Shown here in pieces: positions 1-64,000 of a stretch of DNA of 64,000 nt. Under the pieces are notes generated by a model that was not told the DNA's origin, made no database searches, and saw only the letters and a program-made list of their open reading frames with translations. Positions within the stretch are counted from its first letter, which is position 1; each line of letters begins with the position of its first letter. The translations under genes and the position numbers were made by a program. The stretch is from Lamellibrachia satsuma. Its lineage: Eukaryota > Annelida > Polychaeta > Sabellida > Siboglinidae. The stretch covers positions 5,193,501 through 5,257,500 of the forward strand of contig BSQZ01000029.1 in NCBI GenBank assembly GCA_033239005.1. Reading direction: 5' to 3'.

Positions 1-2060
1 AAGAACAAAAGGATTAAAATGAACATAGTGCAGTGCTACGCCCCAACCAATGACAAGACTGACAAAACCAAAGATGAATTCTACAACCAACTCCTTGATA
101 TCATGAGCAATTTAGGGGATAGAAACATCAGCATGATTATGGGGGATTTCAATGCAAAGATTGGATCGGACAAACAAGGATATGAAGATGTGATGGGGGT
201 TCATGGGCTGGGTGTGATGAATGACAATGGGGAGCGGTTTGTGAATGCCTGTGCAATAAACAACATTGTGATTGGGGGAAGTGTGTTCACACACAAAAGA
301 ATACATAAGGTGACATGGGTATCTCCTGACCAAGTCATTGAAAATCAGATAGACCACATTGGCATAAACAAAATGTGTAGAAGATCGCTACAAGATGTGC
401 GTGTGAAGAGAGGCACTGACGTTGCGTCTGATCACCACCTAGTAACAGCCAGGCTAAAACTCAAGGTAAGAAGAAATGGAGTAGAACAAGAAAGATGAAA
501 GGCAAGTTATAATGTGGATTTCCTGAAGGATCCAAGCACAGCAGGAGAATATAAAGTCGTATTAGCTAATAGATTCAAAGTCCTGCAAGAGCTGTGTGAT
601 GAAGATGAGGTAGTAGACATCAACAGCCAATGGAGTCACATCAATGATGCAGTAAACACCAGAGATAATTGGCAGAAGGAAACCCCAACAGAAAGACTGG
701 ATTTCAGTAGAAACAATGAGGAAAATACAGACCAGAAGAGACAAGAAGGAAGCAGTCAACAGCAGCCGCACAAGGGCGGCAAAGGTAATAGCTCAGAAAG
801 AGCACACTGCAGCAAATAGAGAGGTGAAGAAAAGTGTCAAAACAGACAAAAGGAACTTCGTGGAGGGACTTGCATAAGAGGCAGAAAAAGCAGCAGCCAG
901 CAGGAACACGAAGCTACTTTATGATACAACAAGGAAGTTAGCCGGAAAGTTTAAGAAATCAGAGCGGCTAATCAGAGACAAAAATGGGAGGGTCCTGATG
1001 GGTGCAGACAAACAGCTTAACAGATGGGCAGAGCATTTTGAAGAGCTGCTCAACAGACCAACACTGCAGAATCAACCAGACATCCTACCAGCTGAGACAG
1101 ATCTCCCAATAGACTGTAATAAACCCACTAGAGAAGAGATAAAAAAGGCAATCGCACATATGAAAAATGGGAAAGTAGCAGGCCCTGATGGTATCCCTGC
1201 AGAAGCACTAAAGGCAAATGTAAATACTTCAGTAGAAATGCTGTACAGTCTTTTTGAGATCTGGGAAAAAGAAGAAATTCCAGCAGAATGGAAAGAAGGT
1301 TACCTTATCAAGATGCAGGACAAAACAACTGGCATTGATTTCAGCACGGGTTAGGTTGAAAATCAACAAATGGAAAACAAAGATCCTGAGAACAAATGCT
1401 ACTTGCGAAACACCAATCTTGCTTGAAGGAGAGACACTGGAAGAGGTTAGAGATTTCAGATATTTAGGCAGCATAGTGGATACGCATGGAGGGACAGAGG
1501 CTGATGTAAAGAAAAGGATCAGCAGAGCAAGGGTAGCTTTCCACCTGTTGAGAAATGTGTTGAAGTCAAAGGTAATTGGAGAAACCACAAAAATACGCTT
1601 GTTTAACACAAATGTAAAGTCCATGTTGCTGTACAGAGCAGAAACGTGGCGAATAAACAAGACCACTCTGATAAGGATCCAGACATTTGTCAACCATTGC
1701 CTGCGAAGAATTCTGCGAATACACTGGATGGACAAGGTGAGCAACAAAGACCTCTGGGATATAACACACCAAGCCCAAATAGAGATAGAGATCCTTAAGA
1801 GGAGATGGGGATGGCTTGGCCACACCTTGAGAAAGCCAAGCAAAAAATGTAACCAGACAGGTCCTGACATGGAACCCCCAAGGCAAGAGAAAGAGGGGGA
1901 GACCAAAAAACACCTGGCGGTGTGACCTCGAGGCAGACGTCAAGCAAACAGGAAATGGCTGGCAACAACTGGAGAGGATTGCCCAAGACAGGAGGCGCTG
2001 GAGAAATGTTGTGGATGGCCTATGCTCCAGGAGGAGTTAAGGGCCTAAGTGAGTGAAGTG
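1..2060 (+). mobile_element. RTE-like LINE, internally deleted, entering from outside the window
   Basis: This is a non-LTR retrotransposon relic. The 5' part is the end of an apurinic-type endonuclease domain: CYAPTND near 40, MGDFNAKIG near 140, and ASDHHLV near 420. After in-frame stops at about 496 and 817 comes the reverse-transcriptase N-terminal region (NGKVAGPDGIPAEAL, about 1165-1210). The frame then jumps at about 1305-1315 from the EGYLIK block straight to MQDKTT, so the RT palm with its FADD catalytic motif is missing. The C-terminal part is kept: FRYLGSIVD about 1455, [13 protein letters not shown] about 1800-1835, and a frameshifted end about 1930-2035. The 3' terminus is a short GTGAA/GTGAG-type tail near 2048-2066, which is normal for RTE elements. 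It cannot encode a working enzyme. Confidence 0.85.
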
Positions 2061-2067
2061 AAGTGAT

Positions 2068-2290
2068 ACCTGGTAGGCCATTAACGACTCCTTTCCACCA
2101 GACATTGATTGGGGCTTGCATTTCCAGGTTATTCCGTTACTACTGCAATCTCTTCAGTAGTTGTTTTCTAGCCTTCCCCTTTTCTTGTTGCCTTGAGGGT
2201 TCTGTGTAAGTGCCTGTCTGGTGATGTGCTGTCTTGCGTTTCTAAGAGTATGGCCAATCTATTCTACTGTCCATAAGCCCCCACTAAACT
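2068..2290 (-). mobile_element. RTE-like LINE 3' fragment
   Basis: Read on the minus strand, this stretch translates with frameshifts to the extreme C-terminus of an RTE-type polyprotein. It has a degenerate GHTLR block near 2250, then a TRQALTQNPQGNKKRGR block (about 2170-2235), and ends near 2070-2090. It abuts the tail of the plus-strand element, so two LINE 3' ends meet tail to tail. It is too short and too broken to code. Confidence 0.6.
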
Positions 2291-2499
2291 TCTATCTGAT
2301 GTAATGTTACAAATATGTGCACATAATTATTGGCATTTTTTATTACGGTAAAAAATCTTGTCAATTAAAAGTGAATATAATACCATTTTATATATTGTTT
2401 AAGTTATCAGATATACACCAGAATGTATGTAATATAATATTCTTACAATCCTTGGTGAAATAGCAACCACATTACACATTGTAACTTAGACAGCAGGAC

Positions 2500-3188
2500 T
2501 ACGGACATTACAGAGTACACAAACACTGACAATACACTCAATAAAGGGACAGTGCACCAACATGATATAGGACATCAATGTTTGTTTCTTTATGTAACAC
2601 GTAGAGGAATAACAGTTATACAAACAATAATAGTTTGTGTGTTTGTATGATAATAATAACAAACAAAATGCAACCAAGTGCAGATATACAATCCTATAGA
2701 TCAGAGTGCATTGAAATAAAAGTTGTGACAAATACAATTAAATAGCTCACATGGGTTTTACAATAGTTGTTACAAATTCTTGGCTTTTCTCCATATGTTA
2801 CTTTACTTAATAATGTTTATTGTGTCTTTACAGCATCAAAATAAAAAGACAAGTGACAGTGGAAATGAAAAATATGATGATTCCAACATACGACATCGAG
2901 GTTTGTTTCTTTATGTAATGCATATAAGAATAAATGTTATGCAAACAATAATAGTTTATTTGTGTTTGTATAATAATTATAATGTACAAGATCGTGCTTA
3001 TTGAAGAAAAAAATCCAAGTAAGGGCAGATATACAACCCTAGTTACAAAGCTATAGCTTGCAGTGCATTTAAATAAAAGTTGTGACAAATGCAATTAAAC
3101 AGCTCACTTGGGGGTTACAACAGTTGTGAGAAATACCTGGTTTTTCTCCATATGTTACTTTATTTGAGCATTTAAATTTTTTATCGTG
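2500..3188 (+). repeat. Two diverged ~325-bp tandem units
   Basis: The text from about 2576 (GTTTGTTTCTTTATGTAA) recurs at about 2902. It is followed in both copies by CAAACAATAATAGTTT, a block near GTTGTGACAAAT, and CTCCATATGTTACTTTA. Unit 1 ends in TCTTTACAG followed by AAATGAAAAATATGATGATT (2866-2885). The corresponding end of unit 2 lies beyond the LINE inserted at 3197-5031, at about 5040-5090. The TCTTTACAG / exon-like / GTTTGT pattern could be a duplicated small exon, but no family is recognised. A related short block (GTGCAC...GATATAGGAC) occurs at about 2551 and about 5563. Confidence 0.6.
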
Positions 3189-3196
3189 TTTTACGA
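3189..3196. repeat. Target-site duplication, left copy
   Basis: TTTTACGA lies immediately outside the 3' end of the minus-strand LINE and matches 5032-5039. This is the host sequence duplicated at insertion. Confidence 0.6.
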
Positions 3197-5031
3197 CTCA
3201 CTTCTTCACTTCCCCTTCCCATAACCCGTAAGGATCGTTGGGGCACCACTGATGACTTTCTAACCAGCTCTCTCCAAGTTTCCCTGTTCTCGACAGCCCT
3301 CTGGGAGTCAGTGAACTCCATTCCTGTCCACTCTTTGATGTTGTCTTCCCATCTCTTCTTCTGTCTACCTCTTCATCTCCCCTCTCTTACAGTACCTTAC
3401 AAGATAGTCTTTGCAAGGCCAGATGATCGTGATACATGACCGTACCACTTCAGTTTATGCTTCTTAACTGTTGTAAGAAGATCGTAATATGGTCCGATGG
3501 CTTGTTTGATCTTGTTGCGGACAGCTTTGTTAGTAACGTGGTCTTTGTATGATATGCGCAAGATCTTCCGAAAGCATCTCATTTCCATGGCTTGTATCCT
3601 TTTCTGTATATCTGCTGAGAGGGTCCATGTTTCAGAAGCGTACAGAAAGATGGACATGACAAGGGAGCACATCAGCCTTATTTTCGAACTGACATTGATG
3701 TTTCTGTCGTTCCATAAGGGTTTCAACCTTGTTAGTGCTGCTGTTGTCTGTGCAATCCTGGCAAATATCTCCGGTTTGGAACCCTCATCTGTGCTAATTG
3801 ATCCCAAAGTACCTGAAGCTTTTTACTGTCTCAAGTCTCTGTCCATTAACTTTGACCTCTGTGCTGATGCCTTGTATGCTGTTTGTCATCAGTTTGGTCT
3901 TTTCGGCACTTCACCAAATTGGCTAGTTCTTGTTCATCTCCTGCTAAGCCATCAATGTCGTCAGCAAAACGAAGGTTGATGATTGTCCTGCCTCCAATGC
4001 TGACAGTGCCTTGATTGTTTCCTAAAGCATCAGTCATGGTCCTTTCCAGAAAAATGTTGAAGAGCGTTGGTGATAGTAGGCATCCTTGTCGAACTCCGAC
4101 TGTTCTTTGAAACCAGTCTCCTATGCTGCTGTTGAAGGTTATTGCACTGGTGGCATTGTCATATAGGTATTCAATGGTTCGGACAAGCTTGGAGCCAATG
4201 TTGTACTTCCACATGGTTGCCCATAGGGCCGCATGCCATACCTTATCAAAGGCCTTCTTGAAATCTATGAAGACATGATACAGGCTTTGCTGATGTTGAA
4301 GGTGTTTCTTGCAAAGGATTCTAAGGTTGAAGATCTGTTCACTGGTGCTCCGTCCTGCTCGAAAACCCGCTTGTTCTTCAGCGATGATCTCTTCTGCCTG
4401 GGGTTTGAGTCTGTTGAGTAGGATCTTCAACATGACTTTGCTCGGGTGGCTGATGAGGCTGATTGTTCTGTAATTTTGGCACATCTGTAGGTTGCCTTTC
4501 TTGAGAAGTGTGATGATCAGTGACTGAGTCCATGGGGTGGGCCATTCTCCTGTCTGCCAGATCTTGTTGCAGATTGTTGTAAGTGTAGTAATCAAAGCTT
4601 CTCCCCCAGCTTGAACCAATTCTGCTGGTATGTTATCAATTCCAGCTGACTTTCCTTTTTTCAGAGACTTTACTGCAGCCTCCACTTCCTCACAAAGAAT
4701 GGGGTAGCCGTCCTCTTCAGTAGTTTGTAGACAATTTAGTACTACTGGGTCTCCGTTGGTGTTGTGGCTGTACAGTTCTGACCAGTATTCTGTCCATCGA
4801 TTGAGGATCTGCTGTTTTTCTGCCAGGCATTTCCCTGATTTGTCTTGGATAGTGGTAGTTATCCCTTTCTTCACTGATGTCAGGTCTTTCACTATTTGAT
4901 AAGCCTTCTTGCTGTTGTTCTTGCTCAAGCTGTCTTCAATTTCACAGCATTGTTCTGCTATCCAGTTATCTTTTGCTCTTCTCATATTTTGTTTGATCTT
5001 CTTGTTGACTTCTCTGTATTTTGCTGCACGT
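3197..5031 (-). mobile_element. 5'-truncated BovB/RTE-like LINE with target-site duplication
   Basis: On the minus strand a 379-residue frame (4985 to 3846) carries reverse-transcriptase blocks in order: SAGIDNIPAELVQAGGEAL, a degenerate NYRTISLISH, QAGFRAGRST, the palm motif FIDFKKAFDKVW, the GVRQGCLLSPTLF block, and the catalytic NLRFADDIDGLAG. A frameshift near 3850 drops some residues. The C-terminal region resumes at 3807-3397 (SETWTL, MEMRCFRKILRISYKDHV, LKWYGHVSR) and runs in another frame to about 3200 (RWEDNIKEWTG, SSVVPQRS). The 5' end is truncated upstream of AAKYREVNKK at about 5030. TTTTACGA flanks both sides, so this is a genuine insertion into the older tandem repeat. Confidence 0.85.
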
Positions 5032-5039
5032 TTTTACGA
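5032..5039. repeat. Target-site duplication, right copy
   Basis: TTTTACGA repeats positions 3189-3196 exactly. The interrupted tandem unit continues directly after it (ATGTCGAAAGAAAAAGACCA). Confidence 0.6.
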
Positions 5040-5635
5040 TGTCGAAAGAAAAAGACCAGTGGCAGTGGAAATGAAAAATATGATGATTCCAGTATACAAT
5101 TCCAATTCCACTGCTTTCTCAAATTCTAATTCCACCCGATGTAATTCCCATTCCAATTCTTATTCCACTGCTTTCACATCGTCTAATTCTATAATTCCGA
5201 ATCAGCCTTCGATTCCACAATCAACATCGCCCCTACCAGTTGATTTTAAAAATAGATTACTCGTAAGCAAATCAGCCATGTCAGTGGAAATCAATAAAAA
5301 TCACTATGCAATTTTTTTTCAAAGTACCCAAAACTTTGTTGGCATTTGGTAAACCAAAATAAAAAAGGTATAATATATGATGTTTCAGATGACAGAGGTA
5401 TAACGTGATGTAAATGGACAACAGTTGGTGTCAGAAATGTTTACAATGAAGTGATGAAGCTGCAAAGACTAGCACACATTGACACCAACAACTGTCAAGT
5501 TCTGCTGGTTTTACCAATTTGGTGACAGTGACAGCAGTTTGCAACAGAAAGGAACAGTGCACTAAGAGGATATAGGACCTCGAGCCGAATCACTGAACGT
5601 CCGTGGAAACAGGAGTAAATATGGAAGTGAATTTA
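5040..5635 (+). other. Continuation of interrupted repeat unit and non-coding DNA
   Basis: The first ~70 bases complete the tandem unit broken by the LINE. A low-complexity run built on TTCCAATTC/TTCTAATTC follows (about 5095-5200). A frame is open to 5351 (Ser/Asn-rich, SNSTAFSNSNST), but its composition comes from the repeat and no domain is visible. The rest up to the zinc-finger array shows no clear coding region. A leader exon for the array could lie here but cannot be proved. Confidence 0.4.
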
Positions 5636-7930
5636 TAAACTAATACCAGTGAGAAACGATTCAAATGTGACACTTGTGGAAAACGCTTTTTTCAGAGTGG
5701 TCGTTTAAGTATACACATGCGCAAACACAATGGGCCTGAACCTTTTAATTGTGATGCTTGTGGAGAACAGAAACATGTGCGTTTCCATCCTAGGGAGAAA
5801 TCCTTTAAATGTGATTACTGTGGTGCACAGCTCAAATGTAGTGCTTGGAAGAACCATGTGCGTATCCATATTGGGGAAAAACCCTACAAATGTGATACTT
5901 GTAGTGCACATTTCACTCAGAGCAATGATTTACTGTCACATATCCGCACTCACACAGGTGTGAAACTCTACAAATGTGATACCTGTAGTGCACATTTCAC
6001 TCAAAGTGATGATTTATTGTCACATATCTTCACTCACACAGGTGTGAAACCCTACAAATGTGATACCTGTAGTGCACATTTCACTCAGAGTGATGATTTA
6101 TTGTCACATATCTTCACTCACACAGGTGTGAAACCCTACAAATGTGATACCTGTAGTGCACATTTCACTCAGAGCGATGATTTACTGTTACATATCCGCA
6201 CTCACACAGGTGTGAAACCCTACAAATGTGATACCTGTAATGCACATTTCACTCAGAGCGATGATTTACTGTTACATATCCGCACTCACACAGGTGTGAA
6301 ACTCTACAAATGTGACACCTGTAGTGCACATTTCACTCAAAGTGTTGATTTACTGTCATATCTTCACTCACACAGGTGTGAAACCCTACAAATGTGATAA
6401 CTGTGGGGTATAATTCTCGGGGAGTAATGATTTACAATCATATAATTATACGCACTCACACAGGTGAGGAAACCTACAAGTGTGACACACGTGGTGCACA
6501 ATTTTCAGAGTAAGCATTTACAGTCACATATGTGCACTCACACAGGTGAGAAACCCTACAAATGTGACACATGTGGTGCACAATTCGCTCAGAGTAGTAA
6601 TTTACAGGTACATACCCATACTCACACAGGTGAGAAACCCTACAACTGTAAAACTTGTGGAAAGCAGTTTTTACGGAGTGATGGCTTATGCCTACACATG
6701 CGCAGTCACAATGGTGCGGAACTGTTTACGCGCAATTCAGGGAGAACAGTTCACATGTAATATTGCTTTGAAGAAACATGTACATATCCATCCTAGGGAA
6801 AATCCTACAAATGTGATACCTGTGGTGCACAGTTTACCCGCAACAGTGATTGAAAAACACATGTCCCTTTCCACACTGGGGAGAAACCCTAGAAATGTGA
6901 TACTTGTGGCACACAGTTTACCCACAATTGTAATTTGAAGAGACATGTCTTAGTCCATACTGGGGAGAAACCCTACAAATGTGATATCTGTGGTGTACAG
7001 TTTATCTGAAATAGTGATTTGAAAACACATCTCTGTTTACATACTGGGTGGGGAGAAACCCTACAAATGTGATATTTGTAGTGCACAGTTTACCCAAAGT
7101 TGTAATTTGAAGAGACATTTCTTAGTCCATGCTGGGGAGAAACCCTACAAATGTGATATTTGTAGTGCACAGTTTACCCAAAGTTGTAATTTGAAGAGAC
7201 ATTTCGTAGTCCATGCTGGGGAGAAACCCTACAAATGTGATATTTGTAATGCACAGTTTACCCAAAGTTGTAATTTGAAGAGACATTTCTTAGTCCATGC
7301 TGGGGAGAAACCCTACAAATGTGATATTTGTAATGCACAGTTTACCCAAAGTTGTAATTTGAAGAGACATTTCTTAGTCCATGCTGGGGAGAAACCCTAC
7401 AAATGTGACATATGTGGTACACACTTCACTCAGAGTGGCCATTTACGGATACATATACGCACTCTCACAGGTGAGAAACCCTACAAATGTGATACCTGTG
7501 GTGCACACTTCACTCAGAGTAGCCATTTACGGTCACATATACGCACTCACACATGTGAGATACCGTACAAGTGTTTTACCTGTGGGGTACACTTCTCACG
7601 GTATGATCAATTACAGTCACATATGTGCACTCACACCGGTGAGTAACCCTACAAGTGTGATCTGTGGTGCACACTTCACATGTGGCACTAATTTACAGTC
7701 ACATATCCGCATTCACACAGGTGCGAAACCCTACAAATGTTTTACCTGTGGGGTACACTTCGCATGGTGTGGTCAATTACAGTCACAAATGTGCACTCAC
7801 ACCGGCGAGAAAACCTTCAAATGAAACATCTGTGATGCACACTTAAACCGCAGTAGTTTACAGTCACTTCTGGTCATGCACACGTGGTAACCCCTACTAA
7901 TGTGACACATGTGGGACACAGTTTGCTGGG
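5636..7930 (+). pseudogene. C2H2 zinc-finger array, frameshifted
   Basis: About 25 or more tandem 84-bp C2H2 fingers follow the C-x2-C-x12-H-x3-H plan with [12 protein letters not shown] linkers, a design that binds DNA in the nucleus. The first finger (CDTCGKRFFQSGRLSIH) starts near 5658. From 5880 to 6330 come about six near-identical fingers (CSAHFTQSDDLLSH), and from 7060 to 7400 about five of another type (CNAQFTQSCNLKRHF). The reading frame is broken. A 2-bp loss near 6357 ends the first frame at 6397. There are further stops or shifts near 6510, 6758, 6892, 7007 and 7045, and the lysine codon of the linker at about 7644 is TAA. No KRAB, BTB or SCAN domain is seen upstream. Either the array is dead or the cause is sequencing error; the number of breaks favours decay. 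Confidence 0.85.
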
Positions 7931-8790
7931 AGTAGTTCATTTAAGGAAAACAAAAGTCATGTTTTTTGGCCTGTGCACCTATTAGCATCTTAATTTCAAG
8001 GGTAGCACAATACTGTTAGATAACCTTACATCACAGATGAAATATTCACTAAGCTTGCCAGTAGGTTATATGGTCATGTTGTTTGCATCCAAACTCAACT
8101 ACTAAACTATTCCCCTGTCTGACTTATCCTGTTTGATTGACACTGCATTGGTTTTGTATATACCGGCGGCACTTAATATGGCACGCGGCAGTCTAGGTTA
8201 CCTGGTTTCACAGCACTCCACATGACCTTATCGATTGTTTAATGGAGACTTGACTTTAATCTCCACCTTTTATGTACATATGAGCATTCACACGGGTCAG
8301 AAACCCTTTAGATATAACATCAAAAATAGAAACAGCAATACTTTAAATTTGAATATGCACACTTGGACCATTGAAATGATTCAATAACACTGATAGAAAA
8401 GTATGTTGATGGCGTGGTAGTGTAAAGGTACATGTGTGCAGTCACACTGGTGAGAAACCATTTCTGTGCAACACCTGTGGAGCACTGATTGCATGCAATA
8501 TTATGCTGAAGACACCTCTCCGCATTCACACTGAGAACACAGCATTCCTCACATAGTGGTCACATATGTGCCCTCACACTGTTGATAAAGCATTTCGATA
8601 AGGAGCATGTGTTGTGCATTGTTCACATATTGGTCATTTATATGTGTGCACTTGCATGGGTGAGTAACCCTTCACTTGTAATGACTGTGTTGTGCACATT
8701 CACATGTCGTATGCAGCTTGTACACAATCTAATCAAACGAAACATGCACACTTTCACTACATTAATGCACATATGCACACTTACACTGCG
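7931..8790 (+). pseudogene. Eroded zinc-finger relics
   Basis: Finger fragments continue but are badly decayed. Examples are ATGAGCATTCACACGGGTCA near 8280, a better finger at about 8430-8540 (CNTCGALIACN...LRIHT), and linker-like text near 8660. Spacing and frames are lost. This is the oldest, distal end of the same array. Confidence 0.55.
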
Positions 8791-9185
8791 TCAATTTATC
8801 AAACTGAACATTTTCATGGTTGCTGCATCAACAGATTAAACAAAGGTGCTTCAGTGTGGTCATATGCATGGCTGCACTAGGTACTCTGTTAACACCGTGT
8901 GATTTGAATATTTATTTATCATACAATAGAAATGTGATGCTATTGATTATTGTTTATTGTGTATGTTTTTTGTGTTTAGTCACTGTAAGAATTTAAATTG
9001 CTCGGTATTGCAGCTATGTGCCAATTGATATTAATAGAAGAGTCACGGGAGAACGGGAAAATGGGGAAGATTTTTTGGACATATCATTAATATAACTGTA
9101 CCTGCCAACCACAAACAACTGGAAGGACCCTGGCATGTCAGTATCATGTAAAGCCACCAGAGGGTGCCACTATCAAATCCAATGT

Positions 9186-9262
9186 GGGACGCGTGGCATC
9201 GCGGTTAGAATATTGGACTCTCAATCGAGAGACAAGTGGTTCGAATCCTCTTGCTGATTGAA
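9186..9262 (+). mobile_element. tRNA-derived SINE head (Glu-like)
   Basis: Internal RNA polymerase III signals are present: an A-box-like TGGCATCGCGGTTAG (about 9193) and a B box GGTTCGAATCC (about 9239). An anticodon-like loop CTCTCAA gives CTC between imperfect stems. Acceptor ends do not pair and no terminator follows. It runs instead into an A/T-rich linker and the (AT)n array, so I call it a SINE or tRNA pseudogene rather than a working tRNA. Confidence 0.55.
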
Positions 9263-9301
9263 ACAATTCACACAATACAATGAAACAAATTTAATATATG
9301 C

Positions 9302-9451
<150 letters not shown>

Positions 9452-9476
9452 CATTGCTTTTATTTTTCCGAATAAT

Positions 9477-9590
9477 ACCTACACTGGCTTCACGTTTCGC
9501 CAGTGTCATTGTGGTCGGGCAGTAGCGGCTCGGACGAGGCCGAGGCAGCTTCTTGACCACAGTACCAGTGGCGACACAACAAAGGTAAAT
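9477..9590. other. Cluster of short inverted repeats
   Basis: ACACTGGC at 9481 pairs with GCCAGTGT ending at 9506. GTGGTC near 9511 pairs with GACCAC near 9556, and the enclosed GC-rich block (GGCTCGG / CCGAGGC) can pair with one mismatch. The base composition is far richer in G+C than the surroundings. It may be a SINE body or a MITE fragment; no family is recognised. Confidence 0.35.
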
Positions 9591-11215
9591 ATTAATTATG
9601 CTTTATTTTATTGTGTGTATTGTTTCAATATAAATTCAGTTTATCATTGTTGCGTATACATTGTATACACTTATCTAATTTGACTTATAACTTATGAGTT
9701 AGAATGTAAACTGAGTAATTGAGCCTGTATCAAGTCTAGACTATCCAGACTCCATCAGATAATGTAGTTAAGATCCATGCGCCATTATCATAAAGAGTTC
9801 CTATGAAAATGTGGATTGTATGAATTTCTATGAACACTTGTGTAGGGTTGAATGAGTGAAAATTATGTTTTTGTGCAGCGTGGTATCACAGCTTTCGGTG
9901 ATGGCGCTTACCAGTGGGTCACTGCCTGCACATAAAAATACAGGCGTCATTAGCATGTTAGTCGTATAAATGTCAAATCACTGTCTTATCTTAGCAGAAA
10001 TGTAGGAGTATCAGGTTTGGGATTTATTTGTGGAAGAATTAGGCGTGTCATTTTCACGAATTGTATACAACATGTATGTTAATAGAGATTAACTGTGCTA
10101 TCAAATTGCAAAGAAATTGAATTGTATGACACATTTTCCAGAAATCCAAAGAAACATTACAATGGTCGGATGTGGGAAAATCAATGACCACGGTGAGATG
10201 TAACTACTGTGATATTCGCTAGGGGACAGCACCTTAATAACCCCAACTTGTATAACTAATTACCAGGTTGCAGCATTATCATTTTGTTGCCACGAAAGTG
10301 CGTAATTTTGAAACTGGTCTTAGTTATTAGTACGGCATTATTTTGTTTGATGTTATGCATATTTGAGGTATTATGAGCAAAATAATATACGACATGTAGG
10401 ATTCTATACAGATGAAAATGTGAGTTAAAAGTTAAAACGTTTTTGTTGCTTTTCGTAACTTTTGATGTTTGTGAATAATTTGGCCAAACACCCTGAAATA
10501 AAAGTAATGAAACTGAACGACAAAAATAGTTTAAGCCATATATTTTCGCCCGCTTGACCCAGTAACACTTATGATAACAATATATAGGTGACACCTAAAC
10601 AGCTATTCCACATTTTCACTAGTTAAGGTAGCCGACTTCTGTGATATCAAAGTAATGAAATCTAAAATTTTAAAGGTTATTTGCAATCCATTAGACCCCA
10701 AAACCTAAAAAGGCAACAAAAGTTGGGGGTCCCGTGCAATTTTTCGAAATATATGACATTGTAAGTTGTCAGAAGCAAAATTACCAAAATACTGTATTTT
10801 GATCCTAATCAGCCATGGCACGAGGTATATTTACTATTCAAATATAAAACTTGCAGGAATATTGCAATTTGTCATGTTCATATTATATAAATCATAATAT
10901 GTCAAATATGTAAAAAAAAAACAATTGCACATTTATTATTTTATGCATTTTATTAAGTTGCTGTAAAACCGCATTTTAGCTAAATTTAAACAATATTCAA
11001 TATTTGACCAACACGCAATAATGTCACTTCAGTAAAATAAAAAGCCAAAATGTTCGTTTATTACTAAAAAGGCAAACAAAATCGGGGTTCCTTTGCAAAT
11101 GTTTGAAATAGCTCGGCAAAACAATAAAAAAATTATCAAAAGCCAAATTTTACCCACAAGGAGTAATGTCATCAATTATTTTAAGTAAAAGTTAGCCGAA
11201 ATGTTAATTTATTAT
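9591..11215. repeat. AT-rich non-coding DNA with degenerate direct repeats
   Basis: No gene is seen. Between about 10690 and 11215 diverged direct repeats are visible. AAAAAGGCAACAAAAGTTGG (10706) resembles AAAAAGGCAAACAAAATCGG (11065), and a block near AGTAAAATAAAAAGCCAAAATG (11032) resembles AAGTAAAAGTTAGCCGAAATG about 155 bases later. Confidence 0.45.
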
Positions 11216-11216
11216 T

Positions 11217-11256
<40 letters not shown>

Positions 11257-11258
11257 CA
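11216..11258. repeat. (ACGC)n microsatellite
   Basis: About ten ACGC units. It is one of about ten ACGC/GCGT arrays spread over the window. Confidence 0.95.
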
Positions 11259-12440
11259 TTGTTCACCAGAAGGCGATACTTGTATTAGGCTTGATTTATA
11301 CCGTTTTCGGCTCTGCTCAATGTTCTGTTACACAAACATGTATCATTTGTGTTTATTATTGGCACAAAGGACATAGATTCAACCGTCTGCTGGTGAGTAA
11401 ACCATCAATGCACGTGACTATATTATTTTTTGTGCACTGACGAAAGATTATTTTTATTGACTTCGCGCATTAATGAAAAGTTAAGTACAAAAGCTTAATT
11501 TTCAAAACGGGGCTAGTTGAGCTACCCATGGCCCAATGGAGGGGTTTCAGTTGGGCAGTTGTTAAAAAACGAAGACGAGTGTTGTTTTACTTCAAAATAC
11601 ATCATGGAAGTAATTTATCAGAGCAAATTGGAACAACAAATAGCTCTAAGTTAGGCAACATATTAGCAGTTAGTCACACTGGTTGCAATGGGCTTATTAG
11701 TCAATATTAATTAAGTATGTTGATTTATTAATTAATGCGTGTTGACTTGTCAGTGACATGTTGCACCCATCATGTAGATGCGTTGGCTGAGTTGTTCTGA
11801 AGTTTGAGTAGAAGGCCTACGTAAATTATACAACTATTTAGCATTTACCCATTGTAACTCAGCCAGTTTACCAACCTTGTTTGAATTAGCCAGCCTACAT
11901 ATAATTAACTACGCATTTTAGATCAATTATCTTGGTCTAAATTTACCAACTAGTAATCATATAGATTATGCAAGTAAGACTAGTTTAATATGATTATGTC
12001 CTAGGTATAATAAAGAATGAGAAATGGCTCAACTAACACTGCTTTCCCCTGCATGTTGCGTGGTATTATTCCGCAGGTGTACCTGACCATTTGATTTTGC
12101 ACGTTATATGTGAAAACAAATATATTTTTGACTTCATATATTTTACTTGCGTTGTGAGACCATAATGATCTGTGGTCCAGTGTGTGTCGCTCAGAGAACC
12201 CAGTCCTGAAGAAATAGTTAAAATTTATAAAGTTTAGCACAAAGTTTATGGTAAAATTTTTTGTAAATAATAACATTAAGAATGTCAAGTTGCACTTGCA
12301 ATTTGGTGCTATTTCAATGAATGTTTTGCTCAATATAAATTAGTTATGAATGCAAAGCACTTCTAGCCACCATGTTCTCACCTTTTTAAAAATGTTCTCA
12401 ATTTAATGTCCATGTTTGTGGACTGAATCATTATCAGGTA
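11259..12440. other. No recognisable feature
   Basis: AT-rich sequence with short, unrelated open frames only (for example about 11528-11707). No family, repeat or RNA gene is recognised. Confidence 0.4.
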
Positions 12441-13360
12441 TTTAATGAGGTCCGATGTTTTATAATTTAATATAATTAATAATATAATATAATATAATTA
12501 ATAATTTAATGAGGTCCAATGTTTTATAATTTAATATAATTAATAATATAATATAATATTATTAATAATTTAATGAGGTCCGATGTTTTATAATTTAATA
12601 TAATTAATAATATAATATAATATAATTAATAATTTAATGAGGTCCGATGTTTTATAATTTAATATAATTAATAATATAATATAATATTATTAATAATTTA
12701 ATGAGGTCCGATGTTTTATAATTTAATATAATTAATAATATAATATAATATAATTAATAATTTAATGAGGTCCGATGTTTTATAATTTAATATAATTAAT
12801 AATATAATATAATATAATTAATAATTTAATGAGGTCCGATGTTTTATAATTTAATATAATTAATAATATAATATAATATTATTAATAATTTAATGAGATC
12901 CGATGTTTTATAATTTAATATAATTAATAATATAATATAATATCATTAATAATTTAATGAGGTCCGATGTTTTATAATTTAATATAATTAATAATATAAT
13001 ATAATATTATTAATAATTTAATGAGGTCCGATGTTTTATAATTTAATATAATTAATAATATAATATAATATAATTAATAATTTAATGAGGTCCGATGTTT
13101 TATAATTTAATAAATTAATAATATAATATAATATTATTAATAATTTAATGAGGTCCGATGTTTTATAATTTAATATAATTAATAATATAATATAATATAA
13201 TTAATAATTTAATGAGGTCCGATGTTTTATAATTTAATATAATTAATAGTATAATATAATATTATTAATAATTTAATGAGGTCCGATGTTTTATAATTTA
13301 ATATAATTAATAATATAAAAAAATATAATTTAATGAGGTCGATGTTTTATAATTTGCTCG
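12441..13360. repeat. 64-bp AT-rich satellite, ~14 units
   Basis: GAGGTCCGATG recurs at 12447, 12511, 12575, 12639, 12703, 12767, 12831, 12895, 12959, 13023, 13087, 13150, 13214, 13278 and 13337, giving a 64-base period with one 63-base unit and a degraded end. The rest of each unit is AT only (TTATAATTTAATATAATTAA and similar). Units fall into two classes, ending ATATAATTAATAATT or ATATTATTAATAATT, which mostly alternate. Confidence 0.95.
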
Positions 13361-14278
13361 CAAATTTCCATTGTTTTGTCTGAACACCAACACATGGTTC
13401 AGTGCCCGTTGGCCCCCTGCTGTGGTAAAGAGTGGGTGGATCATAAAGGATGACATAAATACATGTTCAACCTCAGCAACTAAACAACATGTGTTAACAT
13501 GGAAGCTTGTTAATGGCAATTTATGTAGATGATTATATGAATGTCATTGTACAACGACAATGTTCTTTAGTGTGAAACTATTTTGTGCTGCAATATACGC
13601 CGTTCTCCAAAACGGTACGAGTGAAACCTGGTTACGCGCATTAATCTAGGCACTTCCAGAATTCGTGAACTCAAGCGCTTGGGCCAATTCTCAACATGTC
13701 GCAGGCTGCGCCAATTGTACACTAGGTGATGACTGGCTCACCCCATCGGCTTGTCTCCAAGTCTAAAAACGAGTTGTGTTGCATCATTACGTAATCATTA
13801 CGTAATCATTACGTAATCATTACGTAATCACCCGGGATGGGAAGGAACCTTATTGTTAACCATCATTTGTACCGGCCACGCATTTTTTCCTATAGTTGAA
13901 ATCAACATCGGTCGCCACACTAATTCTTTGGAAATCACTCTTTGTTAGCGTTACGTTAGCAGGAAATATAAGAACTTTTCGCCGTCATCTGAAGACCTGT
14001 CTTTTAAATCTTATTCTTCTTAGTTCCTCAGTGTATCCATCAATATGTTCAAAATAAAAAAATGATATGCTGATCTGATACTGCCTAACCCTTGATGCGC
14101 CGTGGTCGGGTCCCTGGGGGTTTTCACGCACCATAAATATCTTATTGTATATGTTACGTGGTTCGCCCATCTCTATGGTAACACTGGCATTAGTTTGGTA
14201 TTCTTTGCAAAGGGACCAGACATGTTTGGCCCGTTGTACAGCTACATGTGCTATTTGAAATATTGCATTTGTTTAGAT
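13361..14278. other. Non-coding stretch with a 4x 11-bp palindromic repeat
   Basis: No gene is recognised. At about 13787-13829 the unit CATTACGTAAT repeats four times; its core TTACGTAA is a perfect palindrome. The rest is unremarkable. Confidence 0.5.
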
Positions 14279-14552
14279 AGCGAATAGATCTGGCGATTAC
14301 AAATACAATATTCAAATATTCGGGCAGCTTCTACTGATACTTACCGACGGAAAGTGTGAACCGCCACAATGAAAACTGATATAATAGTTTCTGTGTGGAT
14401 TCGTGGATGGAAATAAATGCACATATCGTTGACAACAATCCCAGAATGCATTTCATTAAGGGTTGGTCGCCATGTTTGTCTGAAATGTTGGTAACCAATC
14501 AATATAGAGGCTACCAGAAGTGTTATATTTGTAATCGCCAGATGCATTCGCT
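14279..14552. mobile_element. MITE with 30-bp terminal inverted repeats
   Basis: The left end, AGCGAATAGATCTGGCGATT then ACAAATACAA (14279-14308), is matched in reverse complement at 14523-14552 with about three differences. The 274-bp body has no transposase. This is the layout of a non-autonomous DNA transposon. The superfamily is not assignable because no clear target-site duplication is seen. Confidence 0.6.
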
Positions 14553-15520
14553 GAGTTAAGGAAATGTATCATGATATATCTAATTGAATGAAATAAAAAT
14601 AATTATATACGTAACAATTCTATATATTGTTTTACCGGGCGAATCAAATAATCGCGTGTCTATGCCAGAGCGGGCTCCACCAAGGTTAAACATTAGATCG
14701 ACACATTTTTTTGCTCCGATAGTAGCATTGCGATTCTTAAAGAAAAATAAAAATCATGGCTTTGTGACTATGTACGTAAAACAGTTAATAAAACTAACCA
14801 TTTGCTCAAACCACCATACGACCGCGTTTCACTTCATTTTTGCAACGACAGTTATTCAAGTTGTGTTTTGGTGGCAGGCATGACTCCCAAACCGTGAGTC
14901 AAACATTTGTGGTTTTTGGCATATTTCTTTGGCATGTTTAACAAACTCCACATTTTCGTAAATGGGCCGTGTATGTATCTATATATGGGGTATGTATGAG
15001 GACATTCTATATTTCGTGGAATGTGCATGTTCATTTTGACGTGAATGCGTTAGAACCAAACCGGCATCCCGCCAATATTCTTTGCAAGAGGCCAAAATCG
15101 GCTCCGTGGCTGCAGTTGCTTTGTTCGTCCTGGACAATGCGGCTATACTGCGGCTATGGCTGCGATGTACGAACTTAATTATAGAGTTTGATAATGTGAA
15201 TTTATATAATTAAACTTACTGTTTAAATCACAAACAAATGTCAATGTACTAATTGATAACGTCACCACATGAGCCTACGCAAACCCATAATTAGTAGATT
15301 ACATAGGTTCTTAGACTCAGTAGCGTATTTCGGGGAGTCCGTTGAGGGCATTTCCCCATTTGGCTTACATTCCCGTCCCCTTATTTTCCCGTTGAATCGT
15401 TACTTGGTGTCATGGGTGACTTTGGTCTTCCCCTTTGGGATTTCTTAGATACACCAATGCTTATACTGTGCGGACATATATTCGGAGTGTAGGAAAGGTG
15501 AAGGATGGGTGCAACGTGTC
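14553..15520. other. No recognisable feature
   Basis: Mixed-composition DNA. Open frames here (for example 14584-14880) have no family signature. Confidence 0.35.
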
Positions 15521-15524
15521 GGTA

Positions 15525-15632
15525 GTGGCCAGTAGGCACGCGGGAGTGGCCAGTGGGCACGCGGGAGTGGCCAGTGGGCAAGCGGGAGTGGCCAGTGGGC
15601 ACGCGGGAGTGGCCAGTGGGCACGCGGGAGTG
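15525..15632. repeat. 21-bp minisatellite, ~5-6 units
   Basis: The unit GTGGCCAGTGGGCACGCGGG plus A repeats with single-base variants. Because 21 is a multiple of three, several frames stay open through it (TGHSRVP-type repeats). These are not considered genes. Confidence 0.9.
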
Positions 15633-16784
15633 TGCGTTGGGCATTTGCGTGCGAGATGTGTACCGATGACCGAGTGAAATGGTATATCTTTGGTCTCAAT
15701 TTTGTTGTCATTAAAACAGGTATCTTTTAAAAGCACGTTTGATTAATAGTACTTACTAAGATAGGTAACAACATAAAAACTGTTTTTATACAAAAATATA
15801 AAATGTAGGTCAATCCTCGCTTAAGGTGCCCGCTCTACCGTCCGTTCCCCGATATATCTGCTGAGGATGCCGTAGTGGTCTGACTTCGCACTCGACTCAT
15901 CGTGACTTCGCATAGTGCTTCAGTGTTTATAATCGTAGTACTAAGCATAGACTAGACTGGACGCTCGTGCCAATAGTCGAACGTTGCCGCTTTCGCCACG
16001 CAGATTGCTGGGTCGTGCGTACGCATCTGTTAGCGCGCGTATCGAGTTACAAGCTGCCCTTTCTAGGAGGCGCCGAGTGAGAGCCTTCCTCGAATAACTG
16101 CGCAGGGGCGTGTCAAAGGCAGCGAAAAACGGACACTGGGAGGTAGATATTGCACGATGCCTGGCGTTTGACCGCTCCTGCGTCTATATTAGCCGAGTTG
16201 GTTTAATGTACGAACCACCACCATTTCAAGCATACATACAGAGTTACAAACTACTTGATATTAAAGATACATGGAAAACGTAACTCACTCATATGTATAA
16301 TATTATAGTGTACACATATACGTACGAGTGCGTACAAACAAACAGTCAAACAAAAAACAAACAGTGAAACGTCATGTTCGGGTCATCATAATAATCAAAT
16401 ATCGTGTACTTCCTGTACTACTGCGGCAGTTTGGCTACAACCCCTCATCTGTTGACGAACGGTGGATTTGAAACGCCCCCTCCTACGTAGGCATACGGAG
16501 GAGATTTCCCGACTAACGTAAGACTTTAGCGTTATCACTGCCTGCCCGCTGCCTAATGAGATGCACGTATGTGGACGTAGGTCGTTCTCCCGTGCAGCCA
16601 GCATGACCTCTTGCTAACTCGGTGACGGGGAAATAACTGACTTCCGCCATCTTCTGCGCAAAATACACTACCAGAATCGACAAGAACAGCTACAGTCAAG
16701 TAACTAATGTTGTTACGTATTTTGTTTGAGCATAAATAGGGTTTCTTCAAATGTAGATGTCGATGTGCGTACATATATGCATGT
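15633..16784. other. No recognisable gene
   Basis: A weak tRNA-like block occurs near 15857-15890 (GCCGTAGTGGTCTGACTTCG) but lacks a B box. Nothing else is supported. Confidence 0.35.
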
Positions 16785-16888
16785 GTATGTATGTATGTAT
16801 GTATGTATGTATGTATGTATGTATGTATGTATGTATGTATGTGTGTATGTGTGTATGTGTGTGTATTACCTTTCAGTGTTCGCACACA

Positions 16889-16945
<57 letters not shown>

Positions 16946-16946
16946 T
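16785..16946. repeat. Compound microsatellite (TATG)n-(ACGC)n-(AC)n
   Basis: (TATG)n at about 16785-16864, a 20-base spacer, (ACGC)n at about 16885-16920, then (AC)n to 16946. Confidence 0.95.
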
Positions 16947-18040
16947 ATGTATGAAGCTCAATTCTGAAGCTTTATGTAAGCTAAGACACGCGGGAGAATC
17001 CGATCCACATTCCCACAGAGTATGAGACGCCGTCGTAACAACTTCTTGTAAGAGAGTTATAGTAAACTTAACCGTATTGTTCCCAGATCAATTGTTGGCC
17101 ACTTTAGTAAGCTGAAGAGAGACAATCTCCAGACACGTTTGTAATACACTGACTTAGGTAAGACTGCAACATTTACCAACATGGTACTGTTATCCCAAAA
17201 GGCAGTCCAAACTTAGTGAACAATAGCAGTCTGCGCCCCACGGCCATGTATTCCGATACATCTGGAACGTATTCAGTGAGCAGCTTCTGTATGACTCCTT
17301 GGTAACTAGCTGTCGACTAGTGCAATCACTTACTGCCACTGCCTTTCGCAGAAATAGCGCTACCATAAACTACACGAACAACAGCTTTCTAATAACAATT
17401 GTTATTACACCGACAACGTTTTTTATGAAGTAACTATTTTATTCTTCTGCCGTATTTCTCCGAGTTTGCACGACGTACGAATATCGCTGACATTTCGCCA
17501 CGTGGTTGGCGTTGTCTTACGGTAATGACGTACACAAACGCGATACATATTAACTCAGTGTTGCTAGGCAACGCGGACTAACTTGTTTAGTTGTGCGACG
17601 GGAGAGTTAACGCTAAAAAAGGCCAGGCCTAGATAACTTGCTGACTGTTGGATGCAGCTAAGGGACACGTTCGCGTGTAGGCAACGCTATGTTACCTGGT
17701 GCTAGAAATATAAAAATTGTGCTTGTATTTACGCACAACTTACAGCATATTCTATAATTATAGCTAAACTACATATCGCTGTCTGGCAACGGCAGTTATA
17801 TGATATTTATCATAACATTTCAATATCTCTCATAAATCTTATTAATTTAAATGTGTATTACTCTATCTGACGTAGATATCATTGAACAGCTTTAGCTAAG
17901 GATGTGGTTACTCGGTTAAACAAAGTACCTAATGATCGTGTTAATGCTAACTGCGTGAAAACGTTTAAAACTTAAATAGACGGATATTATGATAAGGGCG
18001 GACTATACATTTATATATAGTCCGGACTATACATTTATGA
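16947..18040. other. No recognisable gene
   Basis: Near 18003-18040 the string GGACTATACATTTAT occurs twice in direct order, and TATAGTCC lets the first copy fold back on itself. Otherwise nothing is recognised. Confidence 0.35.
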
Positions 18041-18041
18041 A

Positions 18042-18122
18042 TAATTGTTGGACTCCGGATAAGCCAATATTCACTTGCCATCTAGAGCTTGTTACCACGG
18101 GTGGCAATCTTGTTAACTGTCA
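18042..18122 (+). mobile_element. CR1-family LINE 3' tail copy
   Basis: TGTTGGACTC, GATAAGCCAAT, CACTTGCCATCT and GGCAATCTTGTTAA appear here in the same order and spacing class as in the 3' UTR of the CR1-like LINE at about 53748-53829. No RT sequence precedes it, so it is either an extreme 5' truncation or a SINE carrying a LINE tail. Confidence 0.65.
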
Positions 18123-18326
18123 TTAAACCGACGTTTATGTCGAACATTTGGTAGCAATGTTATGGAGCTGTTTTCTTGTAGGACAACCTTCAACCGGACT
18201 CCAACTGTATCAGTACATCTACTTGTATCCAGAAAAAACATCCTAAGCCGAAACTACGAGTAATTTCGGACGCGAATATTAATCGTGATTACAAAACTCA
18301 TGACCTTTGGTGCACCAACCAGTTTG

Positions 18327-18328
18327 TG

Positions 18329-18379
<51 letters not shown>

Positions 18380-18380
18380 T
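18327..18380. repeat. (GCGT)n microsatellite
   Basis: About twelve GCGT units, the complement orientation of the ACGC arrays. Confidence 0.95.
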
Positions 18381-18834
18381 TATATTTTTACACCGGACAT
18401 GGAATTGGTGTTTTATTCATTAACGGTAGACCTACTCTCATTTCTATTCCGGCTCTACAATAAAATGACATTATAACAATTAATAAAAACTTGTTAACTT
18501 TATACGGATGAATTAAAATAAATAACTGATTCCAAGCTTATAACAAGTTGTGCACATTGCGCATTTACATTTTGCATTTCCTATATGGCGCATGCGCGCC
18601 TTAACCCATATAACAATGATGCATTAAACAGCATAAAAGGGAACTACTTTGTGACGCGGATTGTCTCGATGTTCATGGAGTGCGCGAGTTTTTCCATCAG
18701 TGTTACATAATTTAACTGGATGATTATTATCCTCTGATAATTTGTACGCGCTACAGGGATCTGTCATTGTTGCAATGACATCTATCACTAGACTACATTT
18801 GATAACATGACGTCAGATTCTGTGCACAGACACT

Positions 18835-18844
18835 TTTATTTATT
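18835..18844 (-). terminator. Tandem poly(A) signals, distal
   Basis: On the minus strand two overlapping AATAAA hexamers (AATAAATAAA) follow the hairpin by about 40 bases. This suggests a distal 3' end for the RLC transcript, about 1.2 kb after its stop codon. It is an inference; no transcript data are available. Confidence 0.4.
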
Positions 18845-18883
18845 TACAAAATCTACAACACCCCGGCGTTGACCAGCATGCAA

Positions 18884-18925
18884 GGACGTGCCGAGGTGGG
18901 GGCAGAACCCCACCCCGGCACGTCC
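18884..18925 (-). other. 18-bp hairpin in presumed RLC 3' UTR
   Basis: Arms 18884-18901 and 18908-18925 are inverted copies around a 6-base loop. On the plus strand position 894 against 915 is an A-C mismatch. On the minus strand the same pair becomes U-G, so all 18 pairs form in RNA of the RLC sense strand. It is too short for a standard microRNA precursor. A 3'-UTR structural element is the simplest reading. Confidence 0.6.
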
Positions 18926-19049
18926 ACTCGTAGGTCAAATGCATATTCCACACTCCAATCGTGAAAGTACAAGACACGTAAAATAATATTAAGAATATAT
19001 GAAGCATGAATTTCTCATTACAGTCTTCGACAGGTCAAATGATTAAAAT

Positions 19050-20060
19050 GCATCTCCCATTTCCATCGGCGCGGCAGCGTCACGTGACACCGGTCGACAC
19101 ACTGCGCAGGCGCGACAGTCAGCCGCGCTAAACTGCAGAAATTATTTATTTATAGCTTGCTCTCGTCTTTCCTACACGGCACTCTGCCTGGTGGTAGAGG
19201 GAACCGTCTACCTTTCGCGGGGGAGTCAGCCCGGCCGAAAATAACTCCGGGATGCCGGTTGAAGTGCTCGCAGCAGCGCGGACGGAGGCGGAGCAGCCGT
19301 TCCCCGCCCCGCGCCGTCGCCGACACAGCTGGCTGTATAAGGAAGGCGGCCGCCCAACTAGCAATGCTCGTTCCTGCTCTGCCAACAGATACGGCAGTGC
19401 CCCGGAACGTGTATAACACCGGGGCGACGCCGTCGGATGCGATGGTCCGCAAGTGGAATGCGTGTGAATCTTTGGCACGAACATAAACAGGCTTCGAGTT
19501 AGGCGGCTACGGCTAAGGGACCTATCTGAGAAACACCCGTGTTGTGAAATAACTCCCCCCCGCGCGGCAACGTTTAGACGACAAACTACGAAGCAGTGGA
19601 CGATTGTACGGGACAAGGTTTATTGTCTCGCGGTAAAACTGAAACAGAACGCATTTTCCTTGACCAGTTAATGTTCTTGAAATATAAACACAGACCGGTA
19701 GTGAAAGGCCGTAAATTATGTCAAACATTGATGATGCGTACTGGCACGCGAACACGCGCGAGTTCGCCTGGCAGTGCGCAGTCTCTGTCCTCTAAGGCGG
19801 CGGACTGATCCCACAGCTAACTGCGAACGCAGTCGGCGTCGGTTTTCGACTCAACGAAATCTAGAGACGCGGACGGCCGGTGCGCGGGTTGATCCCGGCC
19901 GGCATTCGGAGCGCGGACGGACAGACCGGGTGGCGCGAGCGCAGACTGTCCGACGGTGGTCGTAGGCCGGACATTAAAGAAGTAGCGCAGGCAGTGTCTG
20001 TCGACGGTGGGGTTGGGTACTCGATGGCGTAGGCGTGAGACGGCGGATGGCGGCGGCGAA
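19050..20060. other. G+C- and CpG-rich stretch downstream of RLC stop
   Basis: The composition changes sharply from AT-rich flanks to CpG-rich, for example around 19200-19340 and 19850-19980. It may be the RLC 3' UTR, a CpG-rich promoter of an unseen transcript (TGTATAAGGAAGG near 19333), or both. The 156-codon minus frame 19616-19146 lies here but has no recognisable domain. Confidence 0.4.
19145..19150 (-). terminator. Poly(A) signal, proximal
   Basis: AATAAA on the minus strand about 920 bases after the RLC stop codon. Use of this site would leave the 18.9-kb hairpin out of the message. Confidence 0.35.
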
Positions 20061-20066
20061 CGGTGT

Positions 20067-20162
20067 TTAATCTTCTTCTTTACCGCGCTTGATGATCTGC
20101 ACGAACTTCAGGTAGTCCAGTTGGCCGCCCTCGATCGGAGCCTCCTTCCATGTTTGTTTAAC
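20067..20162 (-). CDS. RLC exon 7 (terminal coding exon)
   Basis: Encodes VKQTWKEAPIEGGQLDYLKF through RGKEED and the TAA stop at 20067-20069. The acceptor is TTCAG at its high-coordinate edge. It completes EF-hand 4. Confidence 0.93.
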   Translation of the reverse strand, partial: VKQTWKEAPIEGGQLDYLKFVQIIKRGKEED

Positions 20163-20369
20163 CTGAAGCCAACAACGAGTACTATGCTGTATCGTTGTTT
20201 CAACTTAACACACCAGACGGTTTCAAAGACCGAACTGAATCTAAAGACAACAACGGTTTCAAAGACTGGGCATGTATTCTCCGTAATTTATTTTTAATAC
20301 TAATAATAAATAATAATATGTGGGAATTTCGTAGACCATGTTACGACGAAGAATTCTTGCACCGACACA

Positions 20370-20437
<68 letters not shown>

Positions 20438-23400
20438 CGTACACCCGCTCACACACACACACACACACACACGCACGCACGCACGCACATCTGCCCACAC
20501 ACGTACACACGCGCGCGCGCGCGCGCGCACGCGTGTACACCATAAGCAGGCTATGCATCTAGACTGTATCTGTCTATTCTTGGCAGGTCCGCTAACATAT
20601 CGGTTTATTCATTGACCTGTGGATTAGTATCTGGACTACACGTACCTCATCTTTGCTGAACTGGTCACCGACATTCATGAGCAGATCTTTTACGCTGCAA
20701 AGCAAAAATGATACTAAGTCGGAGGGCAACATTCACCAGAATATCGTTTACTGGAACCTTTGAAACAATATTTGTGACTCACAATTACTGTACGTATTTA
20801 CTCCGCTAAAGCCCCCAAACACCCCTTTCTGGCTGAGGTCCCTAGCTTTCCCTAGGTTTCACACGTAATCTGACATTGTAAAATAAATTTGCTGAGGACA
20901 CATGGAACTACATAACGGCCCCCAGTTTGGGAACCCCTGATGTAGAAAACTACACTTTAATAATGATATTAGTAATGCAATTTCTAGGATTTTTATAGTT
21001 GTAGACTAAGACATCGCTAACCAGAGAGTGTGTTTACGATCGGTACGATCGTTGTGGAAGATAACTCAACTATAGTAAATTTACTATTCCACAGTTCCAC
21101 CTCCCCAACTCTTCCACAATTCCGCCTCCCCAATTCTTCCACAGTTCCACCTCCCCAACTCTTCCACAGTTCCGCCTCCCCAACTCTTCCACAGTTCCAC
21201 CTCCCCAACTCTTCAACAGTTCCACCTCCACAACTCTTCCACAGTTCCACCTCCCCAACTCTTCCACAGTTCCACCTCCCCTCCCCATACACCCTTCAAG
21301 TTCAATTCTCCTGCTTCCTCCCTTTGACCATGCCCTCTTCCCTGGACCCATATGTCCCTCCATGACTCTGCCACTACGTTCTTTGTCTTCCTTCATTCAC
21401 GATCATTTATTTAAAGCTATCCTGCTAGTAAAGCCTAAAGCATAAACTACATACACCTTTCTTAACGTCAACAGGTAATACATTAATATCAACTGAAACT
21501 CTTAAAACACAAATGTCACTTTCAATAATTTACGTCTACATAACAATTAGTCACCATGATAACATGTTATCATCGAAAAAATTATGCTTTATCATATAAG
21601 TATTCAGTTGAATTGATTTCTACACGCAGTAAGTAAACACCCACGATAATTACAACTTGGTTTTTAATTTGAATAATTATCGTTGTACCAGCCTTTTTTG
21701 TTTACAAGACACGACCAATACTGATTTAAAGCTACCTCGGCAATTCAATTTGTCGCTCGTCTAATTTTATAAAACATCGAACCTTTCTTGTATCCACTAT
21801 GATATGCTGGTTTCAGCAAATGTCTTATTTCGTTTAGACGCAATAATCGGACAATAATGTCGGTTCGGTCTAATCTAAATTCGACAAAAAAAGAGAGCAA
21901 AAGTGGCTACGGGAGGCCCACCTCTATATACAAAACCACGAGGTTAATCACACTTTCGCAAGTTACCCCATGTTACGATAAAAGTAAATTCTTTTGAGGA
22001 TTTTAACAAAAGGACGCATTGATTTTATAAACAAGACTGCGCATATTACATTAAGCTATTTACACACACCACGTGCTTAGATATCGAAGGACCTGATTCA
22101 CGATGAGCTAATTGAATTGCGCGGGCAGCTTTATGACTAGCGACCAAATAGCAAAACACTTACAACTCTTCCGACAGCTGGCCCTTGCCTGACTCGTCGA
22201 ACATCGCGAAGGCATCTCTTAACGTGTTCTCGGGGTCTGTGCCTGTTGGGACCACCAGATGGCGCATCAGTGACATCGCTCGTACACCCAACAGACATTG
22301 GGTTAATGGCGAAAGTATACCTCTAACGTGTACCAATTTACTCAATGAAGTTTTTATTTCGTTTTTTATTTCCATCAGCGAGTTCTTGTTTCATACCAAA
22401 CGCATAAAGCATTTACTACTGGATATGTTACCAATTGCGTAATTTGACATGTTGATATCAGGCGTTCAATTAAACACTTAGTCGTCATACGTCATACGTG
22501 TGTGTTTAATCAATAGCATCGTGTTTCACACCGTCTTGACATATAATTTCCAGCAGTACGCTGTCACATCAACAATTCGAATAGCTGAACAAAAGTTGGA
22601 CGAATTCAAAACAAAATCGACACATAAACTGTACAACTTATATAAATTAAATATTGTTAACAGCTTAGACTAAAGGCAACCGGAATGTCGCCCCTACGGT
22701 GAAGCAATGTTAACTAATTATTAACTATGTTATTGATATTGATCTAAATTCGACACATTTCACCAACAAATTGCACTAAAACGCTCTACGTAAAATCAAA
22801 TAATAGTAAAGAGAAAAATGAGTTACTTCGTATGATGAAAACTATTTGACGACGTAACACACTATGCGAAAATGCAGTAACAGTGTAACACACCTACCGA
22901 CTCAGGAAACTGAATCAGAAGTGGGCGCTAGGGAGCCCTGGCGTCTGGTCGCACCATTACCGTCAAACGAGTAACGAAAACAAAACTGCGTGCAAAATAA
23001 GACAGGTGCAGATCGCAAGGTTATCGCGTTTAGTTGGACACAGAGTGGCGAGGTAGGCATACACACGTACACACGTACACAACTGCTACAGATGGACGAA
23101 GAGGGAGAGACAGAGAAAAGTGTAAGTGCGGCGGTGTGAAACTACTACACAGGGCATGCAACCGGCGAGGCAACCGGGCTGAACGATAGGTGTACCCACA
23201 ATGCAACTGGCAATCCAAAGTTAAGACAGAAACGGTGGCTTCAAAATTTAATCATTTCAAAAAGCGCGTTGGCTTTGCAAAAATAAGAACGAATTTCCAA
23301 TAAATTATAAACGTAAAATAACGTACCGACTTTGTAGCGATGGTTTAGCTGATGTCTTACGCGACGTGAAAACGTTCTCATAAATGTATTTTCGTTCACT

Positions 23401-25418
23401 GCACGGAGAGTGGTTATTTTAGAATTTCGACACATTAGCAACGTAGAACAATTTTAATAAGCTTTTATTTCATCCGACCTAAACTCACCTTTTACTTTTT
23501 CACCAAATAACATAAGGAACATTGTAAAGTTGAGAGGGCCGGGTGCTTCCTTTATCATTGTTTGCAACATCTTGTAGTCGGGATCACGCCCTGCAATAGG
23601 GGTTACAGGTAACACATGTCACGTGGTATATCATACACAGCAGATCATTCACAGCACGCGCATGCGTCGACATGACGTCATCCTTAGAAGCCCGGATGAT
23701 CGCGCACGCGGAAACGGAAGTCAGTTCCAGCGCGCCCCCTGGCGAGGCAGGTATCATCCGGCGCTATGTCGACACGTCCAGTTCTGGAAAAACGACTGTG
23801 TCGGACGGACTGGAAAACCCTCTTTTGGTTATAATAACCATCCAACTACCGAGTTATTTTTCAACCAGGTTAAACCAAGGGTAAACGGGGTTTCATGGGG
23901 TTTCGTTCGGATTGACAACGTCAGGCAAACGCAAAATGAAACGGCCAGGTTTCATTTCGGAAGAAAACGGAAGACGGCGGGGCAGAGAATCCATGCGTGA
24001 AGCAAGCGTCATGCCTTCATCTGCCGGCAGAGGGCAGCAGCGGCGGCAGCGAGCAAGAGCGCCCGGCCATCTCTTACCATGAAGCTTTTCGCCGAATAAT
24101 GTTAAGAAATGTGTGAAGTTCAGTTGGTTAGGTGACTCCTCCATCATCAATTTCAGTTGTTTAGGGTCGGGTTCTCGGCCTGAAATGGGTCGCACATAGA
24201 AAAATGCATACGGGTCATCAATGTTCGTTTTCTCCAACGACCGAACAAGTCTTAACAAAGTACACACAGCAGCCGCAAGACACACGGAAGTCTGCTCTTG
24301 TACCCCGATTTTGAAGCTTTTACGAGTCTGAGACTAAGTTGCGAAAACGAAGACACGAAGACCCAACTCTCAGTTGCTGACGTTAGTTGTTTTCATTAAA
24401 TGTCGATGTTTTGTTCCGATATCCAAGAATAGCCAACGACTATGATTTATTATCACAACCACCGACGCGATAGGCCAAGAACGAAAACAACATTATATGC
24501 TAGTAAAATTGTACGCATTGGATTTTGATTATATATTGTATAGAACTTTGAGCAATATGTCGATTCTCAAAGCGTCAAATGTAAAACAGATAACTGCACG
24601 AATCAAATATAAAACAGATAACTGCACGAATCAAATATAAAACAGATAACTGCAAGAATCAAATAGTCTTGCTCTTACAAACAGGTGAATATAATAACAT
24701 ATTAATAAATAATAAATAAACAGAACAGCTAAGATTTTATCCCAGACAGTTATTTTATAAAAGAAATCTACCCTATCATGTGAACTGTTTTTCAGAATAG
24801 CCTTTTTTTGTGACGGAAAAATAATGTTTTCGATTTTGATTTAATTGTCACATTGCAGAATGTCACGTCTTGTGTCCTGAAGAACAAAGAAGTACAACAA
24901 CAACACGATGCGAAGTACGTATCATGTAACAACGACAGTCCTGGCATGTTACTACTAAGACGGTATGTAGTTACACCATACAGTTGCCTTAAGAGAGGCA
25001 CAACGTGAAATCAAATCTTCATCTATGTACTGTTGTATAGTATAGAGCGGCATCACCGGTTATCGTGGCGATAACCCAGCGCACGTATAATACATTCTGG
25101 GTCTGACAGCACCAAAGAAAACAGAATAGATGGAAAGGGAAGAGGTGAAAGTAAATGTTGGAAAACAAGGAATACAGGCAGGGATGACGAGAAATTGGTG
25201 AAGAGGAGAGAGGTCGTGAAGAATGAAGTGTGAGAGGGGAAAGGCGAAAGAAGAAAGACAGAGAGGAAGATTTGTGAAGAGAGGGGTGGAGGGAGGGAGG
25301 GGGAAGAGAGAGGGGAGAGGGAGAGAGAGAGGTGGGATAGAGGGAGAGAGGGGAACAGGGAGATTGGGAGAGAGATAGAGAGAGAGAGAGAGGGGGGGGA
25401 GAGGGAGAGGGAGAGGGA

Positions 25419-25451
<33 letters not shown>

Positions 25452-28400
25452 GCAGATAGTAATATAATAATAATATAATAAATAATAATATTGGTCGTAA
25501 CCTTGTGACAGTTTTAGTAGGCTGGGAATGTAACTTACCGGTTTGCTGGAAAATACATCCCAGATCTTCAGTGTCGATGATACCGTCCCGGTTCTGATCC
25601 ATCATTGTGAACGCCTAGACAGGAACGAGAGCGCACACATTCTCATTTCAATTTATAAAACTGACCCACAATGTGCAGTAAGAATAGAACAGTCACCAGA
25701 ACAAATTAGCTAATGGCTGCTGTCAGCAATTTGGCGAACGATGTTGATATCGGGATAACGCATTAAAGTTATCCTGAAATTAAGAGCAGCAGCAGCAGAT
25801 ATTATTGATATAAACGAGTAACGTTTCCAACATTGAATGGACAATTTCCTTCAATATTCTCGTACGTAAAGTAAACGGGCTTTTTCCATAAGAGACGTTA
25901 TATCTTCAAACACGCACTTCGAGGAACCAATGCTAACATCGATGGTCCAGCGTCTGATAGTTTATGTTGTAAAATAATTTCACAGTATCAGTGATATGTA
26001 TTCTTTACCGCCCAAATGTGTTTGTGAGAATAATGTTTCTTTAGTCATATAATTTTAGTTTTATGGGAAATATGAATGTTTCGTCCCGAATTTCATGTTT
26101 ACATTTCATGCTGAACGGCAAGGCAAGGTCGATACTTACAAACAGATAACGACATTTAAGCAAGTCAAGGTGTTAGACTATTGTTACATAGTTCATACTA
26201 GGATAAGATAACTATCAGACTTTGCACCTGTTATACCATATTCAAAACTAAACGAGGCCCTTCGAAAACCCACCTCTTTGAACTCCTGAATCTGGGCCTG
26301 GTTGAAGAGCGCGAACACGTTGGACGTAGCCCTTTGTGCTCGCTTAGGCTCCTTGGGTTCATCTCCGGCGCCATCAGCAGCGTCATCCTTCTCGGTCTTA
26401 TCCTTCTTCTTGCTCTTCTTCTCCTTCTTGCTAGACTGTAGCGTGAGAAAGTACGACGTCAGTGAGTTGTCTTTACACACACGTACACATCATGGCTTTC
26501 TGTTGGAGGCTGCGGTGATATTAAAGCTGGCAACGCAAATCGAATTTTCGTTCGTCTCATTTCAGACTAATTTCGCAAAAATCAAACCAACCTAGTATCG
26601 ACTAGCATCGACGAATGCGTTATATAATTTTGATAAAAATCATGACCATTAACACTTTCACAAGTTACCCAATATAACGATGAAAGTGCTATTTCATTCG
26701 ATGATTTTAACAAAAGTATTATTAAACAGACTGCGCGCATCACTTTAACTATTCACACACGTCAGATATGAACATCAACGAACCTGGTTCGCGATGGACT
26801 GAATGAAATGACGAGGGAGCTTTAACGGTTCACATTAAACATACACGCTTTCCTCTACGTGTACAGTTTATACTTATCATTAATGTATGGCATTGTATTG
26901 ATGGCCGTACGACAAAGCTGGGGTGTAGTGTGTGTTTGGAAAGAAAAATGACGAACGAGAACATATAAAATGGTTAATAATCGAAAAGAAGAGACTACTT
27001 TTTCCGGTGACCTAGTTGCGATGACCTAGTTACGATGACATGCATGTGACAGGTAGATGATAGTCAAAGATGTTGCATAATACTATAATTTTGTCTTGGT
27101 GACGACGATGATGATGATTATGGTAACTATAATGTAAAAGAAAGCAACGTTGTTGATGTCGATGAGCTGTCATTAATATTCATCCCTCTAAGAGTGAATG
27201 TATTATTGTAAGTGACAAGAATAAAGAACATGCATCTGTCTACACCAACGATTAGCTAATATGTGGTGCATTAGTAGAAGTATTAGCAACGTTTTGACAA
27301 CATTTGATATGTCATAGTATTAAGAATATCTTACTGTGATAGCTCATTTATTCTTAAATGTGTATAATTCGTTAAAAAAATGTTGGATATTACTAAATTA
27401 TTTATCGGGTCCTATTGGACACAGTTCTGCTCCCATGACGAGCAATGCGTTACTGAACACATCCTCCTGTAAACGTCGATGACACTTAACTTAATAACTT
27501 AACTTTATAAAACAACCATGTATTCAGGTTCCCTAATTTGGATTAAATACTAAGACAATGTTTTAAACCATCCTCGCATTTTGCTTATTCACCAGTCGTG
27601 TTCCCGTTTGGAACTTATCAGTAGCAAAAGTACAAATGTATTGCAATTTGAATTCACGTAACCTTGATAATATTAATAGCATGTATATCCCCTGCGCGTT
27701 TACCCCACCTCCGTACAGCCCGCTGTTTGTCTGAGATGTCTACCGAGTATCAACGTCAGTTTATGTCTGTCTACATTCCGCGCCGGGCACAGCTGCAGAT
27801 TATCTCAACTACGGCAGCTATTTTTCAGTTAACGGTAGTCTCGAGTATCAAGATCTGCAAACGCCCGTATTGGCCAATGGTGTCTTATATTCGTTGACTC
27901 ATCGACAATTTATGCACACTCAGGGGTGACTAACATCATGTTGTATTGAGGTATATATCAGTAGCAATGTCAAACCTTATGGGATAGGTTATTCTGTTTA
28001 AAACGAACAATGAAACAACGCAATGTGTTTAAATATCGCGGAAGTTGACGGTTTCACTAGTTTTATTATTTGTTATGCAAATAACAGAAATCATAAACTA
28101 ACTATTTATAAAACGAGTTGTGCATAATTGAAACAATTTATCAATACCATAGAACCAATTGTAGAGAAAATATGACTGTACGAGATAACTATTTATTAGT
28201 AGCTACATTTACTGCACTTTTCTTTATAACGGACACCTCTCTGCATAGTCAATTTAGTCTTATTCCTAGCGCTGACCGCATCTCACGGGTTTCATCGAAC
28301 ATTGCACTTCGAACCATGTACTTGATAGCGTAAACATGTTCGATTATGACCAAATCTATAGTAATAATCCGCCGCTTTCTCCCGCCTGGATAACGTGGGA

Positions 28401-31400
28401 GCAAACAGGATGAATCGAGGCATTCGGAAATAGTTTAGTTTCATGTTACGCCAAGGAGAGTCATTGTCTCCAGTTTCCGGAGGCATGAACAAGAACCACT
28501 AAGACGAGATGCATGTTCCCACCAATCTTCAGGTACGTGTACTCTAACGCAGTACACCTGGATAGTTTCGACGTACCAAGTCGAGCCACCTATACCCGTG
28601 GTAGTTTGCCTCCACCTCACCCTTGGCGGAACTTCTAAATATGAGCGATTTTGAACCGGCAATCTTTCACGGAAGTTTAATATTTGTATTATACACGAAT
28701 CTTCAGCTGAAACTGTCGGTCTTTTTCTAGAGCATTTAAAATATTATGAATTACATTATTTGAAACAGTTCTGGCAGCTCACCGATGTATATTCACCAAC
28801 CAAGATGGCTTCCCAGCATATGTATGTGGGTCTCGGTGTTACCCTTGAGAATTTTTTTCTTTTGTATTTCGCACAGTTATGCTGTCTTCCGATATCACGA
28901 CAAAACAAGTAAGAATACAAGAATTACAACGTAACGACCGAAAAACGACTTACCATTTCGGCTGGTTGAACTACAATATCCTAAAGGAATGCCAGATAAC
29001 GGAATGCTGTCCCCTCGTCCGCCGCGAAACTCCCCGAAATGCCAAGACTGCGCCCGAACGCTGGCAGCAGAGGCTGTTCTTCTAGGGGCCGAAACGTACC
29101 GGCGTCATCGAGCCAACCAGAGGGCGAGCTGGCGCTGGGATCTTTTCCCGGCGCCTGGGGTTCACGTAATCAGAGGAAGGTCGCCGCCGTCGCTACCTTC
29201 GAAGACCATGTTTGGTTCGTCGGCGCCACGCCGGGTCAACAACATCTCCACGGGGAGGCGGGGTGCCATCGGCAGCTTTAAAGCTGCACAAGCACAGCCA
29301 CATTGTTCGCGTGCAGCCTTTGAACAGTACTAAACGCGCCCAGATGGTAGTCAACGCAGTTTTGCGTGATTCGCACGACAACAGCGTTATTTTGTGTTGA
29401 CTTCCCGATCCGACGCACCCTACGCGTAAAATGGTTTCTCCCATTTCCTGGAGCGTGAGTTCACCAACAGGAGAAATCTGTCGACTGGCGCTGATGGGTT
29501 CGGTACAGGAGCGACTTACGCCATGTCTTTCACCACCAGCCAGCCATTCCCAGGCGTACTAAGTTAGGTTCACGACACGGATTCTTCCAGACCACGTATT
29601 CTCTCAGTAATACTAACTTATGACTGAAGACTCCCGCAATCCAGTTGATGAAGTTTGCACTATTTTTTCGACACAACGCTTCAAATACTAGTTAACCGTG
29701 CGGCGAAAATAGAACTCAAAATTTTAGAACTAGTTAACAGTTATCTGGCAGATAATTAAACTATTATAAATGATCAGCAGTTTTGTTTAATTCGTCATAC
29801 AAGGTTGATGGAATTGTCGTTAGCCCACTATAACTAAAACCGAAGCTTTTTGATGAATTAGCCCGGCTAAGTATAGCAGTGGCCATTTGTAATAATGTAC
29901 ACGCATTTTAAAAGAATATAACACTAACAATGCTTCATTCAAGGGACATTTAAGAACATTCGTGCTTGTTTCATCCGATAGACCAGGTACGTATCATATA
30001 TTGCCGTATAGTGTAACAAGTCTCCCTTATAGACGTGCATCATTCCCCGAGAGAAACCGGATCACAGACATCGCCACCCTATTGGCGCCTTTCTGGTGCA
30101 GTCTGGAACATGTGGCGACCATCAACATCGGGGCCTGGTCGAAATACGTCGCAACCCTCTATGACGTCTGCGGGGTATTCTGAGCCTGTATCCACGGGAG
30201 GGAACTAGGCAGGTGTTGCACAGGAGCGTCTCAGCGTCTCAAATATCCATAATAAGACTTCTGTACTTCAAATCCAAGATTTCTTAGCTTTTTAATATTA
30301 TTATAAATTATTATTATTAATATTGTCATTCAGGTAATTGAATAGAGAAATATATAAATGTCCGGCTATGACTTGGTTAAGTGTCCTGTTGTTGACATAG
30401 GAACATGAGTTTTCCAATGGGAAGGCGAGGCTGATCTACCATTGATATGTTAGTGCCAATAACAATAGAATTGGTGATGAGGGATTGCGAGGTAAGGTTA
30501 CCTCTTAGATCACACCACCTACTTCGTCTTCCGGATAAGGCTAGACCCCATTAAATACCACAAAAGACGATCTGGTGGCAATTACGCCATCTTTATTCCT
30601 CAACTAACCCAAACATGTACCCGGGTTTCCACATATATTCCGAGGCCATACATCGTGATGGTGCTATGCGAAGGCAGGTTTCCATGACCACGAGTTCGTA
30701 ACTATCCCAGACATAGTCAATCAGCCGCTGTACTGTGCGCGCTCTGTCTGGAAGATGTGGGAATGTTGATATGCCTTTAGAATCAGCTGCCATATTCCGG
30801 AAGCACTTTTTAATACTAAGGTTTGTTGAAAATTACCCCGGATGAAAGTACTAAGCCATTAATATATCGAATTGATTCGGCACAACATTTTTACTCTTTA
30901 GCCAACAATAATACTAGTTTACACAACGTATGCCAATGTTGACTCTGTATATATAGGTTGATATACTGTTGTTCAGGAATTCCCTCAAAATAGTCATTCT
31001 GATATCGGCATGGTACAATTCAATCAAATATGATACTTAGACGTCACAAACGTGACGCATTACCATATACGGATTAGGCAATTCCCACAGACGCATATTT
31101 CCCATATTTTCCATTCCCCATCAAATCATATGTAGATAATCCCAACGTTTGACGCCACGGATATCAGCAAACCCGTTGTCGGTTCATAATACTTTACGTT
31201 GTGTAATATATATTGTTTTGTAAAGTTAGACCCGAATTTTAAATCAGGCGTGGAGATAAAATGCCCCCTTTTCTTGTCCCATAACTAGAATGTGGGTATT
31301 TTTTTAATCTGAGATAAACAAATATTCCGAAATGCTCTGGCGATAAGACACACTCAGTACGAATTACCCATTGAATGGAACTTTACCTCCGAGGCGTGTT

Positions 31401-32663
31401 TCTCCCGACATACGTCAGACACTTTGAATTAATTACAATTGACAGATGATTACAAACATTGATTATTCCTGTCGGACTGATCAAGCTAACTGGCTGGTAT
31501 CGGCTGCAGATTAGTATTACGTGCGACTGAAGTGATACGCCTCCAGACGCCTGCAGATTAGTTCATACTGTGCATGGCATATAGAAACAAAAAAGAAAGA
31601 CACAAACATTTCTCGGACTGGGAGACCTATATAAGGCTGCACAATCGTTTGTGGTCTAGGCTTACGAGAGGAAGCAAGTCGGTATTTTGCCTCTGTATTC
31701 ACGATTAGCGAAGCATGTGCCGCAGATTATGAGATATATATGCTCAATGAGTTTAACGATTACCCACGTAAAGTAGACATACCGCATAATTTTACAAGTT
31801 GCTAAGGGTCGTGTAAAGACACACCCCAGTTTCCTTATTTAATGTCTAATTGCCCTTGGTGGGGATTGATATCGTACACTACCAGAAACCAAATATGTTA
31901 TCTAAATACCCGGCCTCACAGCCATCATATGTCTGAATATCTACTCCGAGGGAACAAGACACAGCATAATTCCGCGAGATTCCAACAGGACAGACATCGA
32001 AATATGTGCTTTAACTTATGGAATGGGGATATGCATTGTTTCCTCACAAATAATCGAACGTATTGGAAAATTGTGATGTTTGGATGAACGGAAAGTTAAA
32101 TATATAATCGCATATAACTAGGAGGATACGAAAAAAGTTCCTATGCGGACGTACAAGACTGATTGTTGTGGTGCCATCTATGGAATATTGAATGAATTAC
32201 TCTTTATAAAGTTACTGTTTAAAACGCTTATCCTAAGTAGGTGAAAATACATAGCGCATCTCCCGGTAAGCAAGTGTCCTTCCTTCAGAACTGCACTACT
32301 CCGCTTCTGTGCAATCGGGTAATTCAACGGCAGATATGTTGTTGGTATTACATTGATATGTCCACTGTGTGGCGCCACTATTCGTCATACTTTTCACACG
32401 ACAAATCAGTCCGTCATTCCTGATCAACGTTGCCACTGTCCACAACGTTGTCTCGTGTTCTAACTTTATGTTCATATAAAAAGATTTTTTTTATTTATCC
32501 AATTTTCACAAATGAAGACAACAAATGTTGACTGCAGCTATGTACGTATATAGGCTTAAAATGTAACACTATAATAGCTGATCGTTGGTGTTTTATTAAC
32601 GTCACTGAACCGAAGTAAACTAACATAACAAGATAAAACGTCGCTTACCTTGTCTTCACCCAT
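20067..32663 (-). CDS. Myosin regulatory light chain, 7 coding positions, 192 aa
   Basis: This is the regulatory light chain of muscle myosin II. It wraps the IQ helix of the heavy-chain neck and controls or tunes contraction. The joined exons (15, 162, 76, 102, 79, 49 and 96 bases, all GT-AG with agreeing phases) give 192 residues plus stop. Order: a Lys/Glu-rich N-terminal extension (about residues 5-37); the kinase-type site QRATSNVF (about 41-48), with adjacent phosphorylatable Thr and Ser; EF-hand 1 with a complete divalent-ion loop DQNRDGIIDTED; a degenerate EF-hand 2 segment chosen from two exons; EF-hand 3 (FAMFDESGKGQL); and EF-hand 4 ending KEAPIEGGQLDYLKF and RGKEED. The usual length is 150-175 residues, and the extension explains the excess. 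The start is the ATG at 32661-32663 (MGEDK). A likely acceptor (TCTGTTGTAG) seven bases upstream of it suggests a separate 5' UTR exon at higher coordinates that I cannot place. Confidence 0.93.
20364..20535. repeat. Compound microsatellite in RLC intron 6
   Basis: (ACGC)n at about 20367-20440, (AC)n at about 20453-20472, a short ACGC run, then (GC)n at about 20509-20528. It occupies about one third of the 483-base intron between exons 6 and 7. Confidence 0.95.
20646..20694 (-). CDS. RLC exon 6
   Basis: A 49-base exon: one base plus 16 codons, VKDLLMNVGDQFSKDE. Acceptor TTTGCAG, donor GTACGT. The phase matches exon 5 (2) and exon 7 (0). Confidence 0.92.
21088..21285. repeat. 25-bp minisatellite, ~8 units, in RLC intron 5
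   Basis: The unit CAGTTCCACCTCCCCAACTC plus TTCCA repeats with few changes. The plus strand is pyrimidine-rich, so the RLC transcript carries a purine-rich (GGGGAGGTGG) run here. Confidence 0.9.
21945..22135. repeat. Intragenic ~190-bp repeat, copy 1 (RLC intron 5)
   Basis: It shares ordered blocks with 26640-26832: CACTTTCNCAAGTTACCC, then GATTTTAACAAAAG, AGACTGCGC, a TTCACACAC-like block, ACCTGRTTCNCGATG and CAGCTTTA/GAGCTTTA. It lies about 30 bases beyond the donor of exon 5. No coding frame is conserved. Confidence 0.65.
22164..22242 (-). CDS. RLC exon 5
   Basis: A 79-base exon, GTDPENTLRDAFAMFDESGK and on to SEE, covering the central helix and EF-hand 3. Acceptor CCCAACAG, donor GTAAGT. 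It starts in phase 1, compatible with either alternative exon 4, and ends in phase 2. Confidence 0.93.
22243..23488. other. RLC intron 4, no recognised feature
   Basis: AT-rich intron of about 1.25 kb between exon 4B and exon 5. A CACGTACACACGTACACAAC run near 23062-23082 is the only short repeat noticed. Confidence 0.5.
23489..23590 (-). CDS. RLC alternative exon 4B
   Basis: A 102-base exon encoding GRDPDYKMLQTMIKEAPGPL and NFTMFLMLFGEKVKG, the EF-hand 1-2 linker and EF-hand 2. Acceptor ATTGCAG, donor GTGAGT. It starts and ends in phase 1 like exon 4A. It lies second in transcript order, 487 bases after 4A. Twenty of the 34 residues encoded match 4A. Its APGPLNFTMFL block is the usual striated-muscle-like form of the family. 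Confidence 0.9.
23591..24077. other. Intron between the two alternative RLC exons
   Basis: A 487-base spacer that is more G+C-rich than the other introns, with CpG-containing text around 23690-23790. A 125-codon plus frame crosses it without any recognisable domain. Confidence 0.45.
24078..24179 (-). CDS. RLC alternative exon 4A
   Basis: A 102-base exon encoding GREPDPKQLKLMMEESPNQL and NFTHFLTLFGEKLHG, the same protein segment as exon 4B. Acceptor CATTTCAG, donor GTAAGA; phase 1 at both ends. Equal length and phase mean either exon yields an intact 192-residue protein. Including both would add 34 residues and duplicate EF-hand 2. Mutually exclusive use is the natural inference. Confidence 0.9.
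24575..24665. repeat. 28-bp x3 tandem repeat in RLC intron 3
   Basis: AAAACAGATAACTGCACGAA occurs three times with one change. Confidence 0.9.
25240..25455. repeat. Polypurine/polypyrimidine tract in RLC intron 3
   Basis: About 200 bases of GA-rich plus-strand DNA become a (CU)-rich tract in the RLC pre-mRNA. It begins about 85 bases after the exon 3 donor and precedes the alternative exons 4A/4B. Such tracts bind PTB-type splicing repressors in other genes, which is a possible role here. Confidence 0.8.
25539..25614 (-). CDS. RLC exon 3
   Basis: A 76-base exon, AFTMMDQNRDGIIDTEDLGC then IFQQT, containing the whole EF-hand 1 loop with Asp at positions 1, 5, 9 and 12 and Gly at 6. Acceptor CTGTCTAG, donor GTAAGT, end phase 1. 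Confidence 0.93.
26274..26435 (-). CDS. RLC exon 2
   Basis: A 162-base, 54-codon exon encoding the basic extension (SSKKEKKSKKKDKTEK), the phosphorylation block RATSNVF, and FNQAQIQEFKE. Acceptor GCTACAG, donor GTGGGT, phase 0 at both ends. Confidence 0.93.
26640..26832. repeat. Intragenic ~190-bp repeat, copy 2 (RLC intron 1)
   Basis: Direct-orientation partner of 21945-22135, about 200 bases upstream of exon 2 in transcript sense. Block order is preserved with roughly one quarter of positions changed by eye. Confidence 0.65.
26833..28979. other. RLC intron 1, distal-3' part
   Basis: AT-rich intronic DNA without a recognised element. Open frames such as 28662-28441 on the minus strand have no family signature. 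Confidence 0.4.
28980..29340. other. CpG-rich island inside RLC intron 1
   Basis: A block rich in CpG (CCGCCGTCGCTACC, GGCGCCACGCCGGGTC) stands out in a long AT-rich intron. It could be an internal promoter for a shorter RLC transcript or an unrelated CpG island. Frames on both strands are open but show no domain. Confidence 0.4.
29341..32648. other. RLC intron 1, 5' part
   Basis: About 3.3 kb with no recognised gene, repeat array or RNA. CTATATAAGGCTGCAC near 31628 resembles a TATA box on the plus strand, but nothing downstream supports it. Confidence 0.4.
32649..32663 (-). CDS. RLC exon 1 (start codon exon)
   Basis: Encodes MGEDK only, followed by donor GTAAGC. The exon probably begins at 32670 after an acceptor-like TGTTGTAG, making it an internal exon with seven bases of 5' UTR. 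Splitting the first few codons from the body of the protein is common in muscle light-chain genes. Confidence 0.8.
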
Positions 32664-32670
32664 GTTGATT

Positions 32671-33920
32671 CTACAACAGAAAAACATCACATTTTAAAAC
32701 ATATCGACTAATTGGTTAAGATTGTGACAATAAATAAAGCATTTAATATAATTTAGGTTTCAAGGCAATTTATTTCGGCTGTATTTATTTCTGGATGTCC
32801 ACGAGACATTCAAATATAGAAGTCGACAAAATTACACTATCGATCTTTATAGTCTATTGTTGACATTAGCAGGTGATATACATGATTACCCTCCACTATT
32901 TGTGGCAGTCACAGGAACATAATACGAAACCAATGTGCAGTTGTTTTGATTGTACATAACCCAGACTGCTGCAATCTGTACAATTAATTATATTATTTGT
33001 GGATGGTAAGTTGAATTCAAAGAAGAAATGTTAGCATAAGATAACCCCCACGGTTTATCTGTAAAATGCATACACATTACGTTGCTGATTGCTGTGAAGC
33101 AATAACGTTATACGTATATATTTACAAATTGACTAACCGGGTGTTCTCTTTGACTATTTTAACCGAACATAAAACGTTTACATTTGTTGGGTTATTGTGC
33201 TGTTAACCACCAGCATTTCATCCATAGCGTTAACCCAGCATGTAGATCTTTACAAAATAGCACCGTTGTAAGAATGTTCCGATTTTATCTGAATAATCGA
33301 ATAAGTAGGTTTTCTCCACACAACAGTACTCTTGTATAGTTATATATATTAGTCTTTCTTTAACATTTACATGTCGTGTCAACATCGTTTATAAATTATT
33401 CGACCATAACCTATAATAACTAAATAAGTCTAATAGTTCACTGAATGATCTACGTAGAAAGCTTTTTCTTTGGATTGACAGCCCTTGATCAGATGTAAAG
33501 CGTAGACGTAGTAGGCGCGTGAGCTACAGGCAAATGCGCTGTATATAATGTATTATATAATGTATTATATAATGTATTATAATTATAGTTCGCATCCCTC
33601 ATGAAAACACCAGGCTATAAGTAATCCCGTCAGGCGATCGCGAGAGTTTCGGCAAGAATTTCTAGGTCAAGTGGCATGGAGACCGTCGAAACCATTCCGC
33701 CAGCCAGCATTAGCTGCAGCCGCGACCGGCGTCGGCGCGTGCACCTCCACGTCACAGCGGTGTCGGGTTCACGGCCCTCCGCAAAAGGCCCTGTCGATAC
33801 GCGCAGCTGGCGAGGCTGCGGCCCGCTCGTTACGATGGTGCTCACTCCCTCTAAGTGCGCGGTTCACGTGAATGTGTGACGGAATTAGAACGCGCAGGCT
33901 TCGCAGGATACACCATTTGT
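32671..33920. other. RLC upstream region or 5' UTR intron
   Basis: No coding region is recognised. A 14-bp unit (TATATAATGTATTA) repeats three times at about 33541-33582. The G+C-rich stretch 33640-33880 has open frames on both strands without family features. Confidence 0.4.
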
Positions 33921-34100
33921 GGGGTCATATAGGACTTTGACCAGAGACGTATTACCGTATGAATTACTTAAATAACTTCGGATTTAAGATAATACACCAA
34001 TATCAGGTTACATAGGACTTTGGTTAGAACAATATTATTGTATGAATAAGGCACAGGTACTTCAATGATTTGGGAATTAAGATAATTTACAAAGATGAAG
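33921..34100. repeat. ~88-bp direct tandem duplication
   Basis: CATATAGGACTTTGACCAGA...GATTTAAGATAATACA is followed by CATAGGACTTTGGTTAGA...GAATTAAGATAATTTACA. Two diverged units. Confidence 0.6.
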
Positions 34101-34213
34101 TATTGCATCAGATATACACTTTAAGACAAACATTCAAAGATAGAAATTATATAACGGAGTAAATCGTTTCTTATTACATGGAAAACGACTATGTTTTCAT
34201 TCTTGATGTATAA

Positions 34214-34405
34214 TACATCGTTAACCTGGACACTTTGATCCCTGATGATTATATCCGGATTAATGATTTTTCCGGATAGATAAATCGTGTACACAACTGT
34301 GAGTTTAGCGTTTTGAGATTCCGTTCCCTGAAATTATGTCTGGATTGCGAGGTTTCCGGATTATCAGCTCCGGATTAACAGCTGCGGATTAATGAGGTTG
34401 CACTG
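34214..34405. mobile_element. Candidate pogo/Tc1-like MITE
   Basis: The right end reads outward as CAGTGCAACCTCATTAATCC on the minus strand, immediately followed by TA. This resembles pogo/Tigger termini. The left end near 34214 (GTTAACCTGGACACTTTGAT) is only loosely its inverse. TCCGGATT is repeated several times within. No transposase is present. Confidence 0.4.
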
Positions 34406-34638
34406 TATAAGGTACGGCGGCAAAGGCTCGTATCTGAGCTCTTAGTGAAAAAACCATTTAAGTAGTCTGAGGAATCCGGTGTAGGATATCAGCGTGTTAT
34501 TGGTTGTTTATTCTGAAACTGAGAATCGTGTAGCGTGTGGCAGATAGGGAAGGGGGGGGTCGTGATTGCGATAGGGTGCTAATGGGGATAAATCAGGTTG
34601 ATTAGCAACCCAAATCTTCCGCTATAGACATCGTGTAC

Positions 34639-34639
<1 letters not shown>

Positions 34640-34680
<41 letters not shown>
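34640..34680. repeat. (GGC)n trinucleotide repeat
   Basis: About thirteen uninterrupted GGC units, the only pure GC triplet tract in the window. Confidence 0.95.
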
Positions 34681-34682
<2 letters not shown>

Positions 34683-34694
34683 GTGTGCGTGATG

Positions 34695-35110
34695 GGTTAA
34701 CAAGATTTAACAACTTTAGCAAGATTGCCATCCAAAACCACAAGCTCTAGCAAGCAAGCAAGTGGAAAAGGAAGTCATTGGCTTATCAGAAGTTCATCTA
34801 TGTTTCATTTATGCATAGCTCGCTCTTATCAGATATGCTTCAGTTTTGTGTTAAGCGTACACTGTTAGCATTAACACAATCATCAGATAATTTGTTCCAT
34901 TCATGTTATCGTCCTCTGCGAGAAAGAGTACTTTCTCATATCCAACCTATACTGTCCCTTAGCTAATGCTGCTTTGTGTCATCTGGTTCTACTGCCTTCT
35001 TCTCTTGCCGTTTGTAGAAAATATCAATATCTTCATAACCATTCAATATTTAAAAAAAACTTCTATTTGGTCTCCTCTTAGTCTCCTGGTGTCTTGTGTT
35101 GATGACGGTG
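34695..35110 (-). mobile_element. CR1-like LINE 3' fragment
   Basis: On the minus strand frameshifted text matches the C-terminus of the CR1-like ORF2 at 52264-53739. Blocks are ILNGYEDI (about 35050), YRLDMRKYSFSQRT-like (about 34930), and EWNKLSDDCVNANSV (about 34850). Then the family 3' tail follows: TAAGCCAATGACTTCC, TTGGATGGCAATCTTG and TTAAATCTTGTTAA down to about 34697. It is 5' truncated. Confidence 0.75.
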
Positions 35111-38100
35111 GCGTTACTAACGGGTGAAAGCAACTCGATTTACAGATCCAAACTTTGATCGGTCATAAGTTGGAGTTGTGTAGTGGCGCCACCTGCCGAA
35201 TGTGTGCGCGCCACCTACCTCTTACTACAGCTGTACAAGGTAAGGAAAGACTACGAAACTGGAATAGCAGATGTCACAGGTGAAGACCCTTAACGCGAGT
35301 TTAAAAATGAATAAATATGATTGATTAGCTTTTGTCGTTGTCAAGATAAGACGATGGTTTCACGCACACCTGTGTAATAATGGACGTGATGCAACAGAGG
35401 GTAGATAGATTACGTGTCATCTCAACCTAGATGACGAAACGACAGTCATTGATCGTCATGGATCCCATATACGAATGTTTGTCGTGCACCTAAGACGATA
35501 CGACTAAGTTGTAACATGCAGTGGAGTACGAATATATAACGCTGGAACACGACAACTGTGTCACTGAATCTGTGCACGCACGATAAACTAAGCAGTAGAA
35601 AACCCAACCTTTTCCGTTAAGCCACAATGAGTAGAACCTTGTAGCTAAATGTAGTCATAGAGCTACACGCTAGACCAACATAAATACTTATCAAGTTGCT
35701 ATTCCAATACAGGTAGGCCGCTCCATTTTTGGCAGGTGTGTCTCACGTGACGCGAGTCACGTGCCACGCGCTGTACGTTTTTTTTATAGCCTTCGCCGTA
35801 TTTGCTATCAGTGGGAGAGAAACTACACAGCATTTCGGTTTGATTTAGGGGCTGTTTCAAACGATCGATCATTTAATAAACGCGGCCGCTGCTCTACGAC
35901 GCCAACAAACCGATTAAATATACGTAAGTGTTACCTTAATAACTGTTGTTGCCAGCATTAAATTACCAATACCCATGTTTATTGTATTGTTCATATTTTG
36001 GGAAAACACGATGTTAAACATAATTCTTTTTTAATAAATGCTATTTAGTTGATAAGACTGTAAAATTAGATATAAGTAATTTCGACCTCCCTTGTTTCTC
36101 CGTTGGACAGCCTGTGTCGAAGTTCAAGAAATACCAGAATCCCTGAATGTAGACGATTTCAACAGGTAGATTTACAACATGACCTCATAATATTGACCAC
36201 AAGGACTGATCAGCGACATAGCCTCTATACGGGGAACACTTGGACATTTACAGAACCTTGTAAATTGGATCACTCCCACATATAATAATAATAATAATAA
36301 TTCACTTCTATGGCGAATATGTTCTCAGGAACCTGAACAAGGTGGGTTGATGCGTAGCTTCTGGAATCGACAGCCGTGTAATGCATTTTATTATATTGAC
36401 TGTAATAATTGCTCTTCCAATCCAAATATTTCTCTCTGTCTCTGGAATGTAAATAATTCCAAACTGCACAGAAAACACCAATGAATAAAATTTCAGGTTC
36501 GGTTAAGATTAGCGTAATTGCTAATAATTTCCTCTATCCATTATGTCTGAATTTCTATTGACTGTTACAGTTGTATTTAATATATGTTCTACGATTGTTA
36601 ACACTGAGGAAACCAAAAGACTTTCTTTGTGTAAAAGTGTATTAATATATTCCAACAGGTAAAACAAACCGGTGACGAATTATCTTGTAATTCCATATGA
36701 CTACTTAACCGGACTGTGTTTTTGCAATATTAAATTTGACTGTATGTATAACATTTAACGAATTATCAAGATCTCAATGAACGCACACTTAGTCATACGT
36801 TAAATACTAACCATGCGATAATTAATCGGGCTGTGTTATTCTCCTGGTTCCCGAAAACAATGACGGTTTATGCTCCCGAGAAATGTTCAATAATGACTGT
36901 TTTAATATCATTCGAATTTCCACAGTATTGTCGTAAGTTGTAAAGTATCACAATTATAACAGGACAATTATAACTCGACAGCTGTCACGTAATGAGAACC
37001 ACGCTGTACTGCCGCGAAACTGTGACGGTCCACAAAAAAGTTAATTTAGTGAATAGCCGTAACTCTGTCGCCACCCTATCCCTGCTACTCATCAACACGC
37101 GGGCGCCGGGTCCCTTCGGGATAACTGCTTCCCGTATAGTGCTCAATACATGTTTACGGGTGACGGGGCATACACGCCGGGCAGCCCTCATAACGAAAGA
37201 CACTGTACCTGTTGAGGAGGGTCTAAATCCTACACACGAGAGATGAGGAAGCTTCTTCGACTGTCTACGCGTCCGTTCCCACCCGAAGCAGTCCACACTC
37301 TGGGCTGCACTTAATCCCCATACTCAGTTTTAACACGGTCAGTCGGCGTCACGTGACCCGGCCCACCGGGCTGCGCGCGGAAGGTGTGCGTATATTAATA
37401 ATAAGTCCATAACCAGGTAGCGAGGGAAAGAGGGAGCGCGGGTGGGAAGAGAGGGAGGTGGAGTGCTGTGCCGCGGGGAGGGGGGATAATTATGCGCGAA
37501 TGCGTTCGCCTATTCCCGTTCGGCTTCCCCGCAGTACGTCGCCTATTTCCTTTTAAAGTGGCGACTACCGGAGAGGCGCTATCGGGAGACGGGAACAGGA
37601 GAGACACGGATATAGGCCGACCGGGGAGTAGACGCCGGGCAGAAATAGGGGATCGTTGGCGGGGGTGATTAGTGCACAGTGCGAGGAACGACGGTGAACT
37701 AATGTGGGACGTTAGGGACGAGATATGTGTGGGCCCAGGTAATGGATGTACCCATTTAAAACCTGTTGTACATTTATTCCCGGGATAGCTCTTATCAACG
37801 GGAAAGAAAGGAACAATTTCGAACTGGTCGTGCAACGGAACGCAGAAAGACAAGGTGGAAGGACAAATATACGGATGGAATACAAACACTGCCAGTAGAC
37901 AAAGTCAACCACAGGGTGTTTTTTATTTATACTTGTTGTCAAATACACAATGTGTATGAAATATAAAGAAATCGTGACCTTTATACATTTGAAACTTCAT
38001 CTGATCACACATGTCTTCAATTAGTAAGACATAATCGATTGAACAGTCTAATTGAACGCGATTGAACGCGATGGAACACATCTTCCTGTAACACGTTTTT

Positions 38101-38435
38101 GTTTTGTTTTCATTAAGACGTTTAAAAATATTATATGTATGCAACTATTGCTGATAATCATATTGCGTTGATGTATATCCAGCCCACAACGTAATGATAA
38201 TGTAACATTGTAATGATTCCCGCCTAACTAATAACCTAGCTATTGGTGTTGTTTAGAATAAACTTGACTGATGTGATCGTAAACATATAGACTGCATGTC
38301 ACGTGGAGTAATCCGAGTTTGCTCTTTCTGACCCAGACCTCAATTATGTAATGATGTTTGACACGGAAAAACACGTACTACAACGATAAAGACCGCACAA
38401 GCACACAAACGGACGCACATACCCATATAAACCAA
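35111..38435. other. Intergenic DNA without a recognised gene
   Basis: Two items were noticed. First, paired CACGTG E-boxes flank a GCTATAAAAAAAAC string read on the minus strand at about 35747-35790; it could be the RLC promoter but is unproven. Second, there is a CpG-rich stretch at about 36990-37700 with long but unrecognised frames on both strands. Confidence 0.35.
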
Positions 38436-38481
38436 CATACATACATACATACATACATACATACATACATACATACATACA

Positions 38482-38515
<34 letters not shown>

Positions 38516-38674
38516 CATACATACGTACATACATGCACACCTATGTACTTACGTACATACACACACGTACGTACGTACTTACATACATACATACATGCAT
38601 ACGTACATACATACATACATACATACATACATACATACATACATACATACATACATACATACATACATACATAC
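38436..38674. repeat. (CATA)n microsatellite, interrupted
   Basis: Two CATA arrays (about 38436-38520 and 38578-38672) are separated by CGTA-rich text. The long YIHT/MYVC open frames here are artefacts of the repeat. Confidence 0.95.
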
Positions 38675-38985
38675 GATTGTAAAAATGGCGTTGATACAAA
38701 TCAATTGGGTGAATGCCGAACATAAAATTAAGATTTAGGATGATAAATTCCTGGTGAGTGAAATGAAACTTCACACCAGCCTCCGGACTATGCACTTACG
38801 TCTGCTGTCTGATGGACTATAGGTGGTGCTCTACGCATCCACGTCGCCGTACGCACGACCGAGGGGGGGGCGAAACATTTTTACCAACACACCTACCCAG
38901 AACTACAAACCCGAAAGTTGATTTTCAAGATACCTAGTTAGTCAGTATTTTGGTAGTGATGAAATGTCTGATATATAAACGACCA

Positions 38986-39226
<241 letters not shown>

Positions 39227-39390
39227 GACGGTGTATATACGGTGTATTGAGATACACATTTACGGTGTATTGAGTTTGTTCGCGCATAAAAGCTTGCGTT
39301 TTACTGAAAAACGGAATACCGAAAACGTATAACCGAGACATGAGGGGACTGACACACGTGTGCGATACATTTTAGTGACTTGAGTGCTCC

Positions 39391-39632
39391 GTTGTTCACA
39401 TGAGTGGTGTGACTATTCAGCTGTTCACATAAGTGTTAGTGATTATTCTGTTGTTCTCCTGAGTGGTGTGACTGATCAGTTGTTCACATGAGTGGTGTGG
39501 CTGATCAGTTGTTCTCATGAATGGTGTGACTGCTCAGTACTTCTATTGAGTGGTGTGACTGTTCAGTTCATCTACTTAGTGGTGTGACTCCTCAGTAGTT
39601 CCACTGAGTGGTGTGACTGCTCAGTGTTTCAT
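39391..39632. repeat. 29-bp degenerate minisatellite, ~8 units
   Basis: The core GTTCACATGAGTGGTGTGAC plus TGATCAGTT recurs with many substitutions. The period is 29, with the first units 30. Confidence 0.8.
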
Positions 39633-40134
39633 TTGGTATGACTCAAGACGTCATGAACGCGGTTTTTTTTTGACGCGGCAACCTGATTGGTCAGACGAAT
39701 TACATCTTTATTCCACTGTACACTTTTCAACGCATACGGTGTCGGTCTGTGTGAAACTATATAGTGAAAAATTTACAGTAGTATTTCTAAGAACATTACA
39801 TTATTACTATATAATTGCACATAACCTTTGTTAAGGTCACCACTGATATTTTGTAGGAAACCGAATGCCACCACACGGTCGAAGTCGTTAACCAGGTCAG
39901 GTGATGCAAGGTCAGGTATCTTGGTCTGGTCAATAAAGTTCTCGTAGCCGAGGGGCAGGCCGACGTACAGTCACCTGCCTTTGCTGCGTGGCTGCTGCGG
40001 GCGTTCTTAGCTAGACCCCAACGAAACACGTTTGATCCGAACCTTCCCACACCTGTTTGAAGGCAATTCTGGAGTGCTCAGGCCCGACGTGATCGGTGGT
40101 GAAAGGCATCAAAGGAAGTCATTGACATGTCACT
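39633..40134. other. No supported gene
   Basis: A minus-strand frame (about 39960-39836: GLPLGYENFIDQ, DFDRVVAFGFL) looks protein-like and ends at a donor-like GTTATG. Its frame is preceded by TGA with no acceptor, so it is not called. Confidence 0.3.
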
Positions 40135-40299
40135 TGAATACCAGACTGTATTGAATACCAGACTGTATTGAATACCAGACTGTATTGAATACCAGACTGT
40201 ATTGGTAACGGTTCTGATGAAACCAGTAACGACAAAACACCGTCATTTTATGACGGGCGTGCGTGCGTGCGTGCGTGCGTGCATGCGTGCATGCGTGTG
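40135..40299. repeat. 19-bp x4 repeat and (GTGC)n microsatellite
   Basis: GAATACCAGACTGTATT repeats about four times at 40135-40205. A GCGT/GCAT array follows at about 40257-40299. Confidence 0.85.
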
Positions 40300-40978
40300 G
40301 GTTAACAGGCGATTACGTAAGTCTAAAAGGCTGTTAGTCGTAGCGTACGTCAGTAAGGAACTAACCCGCAGCATATGATGATTAAGCGTGTACATCTTCT
40401 CTAGTCTCTGCCAGCGTCACGTGTAATAGCCCTACTGCAGCCAGGCAACGTGTAGAACTAAACAAATATGTTGCGTGAAACATACATCAGCTATTATTGG
40501 TACATGTTTGTACTGATGGTTGGCACTGCGTATTGGGTAGAGTTACGTATGTACTGGTATATACCAGTCTAACTGTGACACGTTGTTGACTTAGCAAACA
40601 GACTTAAGATTTTCTTTTAACAGTTGTGCTGGCACTTAATTAATGTTAATTTATGTTTCACATTTTAAAATCACTATAACACTGACACCACGAAACTGAC
40701 ACCACGATACTGACACCACGAAACTCATTATTTTTCAAGAAACATTTCTAAATACAATACAGTTTCAAAATAGTGCATGAGATATCCCGACACATCCCAC
40801 GTCCCGGCAAAATATAGAGTAATGCCAATTGTAAGATATTAATTATTATCTATTGTTATATAATATTAGTTATTATCCTATTAGTTATTATCTATTGCTA
40901 TATAATATAAACTCTATTCTTTACAACATATTGACCGCTCAAATGTGTTTTACTGAACTACATTTTAACCATAATTAT

Positions 40979-40983
<5 letters not shown>
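40300..40983. other. Non-coding, small repeats only
   Basis: ACTGACACCACGA occurs three times at about 40680-40722. A TTATTATCTATTG-type block is duplicated at about 40843-40905. Confidence 0.5.

Positions 40984-41074
<91 letters not shown>
40984..41074. repeat. (AT)n microsatellite
   Basis: About 90 bases of pure AT. Confidence 0.95.
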
Positions 41075-41076
<2 letters not shown>

Positions 41077-42110
41077 CTTGAATTCTTGAGTTTCTTGGGG
41101 AATATCATGTTAACATTGCATGGGGATGAGAATGTAATTTTACGACGTGATCCCACGAACAAATGACTGTGATAAACGTTGTCCAGACGTAATGGAAATT
41201 GTCGATAGATGTTCGCTATTATAGTGATGCTGAACACTAAGGTTGATATTCATAAATAACTGATTTAGTAGTTATGTTAATACAATTGTGGATCACTAGG
41301 ACACGTTTGGGTGTCAAGACGTTAGGACAGATATAGTTTACACAATGTAACATGATTTTACGATAGACGCGATCAGACATTTACAAAATTATTAATTTGA
41401 GAGTGACATATTGCATATCAACAGGTTGTATGTGGCTAAATTGAGATCACAGTCCACCGTTTAACTATCAAGCTAACATTCCGTTCTGGAGAGTGAGTAA
41501 AATAGTCGACGTAGGCTGGGCTGGTTGAATTACCGCAGAACCTGTAGTCCAGAATAGTAACCGTATCTCCATTGAAGAAACCAGCTTGAACACCTGTAGC
41601 AAAAGGTATTATCTCGTGAATCAAGGAAACGACGCGCTATATTTACAGCCTCAGCGTATGTATAAATAAAGCGGCAGCCTGGGCTGTGCGAACGAGCCAC
41701 GCGAACATCGACCCACACGCGTTACATGCTGCACGCCCCCGATCGCCAACATCTGAGCGTGGGCCTGGGGTGTTTGACCATAGACTCCGTCTTGGCGACC
41801 CGCTCCGCTCCGTGCAACGTACACAACTACCGCTCGTTAGAGGCAACGGCGCTGGCGCGTAGCGGGCACAGAGGGAAATAGTTTGCCCGTGTAAGATTAC
41901 AGACTAGCTGGCAGTCCGACGACAGCTGCATCTGCATGCGTACGTTAGTCGGCGCCAGTTATTTGTGAAGTGCTGGTATCCACAGACGAAAGTAATATTG
42001 TGTTACTGGAAATCCACTGTCAGGTTGAAATACATCTCATGCCATCTAAATATTATAATTTTAGCAGTTGTTAAATAACCAGACGTACTACCGATGACTT
42101 ACAAAACCAA
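41075..42110. other. No recognised gene
   Basis: Mixed DNA with a G+C-rich part at 41680-41900. TGTATAAATAAAGCGGC near 41656 resembles a TATA box, without supporting downstream coding sequence. Confidence 0.35.
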
Positions 42111-42200
42111 GCAGGCAGGCAGACGGGCAGGCGGGCAGGCGGGCAGGCGGGCAGGCGGGCAGGCGGGCAGGCGGGCAGGCGGGCAGGCGGGCAGGCAGGC
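42111..42200. repeat. 8-bp minisatellite (GGCAGGCG)n
   Basis: About ten units, nearly perfect. Confidence 0.95.
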
Positions 42201-42216
42201 TGCAAATAATCAAGTG

Positions 42217-42848
42217 TACGGACGCATTTTTCCTGGACAAAATCCCCCATGGACAAAATCCCACGAACAAAGGCAAGTTGGTGGGGGATTGCGTCCAGGT
42301 GGACTTTTGTCCAAAGGTATTTTGCCCGGGATGTTTTCCTACACCAGGATAAGCGCTGTGGTCAGTTAAAAAAACACTATCACCCCGAGTGGTATGTCCA
42401 TTTGCCGGTTACTTGTGCTTGGGTAAAACCAATTAATGGAGCGAGCCGTGACTATACTGTGTAGAAATCACCATTGTATACACGTGTACTGGGCTGGAGT
42501 GGCACGCAATTATTTCATAAACAATGTTTAAACAACTTCACAAATGTAAACTTGTCACAAACTTTGTGTAGCATCTGTGAGTAATCGTCACGGAGGTCAT
42601 AAATAACGTGATGATGAAAGCAGTTATGCTACGTCGCGTATGTTTACACCAAAAAAGCTCACAATGTTTTGTCGAACAAATCTGCACATTCCAAATGCGA
42701 TGACATAGCCACCAAACATTCGCAGATATATGTAAATAAGTATTATCAAGTGCAAATAAATACTATTAGTTATTATGTGTTTTTTTTTTAAATCTAAGGA
42801 AGTGGGTTTTGTCCGGGGATTTTGTCCACTTAGTTCACCGCGTCCGAT
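42217..42848. mobile_element. Candidate DNA transposon/MITE with GGACAAAATCCC ends
   Basis: The left side carries CGGACGC, then TGGACAAAATCCCC and GGACAAAATCCCAC (42217-42268). The right side carries the inverse, GTGGGTTTTGTCC, GGGGATTTTGTCCA and GCGTCCG (about 42801-42848). The ~630-bp body has no transposase frame. Target-site duplications are unclear. Confidence 0.55.
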
Positions 42849-44414
42849 AGTCTCAAATCAATAATTCATGGTGGACGAAACTAAGGCTTACCAGAATATT
42901 ATATGTGTTTCCGGTTATCCGACCAACCCTGTTAAATGTAGCCAACCCTAGAAGTTCTTACGACAAGACAACGAAAATACATAGTTTATTTACAACCAAG
43001 CGCAAGGAAAAAAACATAAATCATTCCCGCTCGGCTCTATCGCTATAGCTGTCAAAATACCGGAAATATATATTTTTCTGAAGAACCTGTTCAGGAGCAG
43101 CGTGGCTGCGTGGTCACGCGATGAGTGAGTAGCGAAAATATATAAATATTGTAATTTAACAACTGATCCTGTGCACTATTTTGAATAAGAACCGCAAAGT
43201 GTTTATTCGTAAATAAAGCTGGCTAGTTGACAACGAAATAATTAAAGTTTTTCCGACACTGTTTGTGGGCGATAATGAGATCCCGATAAACAGTATCATT
43301 TGACAACCCTGAATCGGAAGGGTTATTTTCCAACTGTCCGTACGTAATCATTGGCGGGGTCATGTAGAGTAGGTGCCCCATGGAAGGTAGACGCCGGGTA
43401 CATTTGCCGTATAGAATGCGGGCTCGTTGGGTCCATATTATATTATATGGACCCTATATACAATTTGGACCCATAAAGCCATTTGCATAAATTTAACATA
43501 CAAAATAATAAGGAAAATTGCGGTTGTATATCCGTGGGCGTGGTAAATGTAAAGGCTGATTGCACTGTTTGTTTGTTTGTTTGTTCTGTTTGTTGGTTGG
43601 TTTTAGGAGACTTGAGAACTATCTTCCTACGTGTGAAACAGATGTACAGTGATTGAGTCAATCAGTGATACATTTAGCAGCTCTTATTAGTCTATATGAA
43701 AACACTTGAATCAACTGAAACTAGCCAGGTAAATTTAACAAATTTACATATGAATGAATGAATTAATTAATTAATTAACGAATGAATGAATGAATAAATA
43801 AATATATGGATGGATGAATTAAATAATGGGTGGTGAATGAATGAATGAATGAATGAATGTAATATTTGCATTTATGATTATTGAGACATTTCATCAAAAG
43901 GGACAGATTGGTATTCCCATATAATAAAAATGTGTAGCAATAGGGTATCCAAATTCCATAGGGGTCCATAAGCCATAATAGAAAATGGATACCCGGTCCA
44001 TTCTCTATGGTGTCTTCATCTGACAGTGGCCCCAGCGGGCGTCTTTGTTAAAACAGTGACGCCACACGGTGGGCAGGGAACCAACTAAATATGTTCGCTG
44101 ATAAGCTTACACTGCGGGACACGTCACAATTGGCGATATTTACATATTCGTACCAAGTGTAGGTCTAGTAATTCTCGTGCGCCCTCCACCTGCCTGAATT
44201 AGTACTTTAAAATGTCAATAATTTTCCAGATTGAAAAACATATCCATGCAACAATGTTGTCACAAACATTTATCTCCGATAATGTTGTAAAAGTGTCTTT
44301 CGCAGTCGCGTCAGCCAACTTGCGCGAGCAACTGTCTCTTATGCCCGCTTACACAGCTTCCCTTAAATTATAGTTGTGTGCCGTGTTATCCACTGGATCT
44401 TATTCAAGGCGATC
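42849..44414. other. Intergenic DNA with small palindromes and A/T tetranucleotide runs
   Basis: GGGTCCATAT and ATATGGACCC form a 10-bp stem around a 6-base loop near 43430-43456. GGTCCATAAGCC and CCGGTCCATT near 43965-44002 echo it, so 43.43-44.0 kb may be a decayed MITE. Also (TTTG)n near 43565 and (AATG)n/(AATT)n at 43750-43862. No gene is seen. Confidence 0.4.
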
Positions 44415-45298
44415 CCGACACATCTGCTCCAGATCGGCCCTTGTCTTTAGCCGCATGCTGATCTGCTGCAGGTCGGCCCTTGTCTTTAGCCGCATGCTGA
44501 TCTGCTGCAGGTCGGCCCTTGTCTTTAGCCGCATGCCGATCTGCTGCAGGTCGGCCCTTGTCTTTAGCCGCATGCCGATCTGCTGCAGGTCGGCCCTTGT
44601 CTTTAGCCGCATGCCGATCTGCTGCAGGTCGGCCCTTGTCTTTAGCCGCACGCTGATCTGTTGCAGGTCGGCCCTTGTCTTTAGCCGCACGCTGATCTGC
44701 TGCAGGTCGGCCCTTGTCTTTAGCCGCACGCTGATCTGCTGCAGGTCGGCCCTTGTCTTTAGCCGCATGCCGATCTGCTGCAGGTCGGCCCTTGTCTTTA
44801 GCCGCACGCTGATCTGTTGCAGGTCGGCCCTTGTCTTTAGCCGCACGCCGATCTGTTGCAGGTCGGCCCTTGTCTTTAGCCGCACGCTGATCTGCTGCAG
44901 GTCGGCCCTTGTCTATAGCCGCACGCTGATCTGTTGCAGGTCGGCCCTTGTCTTTAGCCGCACGCTGATCTGCTGCAGGTCGGCCCTTGTCTATAGCCGC
45001 ACGCTGATCTGTTGCAGGTCGGCCCTTGTCTTTAGCCGCACGCTGATCTGTTGCAGGTCGGCCCTTGTCTTTAGCCGCACGCTGATCTGCTCCAGATCGG
45101 CCCTTGTCTTTAGACGCACGCTGATCTGTTGCAGGTCGGCCCTTGTCTTTAGCCGCATGCTGATCTGCCGCAGGTCGGCCCTTGTCTTTAGCCGCATGCT
45201 GATCTGCTGCAGGTCGGCCCTTGTCTTTAGCCGCATGCTGATCTGCTGCAGGTCGGCCCTTGTCTTTAGCCGCATGCTGATCTGCTGTAGGTCGGTGT
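44415..45298. repeat. 39-bp minisatellite, ~22 units
   Basis: The unit GATCTGCTGCAGGTCGGCCC plus TTGTCTTTAGCCGCATGCT repeats with a handful of recurrent variants (CACG/CATG, CTGC/TTGC, TTTAG/TATAG). As 39 is divisible by three, a 345-codon frame stays open on the plus strand (44374-45408) and 13-residue RLKTRADLQQIS repeats appear on the minus. I regard these as by-products. The array abuts a LINE reverse-transcriptase relic. Confidence 0.95.
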
Positions 45299-46215
45299 CA
45301 ATGGTGCCTCCTCGTCCAAGCGTAGGGCGTGGCCGAAGAGTCATCGCGCCGACACCGTTCATACAACTTCACGTTGCTTATCCTCTGTGGCCAGTGAATC
45401 CCGATGCGTGAGCGGAGCTGCTTCCGATTGAAGACATCTAGTGTTTCCGTTCCCGACATTGTCAGGTCCCACGCACCCGCATTGTATAGTACGTTACACT
45501 GGTCACTCAAATCGGAGTTGCTCGCTGACGTGTTGTCGTCGCAGCCAAAGAGGCAAAATGGAACGGAAAGCGGCGACCACAAGCATTTTTCGGCGAGATA
45601 GATCCTCAACGTCTCCAAGTAGGGATCCAAGTTTCTTGGCCGTCCTTCTTTCTTCGGCAACACGGCCGGCTTCACGGCTGATGGTTGTACGCTCCGTTTT
45701 GTCGACGTTGACGAACAGGAACCAATCTCCCAATGCCGTTGGCGCGATCGTGTTGACATTGCTCAGGTAATCATGACCAGGTAATCATGATCAGGTAATC
45801 ATGATCAGTTGAGATGAAGTCGGCGTCGTCTGCTAATGTTGTCTCGCTGGGTAGGTTGTGGTCGGCTAGGAAGACATCAGCGCAGTGTCTGAAGGGCTAC
45901 TTCCAGGCACACGATGAAGGTACCGGCGACAGCGAGTCCCCTTGTGCCGACTGTCGAGACGAAAGGGACAGACATGACGTCATCAATCATCACAGTGATT
46001 TTCGTATCCGTATGATTCGGACGTTGTCAATGTCGAAAACCTATGCAAAACGTCATGGAGTTTCCGTCGACGGATTGTATCGAACGCATGTGATAAGTCG
46101 ATACCCAGTATTTCGATCACGTACTTGTATCGCTGGCACTTCGCGGGGAGCCACCGGTGTCCCCATGCCTCATCTGCTGCTGAATTATGTTAGGGATCAT
46201 GTTAAAACTTTGTGT
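45299..46215 (-). mobile_element. LINE reverse-transcriptase relic
   Basis: Minus-strand RT blocks in order: IDLSHAFDTIRRRKL near 46100-46060, the LADDADFIS catalytic block near 45815-45840, FVNVDKTERT near 45715, KKLGSLLGDVEDLSRRK near 45620, and a C-terminal RSRIGIHWPQRISNVKLYE near 45380. Stops and frameshifts separate them. The relic ends exactly where the 39-bp array starts, so the array probably grew from its 3' portion. The clade is uncertain. Confidence 0.7.
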
Positions 46216-46954
46216 TTTTCTAGCATCTACGTAGTGTCATATTGATAATAGTTTTCCACGAAGTTGTGAATGTCCAAGATGTCGGACTATAATATACAGC
46301 ACCGAACGGTAAACAGTTACGCAATTTAAAACCATAATAGTTCCGTAACAGTTCACCACGTGGCGCTGCATGAGTCAACGGTGGTCATACGTCGCATAAG
46401 ATCGACGTTTTAAAATTTAGTCCGTGGGCTTTGACCTCTCTTTAGTACGCTCCTTACGAAAAGATAAATGTCGAAAACGGTGAACCGAACTTCCCAAAGC
46501 CGGACCCCGTGAGCGGAATATATGTTACCTGGAGGGCGAAATCGCGCGAATTTTTCAACGGAAGTACAACACGTAATTCACGCGAATCTTCTGTCGCTCG
46601 ATGAAACAATCGTGTTCGAAGTTATTCAAACGTCAGATCAGCCGATTTGTTTTGCGATACTAGCGTATGTGATTTCTGTTTAATATCAGATATTGAATAT
46701 TATTTAATATTATTGTTGGTACACTGTTTTCTTTGCTGAAACTAATTCTTTCTGACTGTCTAATTTGGGCCTGCATTCTGTAAGGAATAAAGGTGCAGTG
46801 ATGCAATAATAAGGGGAAGGGTGGACAGAATTTGGAGATGAGACATTGGTGCTACAAATTGATGGGCCTCAAAATAGGTGGGAGGAGGACTCTGGAAAAT
46901 GGTGGGATGTGAATTTTGATATGTTTATTTGTACCTTCATTAGTACTTGTAAAT
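46216..46954. other. No recognised gene
   Basis: Short AT-rich spacer without features I can support. Confidence 0.4.
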
Positions 46955-47946
46955 AGTTACAATACTTGATTTATTTGACTGAAACGCGTAGGCCATGTTG
47001 ACACCCCGCTGTCCTCCGGGAGGTTGCACCTCTCACTGGCCTCCGAGAGATAGCACCCCTCGCTGTCATCCGGGAGGTAGCATCACTCGCTGTCTTCCGG
47101 GAGGTTGCACCCCTCGCTGTCCTCCGGGAGGTTGCACCCCTCGCTGTCCTCCGGGAGGTTGCACCCTTCCATCCTGCTCTCTAACGACATGCCGCTCTAC
47201 AGTCAACAGTGGATGCCCAGTATCTTTTCTGATCTGGTCGTTCCACCTCTTCAGTGGCCTTCCTCTCTTCCTCATTTGAAATCTTGTTTGTATGCACGTC
47301 TAGCAGTGGTATCTCTTGGCATAGGGCAAACGTGAATTGCAATACATTATAGTTACAATACTTGATTTACTTGACTTAAACGCGTAGGCCATATTGAACC
47401 CCCGCTGTCCTTCTGGAGGTAGCAATCGTTGCTGTCCTCAGGGGGTAGCTCTCCTCGCTGTCCTCCCGGAGGTTGCACCCCTCGCTCGTGGTAGCACCCA
47501 TCGCTGTCCTCCGGAAGGTAGTACTCCTCGCTGTCCTCCAGGAGGTTGCAATCCTCGCTGTCCTCCGGAAGGTAGTACTCCTCGCTGTCCTCCGTGAGGT
47601 TGCACTCCTCGCTGTCCTCCGGGAGGTTGCACCCCTCGCTGTCCTCCGGGAGGTTGCACTCCTCGCTGTCTTCCGGGAGGTTGCACCCCTCGCTGTCCTC
47701 CGGGAGGTAGCACCCCTCGCTGTTGTCCGGGAGGTTACACCCATCCATCCTACTCTCTTACGACATTCAGCTCTACAGTCAACGGCGGAAGCCCAGTATC
47801 ATTTCTGGTCTGGTCGCTCCACCTCTTCAGTGGCCTTCCTCTCTTCCTCTCTTCCTCTCTTCCTCTTTCATTTGAAATCTTGTTTGTATGCACGTCTAAC
47901 AGTGGTATTTCTTGGCATAGGGCAAACGTGAATTGCAATAAATTAT
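46955..47946. repeat. Tandem duplication carrying two 27-bp minisatellite arrays
   Basis: Unit 1 (about 46955-47346) and unit 2 (about 47347-47946) both begin TAGTTACAATACTTGATTTA and share ACGCGTAGGCCAT. Each then carries an array of CTCGCTGTCCTCCGGGAGGT plus TGCACCC (about 6 copies in unit 1, about 13 in unit 2). Both end in a common block that reads KRGRPLKRW and DTG on the minus strand, the C-terminal signature of LINE polyproteins, followed by GCATAGGGCAAACGTGAATT. Unit 2 is longer because its array has more copies. Confidence 0.85.
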
Positions 47947-48094
47947 TTGATTATATTGTTGTCTGTACACATTAATGCGTGTTGTCTGTAAATGGTTGGT
48001 TTTGGATATTACACTTCACTATTTCCTCATTATCCTAGTTAATTGTTAAATAACTTAGGACGGATGTTGTGCGTTCGCAGCCACTTGGTCATGG
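47947..48094. other. Spacer before tRNA-like gene
   Basis: AT-rich 5' flank; no feature. Confidence 0.5.
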
Positions 48095-48190
48095 GCCCGT
48101 TTAGCTCAGTCAGTAGAGCATCAGACTTTTAAGGCGCAACGTTGTCTCAGAGTGATCTGAGGGTCAAACGTTCGAGTCCCTTATCGGGCG
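48095..48190 (+). tRNA. tRNA-Lys(UUU)-like gene with 23-nt insertion
   Basis: The acceptor stem GCCCGTT/ATCGGGC pairs with one T-T mismatch, and the D arm GCTC/GAGC is perfect. The anticodon stem TCAGA/TCTGA surrounds loop CTTTTAA, giving anticodon TTT (lysine). A 23-base insertion (48132-48154) sits between loop positions 37 and 38, the canonical place for a nuclear tRNA intron. The T stem (AAACG/CCCTT) has two mismatches, the T loop starts TTCGAGT, and a TTTT terminator follows at 48194. The insertion lacks an obvious AAA to pair with the anticodon. It could be an intron-bearing gene or a damaged copy. Confidence 0.6.
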
Positions 48191-48791
48191 TTATTTTCAC
48201 TTATAAAATAAAAATTTCCACCGAAATGAATTGCTGAAGACGTTATCTTTTTCAGTTCGAGCAAAAACTGTTTTATGGTCGGACATTGTGACATTTATAT
48301 GTATCAGTATTTTATGACATTTCAATAACATCTATGCAATACGTGTTATTAATATATTCAGAAATACACAGGTTTTATCTATGACAACAGCTACTGTAGC
48401 AACGAATCCGTTGCACTGGTTCTGCGATAGAGTGGATTCGATCATGCCTGTCTGACAGGACACAACTGGTGACGATACCAGGCGGCGTTTCCAACTACAC
48501 AAATTTTGCTTTTAGTGCCCCCCCAGGATTCTGCAGTGAGGCCTCTGATTTATTTATAATACTATGATACTACGCACACGTGAACGCACGCACGCACGCA
48601 TGCACGCACGCGCACAAAGGAGTCATCCTCATATAGTCCATTTTCCCATCCTACCTATTTCCTGTTCCTCAAAGAGGGTCAATGACTAGTTCTCATTCAT
48701 TTGACGTCTCCATGACCTTCAGGTAAGAAACCCTGGTTGGATGAAAGGGGTAGAGCACCGTGAGGTTTGCGTGTTTGGTACGTTTAGATAC
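48191..48791. other. Non-coding, short ACGC array
   Basis: ACGC/GCAC units at about 48583-48615; otherwise nothing recognised. Confidence 0.5.
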
Positions 48792-48893
48792 CTGGATGAG
48801 ACCAGCGGCTGCCTTGGGCTTAAACGCCTCCAGTGTTTTGTATTTTGGACCCCGGGCGTCTAAAGGAGTGAATACTTTGTAATCCAAAAGTAT
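48792..48893 (-). CDS. Possible unrecognised exon (34 codons)
   Basis: An acceptor-like TGTACAG and donor-like CAG/GTATCT frame a 102-base open stretch in phase 0-0 (YKVFTPLDARGPKYKTLEAF). The composition looks coding and it lies downstream of the CLCA-like exons on the same strand, but the phase does not follow directly from the last CLCA exon. I do not recognise the family. Confidence 0.25.
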
Positions 48894-48908
48894 CTGTACA
48901 TTAGGCTG

Positions 48909-49000
48909 TGTCAGCTTGTGTTAGTGTTGAATGTCAGCTTGTGTTAGTGTTCTGTGTCAGCTTGTGTTAGTGTTGCATGTCAGCTTGTGTTAGTGTTGTA
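48909..49000. repeat. 23-bp x4 tandem repeat
   Basis: GTCAGCTTGTGTTAGTGTT with a variable 4-base end, four copies. Confidence 0.9.
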
Positions 49001-49662
49001 AGATATTTGATAAGCTACATGTTCTGTTCTTCACAATATACCACAAAATCAACATATATGTATACGTGCAACAATATGAAACAATATGCACGCACTATTA
49101 AAATGGAGTCCATGTGCAAATAGTTATTCCTAATATTGAGTCGATTCTATTATCTTTCAGCATCTGCCGATGATGATGGGATTGCCAGAACTTAATCCAC
49201 AATGACCAATGTGCTGAGGCAGACATGCTTCAAATTAGCTTATCCTAAGCCTCCAATCGTTATCAATAAAAGCAAATTAAGCAGAATCTTTGTAAGTTTT
49301 GTAGAAACATTAAAACCACTCGGACTGATCTAGTTTACGCCACACCAGAGAGTCAGTATATGGCCTGTCATGTAAAGGACATGGATACTCTAGAATTTTA
49401 GGACAAGCCTTGAAACAGCTAATTAGATATGACCCAAAGTCTATGCAGCCTCTGTGTTCACTGGATCCAACGCTATGATTTTCTTCTTGCCACCCAGTTG
49501 AAAAAAAGGAATTAACAGCAGGATTTTAGCGTAAATTAGTTCACACTGACTTCGTTGTTTTGTTACACAGTGTTCTCCGTATTCGCTAGGTGGCAGGTTT
49601 TTTTTCTCATGCGAGGTTAATAGAAGACACAGTTAGCAAGTATATTAGCCTAAAGTGTTCTT
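49001..49662. other. No recognised gene
   Basis: 5' flank, and possibly 5' UTR, of the CR1-like LINE. No boundary motif is seen. Confidence 0.4.
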
Positions 49663-49725
49663 TTGATCACAAAAACAGCCTTATTCAAGGCTAACGTAGC
49701 AAACTATCTAAAACTAAATTGTATG

Positions 49726-50890
49726 ATGGCGCCGTGCAAACGGCAGTTAAAGGCCACAAGGCACTTAATTTGTGGCAGTTGCAGTAACTGGGTGGACTTC
49801 GTCAAGTCTGGGTGCGAGAAGTCCTGGGCTGAGGTCCAGGCAGATAGTTTTAGTTTTGAGTGTAGGGGATGTAAGAAGATGAAGGAACTAGAGGTGGAGT
49901 TGGAAGAGCTGAGGCGGCTCGTTGTGGCAATGGTGGGAACGGAACAGGGGGGTTGTGCCAGTAGTTCCGGTGGGGGAACAGTAGACGATAAAGTGGGGAA
50001 AGACACAAGAGATGCTAGGGAGAGCTCACCTCAGCCTGGGAGGAAGCTGAGAGGAGGGAAGGTGACAGGTAGTAGGGAGACAGGACGTAAGGAGACGGGA
50101 AGGAAAGGAACGGGAGGGAAGACAACCGGAGTGAAGGAGAGGGGAGTAGGGGAGACAGGAGGGAAGGAGAAGGGAGTGGGGAGACGGGAGGCAAAACAAC
50201 TGGAGTGAAGGAAAGGTGAGTGGGAGAGACAAGAGCAAAGGAGTGGGAAGTGGGGAGACAGGAGGGAAAGGGTCAGGACAGAATGTGATGGGGGGGATCG
50301 AACGGAAGAGTTATTCTGCAGCAGTGATAGAGGGGGTGAGGAAGAGAGCGAGGGTGTTTGTGGGGGATTCGATAGTTAGGACGACCGACAGAGTCTTAAA
50401 CAAGGGAGACGATGTGGTGGTCTGCTTGCCTGGAGCCAAAATAGAGGCGATAACCGAGAGGGTAAAAAACATCGTTGGCTCGGGTAAGGGTGGATCTGTT
50501 TTAGTACACGTAGGGACAAATAACGTAGAGAGGGAGGGTACAACTGCCATAGTTAGGAAATATAGGCAGTTGGTCAGAACACTAAAACAGACGCGGGTTG
50601 AGCACGTAATACTGTCAGGGATTTTATCTGTAATGGGCAGGAGGGGTCACAAATATCGAAATTGTCGGGGGACGGCAATTAACATGTTAGTCCAGAAGCT
50701 ATGTAGGGAAGAGGAAGTTGGATTTGTGGATTTATGGGGAAGTTTTGTTGGGAGGGCTGATATGTACATGAAGGATGGGCTTCATTTAAGTGGAAAGGGG
50801 GCGGCAGTATTCGCGGACAAACTTTCAGCAGCAGTGGATAGTGACATGGGTACAATGACAAATATTTTTGGAAGTAAACATTCTTTAAAC
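49726..50890 (+). CDS. CR1-like ORF1 (zinc finger + GDSL/SGNH esterase), frameshifted
   Basis: ORF1 of CR1-type LINEs encodes an RNA-binding or membrane-active accessory protein; some carry an esterase. Here MAPCKRQLKATRHLICGSC opens a PHD-like Cys pattern (CGSC...C...CRGC). A short coiled coil (ELEVELEELRRL) and a Gly/Lys/Arg/Thr-rich low-complexity linker follow (about 50040-50290). A +1 shift near 50205-50216 leads to the SGNH domain: catalytic-serine block VFVGDSIVR (about 50356), GTNN block (about 50514), and the final DGLHLSGKG block with Asp and His (about 50773). All SGNH blocks are present. Confidence 0.8.
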
Positions 50891-50895
50891 TAGAA

Positions 50896-53739
50896 GTGCA
50901 GGGGGGTTACCTAGAGGTGTCTCAAGCAGAAAAAGAGGCCACTAGCACAGATAAACCAATATCAAATCATCCGAAAAACATCTCTGAAAAAGGTTATAGA
51001 TGCGTATGCTTAAATGCAAGGAGCATAGTAAATAAGAAAAACGAATTAAACATTATGGTAGAAGATACTGACCCTCACATAATTGGTATAACTGAATCAT
51101 GGGCTAACATAGATGTAACAGATGCTGAATTAGGACTGACAGGATATGTAATGTTTAGTAAAGATCGAATAGGAAGAAGGGGCTGGGGAGTTATTTTATA
51201 TGGTAAAGAATCTATTCAGGCTTATGAAATAAAGCTAGAAAGGGAAGCAGATTGCGATGAAGCTGTTTGGTGCAAAATTGTTCCAGGAAATTCAAAATTA
51301 ACTATTGGATTAGTTTACCGAAGTCCAAACATAAACGAAGAGGACAACACAAAAATAAACAACGCTATAAAGGAAGTTAGTTATGGGGAATGTATCATAA
51401 TGGGAGATTTTAACCATGGACACATACAATGGAATTCTCTAGAGAGCACAGGGATTGCAATTTCTATTTTTAATCCAGGATAGCTTTCTCACTCAGCACG
51501 TACTAGAACCAACCAGGGGAGAAAATGTATTAGATATAGTTTTGTCATCACAAAAAGAATTAGTGGACAATGTAAAACTATTTGAACCATTGGGTAATAG
51601 TGACCATAATCAAATACATTTTGACATCAATGTAAAATCAGAAAGTAAAAATAAGAAAACGTACAAGAGAAACTTCCACAAAGGTAACTACAAAGATATG
51701 AGAAAATACTTAGCAAAGCTAGATTGGAAAAACATGCTGATGAATAAGACTGCAATTGAATGTTGGAATATTCTAAAATATGAAATTGAGAGTATCATCG
51801 ATAAATGTGTTCCTTTCCAAAAACAAGGAAAACTTTGTAGAAAGAAACACTTGTCAAAAGAGGCAATTAGAAAATAATGCTAAAACAAACTATGTGGAGG
51901 GTTTATAGGCGTACCAGAAAGGAAGAAGACTATGCAAAATACAAAGAGGCACTTAATGCAGCTACAACTGAAATCAGACAATCTAAAAGAAGCTATGAGC
52001 AAAAACTAGCATGTAACATAAAAAATGACAGCAAGAGTTTTTATGCATATGTCAGGAGTAAACAAAACGTACAAGACAAGGTTGGACCTCTAGAAGACAG
52101 TGCTGGAAATATAATATCACAGGGGTTTTTAATGGCGGAAGACCTAAATGTTTACTTCAGTTCAGTGTTTACCAAAGAAGATATTAGTTCATTACCAGTT
52201 GCTGATGATAAATTTCAGGGGGATAAATCTGACTAATTAGGTCCGTTAGTTGTAACTCCAGAATTGGTAGCTAAGAAAATAAAGGCAATGAAGGATAACA
52301 AATCACCGGGAGTGGATGGAATTCCTCCAAATTTACTAATGGAAACAGTAGAACAAATCAGTATACCACTTGCAAGAGTATTCAACTTGTCATTAAAAGA
52401 GGGAGTTGTTCCGTTTGAATGGAAAGAAGCAAACCTCATACCATTATTTAAAAAGGGTTCGAGAAATAAGTCAGAGAATTACAGACCAGTGAGTTTAACG
52501 TCAGTGATTTGTAAATTATTAGAAAGCTTAATTAAAGACAATATGGTGGACTTCCTCGTTAAGCATACATTATTAAATTCATCTCAACATGGATTCCTTA
52601 AAACGAGGTCATGCTTAACAAATATGTTATGTTTTTTGGAAGAAATCACTAAGTGGATAGACGAGGGATCGCCAGTAGATATTATCTACTTAGATTTTCA
52701 GAAAGCTTTTGACAAAGTGCCACATCAAAGATTACTACTTAAATTAAAAGCCCATGGTATCGGGGACAGCATAACTGACTGGATAGAACAATGGCTGACT
52801 GACAGAAGACAACGAGTTGTAGTAGATGGAGAAGTTTCAAATTGGAAATCGGTTTTGAGTGGGGTACCTCAAGGATCAGTTTTAGGACCTATATTATTCT
52901 TAATTTATATCAATGACTTGGACGACAGTATAACAAGTAACGTACTGAAATTTGCGGATGACACAAAACTGTTTAGAAAGGTTAATACTGATGGTGATAA
53001 ACAACATTTACAAAACGATCTAGACAGATTAGTGAAATGGTCTGAGAAATGGCAGATGCTGTTCAATCTTGGGAAATGTAAATGCCTACATACAGGACAT
53101 GAGAACTTGAATGTAAACTATAAAATGGGAGATACTGTTCTGGGTACTACTGTAAAAGAAAAGGACTTAGGAGTTACAATAAGCGCTGATATGAAAGTTT
53201 CAGAGCAGTGTGGTATTGCAGCTTCAAAGGGTAATCAAATTCTTGGATTGATTAGAAGAAACATAACATACAAGGGAAAAAAGTTAATTATACCTCTTTA
53301 TAAAGCAATAGTTAGACCTCATTTAGAATACTGTATACAAGCATGGAGACCATATCGTAAGAAGGATATAGAGAGAGCAACTAAAATGATTCCAGAACTG
53401 AGAGACCTTAGTTATGAAGAACGCCTGAAAGAATGTGGTTTAACAACTCTAGAGACAAGGAGGTTAAGAGGAGATCAGATTGAAGTTTTTAAGATATTGA
53501 ATGGGTATGAAAATATTTATAGAAATATGTTTTTCTCACTCAAGAAGGATAGCAGAACTAGAGGACATGAGGTAAAATTAGTAAAGGATCAATGTAGATT
53601 GGACATCAGGAAGCACTCGTTCTCACAGAGGACAATAAATGAATGGAACAAATTGTCTACAGATTGTGTAACTGCTAGCAGCGTGAATATGTTTAAAAAC
53701 AAGGTTGACACATATATCAGGAGGGCGGGTTATAAGTAG
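50896..53739 (+). CDS. CR1-like ORF2 (endonuclease + reverse transcriptase), broken in four pieces
   Basis: The endonuclease nicks target DNA and the RT copies the RNA onto it. The endonuclease shows LNARSIVNKKNEL, ITESW, VYRSPN and MGDFNHG (about 51010-51420). After a small deletion and stop near 51480 it ends with SDHNQIHF (about 51599). A linker is cut by TAA at 51875 and 52234. The RT is one frame, 52264-53739, with SPGVDGIPPNLL, YRPVSLTS, LDFQKAFDKVP, GVPQGSVLGP, and FADDTKLF at about 52950 as the catalytic pair. The C-terminal thumb region includes AWRPYRKKDIERATKM and SFSQRTINEWNKLS. Apart from the breaks, the length is normal for the family. Confidence 0.88.
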
Positions 53740-53829
53740 GTGAACATTGTTGGACTCTCGATAAGCCAATGGCTTCCTTGTCCACTTGCCATCTGGGCCT
53801 TTGGCTTGGATGGCAAATCTTGTTAAATA

Positions 53830-54003
53830 GATAGTGGTCATGATAATATTGAGGGAATTCCAGAACTCATCAACACCGGGTTTAACACAGGAGCTAAGAT
53901 GCACAAATAATGACTTACATTGCACTGGAATATCAATAGAGTGTACAACACACCCAAGCTATCACCTGGTCAGACCGGCTTGCTGTGTGATACATAAGTG
54001 TAC
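53830..54003. other. Spacer after CR1
   Basis: No feature recognised. Confidence 0.4.
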
Positions 54004-54034
<31 letters not shown>

Positions 54035-54235
54035 CATACATACATACATACATACAGACATACATACATACATACATACATACATACATGTATACATACA
54101 TACATACAGACATACATACATACATACATACATACATACATACATACATACATACATACATACATACATACATACATACATACATACATACATACACACA
54201 TACAGACATAAATACATACTTACATATATACATGC
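54004..54235. repeat. (ACAT)n microsatellite
   Basis: About 200 bases of CATA units with CAGA interruptions and a mixed 3' end. Confidence 0.95.
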
Positions 54236-54704
54236 ATGCTTGCACGTTCACAAGCACGCCCACGGAAACACACACATAAATATGCACATTTTACTTCCGT
54301 TAAGGGCGGTAGGGAGACTGAATGCTCGGCTTCCTCCCCCAGTCAACAGTCTTGCCATGTCCTGGGCAGCCGTCGCTCGCACCGGTATTTGCTGTCTTTA
54401 GGGAAGTTGAATAGGAAGGTCGTGTAGTAGCTATCATACCTAACAACGTCAACCCCTGTGGCCAAGGGTAAGGGTATATGGTATATATAACACTTAATAT
54501 GTCCGCAGACTAGACTGCTTGTCTACCAAACTAAGTGAATATAATTTGCAATGAAAAATACGTTGCTATATAGATTATTAGATTATTAAAAACACATCTT
54601 GGTGTAATTGCAAACATTTAAAAAGAAAAAGGGCCATAATGACATTGCGCTTTTATATCGCTTACTAAATCTAACATAGTATATTAATATTATGTATTTC
54701 TTAC
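54236..54704. other. No recognised feature
   Basis: Presumed intron or 3' flank of the CLCA-like gene. Confidence 0.35.
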
Positions 54705-61928
<7,224 letters not shown>

Positions 61929-62078
61929 CTTGGTTGGGTAAGACCAAGATTAGGAACTGTCTGACGCCAGTAAATCTTTCAAATTGGCAGCCATTTTCTC
62001 CGGTTGATAAATTATCTATCTATTTTTTTGCACAAATCCAGCGAATACTAAGACGAATGAACATAAAAGGCGAAGTTT

Positions 62079-62480
<402 letters not shown>

Positions 62481-63751
62481 CAACCTCAACCTCGATCACG
62501 ACAGAGGCAGCGAGCAGATCTGAGACTGGGTCACTGACTCGGTGCCCGTGAAATCTGAATCACATTTCAAATCTATAACTTCATATTTGGCGACGACGAA
62601 TTCAACGCCTTGGCGTTGAAAGCGTACACTAGATAGCTACAATACTGTTGCATTGCATGATACACTTGATACAATTTCCGTGCAAAACAACCCAATTCAG
62701 TGATACTTAATGGTAGCAACGAATATGGGAGCCCGAGGCTATTTACGACGACGTCATTGTCACAGCAATTACGGGCGATGTTATGTTAGATTAGTGAAGC
62801 GACGTGTTGGTGTTCGGGCACGGTTTCACGGTTTCACGGTTTCATGATAACAGAAATGAATCACACAATTTGACGCAACGCCAATTTTAATCGAACCGAA
62901 CGTGACAGGGTTATACTAGTTGACATGTTCCCGTTGGTTGTTACTTGTTTCTACTAATCCTACTAACACCAGCAAACTTATGCATTTTTGGAAACGGCAT
63001 GACGTAACTAACCACAGAGGAAATGTTTGCAGCAGGCATGACAGCCATTTTGGAATTTCAAAATACGATTCAAGGAAGCTCTAATGACTATAGACTTTGA
63101 ATCTCTTATCGAATTCGCCAGGCACTTGTAGTCATTTATTTGATATCGAATCTGTGTACAATTTACTGAGATCATTTTAACACTTTCTATTTCACCAATA
63201 TTATGCACTGCACAAGTTAATGGGTACGTGTAAAACATTGTATTTTCAACGTTGTTCATTGCTATGCTACTTGCCGTCTATATGTGCACGTGTTGTAACC
63301 ACGTGACACAATTTCTCAACATAGTCGATCCTAAGCAAACAAAAACAAACAAACAAACAATCACACTCACACCCACAACACCAGCATCAGTTTCATTGTC
63401 TACTGAAGTGGAAACTCTAACAACTCAATTGTATTTACAAAATAATTAATCAACTCTTACCAGAATATTTCAATCACATCCCATACACACCCAATCTTGA
63501 AGTTCATCAATACTACACACGTGGCAGAAATAATCTGTTTATTCACAGAGCCAATCATGCATACGTAAAAAAGTACATCAGAAACATTACAATGCAGATC
63601 GTTAACAATTCTCCCAATATTATAATTTTACCCTTAATAATATATTTACATAAAACATATATGTTTTTCCCATTTATAATAAAAACTACTTAATTAGGAA
63701 TTCCTAACTGTTATATTTCTAAATTTTTAACATAAAACATAAACACGCATG
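62481..63751. other. No recognised gene
   Basis: Presumably intron or upstream DNA of the CLCA-like gene. CACGGTTT repeats three times near 62819-62843. The HExxH-containing exon expected for CLCA was looked for on the minus strand and not found. Confidence 0.4.
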
Positions 63752-63780
63752 CAGGCACGCACGCAGGCAGGCACGCACGC

Positions 63781-63821
<41 letters not shown>

Positions 63822-63822
63822 T
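63752..63822. repeat. (ACGC)n microsatellite
   Basis: About 17 units with early GGCA variants. Confidence 0.95.
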
Positions 63823-64000
63823 CGGCTTGCATCGGCAATAAATATGGAATGTACACAGGTAGCGAATAACTGAGTCAATGAAAATAAAGTACATATTTTT
63901 TTAATTGTCAGCAAATATTAATGTGTTAATATAATTATACCGGCGTAGTCATGCCACGGCATTGTACCGTAGTGAATAGCGTGTAACAAGTTAACAAAAC

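Follow-up and report, generated by a model that had tools for sequence, protein, structure and literature searches.

Animals tune their muscles through many myosin genes or through alternative exons within one heavy-chain gene. Kollmar and Hatje (2014, PMC3912159) document mutually exclusive exons in the myosin heavy chains of annelids and molluscs and describe seven clusters of such exons in the heavy chain of Capitella; the term "light chain" occurs 0 times in the main text of that paper. The initial annotation of the DNA analyzed here had named mutually exclusive exons as well known for the heavy chain of molluscs and insects. For the regulatory light chain (RLC), separate striated and smooth/non-muscle genes are described in Platynereis (PMC5167519). 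No report of alternative or mutually exclusive exons in an RLC was found in the titles and abstract openings searched, a scope outside which most subscription papers lie. The comparisons presented here indicate that the deep-sea siboglinid tubeworm Lamellibrachia satsuma and related annelids probably switch part of this myosin regulator by splicing.

The window, by which we mean the whole 64,000-nucleotide stretch of L. satsuma DNA that was analyzed, encodes a protein that matches the 218-residue L. satsuma entry "Myosin regulatory light chain, striated muscle, 25 kDa" with 100% identity over 99% of the query. The next named match among those listed was Riftia pachyptila Q9GUA2, with 94% identity over 90%. 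Two sequence searches of the PDB placed scallop and vertebrate RLCs on top (from E 1.6e-57 and 5.6e-55), Pfam EF-hand families were found in the L. satsuma gene model (P0001) and in the relative P0028, and the window product has both the overall sequence and the EF-hands of an RLC. A RATSN motif and a basic N-terminal extension can be read in exon 2. Judged by its sequence, the gene is a striated-type muscle RLC, with predicted binding to the heavy-chain neck and predicted N-terminal phosphorylation.

All exons of this gene lie on the minus strand. Gene structure and matches within the animal's own genome place exon 2, which contains the basic extension, the RATSN motif, and the beginning of helix A, at 26274..26435, exon 5 at 22164..22242, exon 6 at 20646..20694, and exon 7 with the stop codon at 20067..20162. 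Exon 3, which encodes EF-hand 1, lies at 25539..25614, as placed by gene structure and by tblastn of the window, where it has one copy. Two alternative start exons were recognized: exon 1a (32649..32670), with the MGEDK start used in P0001, P0002, and P0003, and exon 1b, whose start codon (ATG/gtaagt, 28954..28956) gives MSSKK, the sequence that also starts P0004, P0005, and P0010. Together with an upstream exon at about 40059-40109 (minus strand), which is read as coding in the L. satsuma model P0001 and is probably 5' untranslated, the two start exons (MGEDK and M) suggest alternative promoters. Elsewhere, the window contains a C2H2 zinc-finger-like array of 84-base repeats (5639-7844, from repeats and ORFs judged by eye), ORFs that resemble non-LTR reverse transcriptases by eye (3846-5033 on the minus strand, 52237-53739 and 56716-57654 on the plus strand), and a 39-base tandem repeat of 22.4 copies with 95% matches that is open in several frames (44422-45295).

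Two versions of exon 4 lie between exons 3 and 5, also on the minus strand. Exon 4A (24078..24179), an A-type exon with the sequence EESPNQLNFTHFLTLFGEKLHG, was identified by its splice sites and frame and is the version that appears in both the L. satsuma model and Riftia Q9GUA2. Exon 4B (23489..23590), a B-type, ancestral-like exon with the sequence KEAPGPLNFTMFLMLFGEKVKG, was identified by its splice sites and frame and was found once in the animal's own genome. The initial annotation had given coordinates, a length of 102 nt, phase 1-1, and sound splice sites for both exons, all of which proved correct, the sites being GT-AG. Its proposal that either exon fits between exons 3 and 5 also held, as each choice yields an open 188-residue protein; the two products differ at 14 residues, every one of them in exon 4, in keeping with its count of 20 identical residues of 34. 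Among the changed stretches that it had named, EAPGPL in 4A stands, and EESPNQL in 4B does not, the proper alignment being ESPNQL against EAPGPL. The two exons are homologous, alike in length and phase, and adjacent, being separated by a single 487-nt GT-AG intron (23591..24077, minus strand).

The splice sites of both exons appear sound. The donors agree with MAG/GTRAGT, the splice donor consensus, at 7 of 9 positions in 4A and at 9 of 9 in 4B, and pyrimidines make up 14 (4A) and 13 (4B) of the 20 bases preceding the acceptor AG. When the 4A peptide was searched against the window with tblastn, 4B was matched at E 2.1e-11 and the following place at E 0.87, so the likeness of the two exons is far from chance. 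Their nucleotide identity at the three codon positions is 22, 27, and 13 of 34, respectively, which indicates that the exons diverged while the protein sequence was constrained and that third positions are close to random. Exon 3, exon 5, and exons 6-7 showed no further copy in the window when each was queried alone by tblastn; exon 2 was queried as part of the whole protein.

The own-genome searches covered an assembly of 735,336,914 bases in 279 contigs. The DNA of exon 4A matched only itself (E up to 0.001), and a 37-residue 4B peptide matched four places (E up to 5), namely 4B, 4A, and diverged light chains on contigs C15 and C55. When the whole protein was used as a query (44 places at E up to 1, with all 59 first-pass candidates scored), exons 2, 3, 4A, 4B, 5, 6, and 7 were each found once, and the C15 and C55 paralogues were matched together with weaker places on other contigs. 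No related DNA loci were found among viral contigs or bacterial and archaeal genome contigs. The C15 paralogue has its exon-4 and exon-5 segments in a single uninterrupted frame with no intron between them; in that on C55, the exon-4 segment is split by an intron. Directly before the acceptor of the real C55 exon lie two partial copies of the exon-4 core, about 10 codons each and in other frames (C55:1838412-1838490, L008), which we read as a tandem duplication that aborted in the very segment of the protein duplicated here. Both paralogues look smooth/non-muscle-like when their sequences are judged by eye. Complete duplication of exon 4 is therefore a feature of the striated-type gene.

Relatives were taken as 196 different proteins chosen by likeness to the window gene (the best 120 of 2029, of 2109, and of 205 matches), and each of those listed has at least one exon-4 motif, a count that refers to protein records and not to splice junctions. 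A search for the same exon pair in other lophotrochozoan RLC loci had been proposed with the initial annotation, and the pair is indeed present in a gene model from Paralvinella palmiformis and in further genomic-looking ORFs. In the Paralvinella model (P0004, on a 235,861-base contig), an A segment and a B segment are joined in tandem; that is, the gene predictor included both exons. ORF P0138 contains A and then B about 321 nt apart, ORF P0139 contains a non-typical first copy and then B about 165 nt apart, and ORF P0177 contains B, preceded about 234 nt away by an apparent A in a shifted frame (read by eye). These three ORFs look like unspliced DNA because of the foreign sequence between the copies and the size of the contigs.

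The strongest datum for an alternative exon 4 comes from two transcripts of one annelid-like transcriptome set, P0012 (GHVO01028573) and P0028 (GHVO01028581). Their flanks are identical at 165 of 165 residues, their exon-4 segments are identical at 21 of 33, one being A and the other B, and there is no difference elsewhere. Overall identity is 94% between P0028 and P0012 and 88% between P0012 and P0044 of Capitella teleta; the exon-4 segments of P0028 and P0044 are identical. Transcript pairs of this kind could in principle derive from recent gene duplicates in which divergence or gene conversion is confined to exon 4, with no splicing involved, and pairs whose flanks fall short of 100% identity may come from paralogues or sister species. 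This explanation is extremely unlikely in our estimate, given that P0012 and P0028 match everywhere outside exon 4, that the genome of the window has both exons in one gene at one locus, and that Paralvinella has both in one gene model. From these results, we conclude that the status of 4A and 4B as alternative exons is well supported.

A simple typing rule was applied to 199 exon-4 motifs from the 196 proteins listed and assigned 161 to A, 21 to B, and 17 to neither type (P0177 among the last), counts of sequences that do not represent an expression ratio; P0004, P0138, and P0139 each have two motifs. In a tree of 203 segments, a branch with SH-aLRT support of 88-90 sets apart 162 A-type rows, including that of the window. 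The same side takes 12-13 rows of other types and 0 of the 25 B-type rows, which include 4B of the window, scallop, and human MYL9. In a smaller tree of 25 rows, seven A-type rows and P0143 group together (94/92), B-type rows do not separate from scallop, and no branch is starred; both trees rest on 35 columns. Because A-type rows separate from B-type rows on the tree, type A appears to be derived, with a single origin, and 4B looks to have kept an ancestral-like sequence from which 4A departed. It also follows that the exon pair arose before the lineages of Lamellibrachia, Paralvinella, and P0012/P0028 diverged. Lamellibrachia and Paralvinella both belong to Sedentaria.

The L. satsuma gene model, Riftia Q9GUA2, and the close siboglinid-like proteins P0002 and P0003 are all of type A, and no 4B transcript from Lamellibrachia or Riftia is present among the relatives listed. 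This pattern is what would be seen if 4B were disused or nearly so in siboglinids, as an old exon kept in the DNA of animals whose adult tissue uses A only. Exon 4B, however, has no stop codon, a donor that fits the consensus fully, and a normal acceptor, and it is still 83% identical to its nearest relative, P0177. We consider disuse of 4B unlikely, although it deserves more weight than an origin of the transcript pairs by gene duplication.

The position of variation along the protein was scanned in 191 proteins (18,145 pairs), with the window isoforms, P0001, and the genomic-looking ORFs P0138, P0139, P0175, and P0177 excluded. A pair was counted when one exon was ≤76% identical and the remainder ≥95.5%, using the exon limits of the window gene. 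Exon 4 differs in 25 pairs, 9 of them disjoint, which is the most of any exon; exon 3 differs in 9 pairs (5 disjoint), exon 5 in 5 pairs (1 disjoint), and exons 2 (core), 6, and 7 in 0 pairs. A sliding scan with 16 segments of 33 residues at a step of 8 gave the same picture, with the exon-4 segment on top at 25 and its neighbors at 14 and 2. Only 2 of the 9 disjoint exon-4 pairs (P0012/P0028 and P0023/P0187) set A against B, the other pairs being A-like variants, and some near-identical pairs may be sister species or paralogues. Near-identical RLCs that differ mainly in exon 3 were also observed (P0098/P0119, P0028/P0044, and three further pairs); between P0098 and P0119, 14 of 25 exon-3 residues differ, and 126 of 127 residues are identical elsewhere. 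These cases hint that exon 3, and with it EF-hand 1, may also be swapped in some lineages.

As we picture it, each transcript would join exon 3 to exon 5 through either 4A or 4B. A product with both exons (222 residues) and a product with neither (154 residues) are each in frame, so the reading frame does not enforce exclusivity. If the two exons were independent cassettes, the longer light chain containing both would be a real product, and Paralvinella P0004 does join both. P0004, however, is a gene model and not a transcript, and it is the sole spliced-looking protein with both exons among the 196 relatives listed; in addition, the N-lobe would probably be disrupted if the helix C/D unit were present twice. 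We regard independent cassettes as very unlikely, and the choice between 4A and 4B as probably mutually exclusive.

No device for exclusivity was found in the 487-nt intron, the splice sites (every one of which is GT-AG), the reading frame, or intron pairing. An inverted-pair search run without a shuffle control listed 25 of 27 pairs, with arms of 11-23 nt at 75-92% identity apart from one pair that was an exact 11-mer. Intron pairing was rejected as the device because RNAduplex scores were not above random: for the six pairs of intron pieces examined, 14 to 37 of the 40 first-order random sequences used for each were equal or better. As intron size, splice-site class, frame, and intron pairing give no explanation, the choice of exon would be set by splicing regulators, and exclusivity imposed by such regulators alone would leave no trace in these features. 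The 4A-4B intron has 3 copies of the motif GCATG, an RBFOX-type core, where the mean is 0.64 (8/300), and TGTGT in the 4B-5 intron stands at 15/300, the lowest values among 18 tests (6 motifs × 3 introns); both are weak leads, and no clear motif emerged. Intron 3 contains a long pyrimidine-rich (CT) tract upstream of exon 4A (25160-25441) that could bind PTB-like factors; the PTB-motif count in this intron is not above random. The same intron contains a 28-base repeat of 3.2 copies (24575-24665), about 400 bases before 4A, whose units end like a 3' splice site (TTCGTGCAG, minus strand).

AlphaFold models of P0012 and P0028 were of low confidence (mean pLDDT 60.4 and 59.3; pTM 0.34) and served for helix limits only. 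Secondary structure is alike in the two models, in which exon 4 comprises residues 92-124 and spans two helices, C (96-104 or 96-105) and D (112-123 or 112-122), together with the B-C and EF-2 loops. A PDB fold search with the P0028 model ranked RLCs first, with a TM score of only about 0.3. In a homology model of human MYL2, residue R58 lies in the B-C helix loop that forms the RLC-RLC interface and also takes part in contacts between the RLC and the heavy chain (PMC5469618). The RLC-RLC interface has been called critical to the folded-back state (PMC11944230), and its loosening has been described as an activation step (PMC13089345). Human MYL2 was matched over chain residues 5-166 to query residues 29-188, and R58 should correspond to R82, which the first complete codon of exon 4 encodes, provided that no gap precedes it. 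The initial annotation had placed the changed residues where the light chain contacts the heavy chain and the neighboring head. The part of this claim that stands is that exon 4 starts at the B-C loop, which the homology model puts at such contacts (PMC5469618); on the other side, R82, the putative R58 equivalent, is arginine in both 4A and 4B, and all 14 changes lie downstream of it.

The two light chains would be identical except in one part of the N-lobe, made up of the B-C loop, helix C, the EF-hand 2 loop, and helix D. A swap of this segment could alter how the N-lobe packs onto the neck of the heavy chain and, in folded-back heads, against the partner RLC, and the altered packing and off state might in turn tune relaxation and activation between muscles or stages. 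A switch between smooth and striated muscle, which had also been proposed, is unlikely because the RLC genes on C15 and C55 look smooth/non-muscle-like, which would make smooth and striated RLCs the products of separate genes. No result obtained here points to a role in catch muscle. Taken as a whole, we think it likely that a tandem duplication gave rise to an old pair of alternative, mostly mutually exclusive exons, chosen by regulators, that retune the N-lobe of the RLC. If this is true, splicing retunes myosin-linked regulation itself, in a segment that starts at the RLC-RLC interface loop, and the pair amounts to a natural experiment, in which helices C and D alternate between two states while the background stays constant, for probing the function of the RLC N-lobe.

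The heavy-chain clusters described by Kollmar and Hatje (PMC3912159) resemble the RLC pair in that homologous exons, similar in length and phase, stand in tandem within an annelid gene for a myosin subunit; they differ in that the clusters vary the motor, whereas the Lamellibrachia pair varies the N-lobe of the RLC. The Platynereis genes (PMC5167519) share with the exon pair the theme of RLC diversity between muscle types. That diversity consists of gene copies, as it seemingly does in the Lamellibrachia genome as well (C15 and C55), whereas the exon pair adds variation within the striated-type gene. Tropomyosin isoforms of tarantula (PMC2674065) likewise differ only within a single segment, as would fit a pair of alternative exons, but tropomyosin belongs to the thin filament, unlike the myosin-linked regulation exerted through the RLC; the two tarantula RLCs in that report are 56% identical overall and so are not an exon pair of the Lamellibrachia kind. 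More speculatively, the whole N-lobe of the annelid striated RLC could be a module under splicing control, with two or more interchangeable versions of exon 4 (EF-hand 2) and, in certain lineages, of exon 3 (EF-hand 1); in combination with the heavy-chain clusters, it would determine the off state of the thick filament for each muscle from single genes, an extension that we offer as a possibility with the balance somewhat against it. Set beside these systems, we conclude that the Lamellibrachia locus presents a known phenomenon, the exon pair, in an RLC gene for which we found no earlier report, with an old origin and with direct transcript support in one other source.
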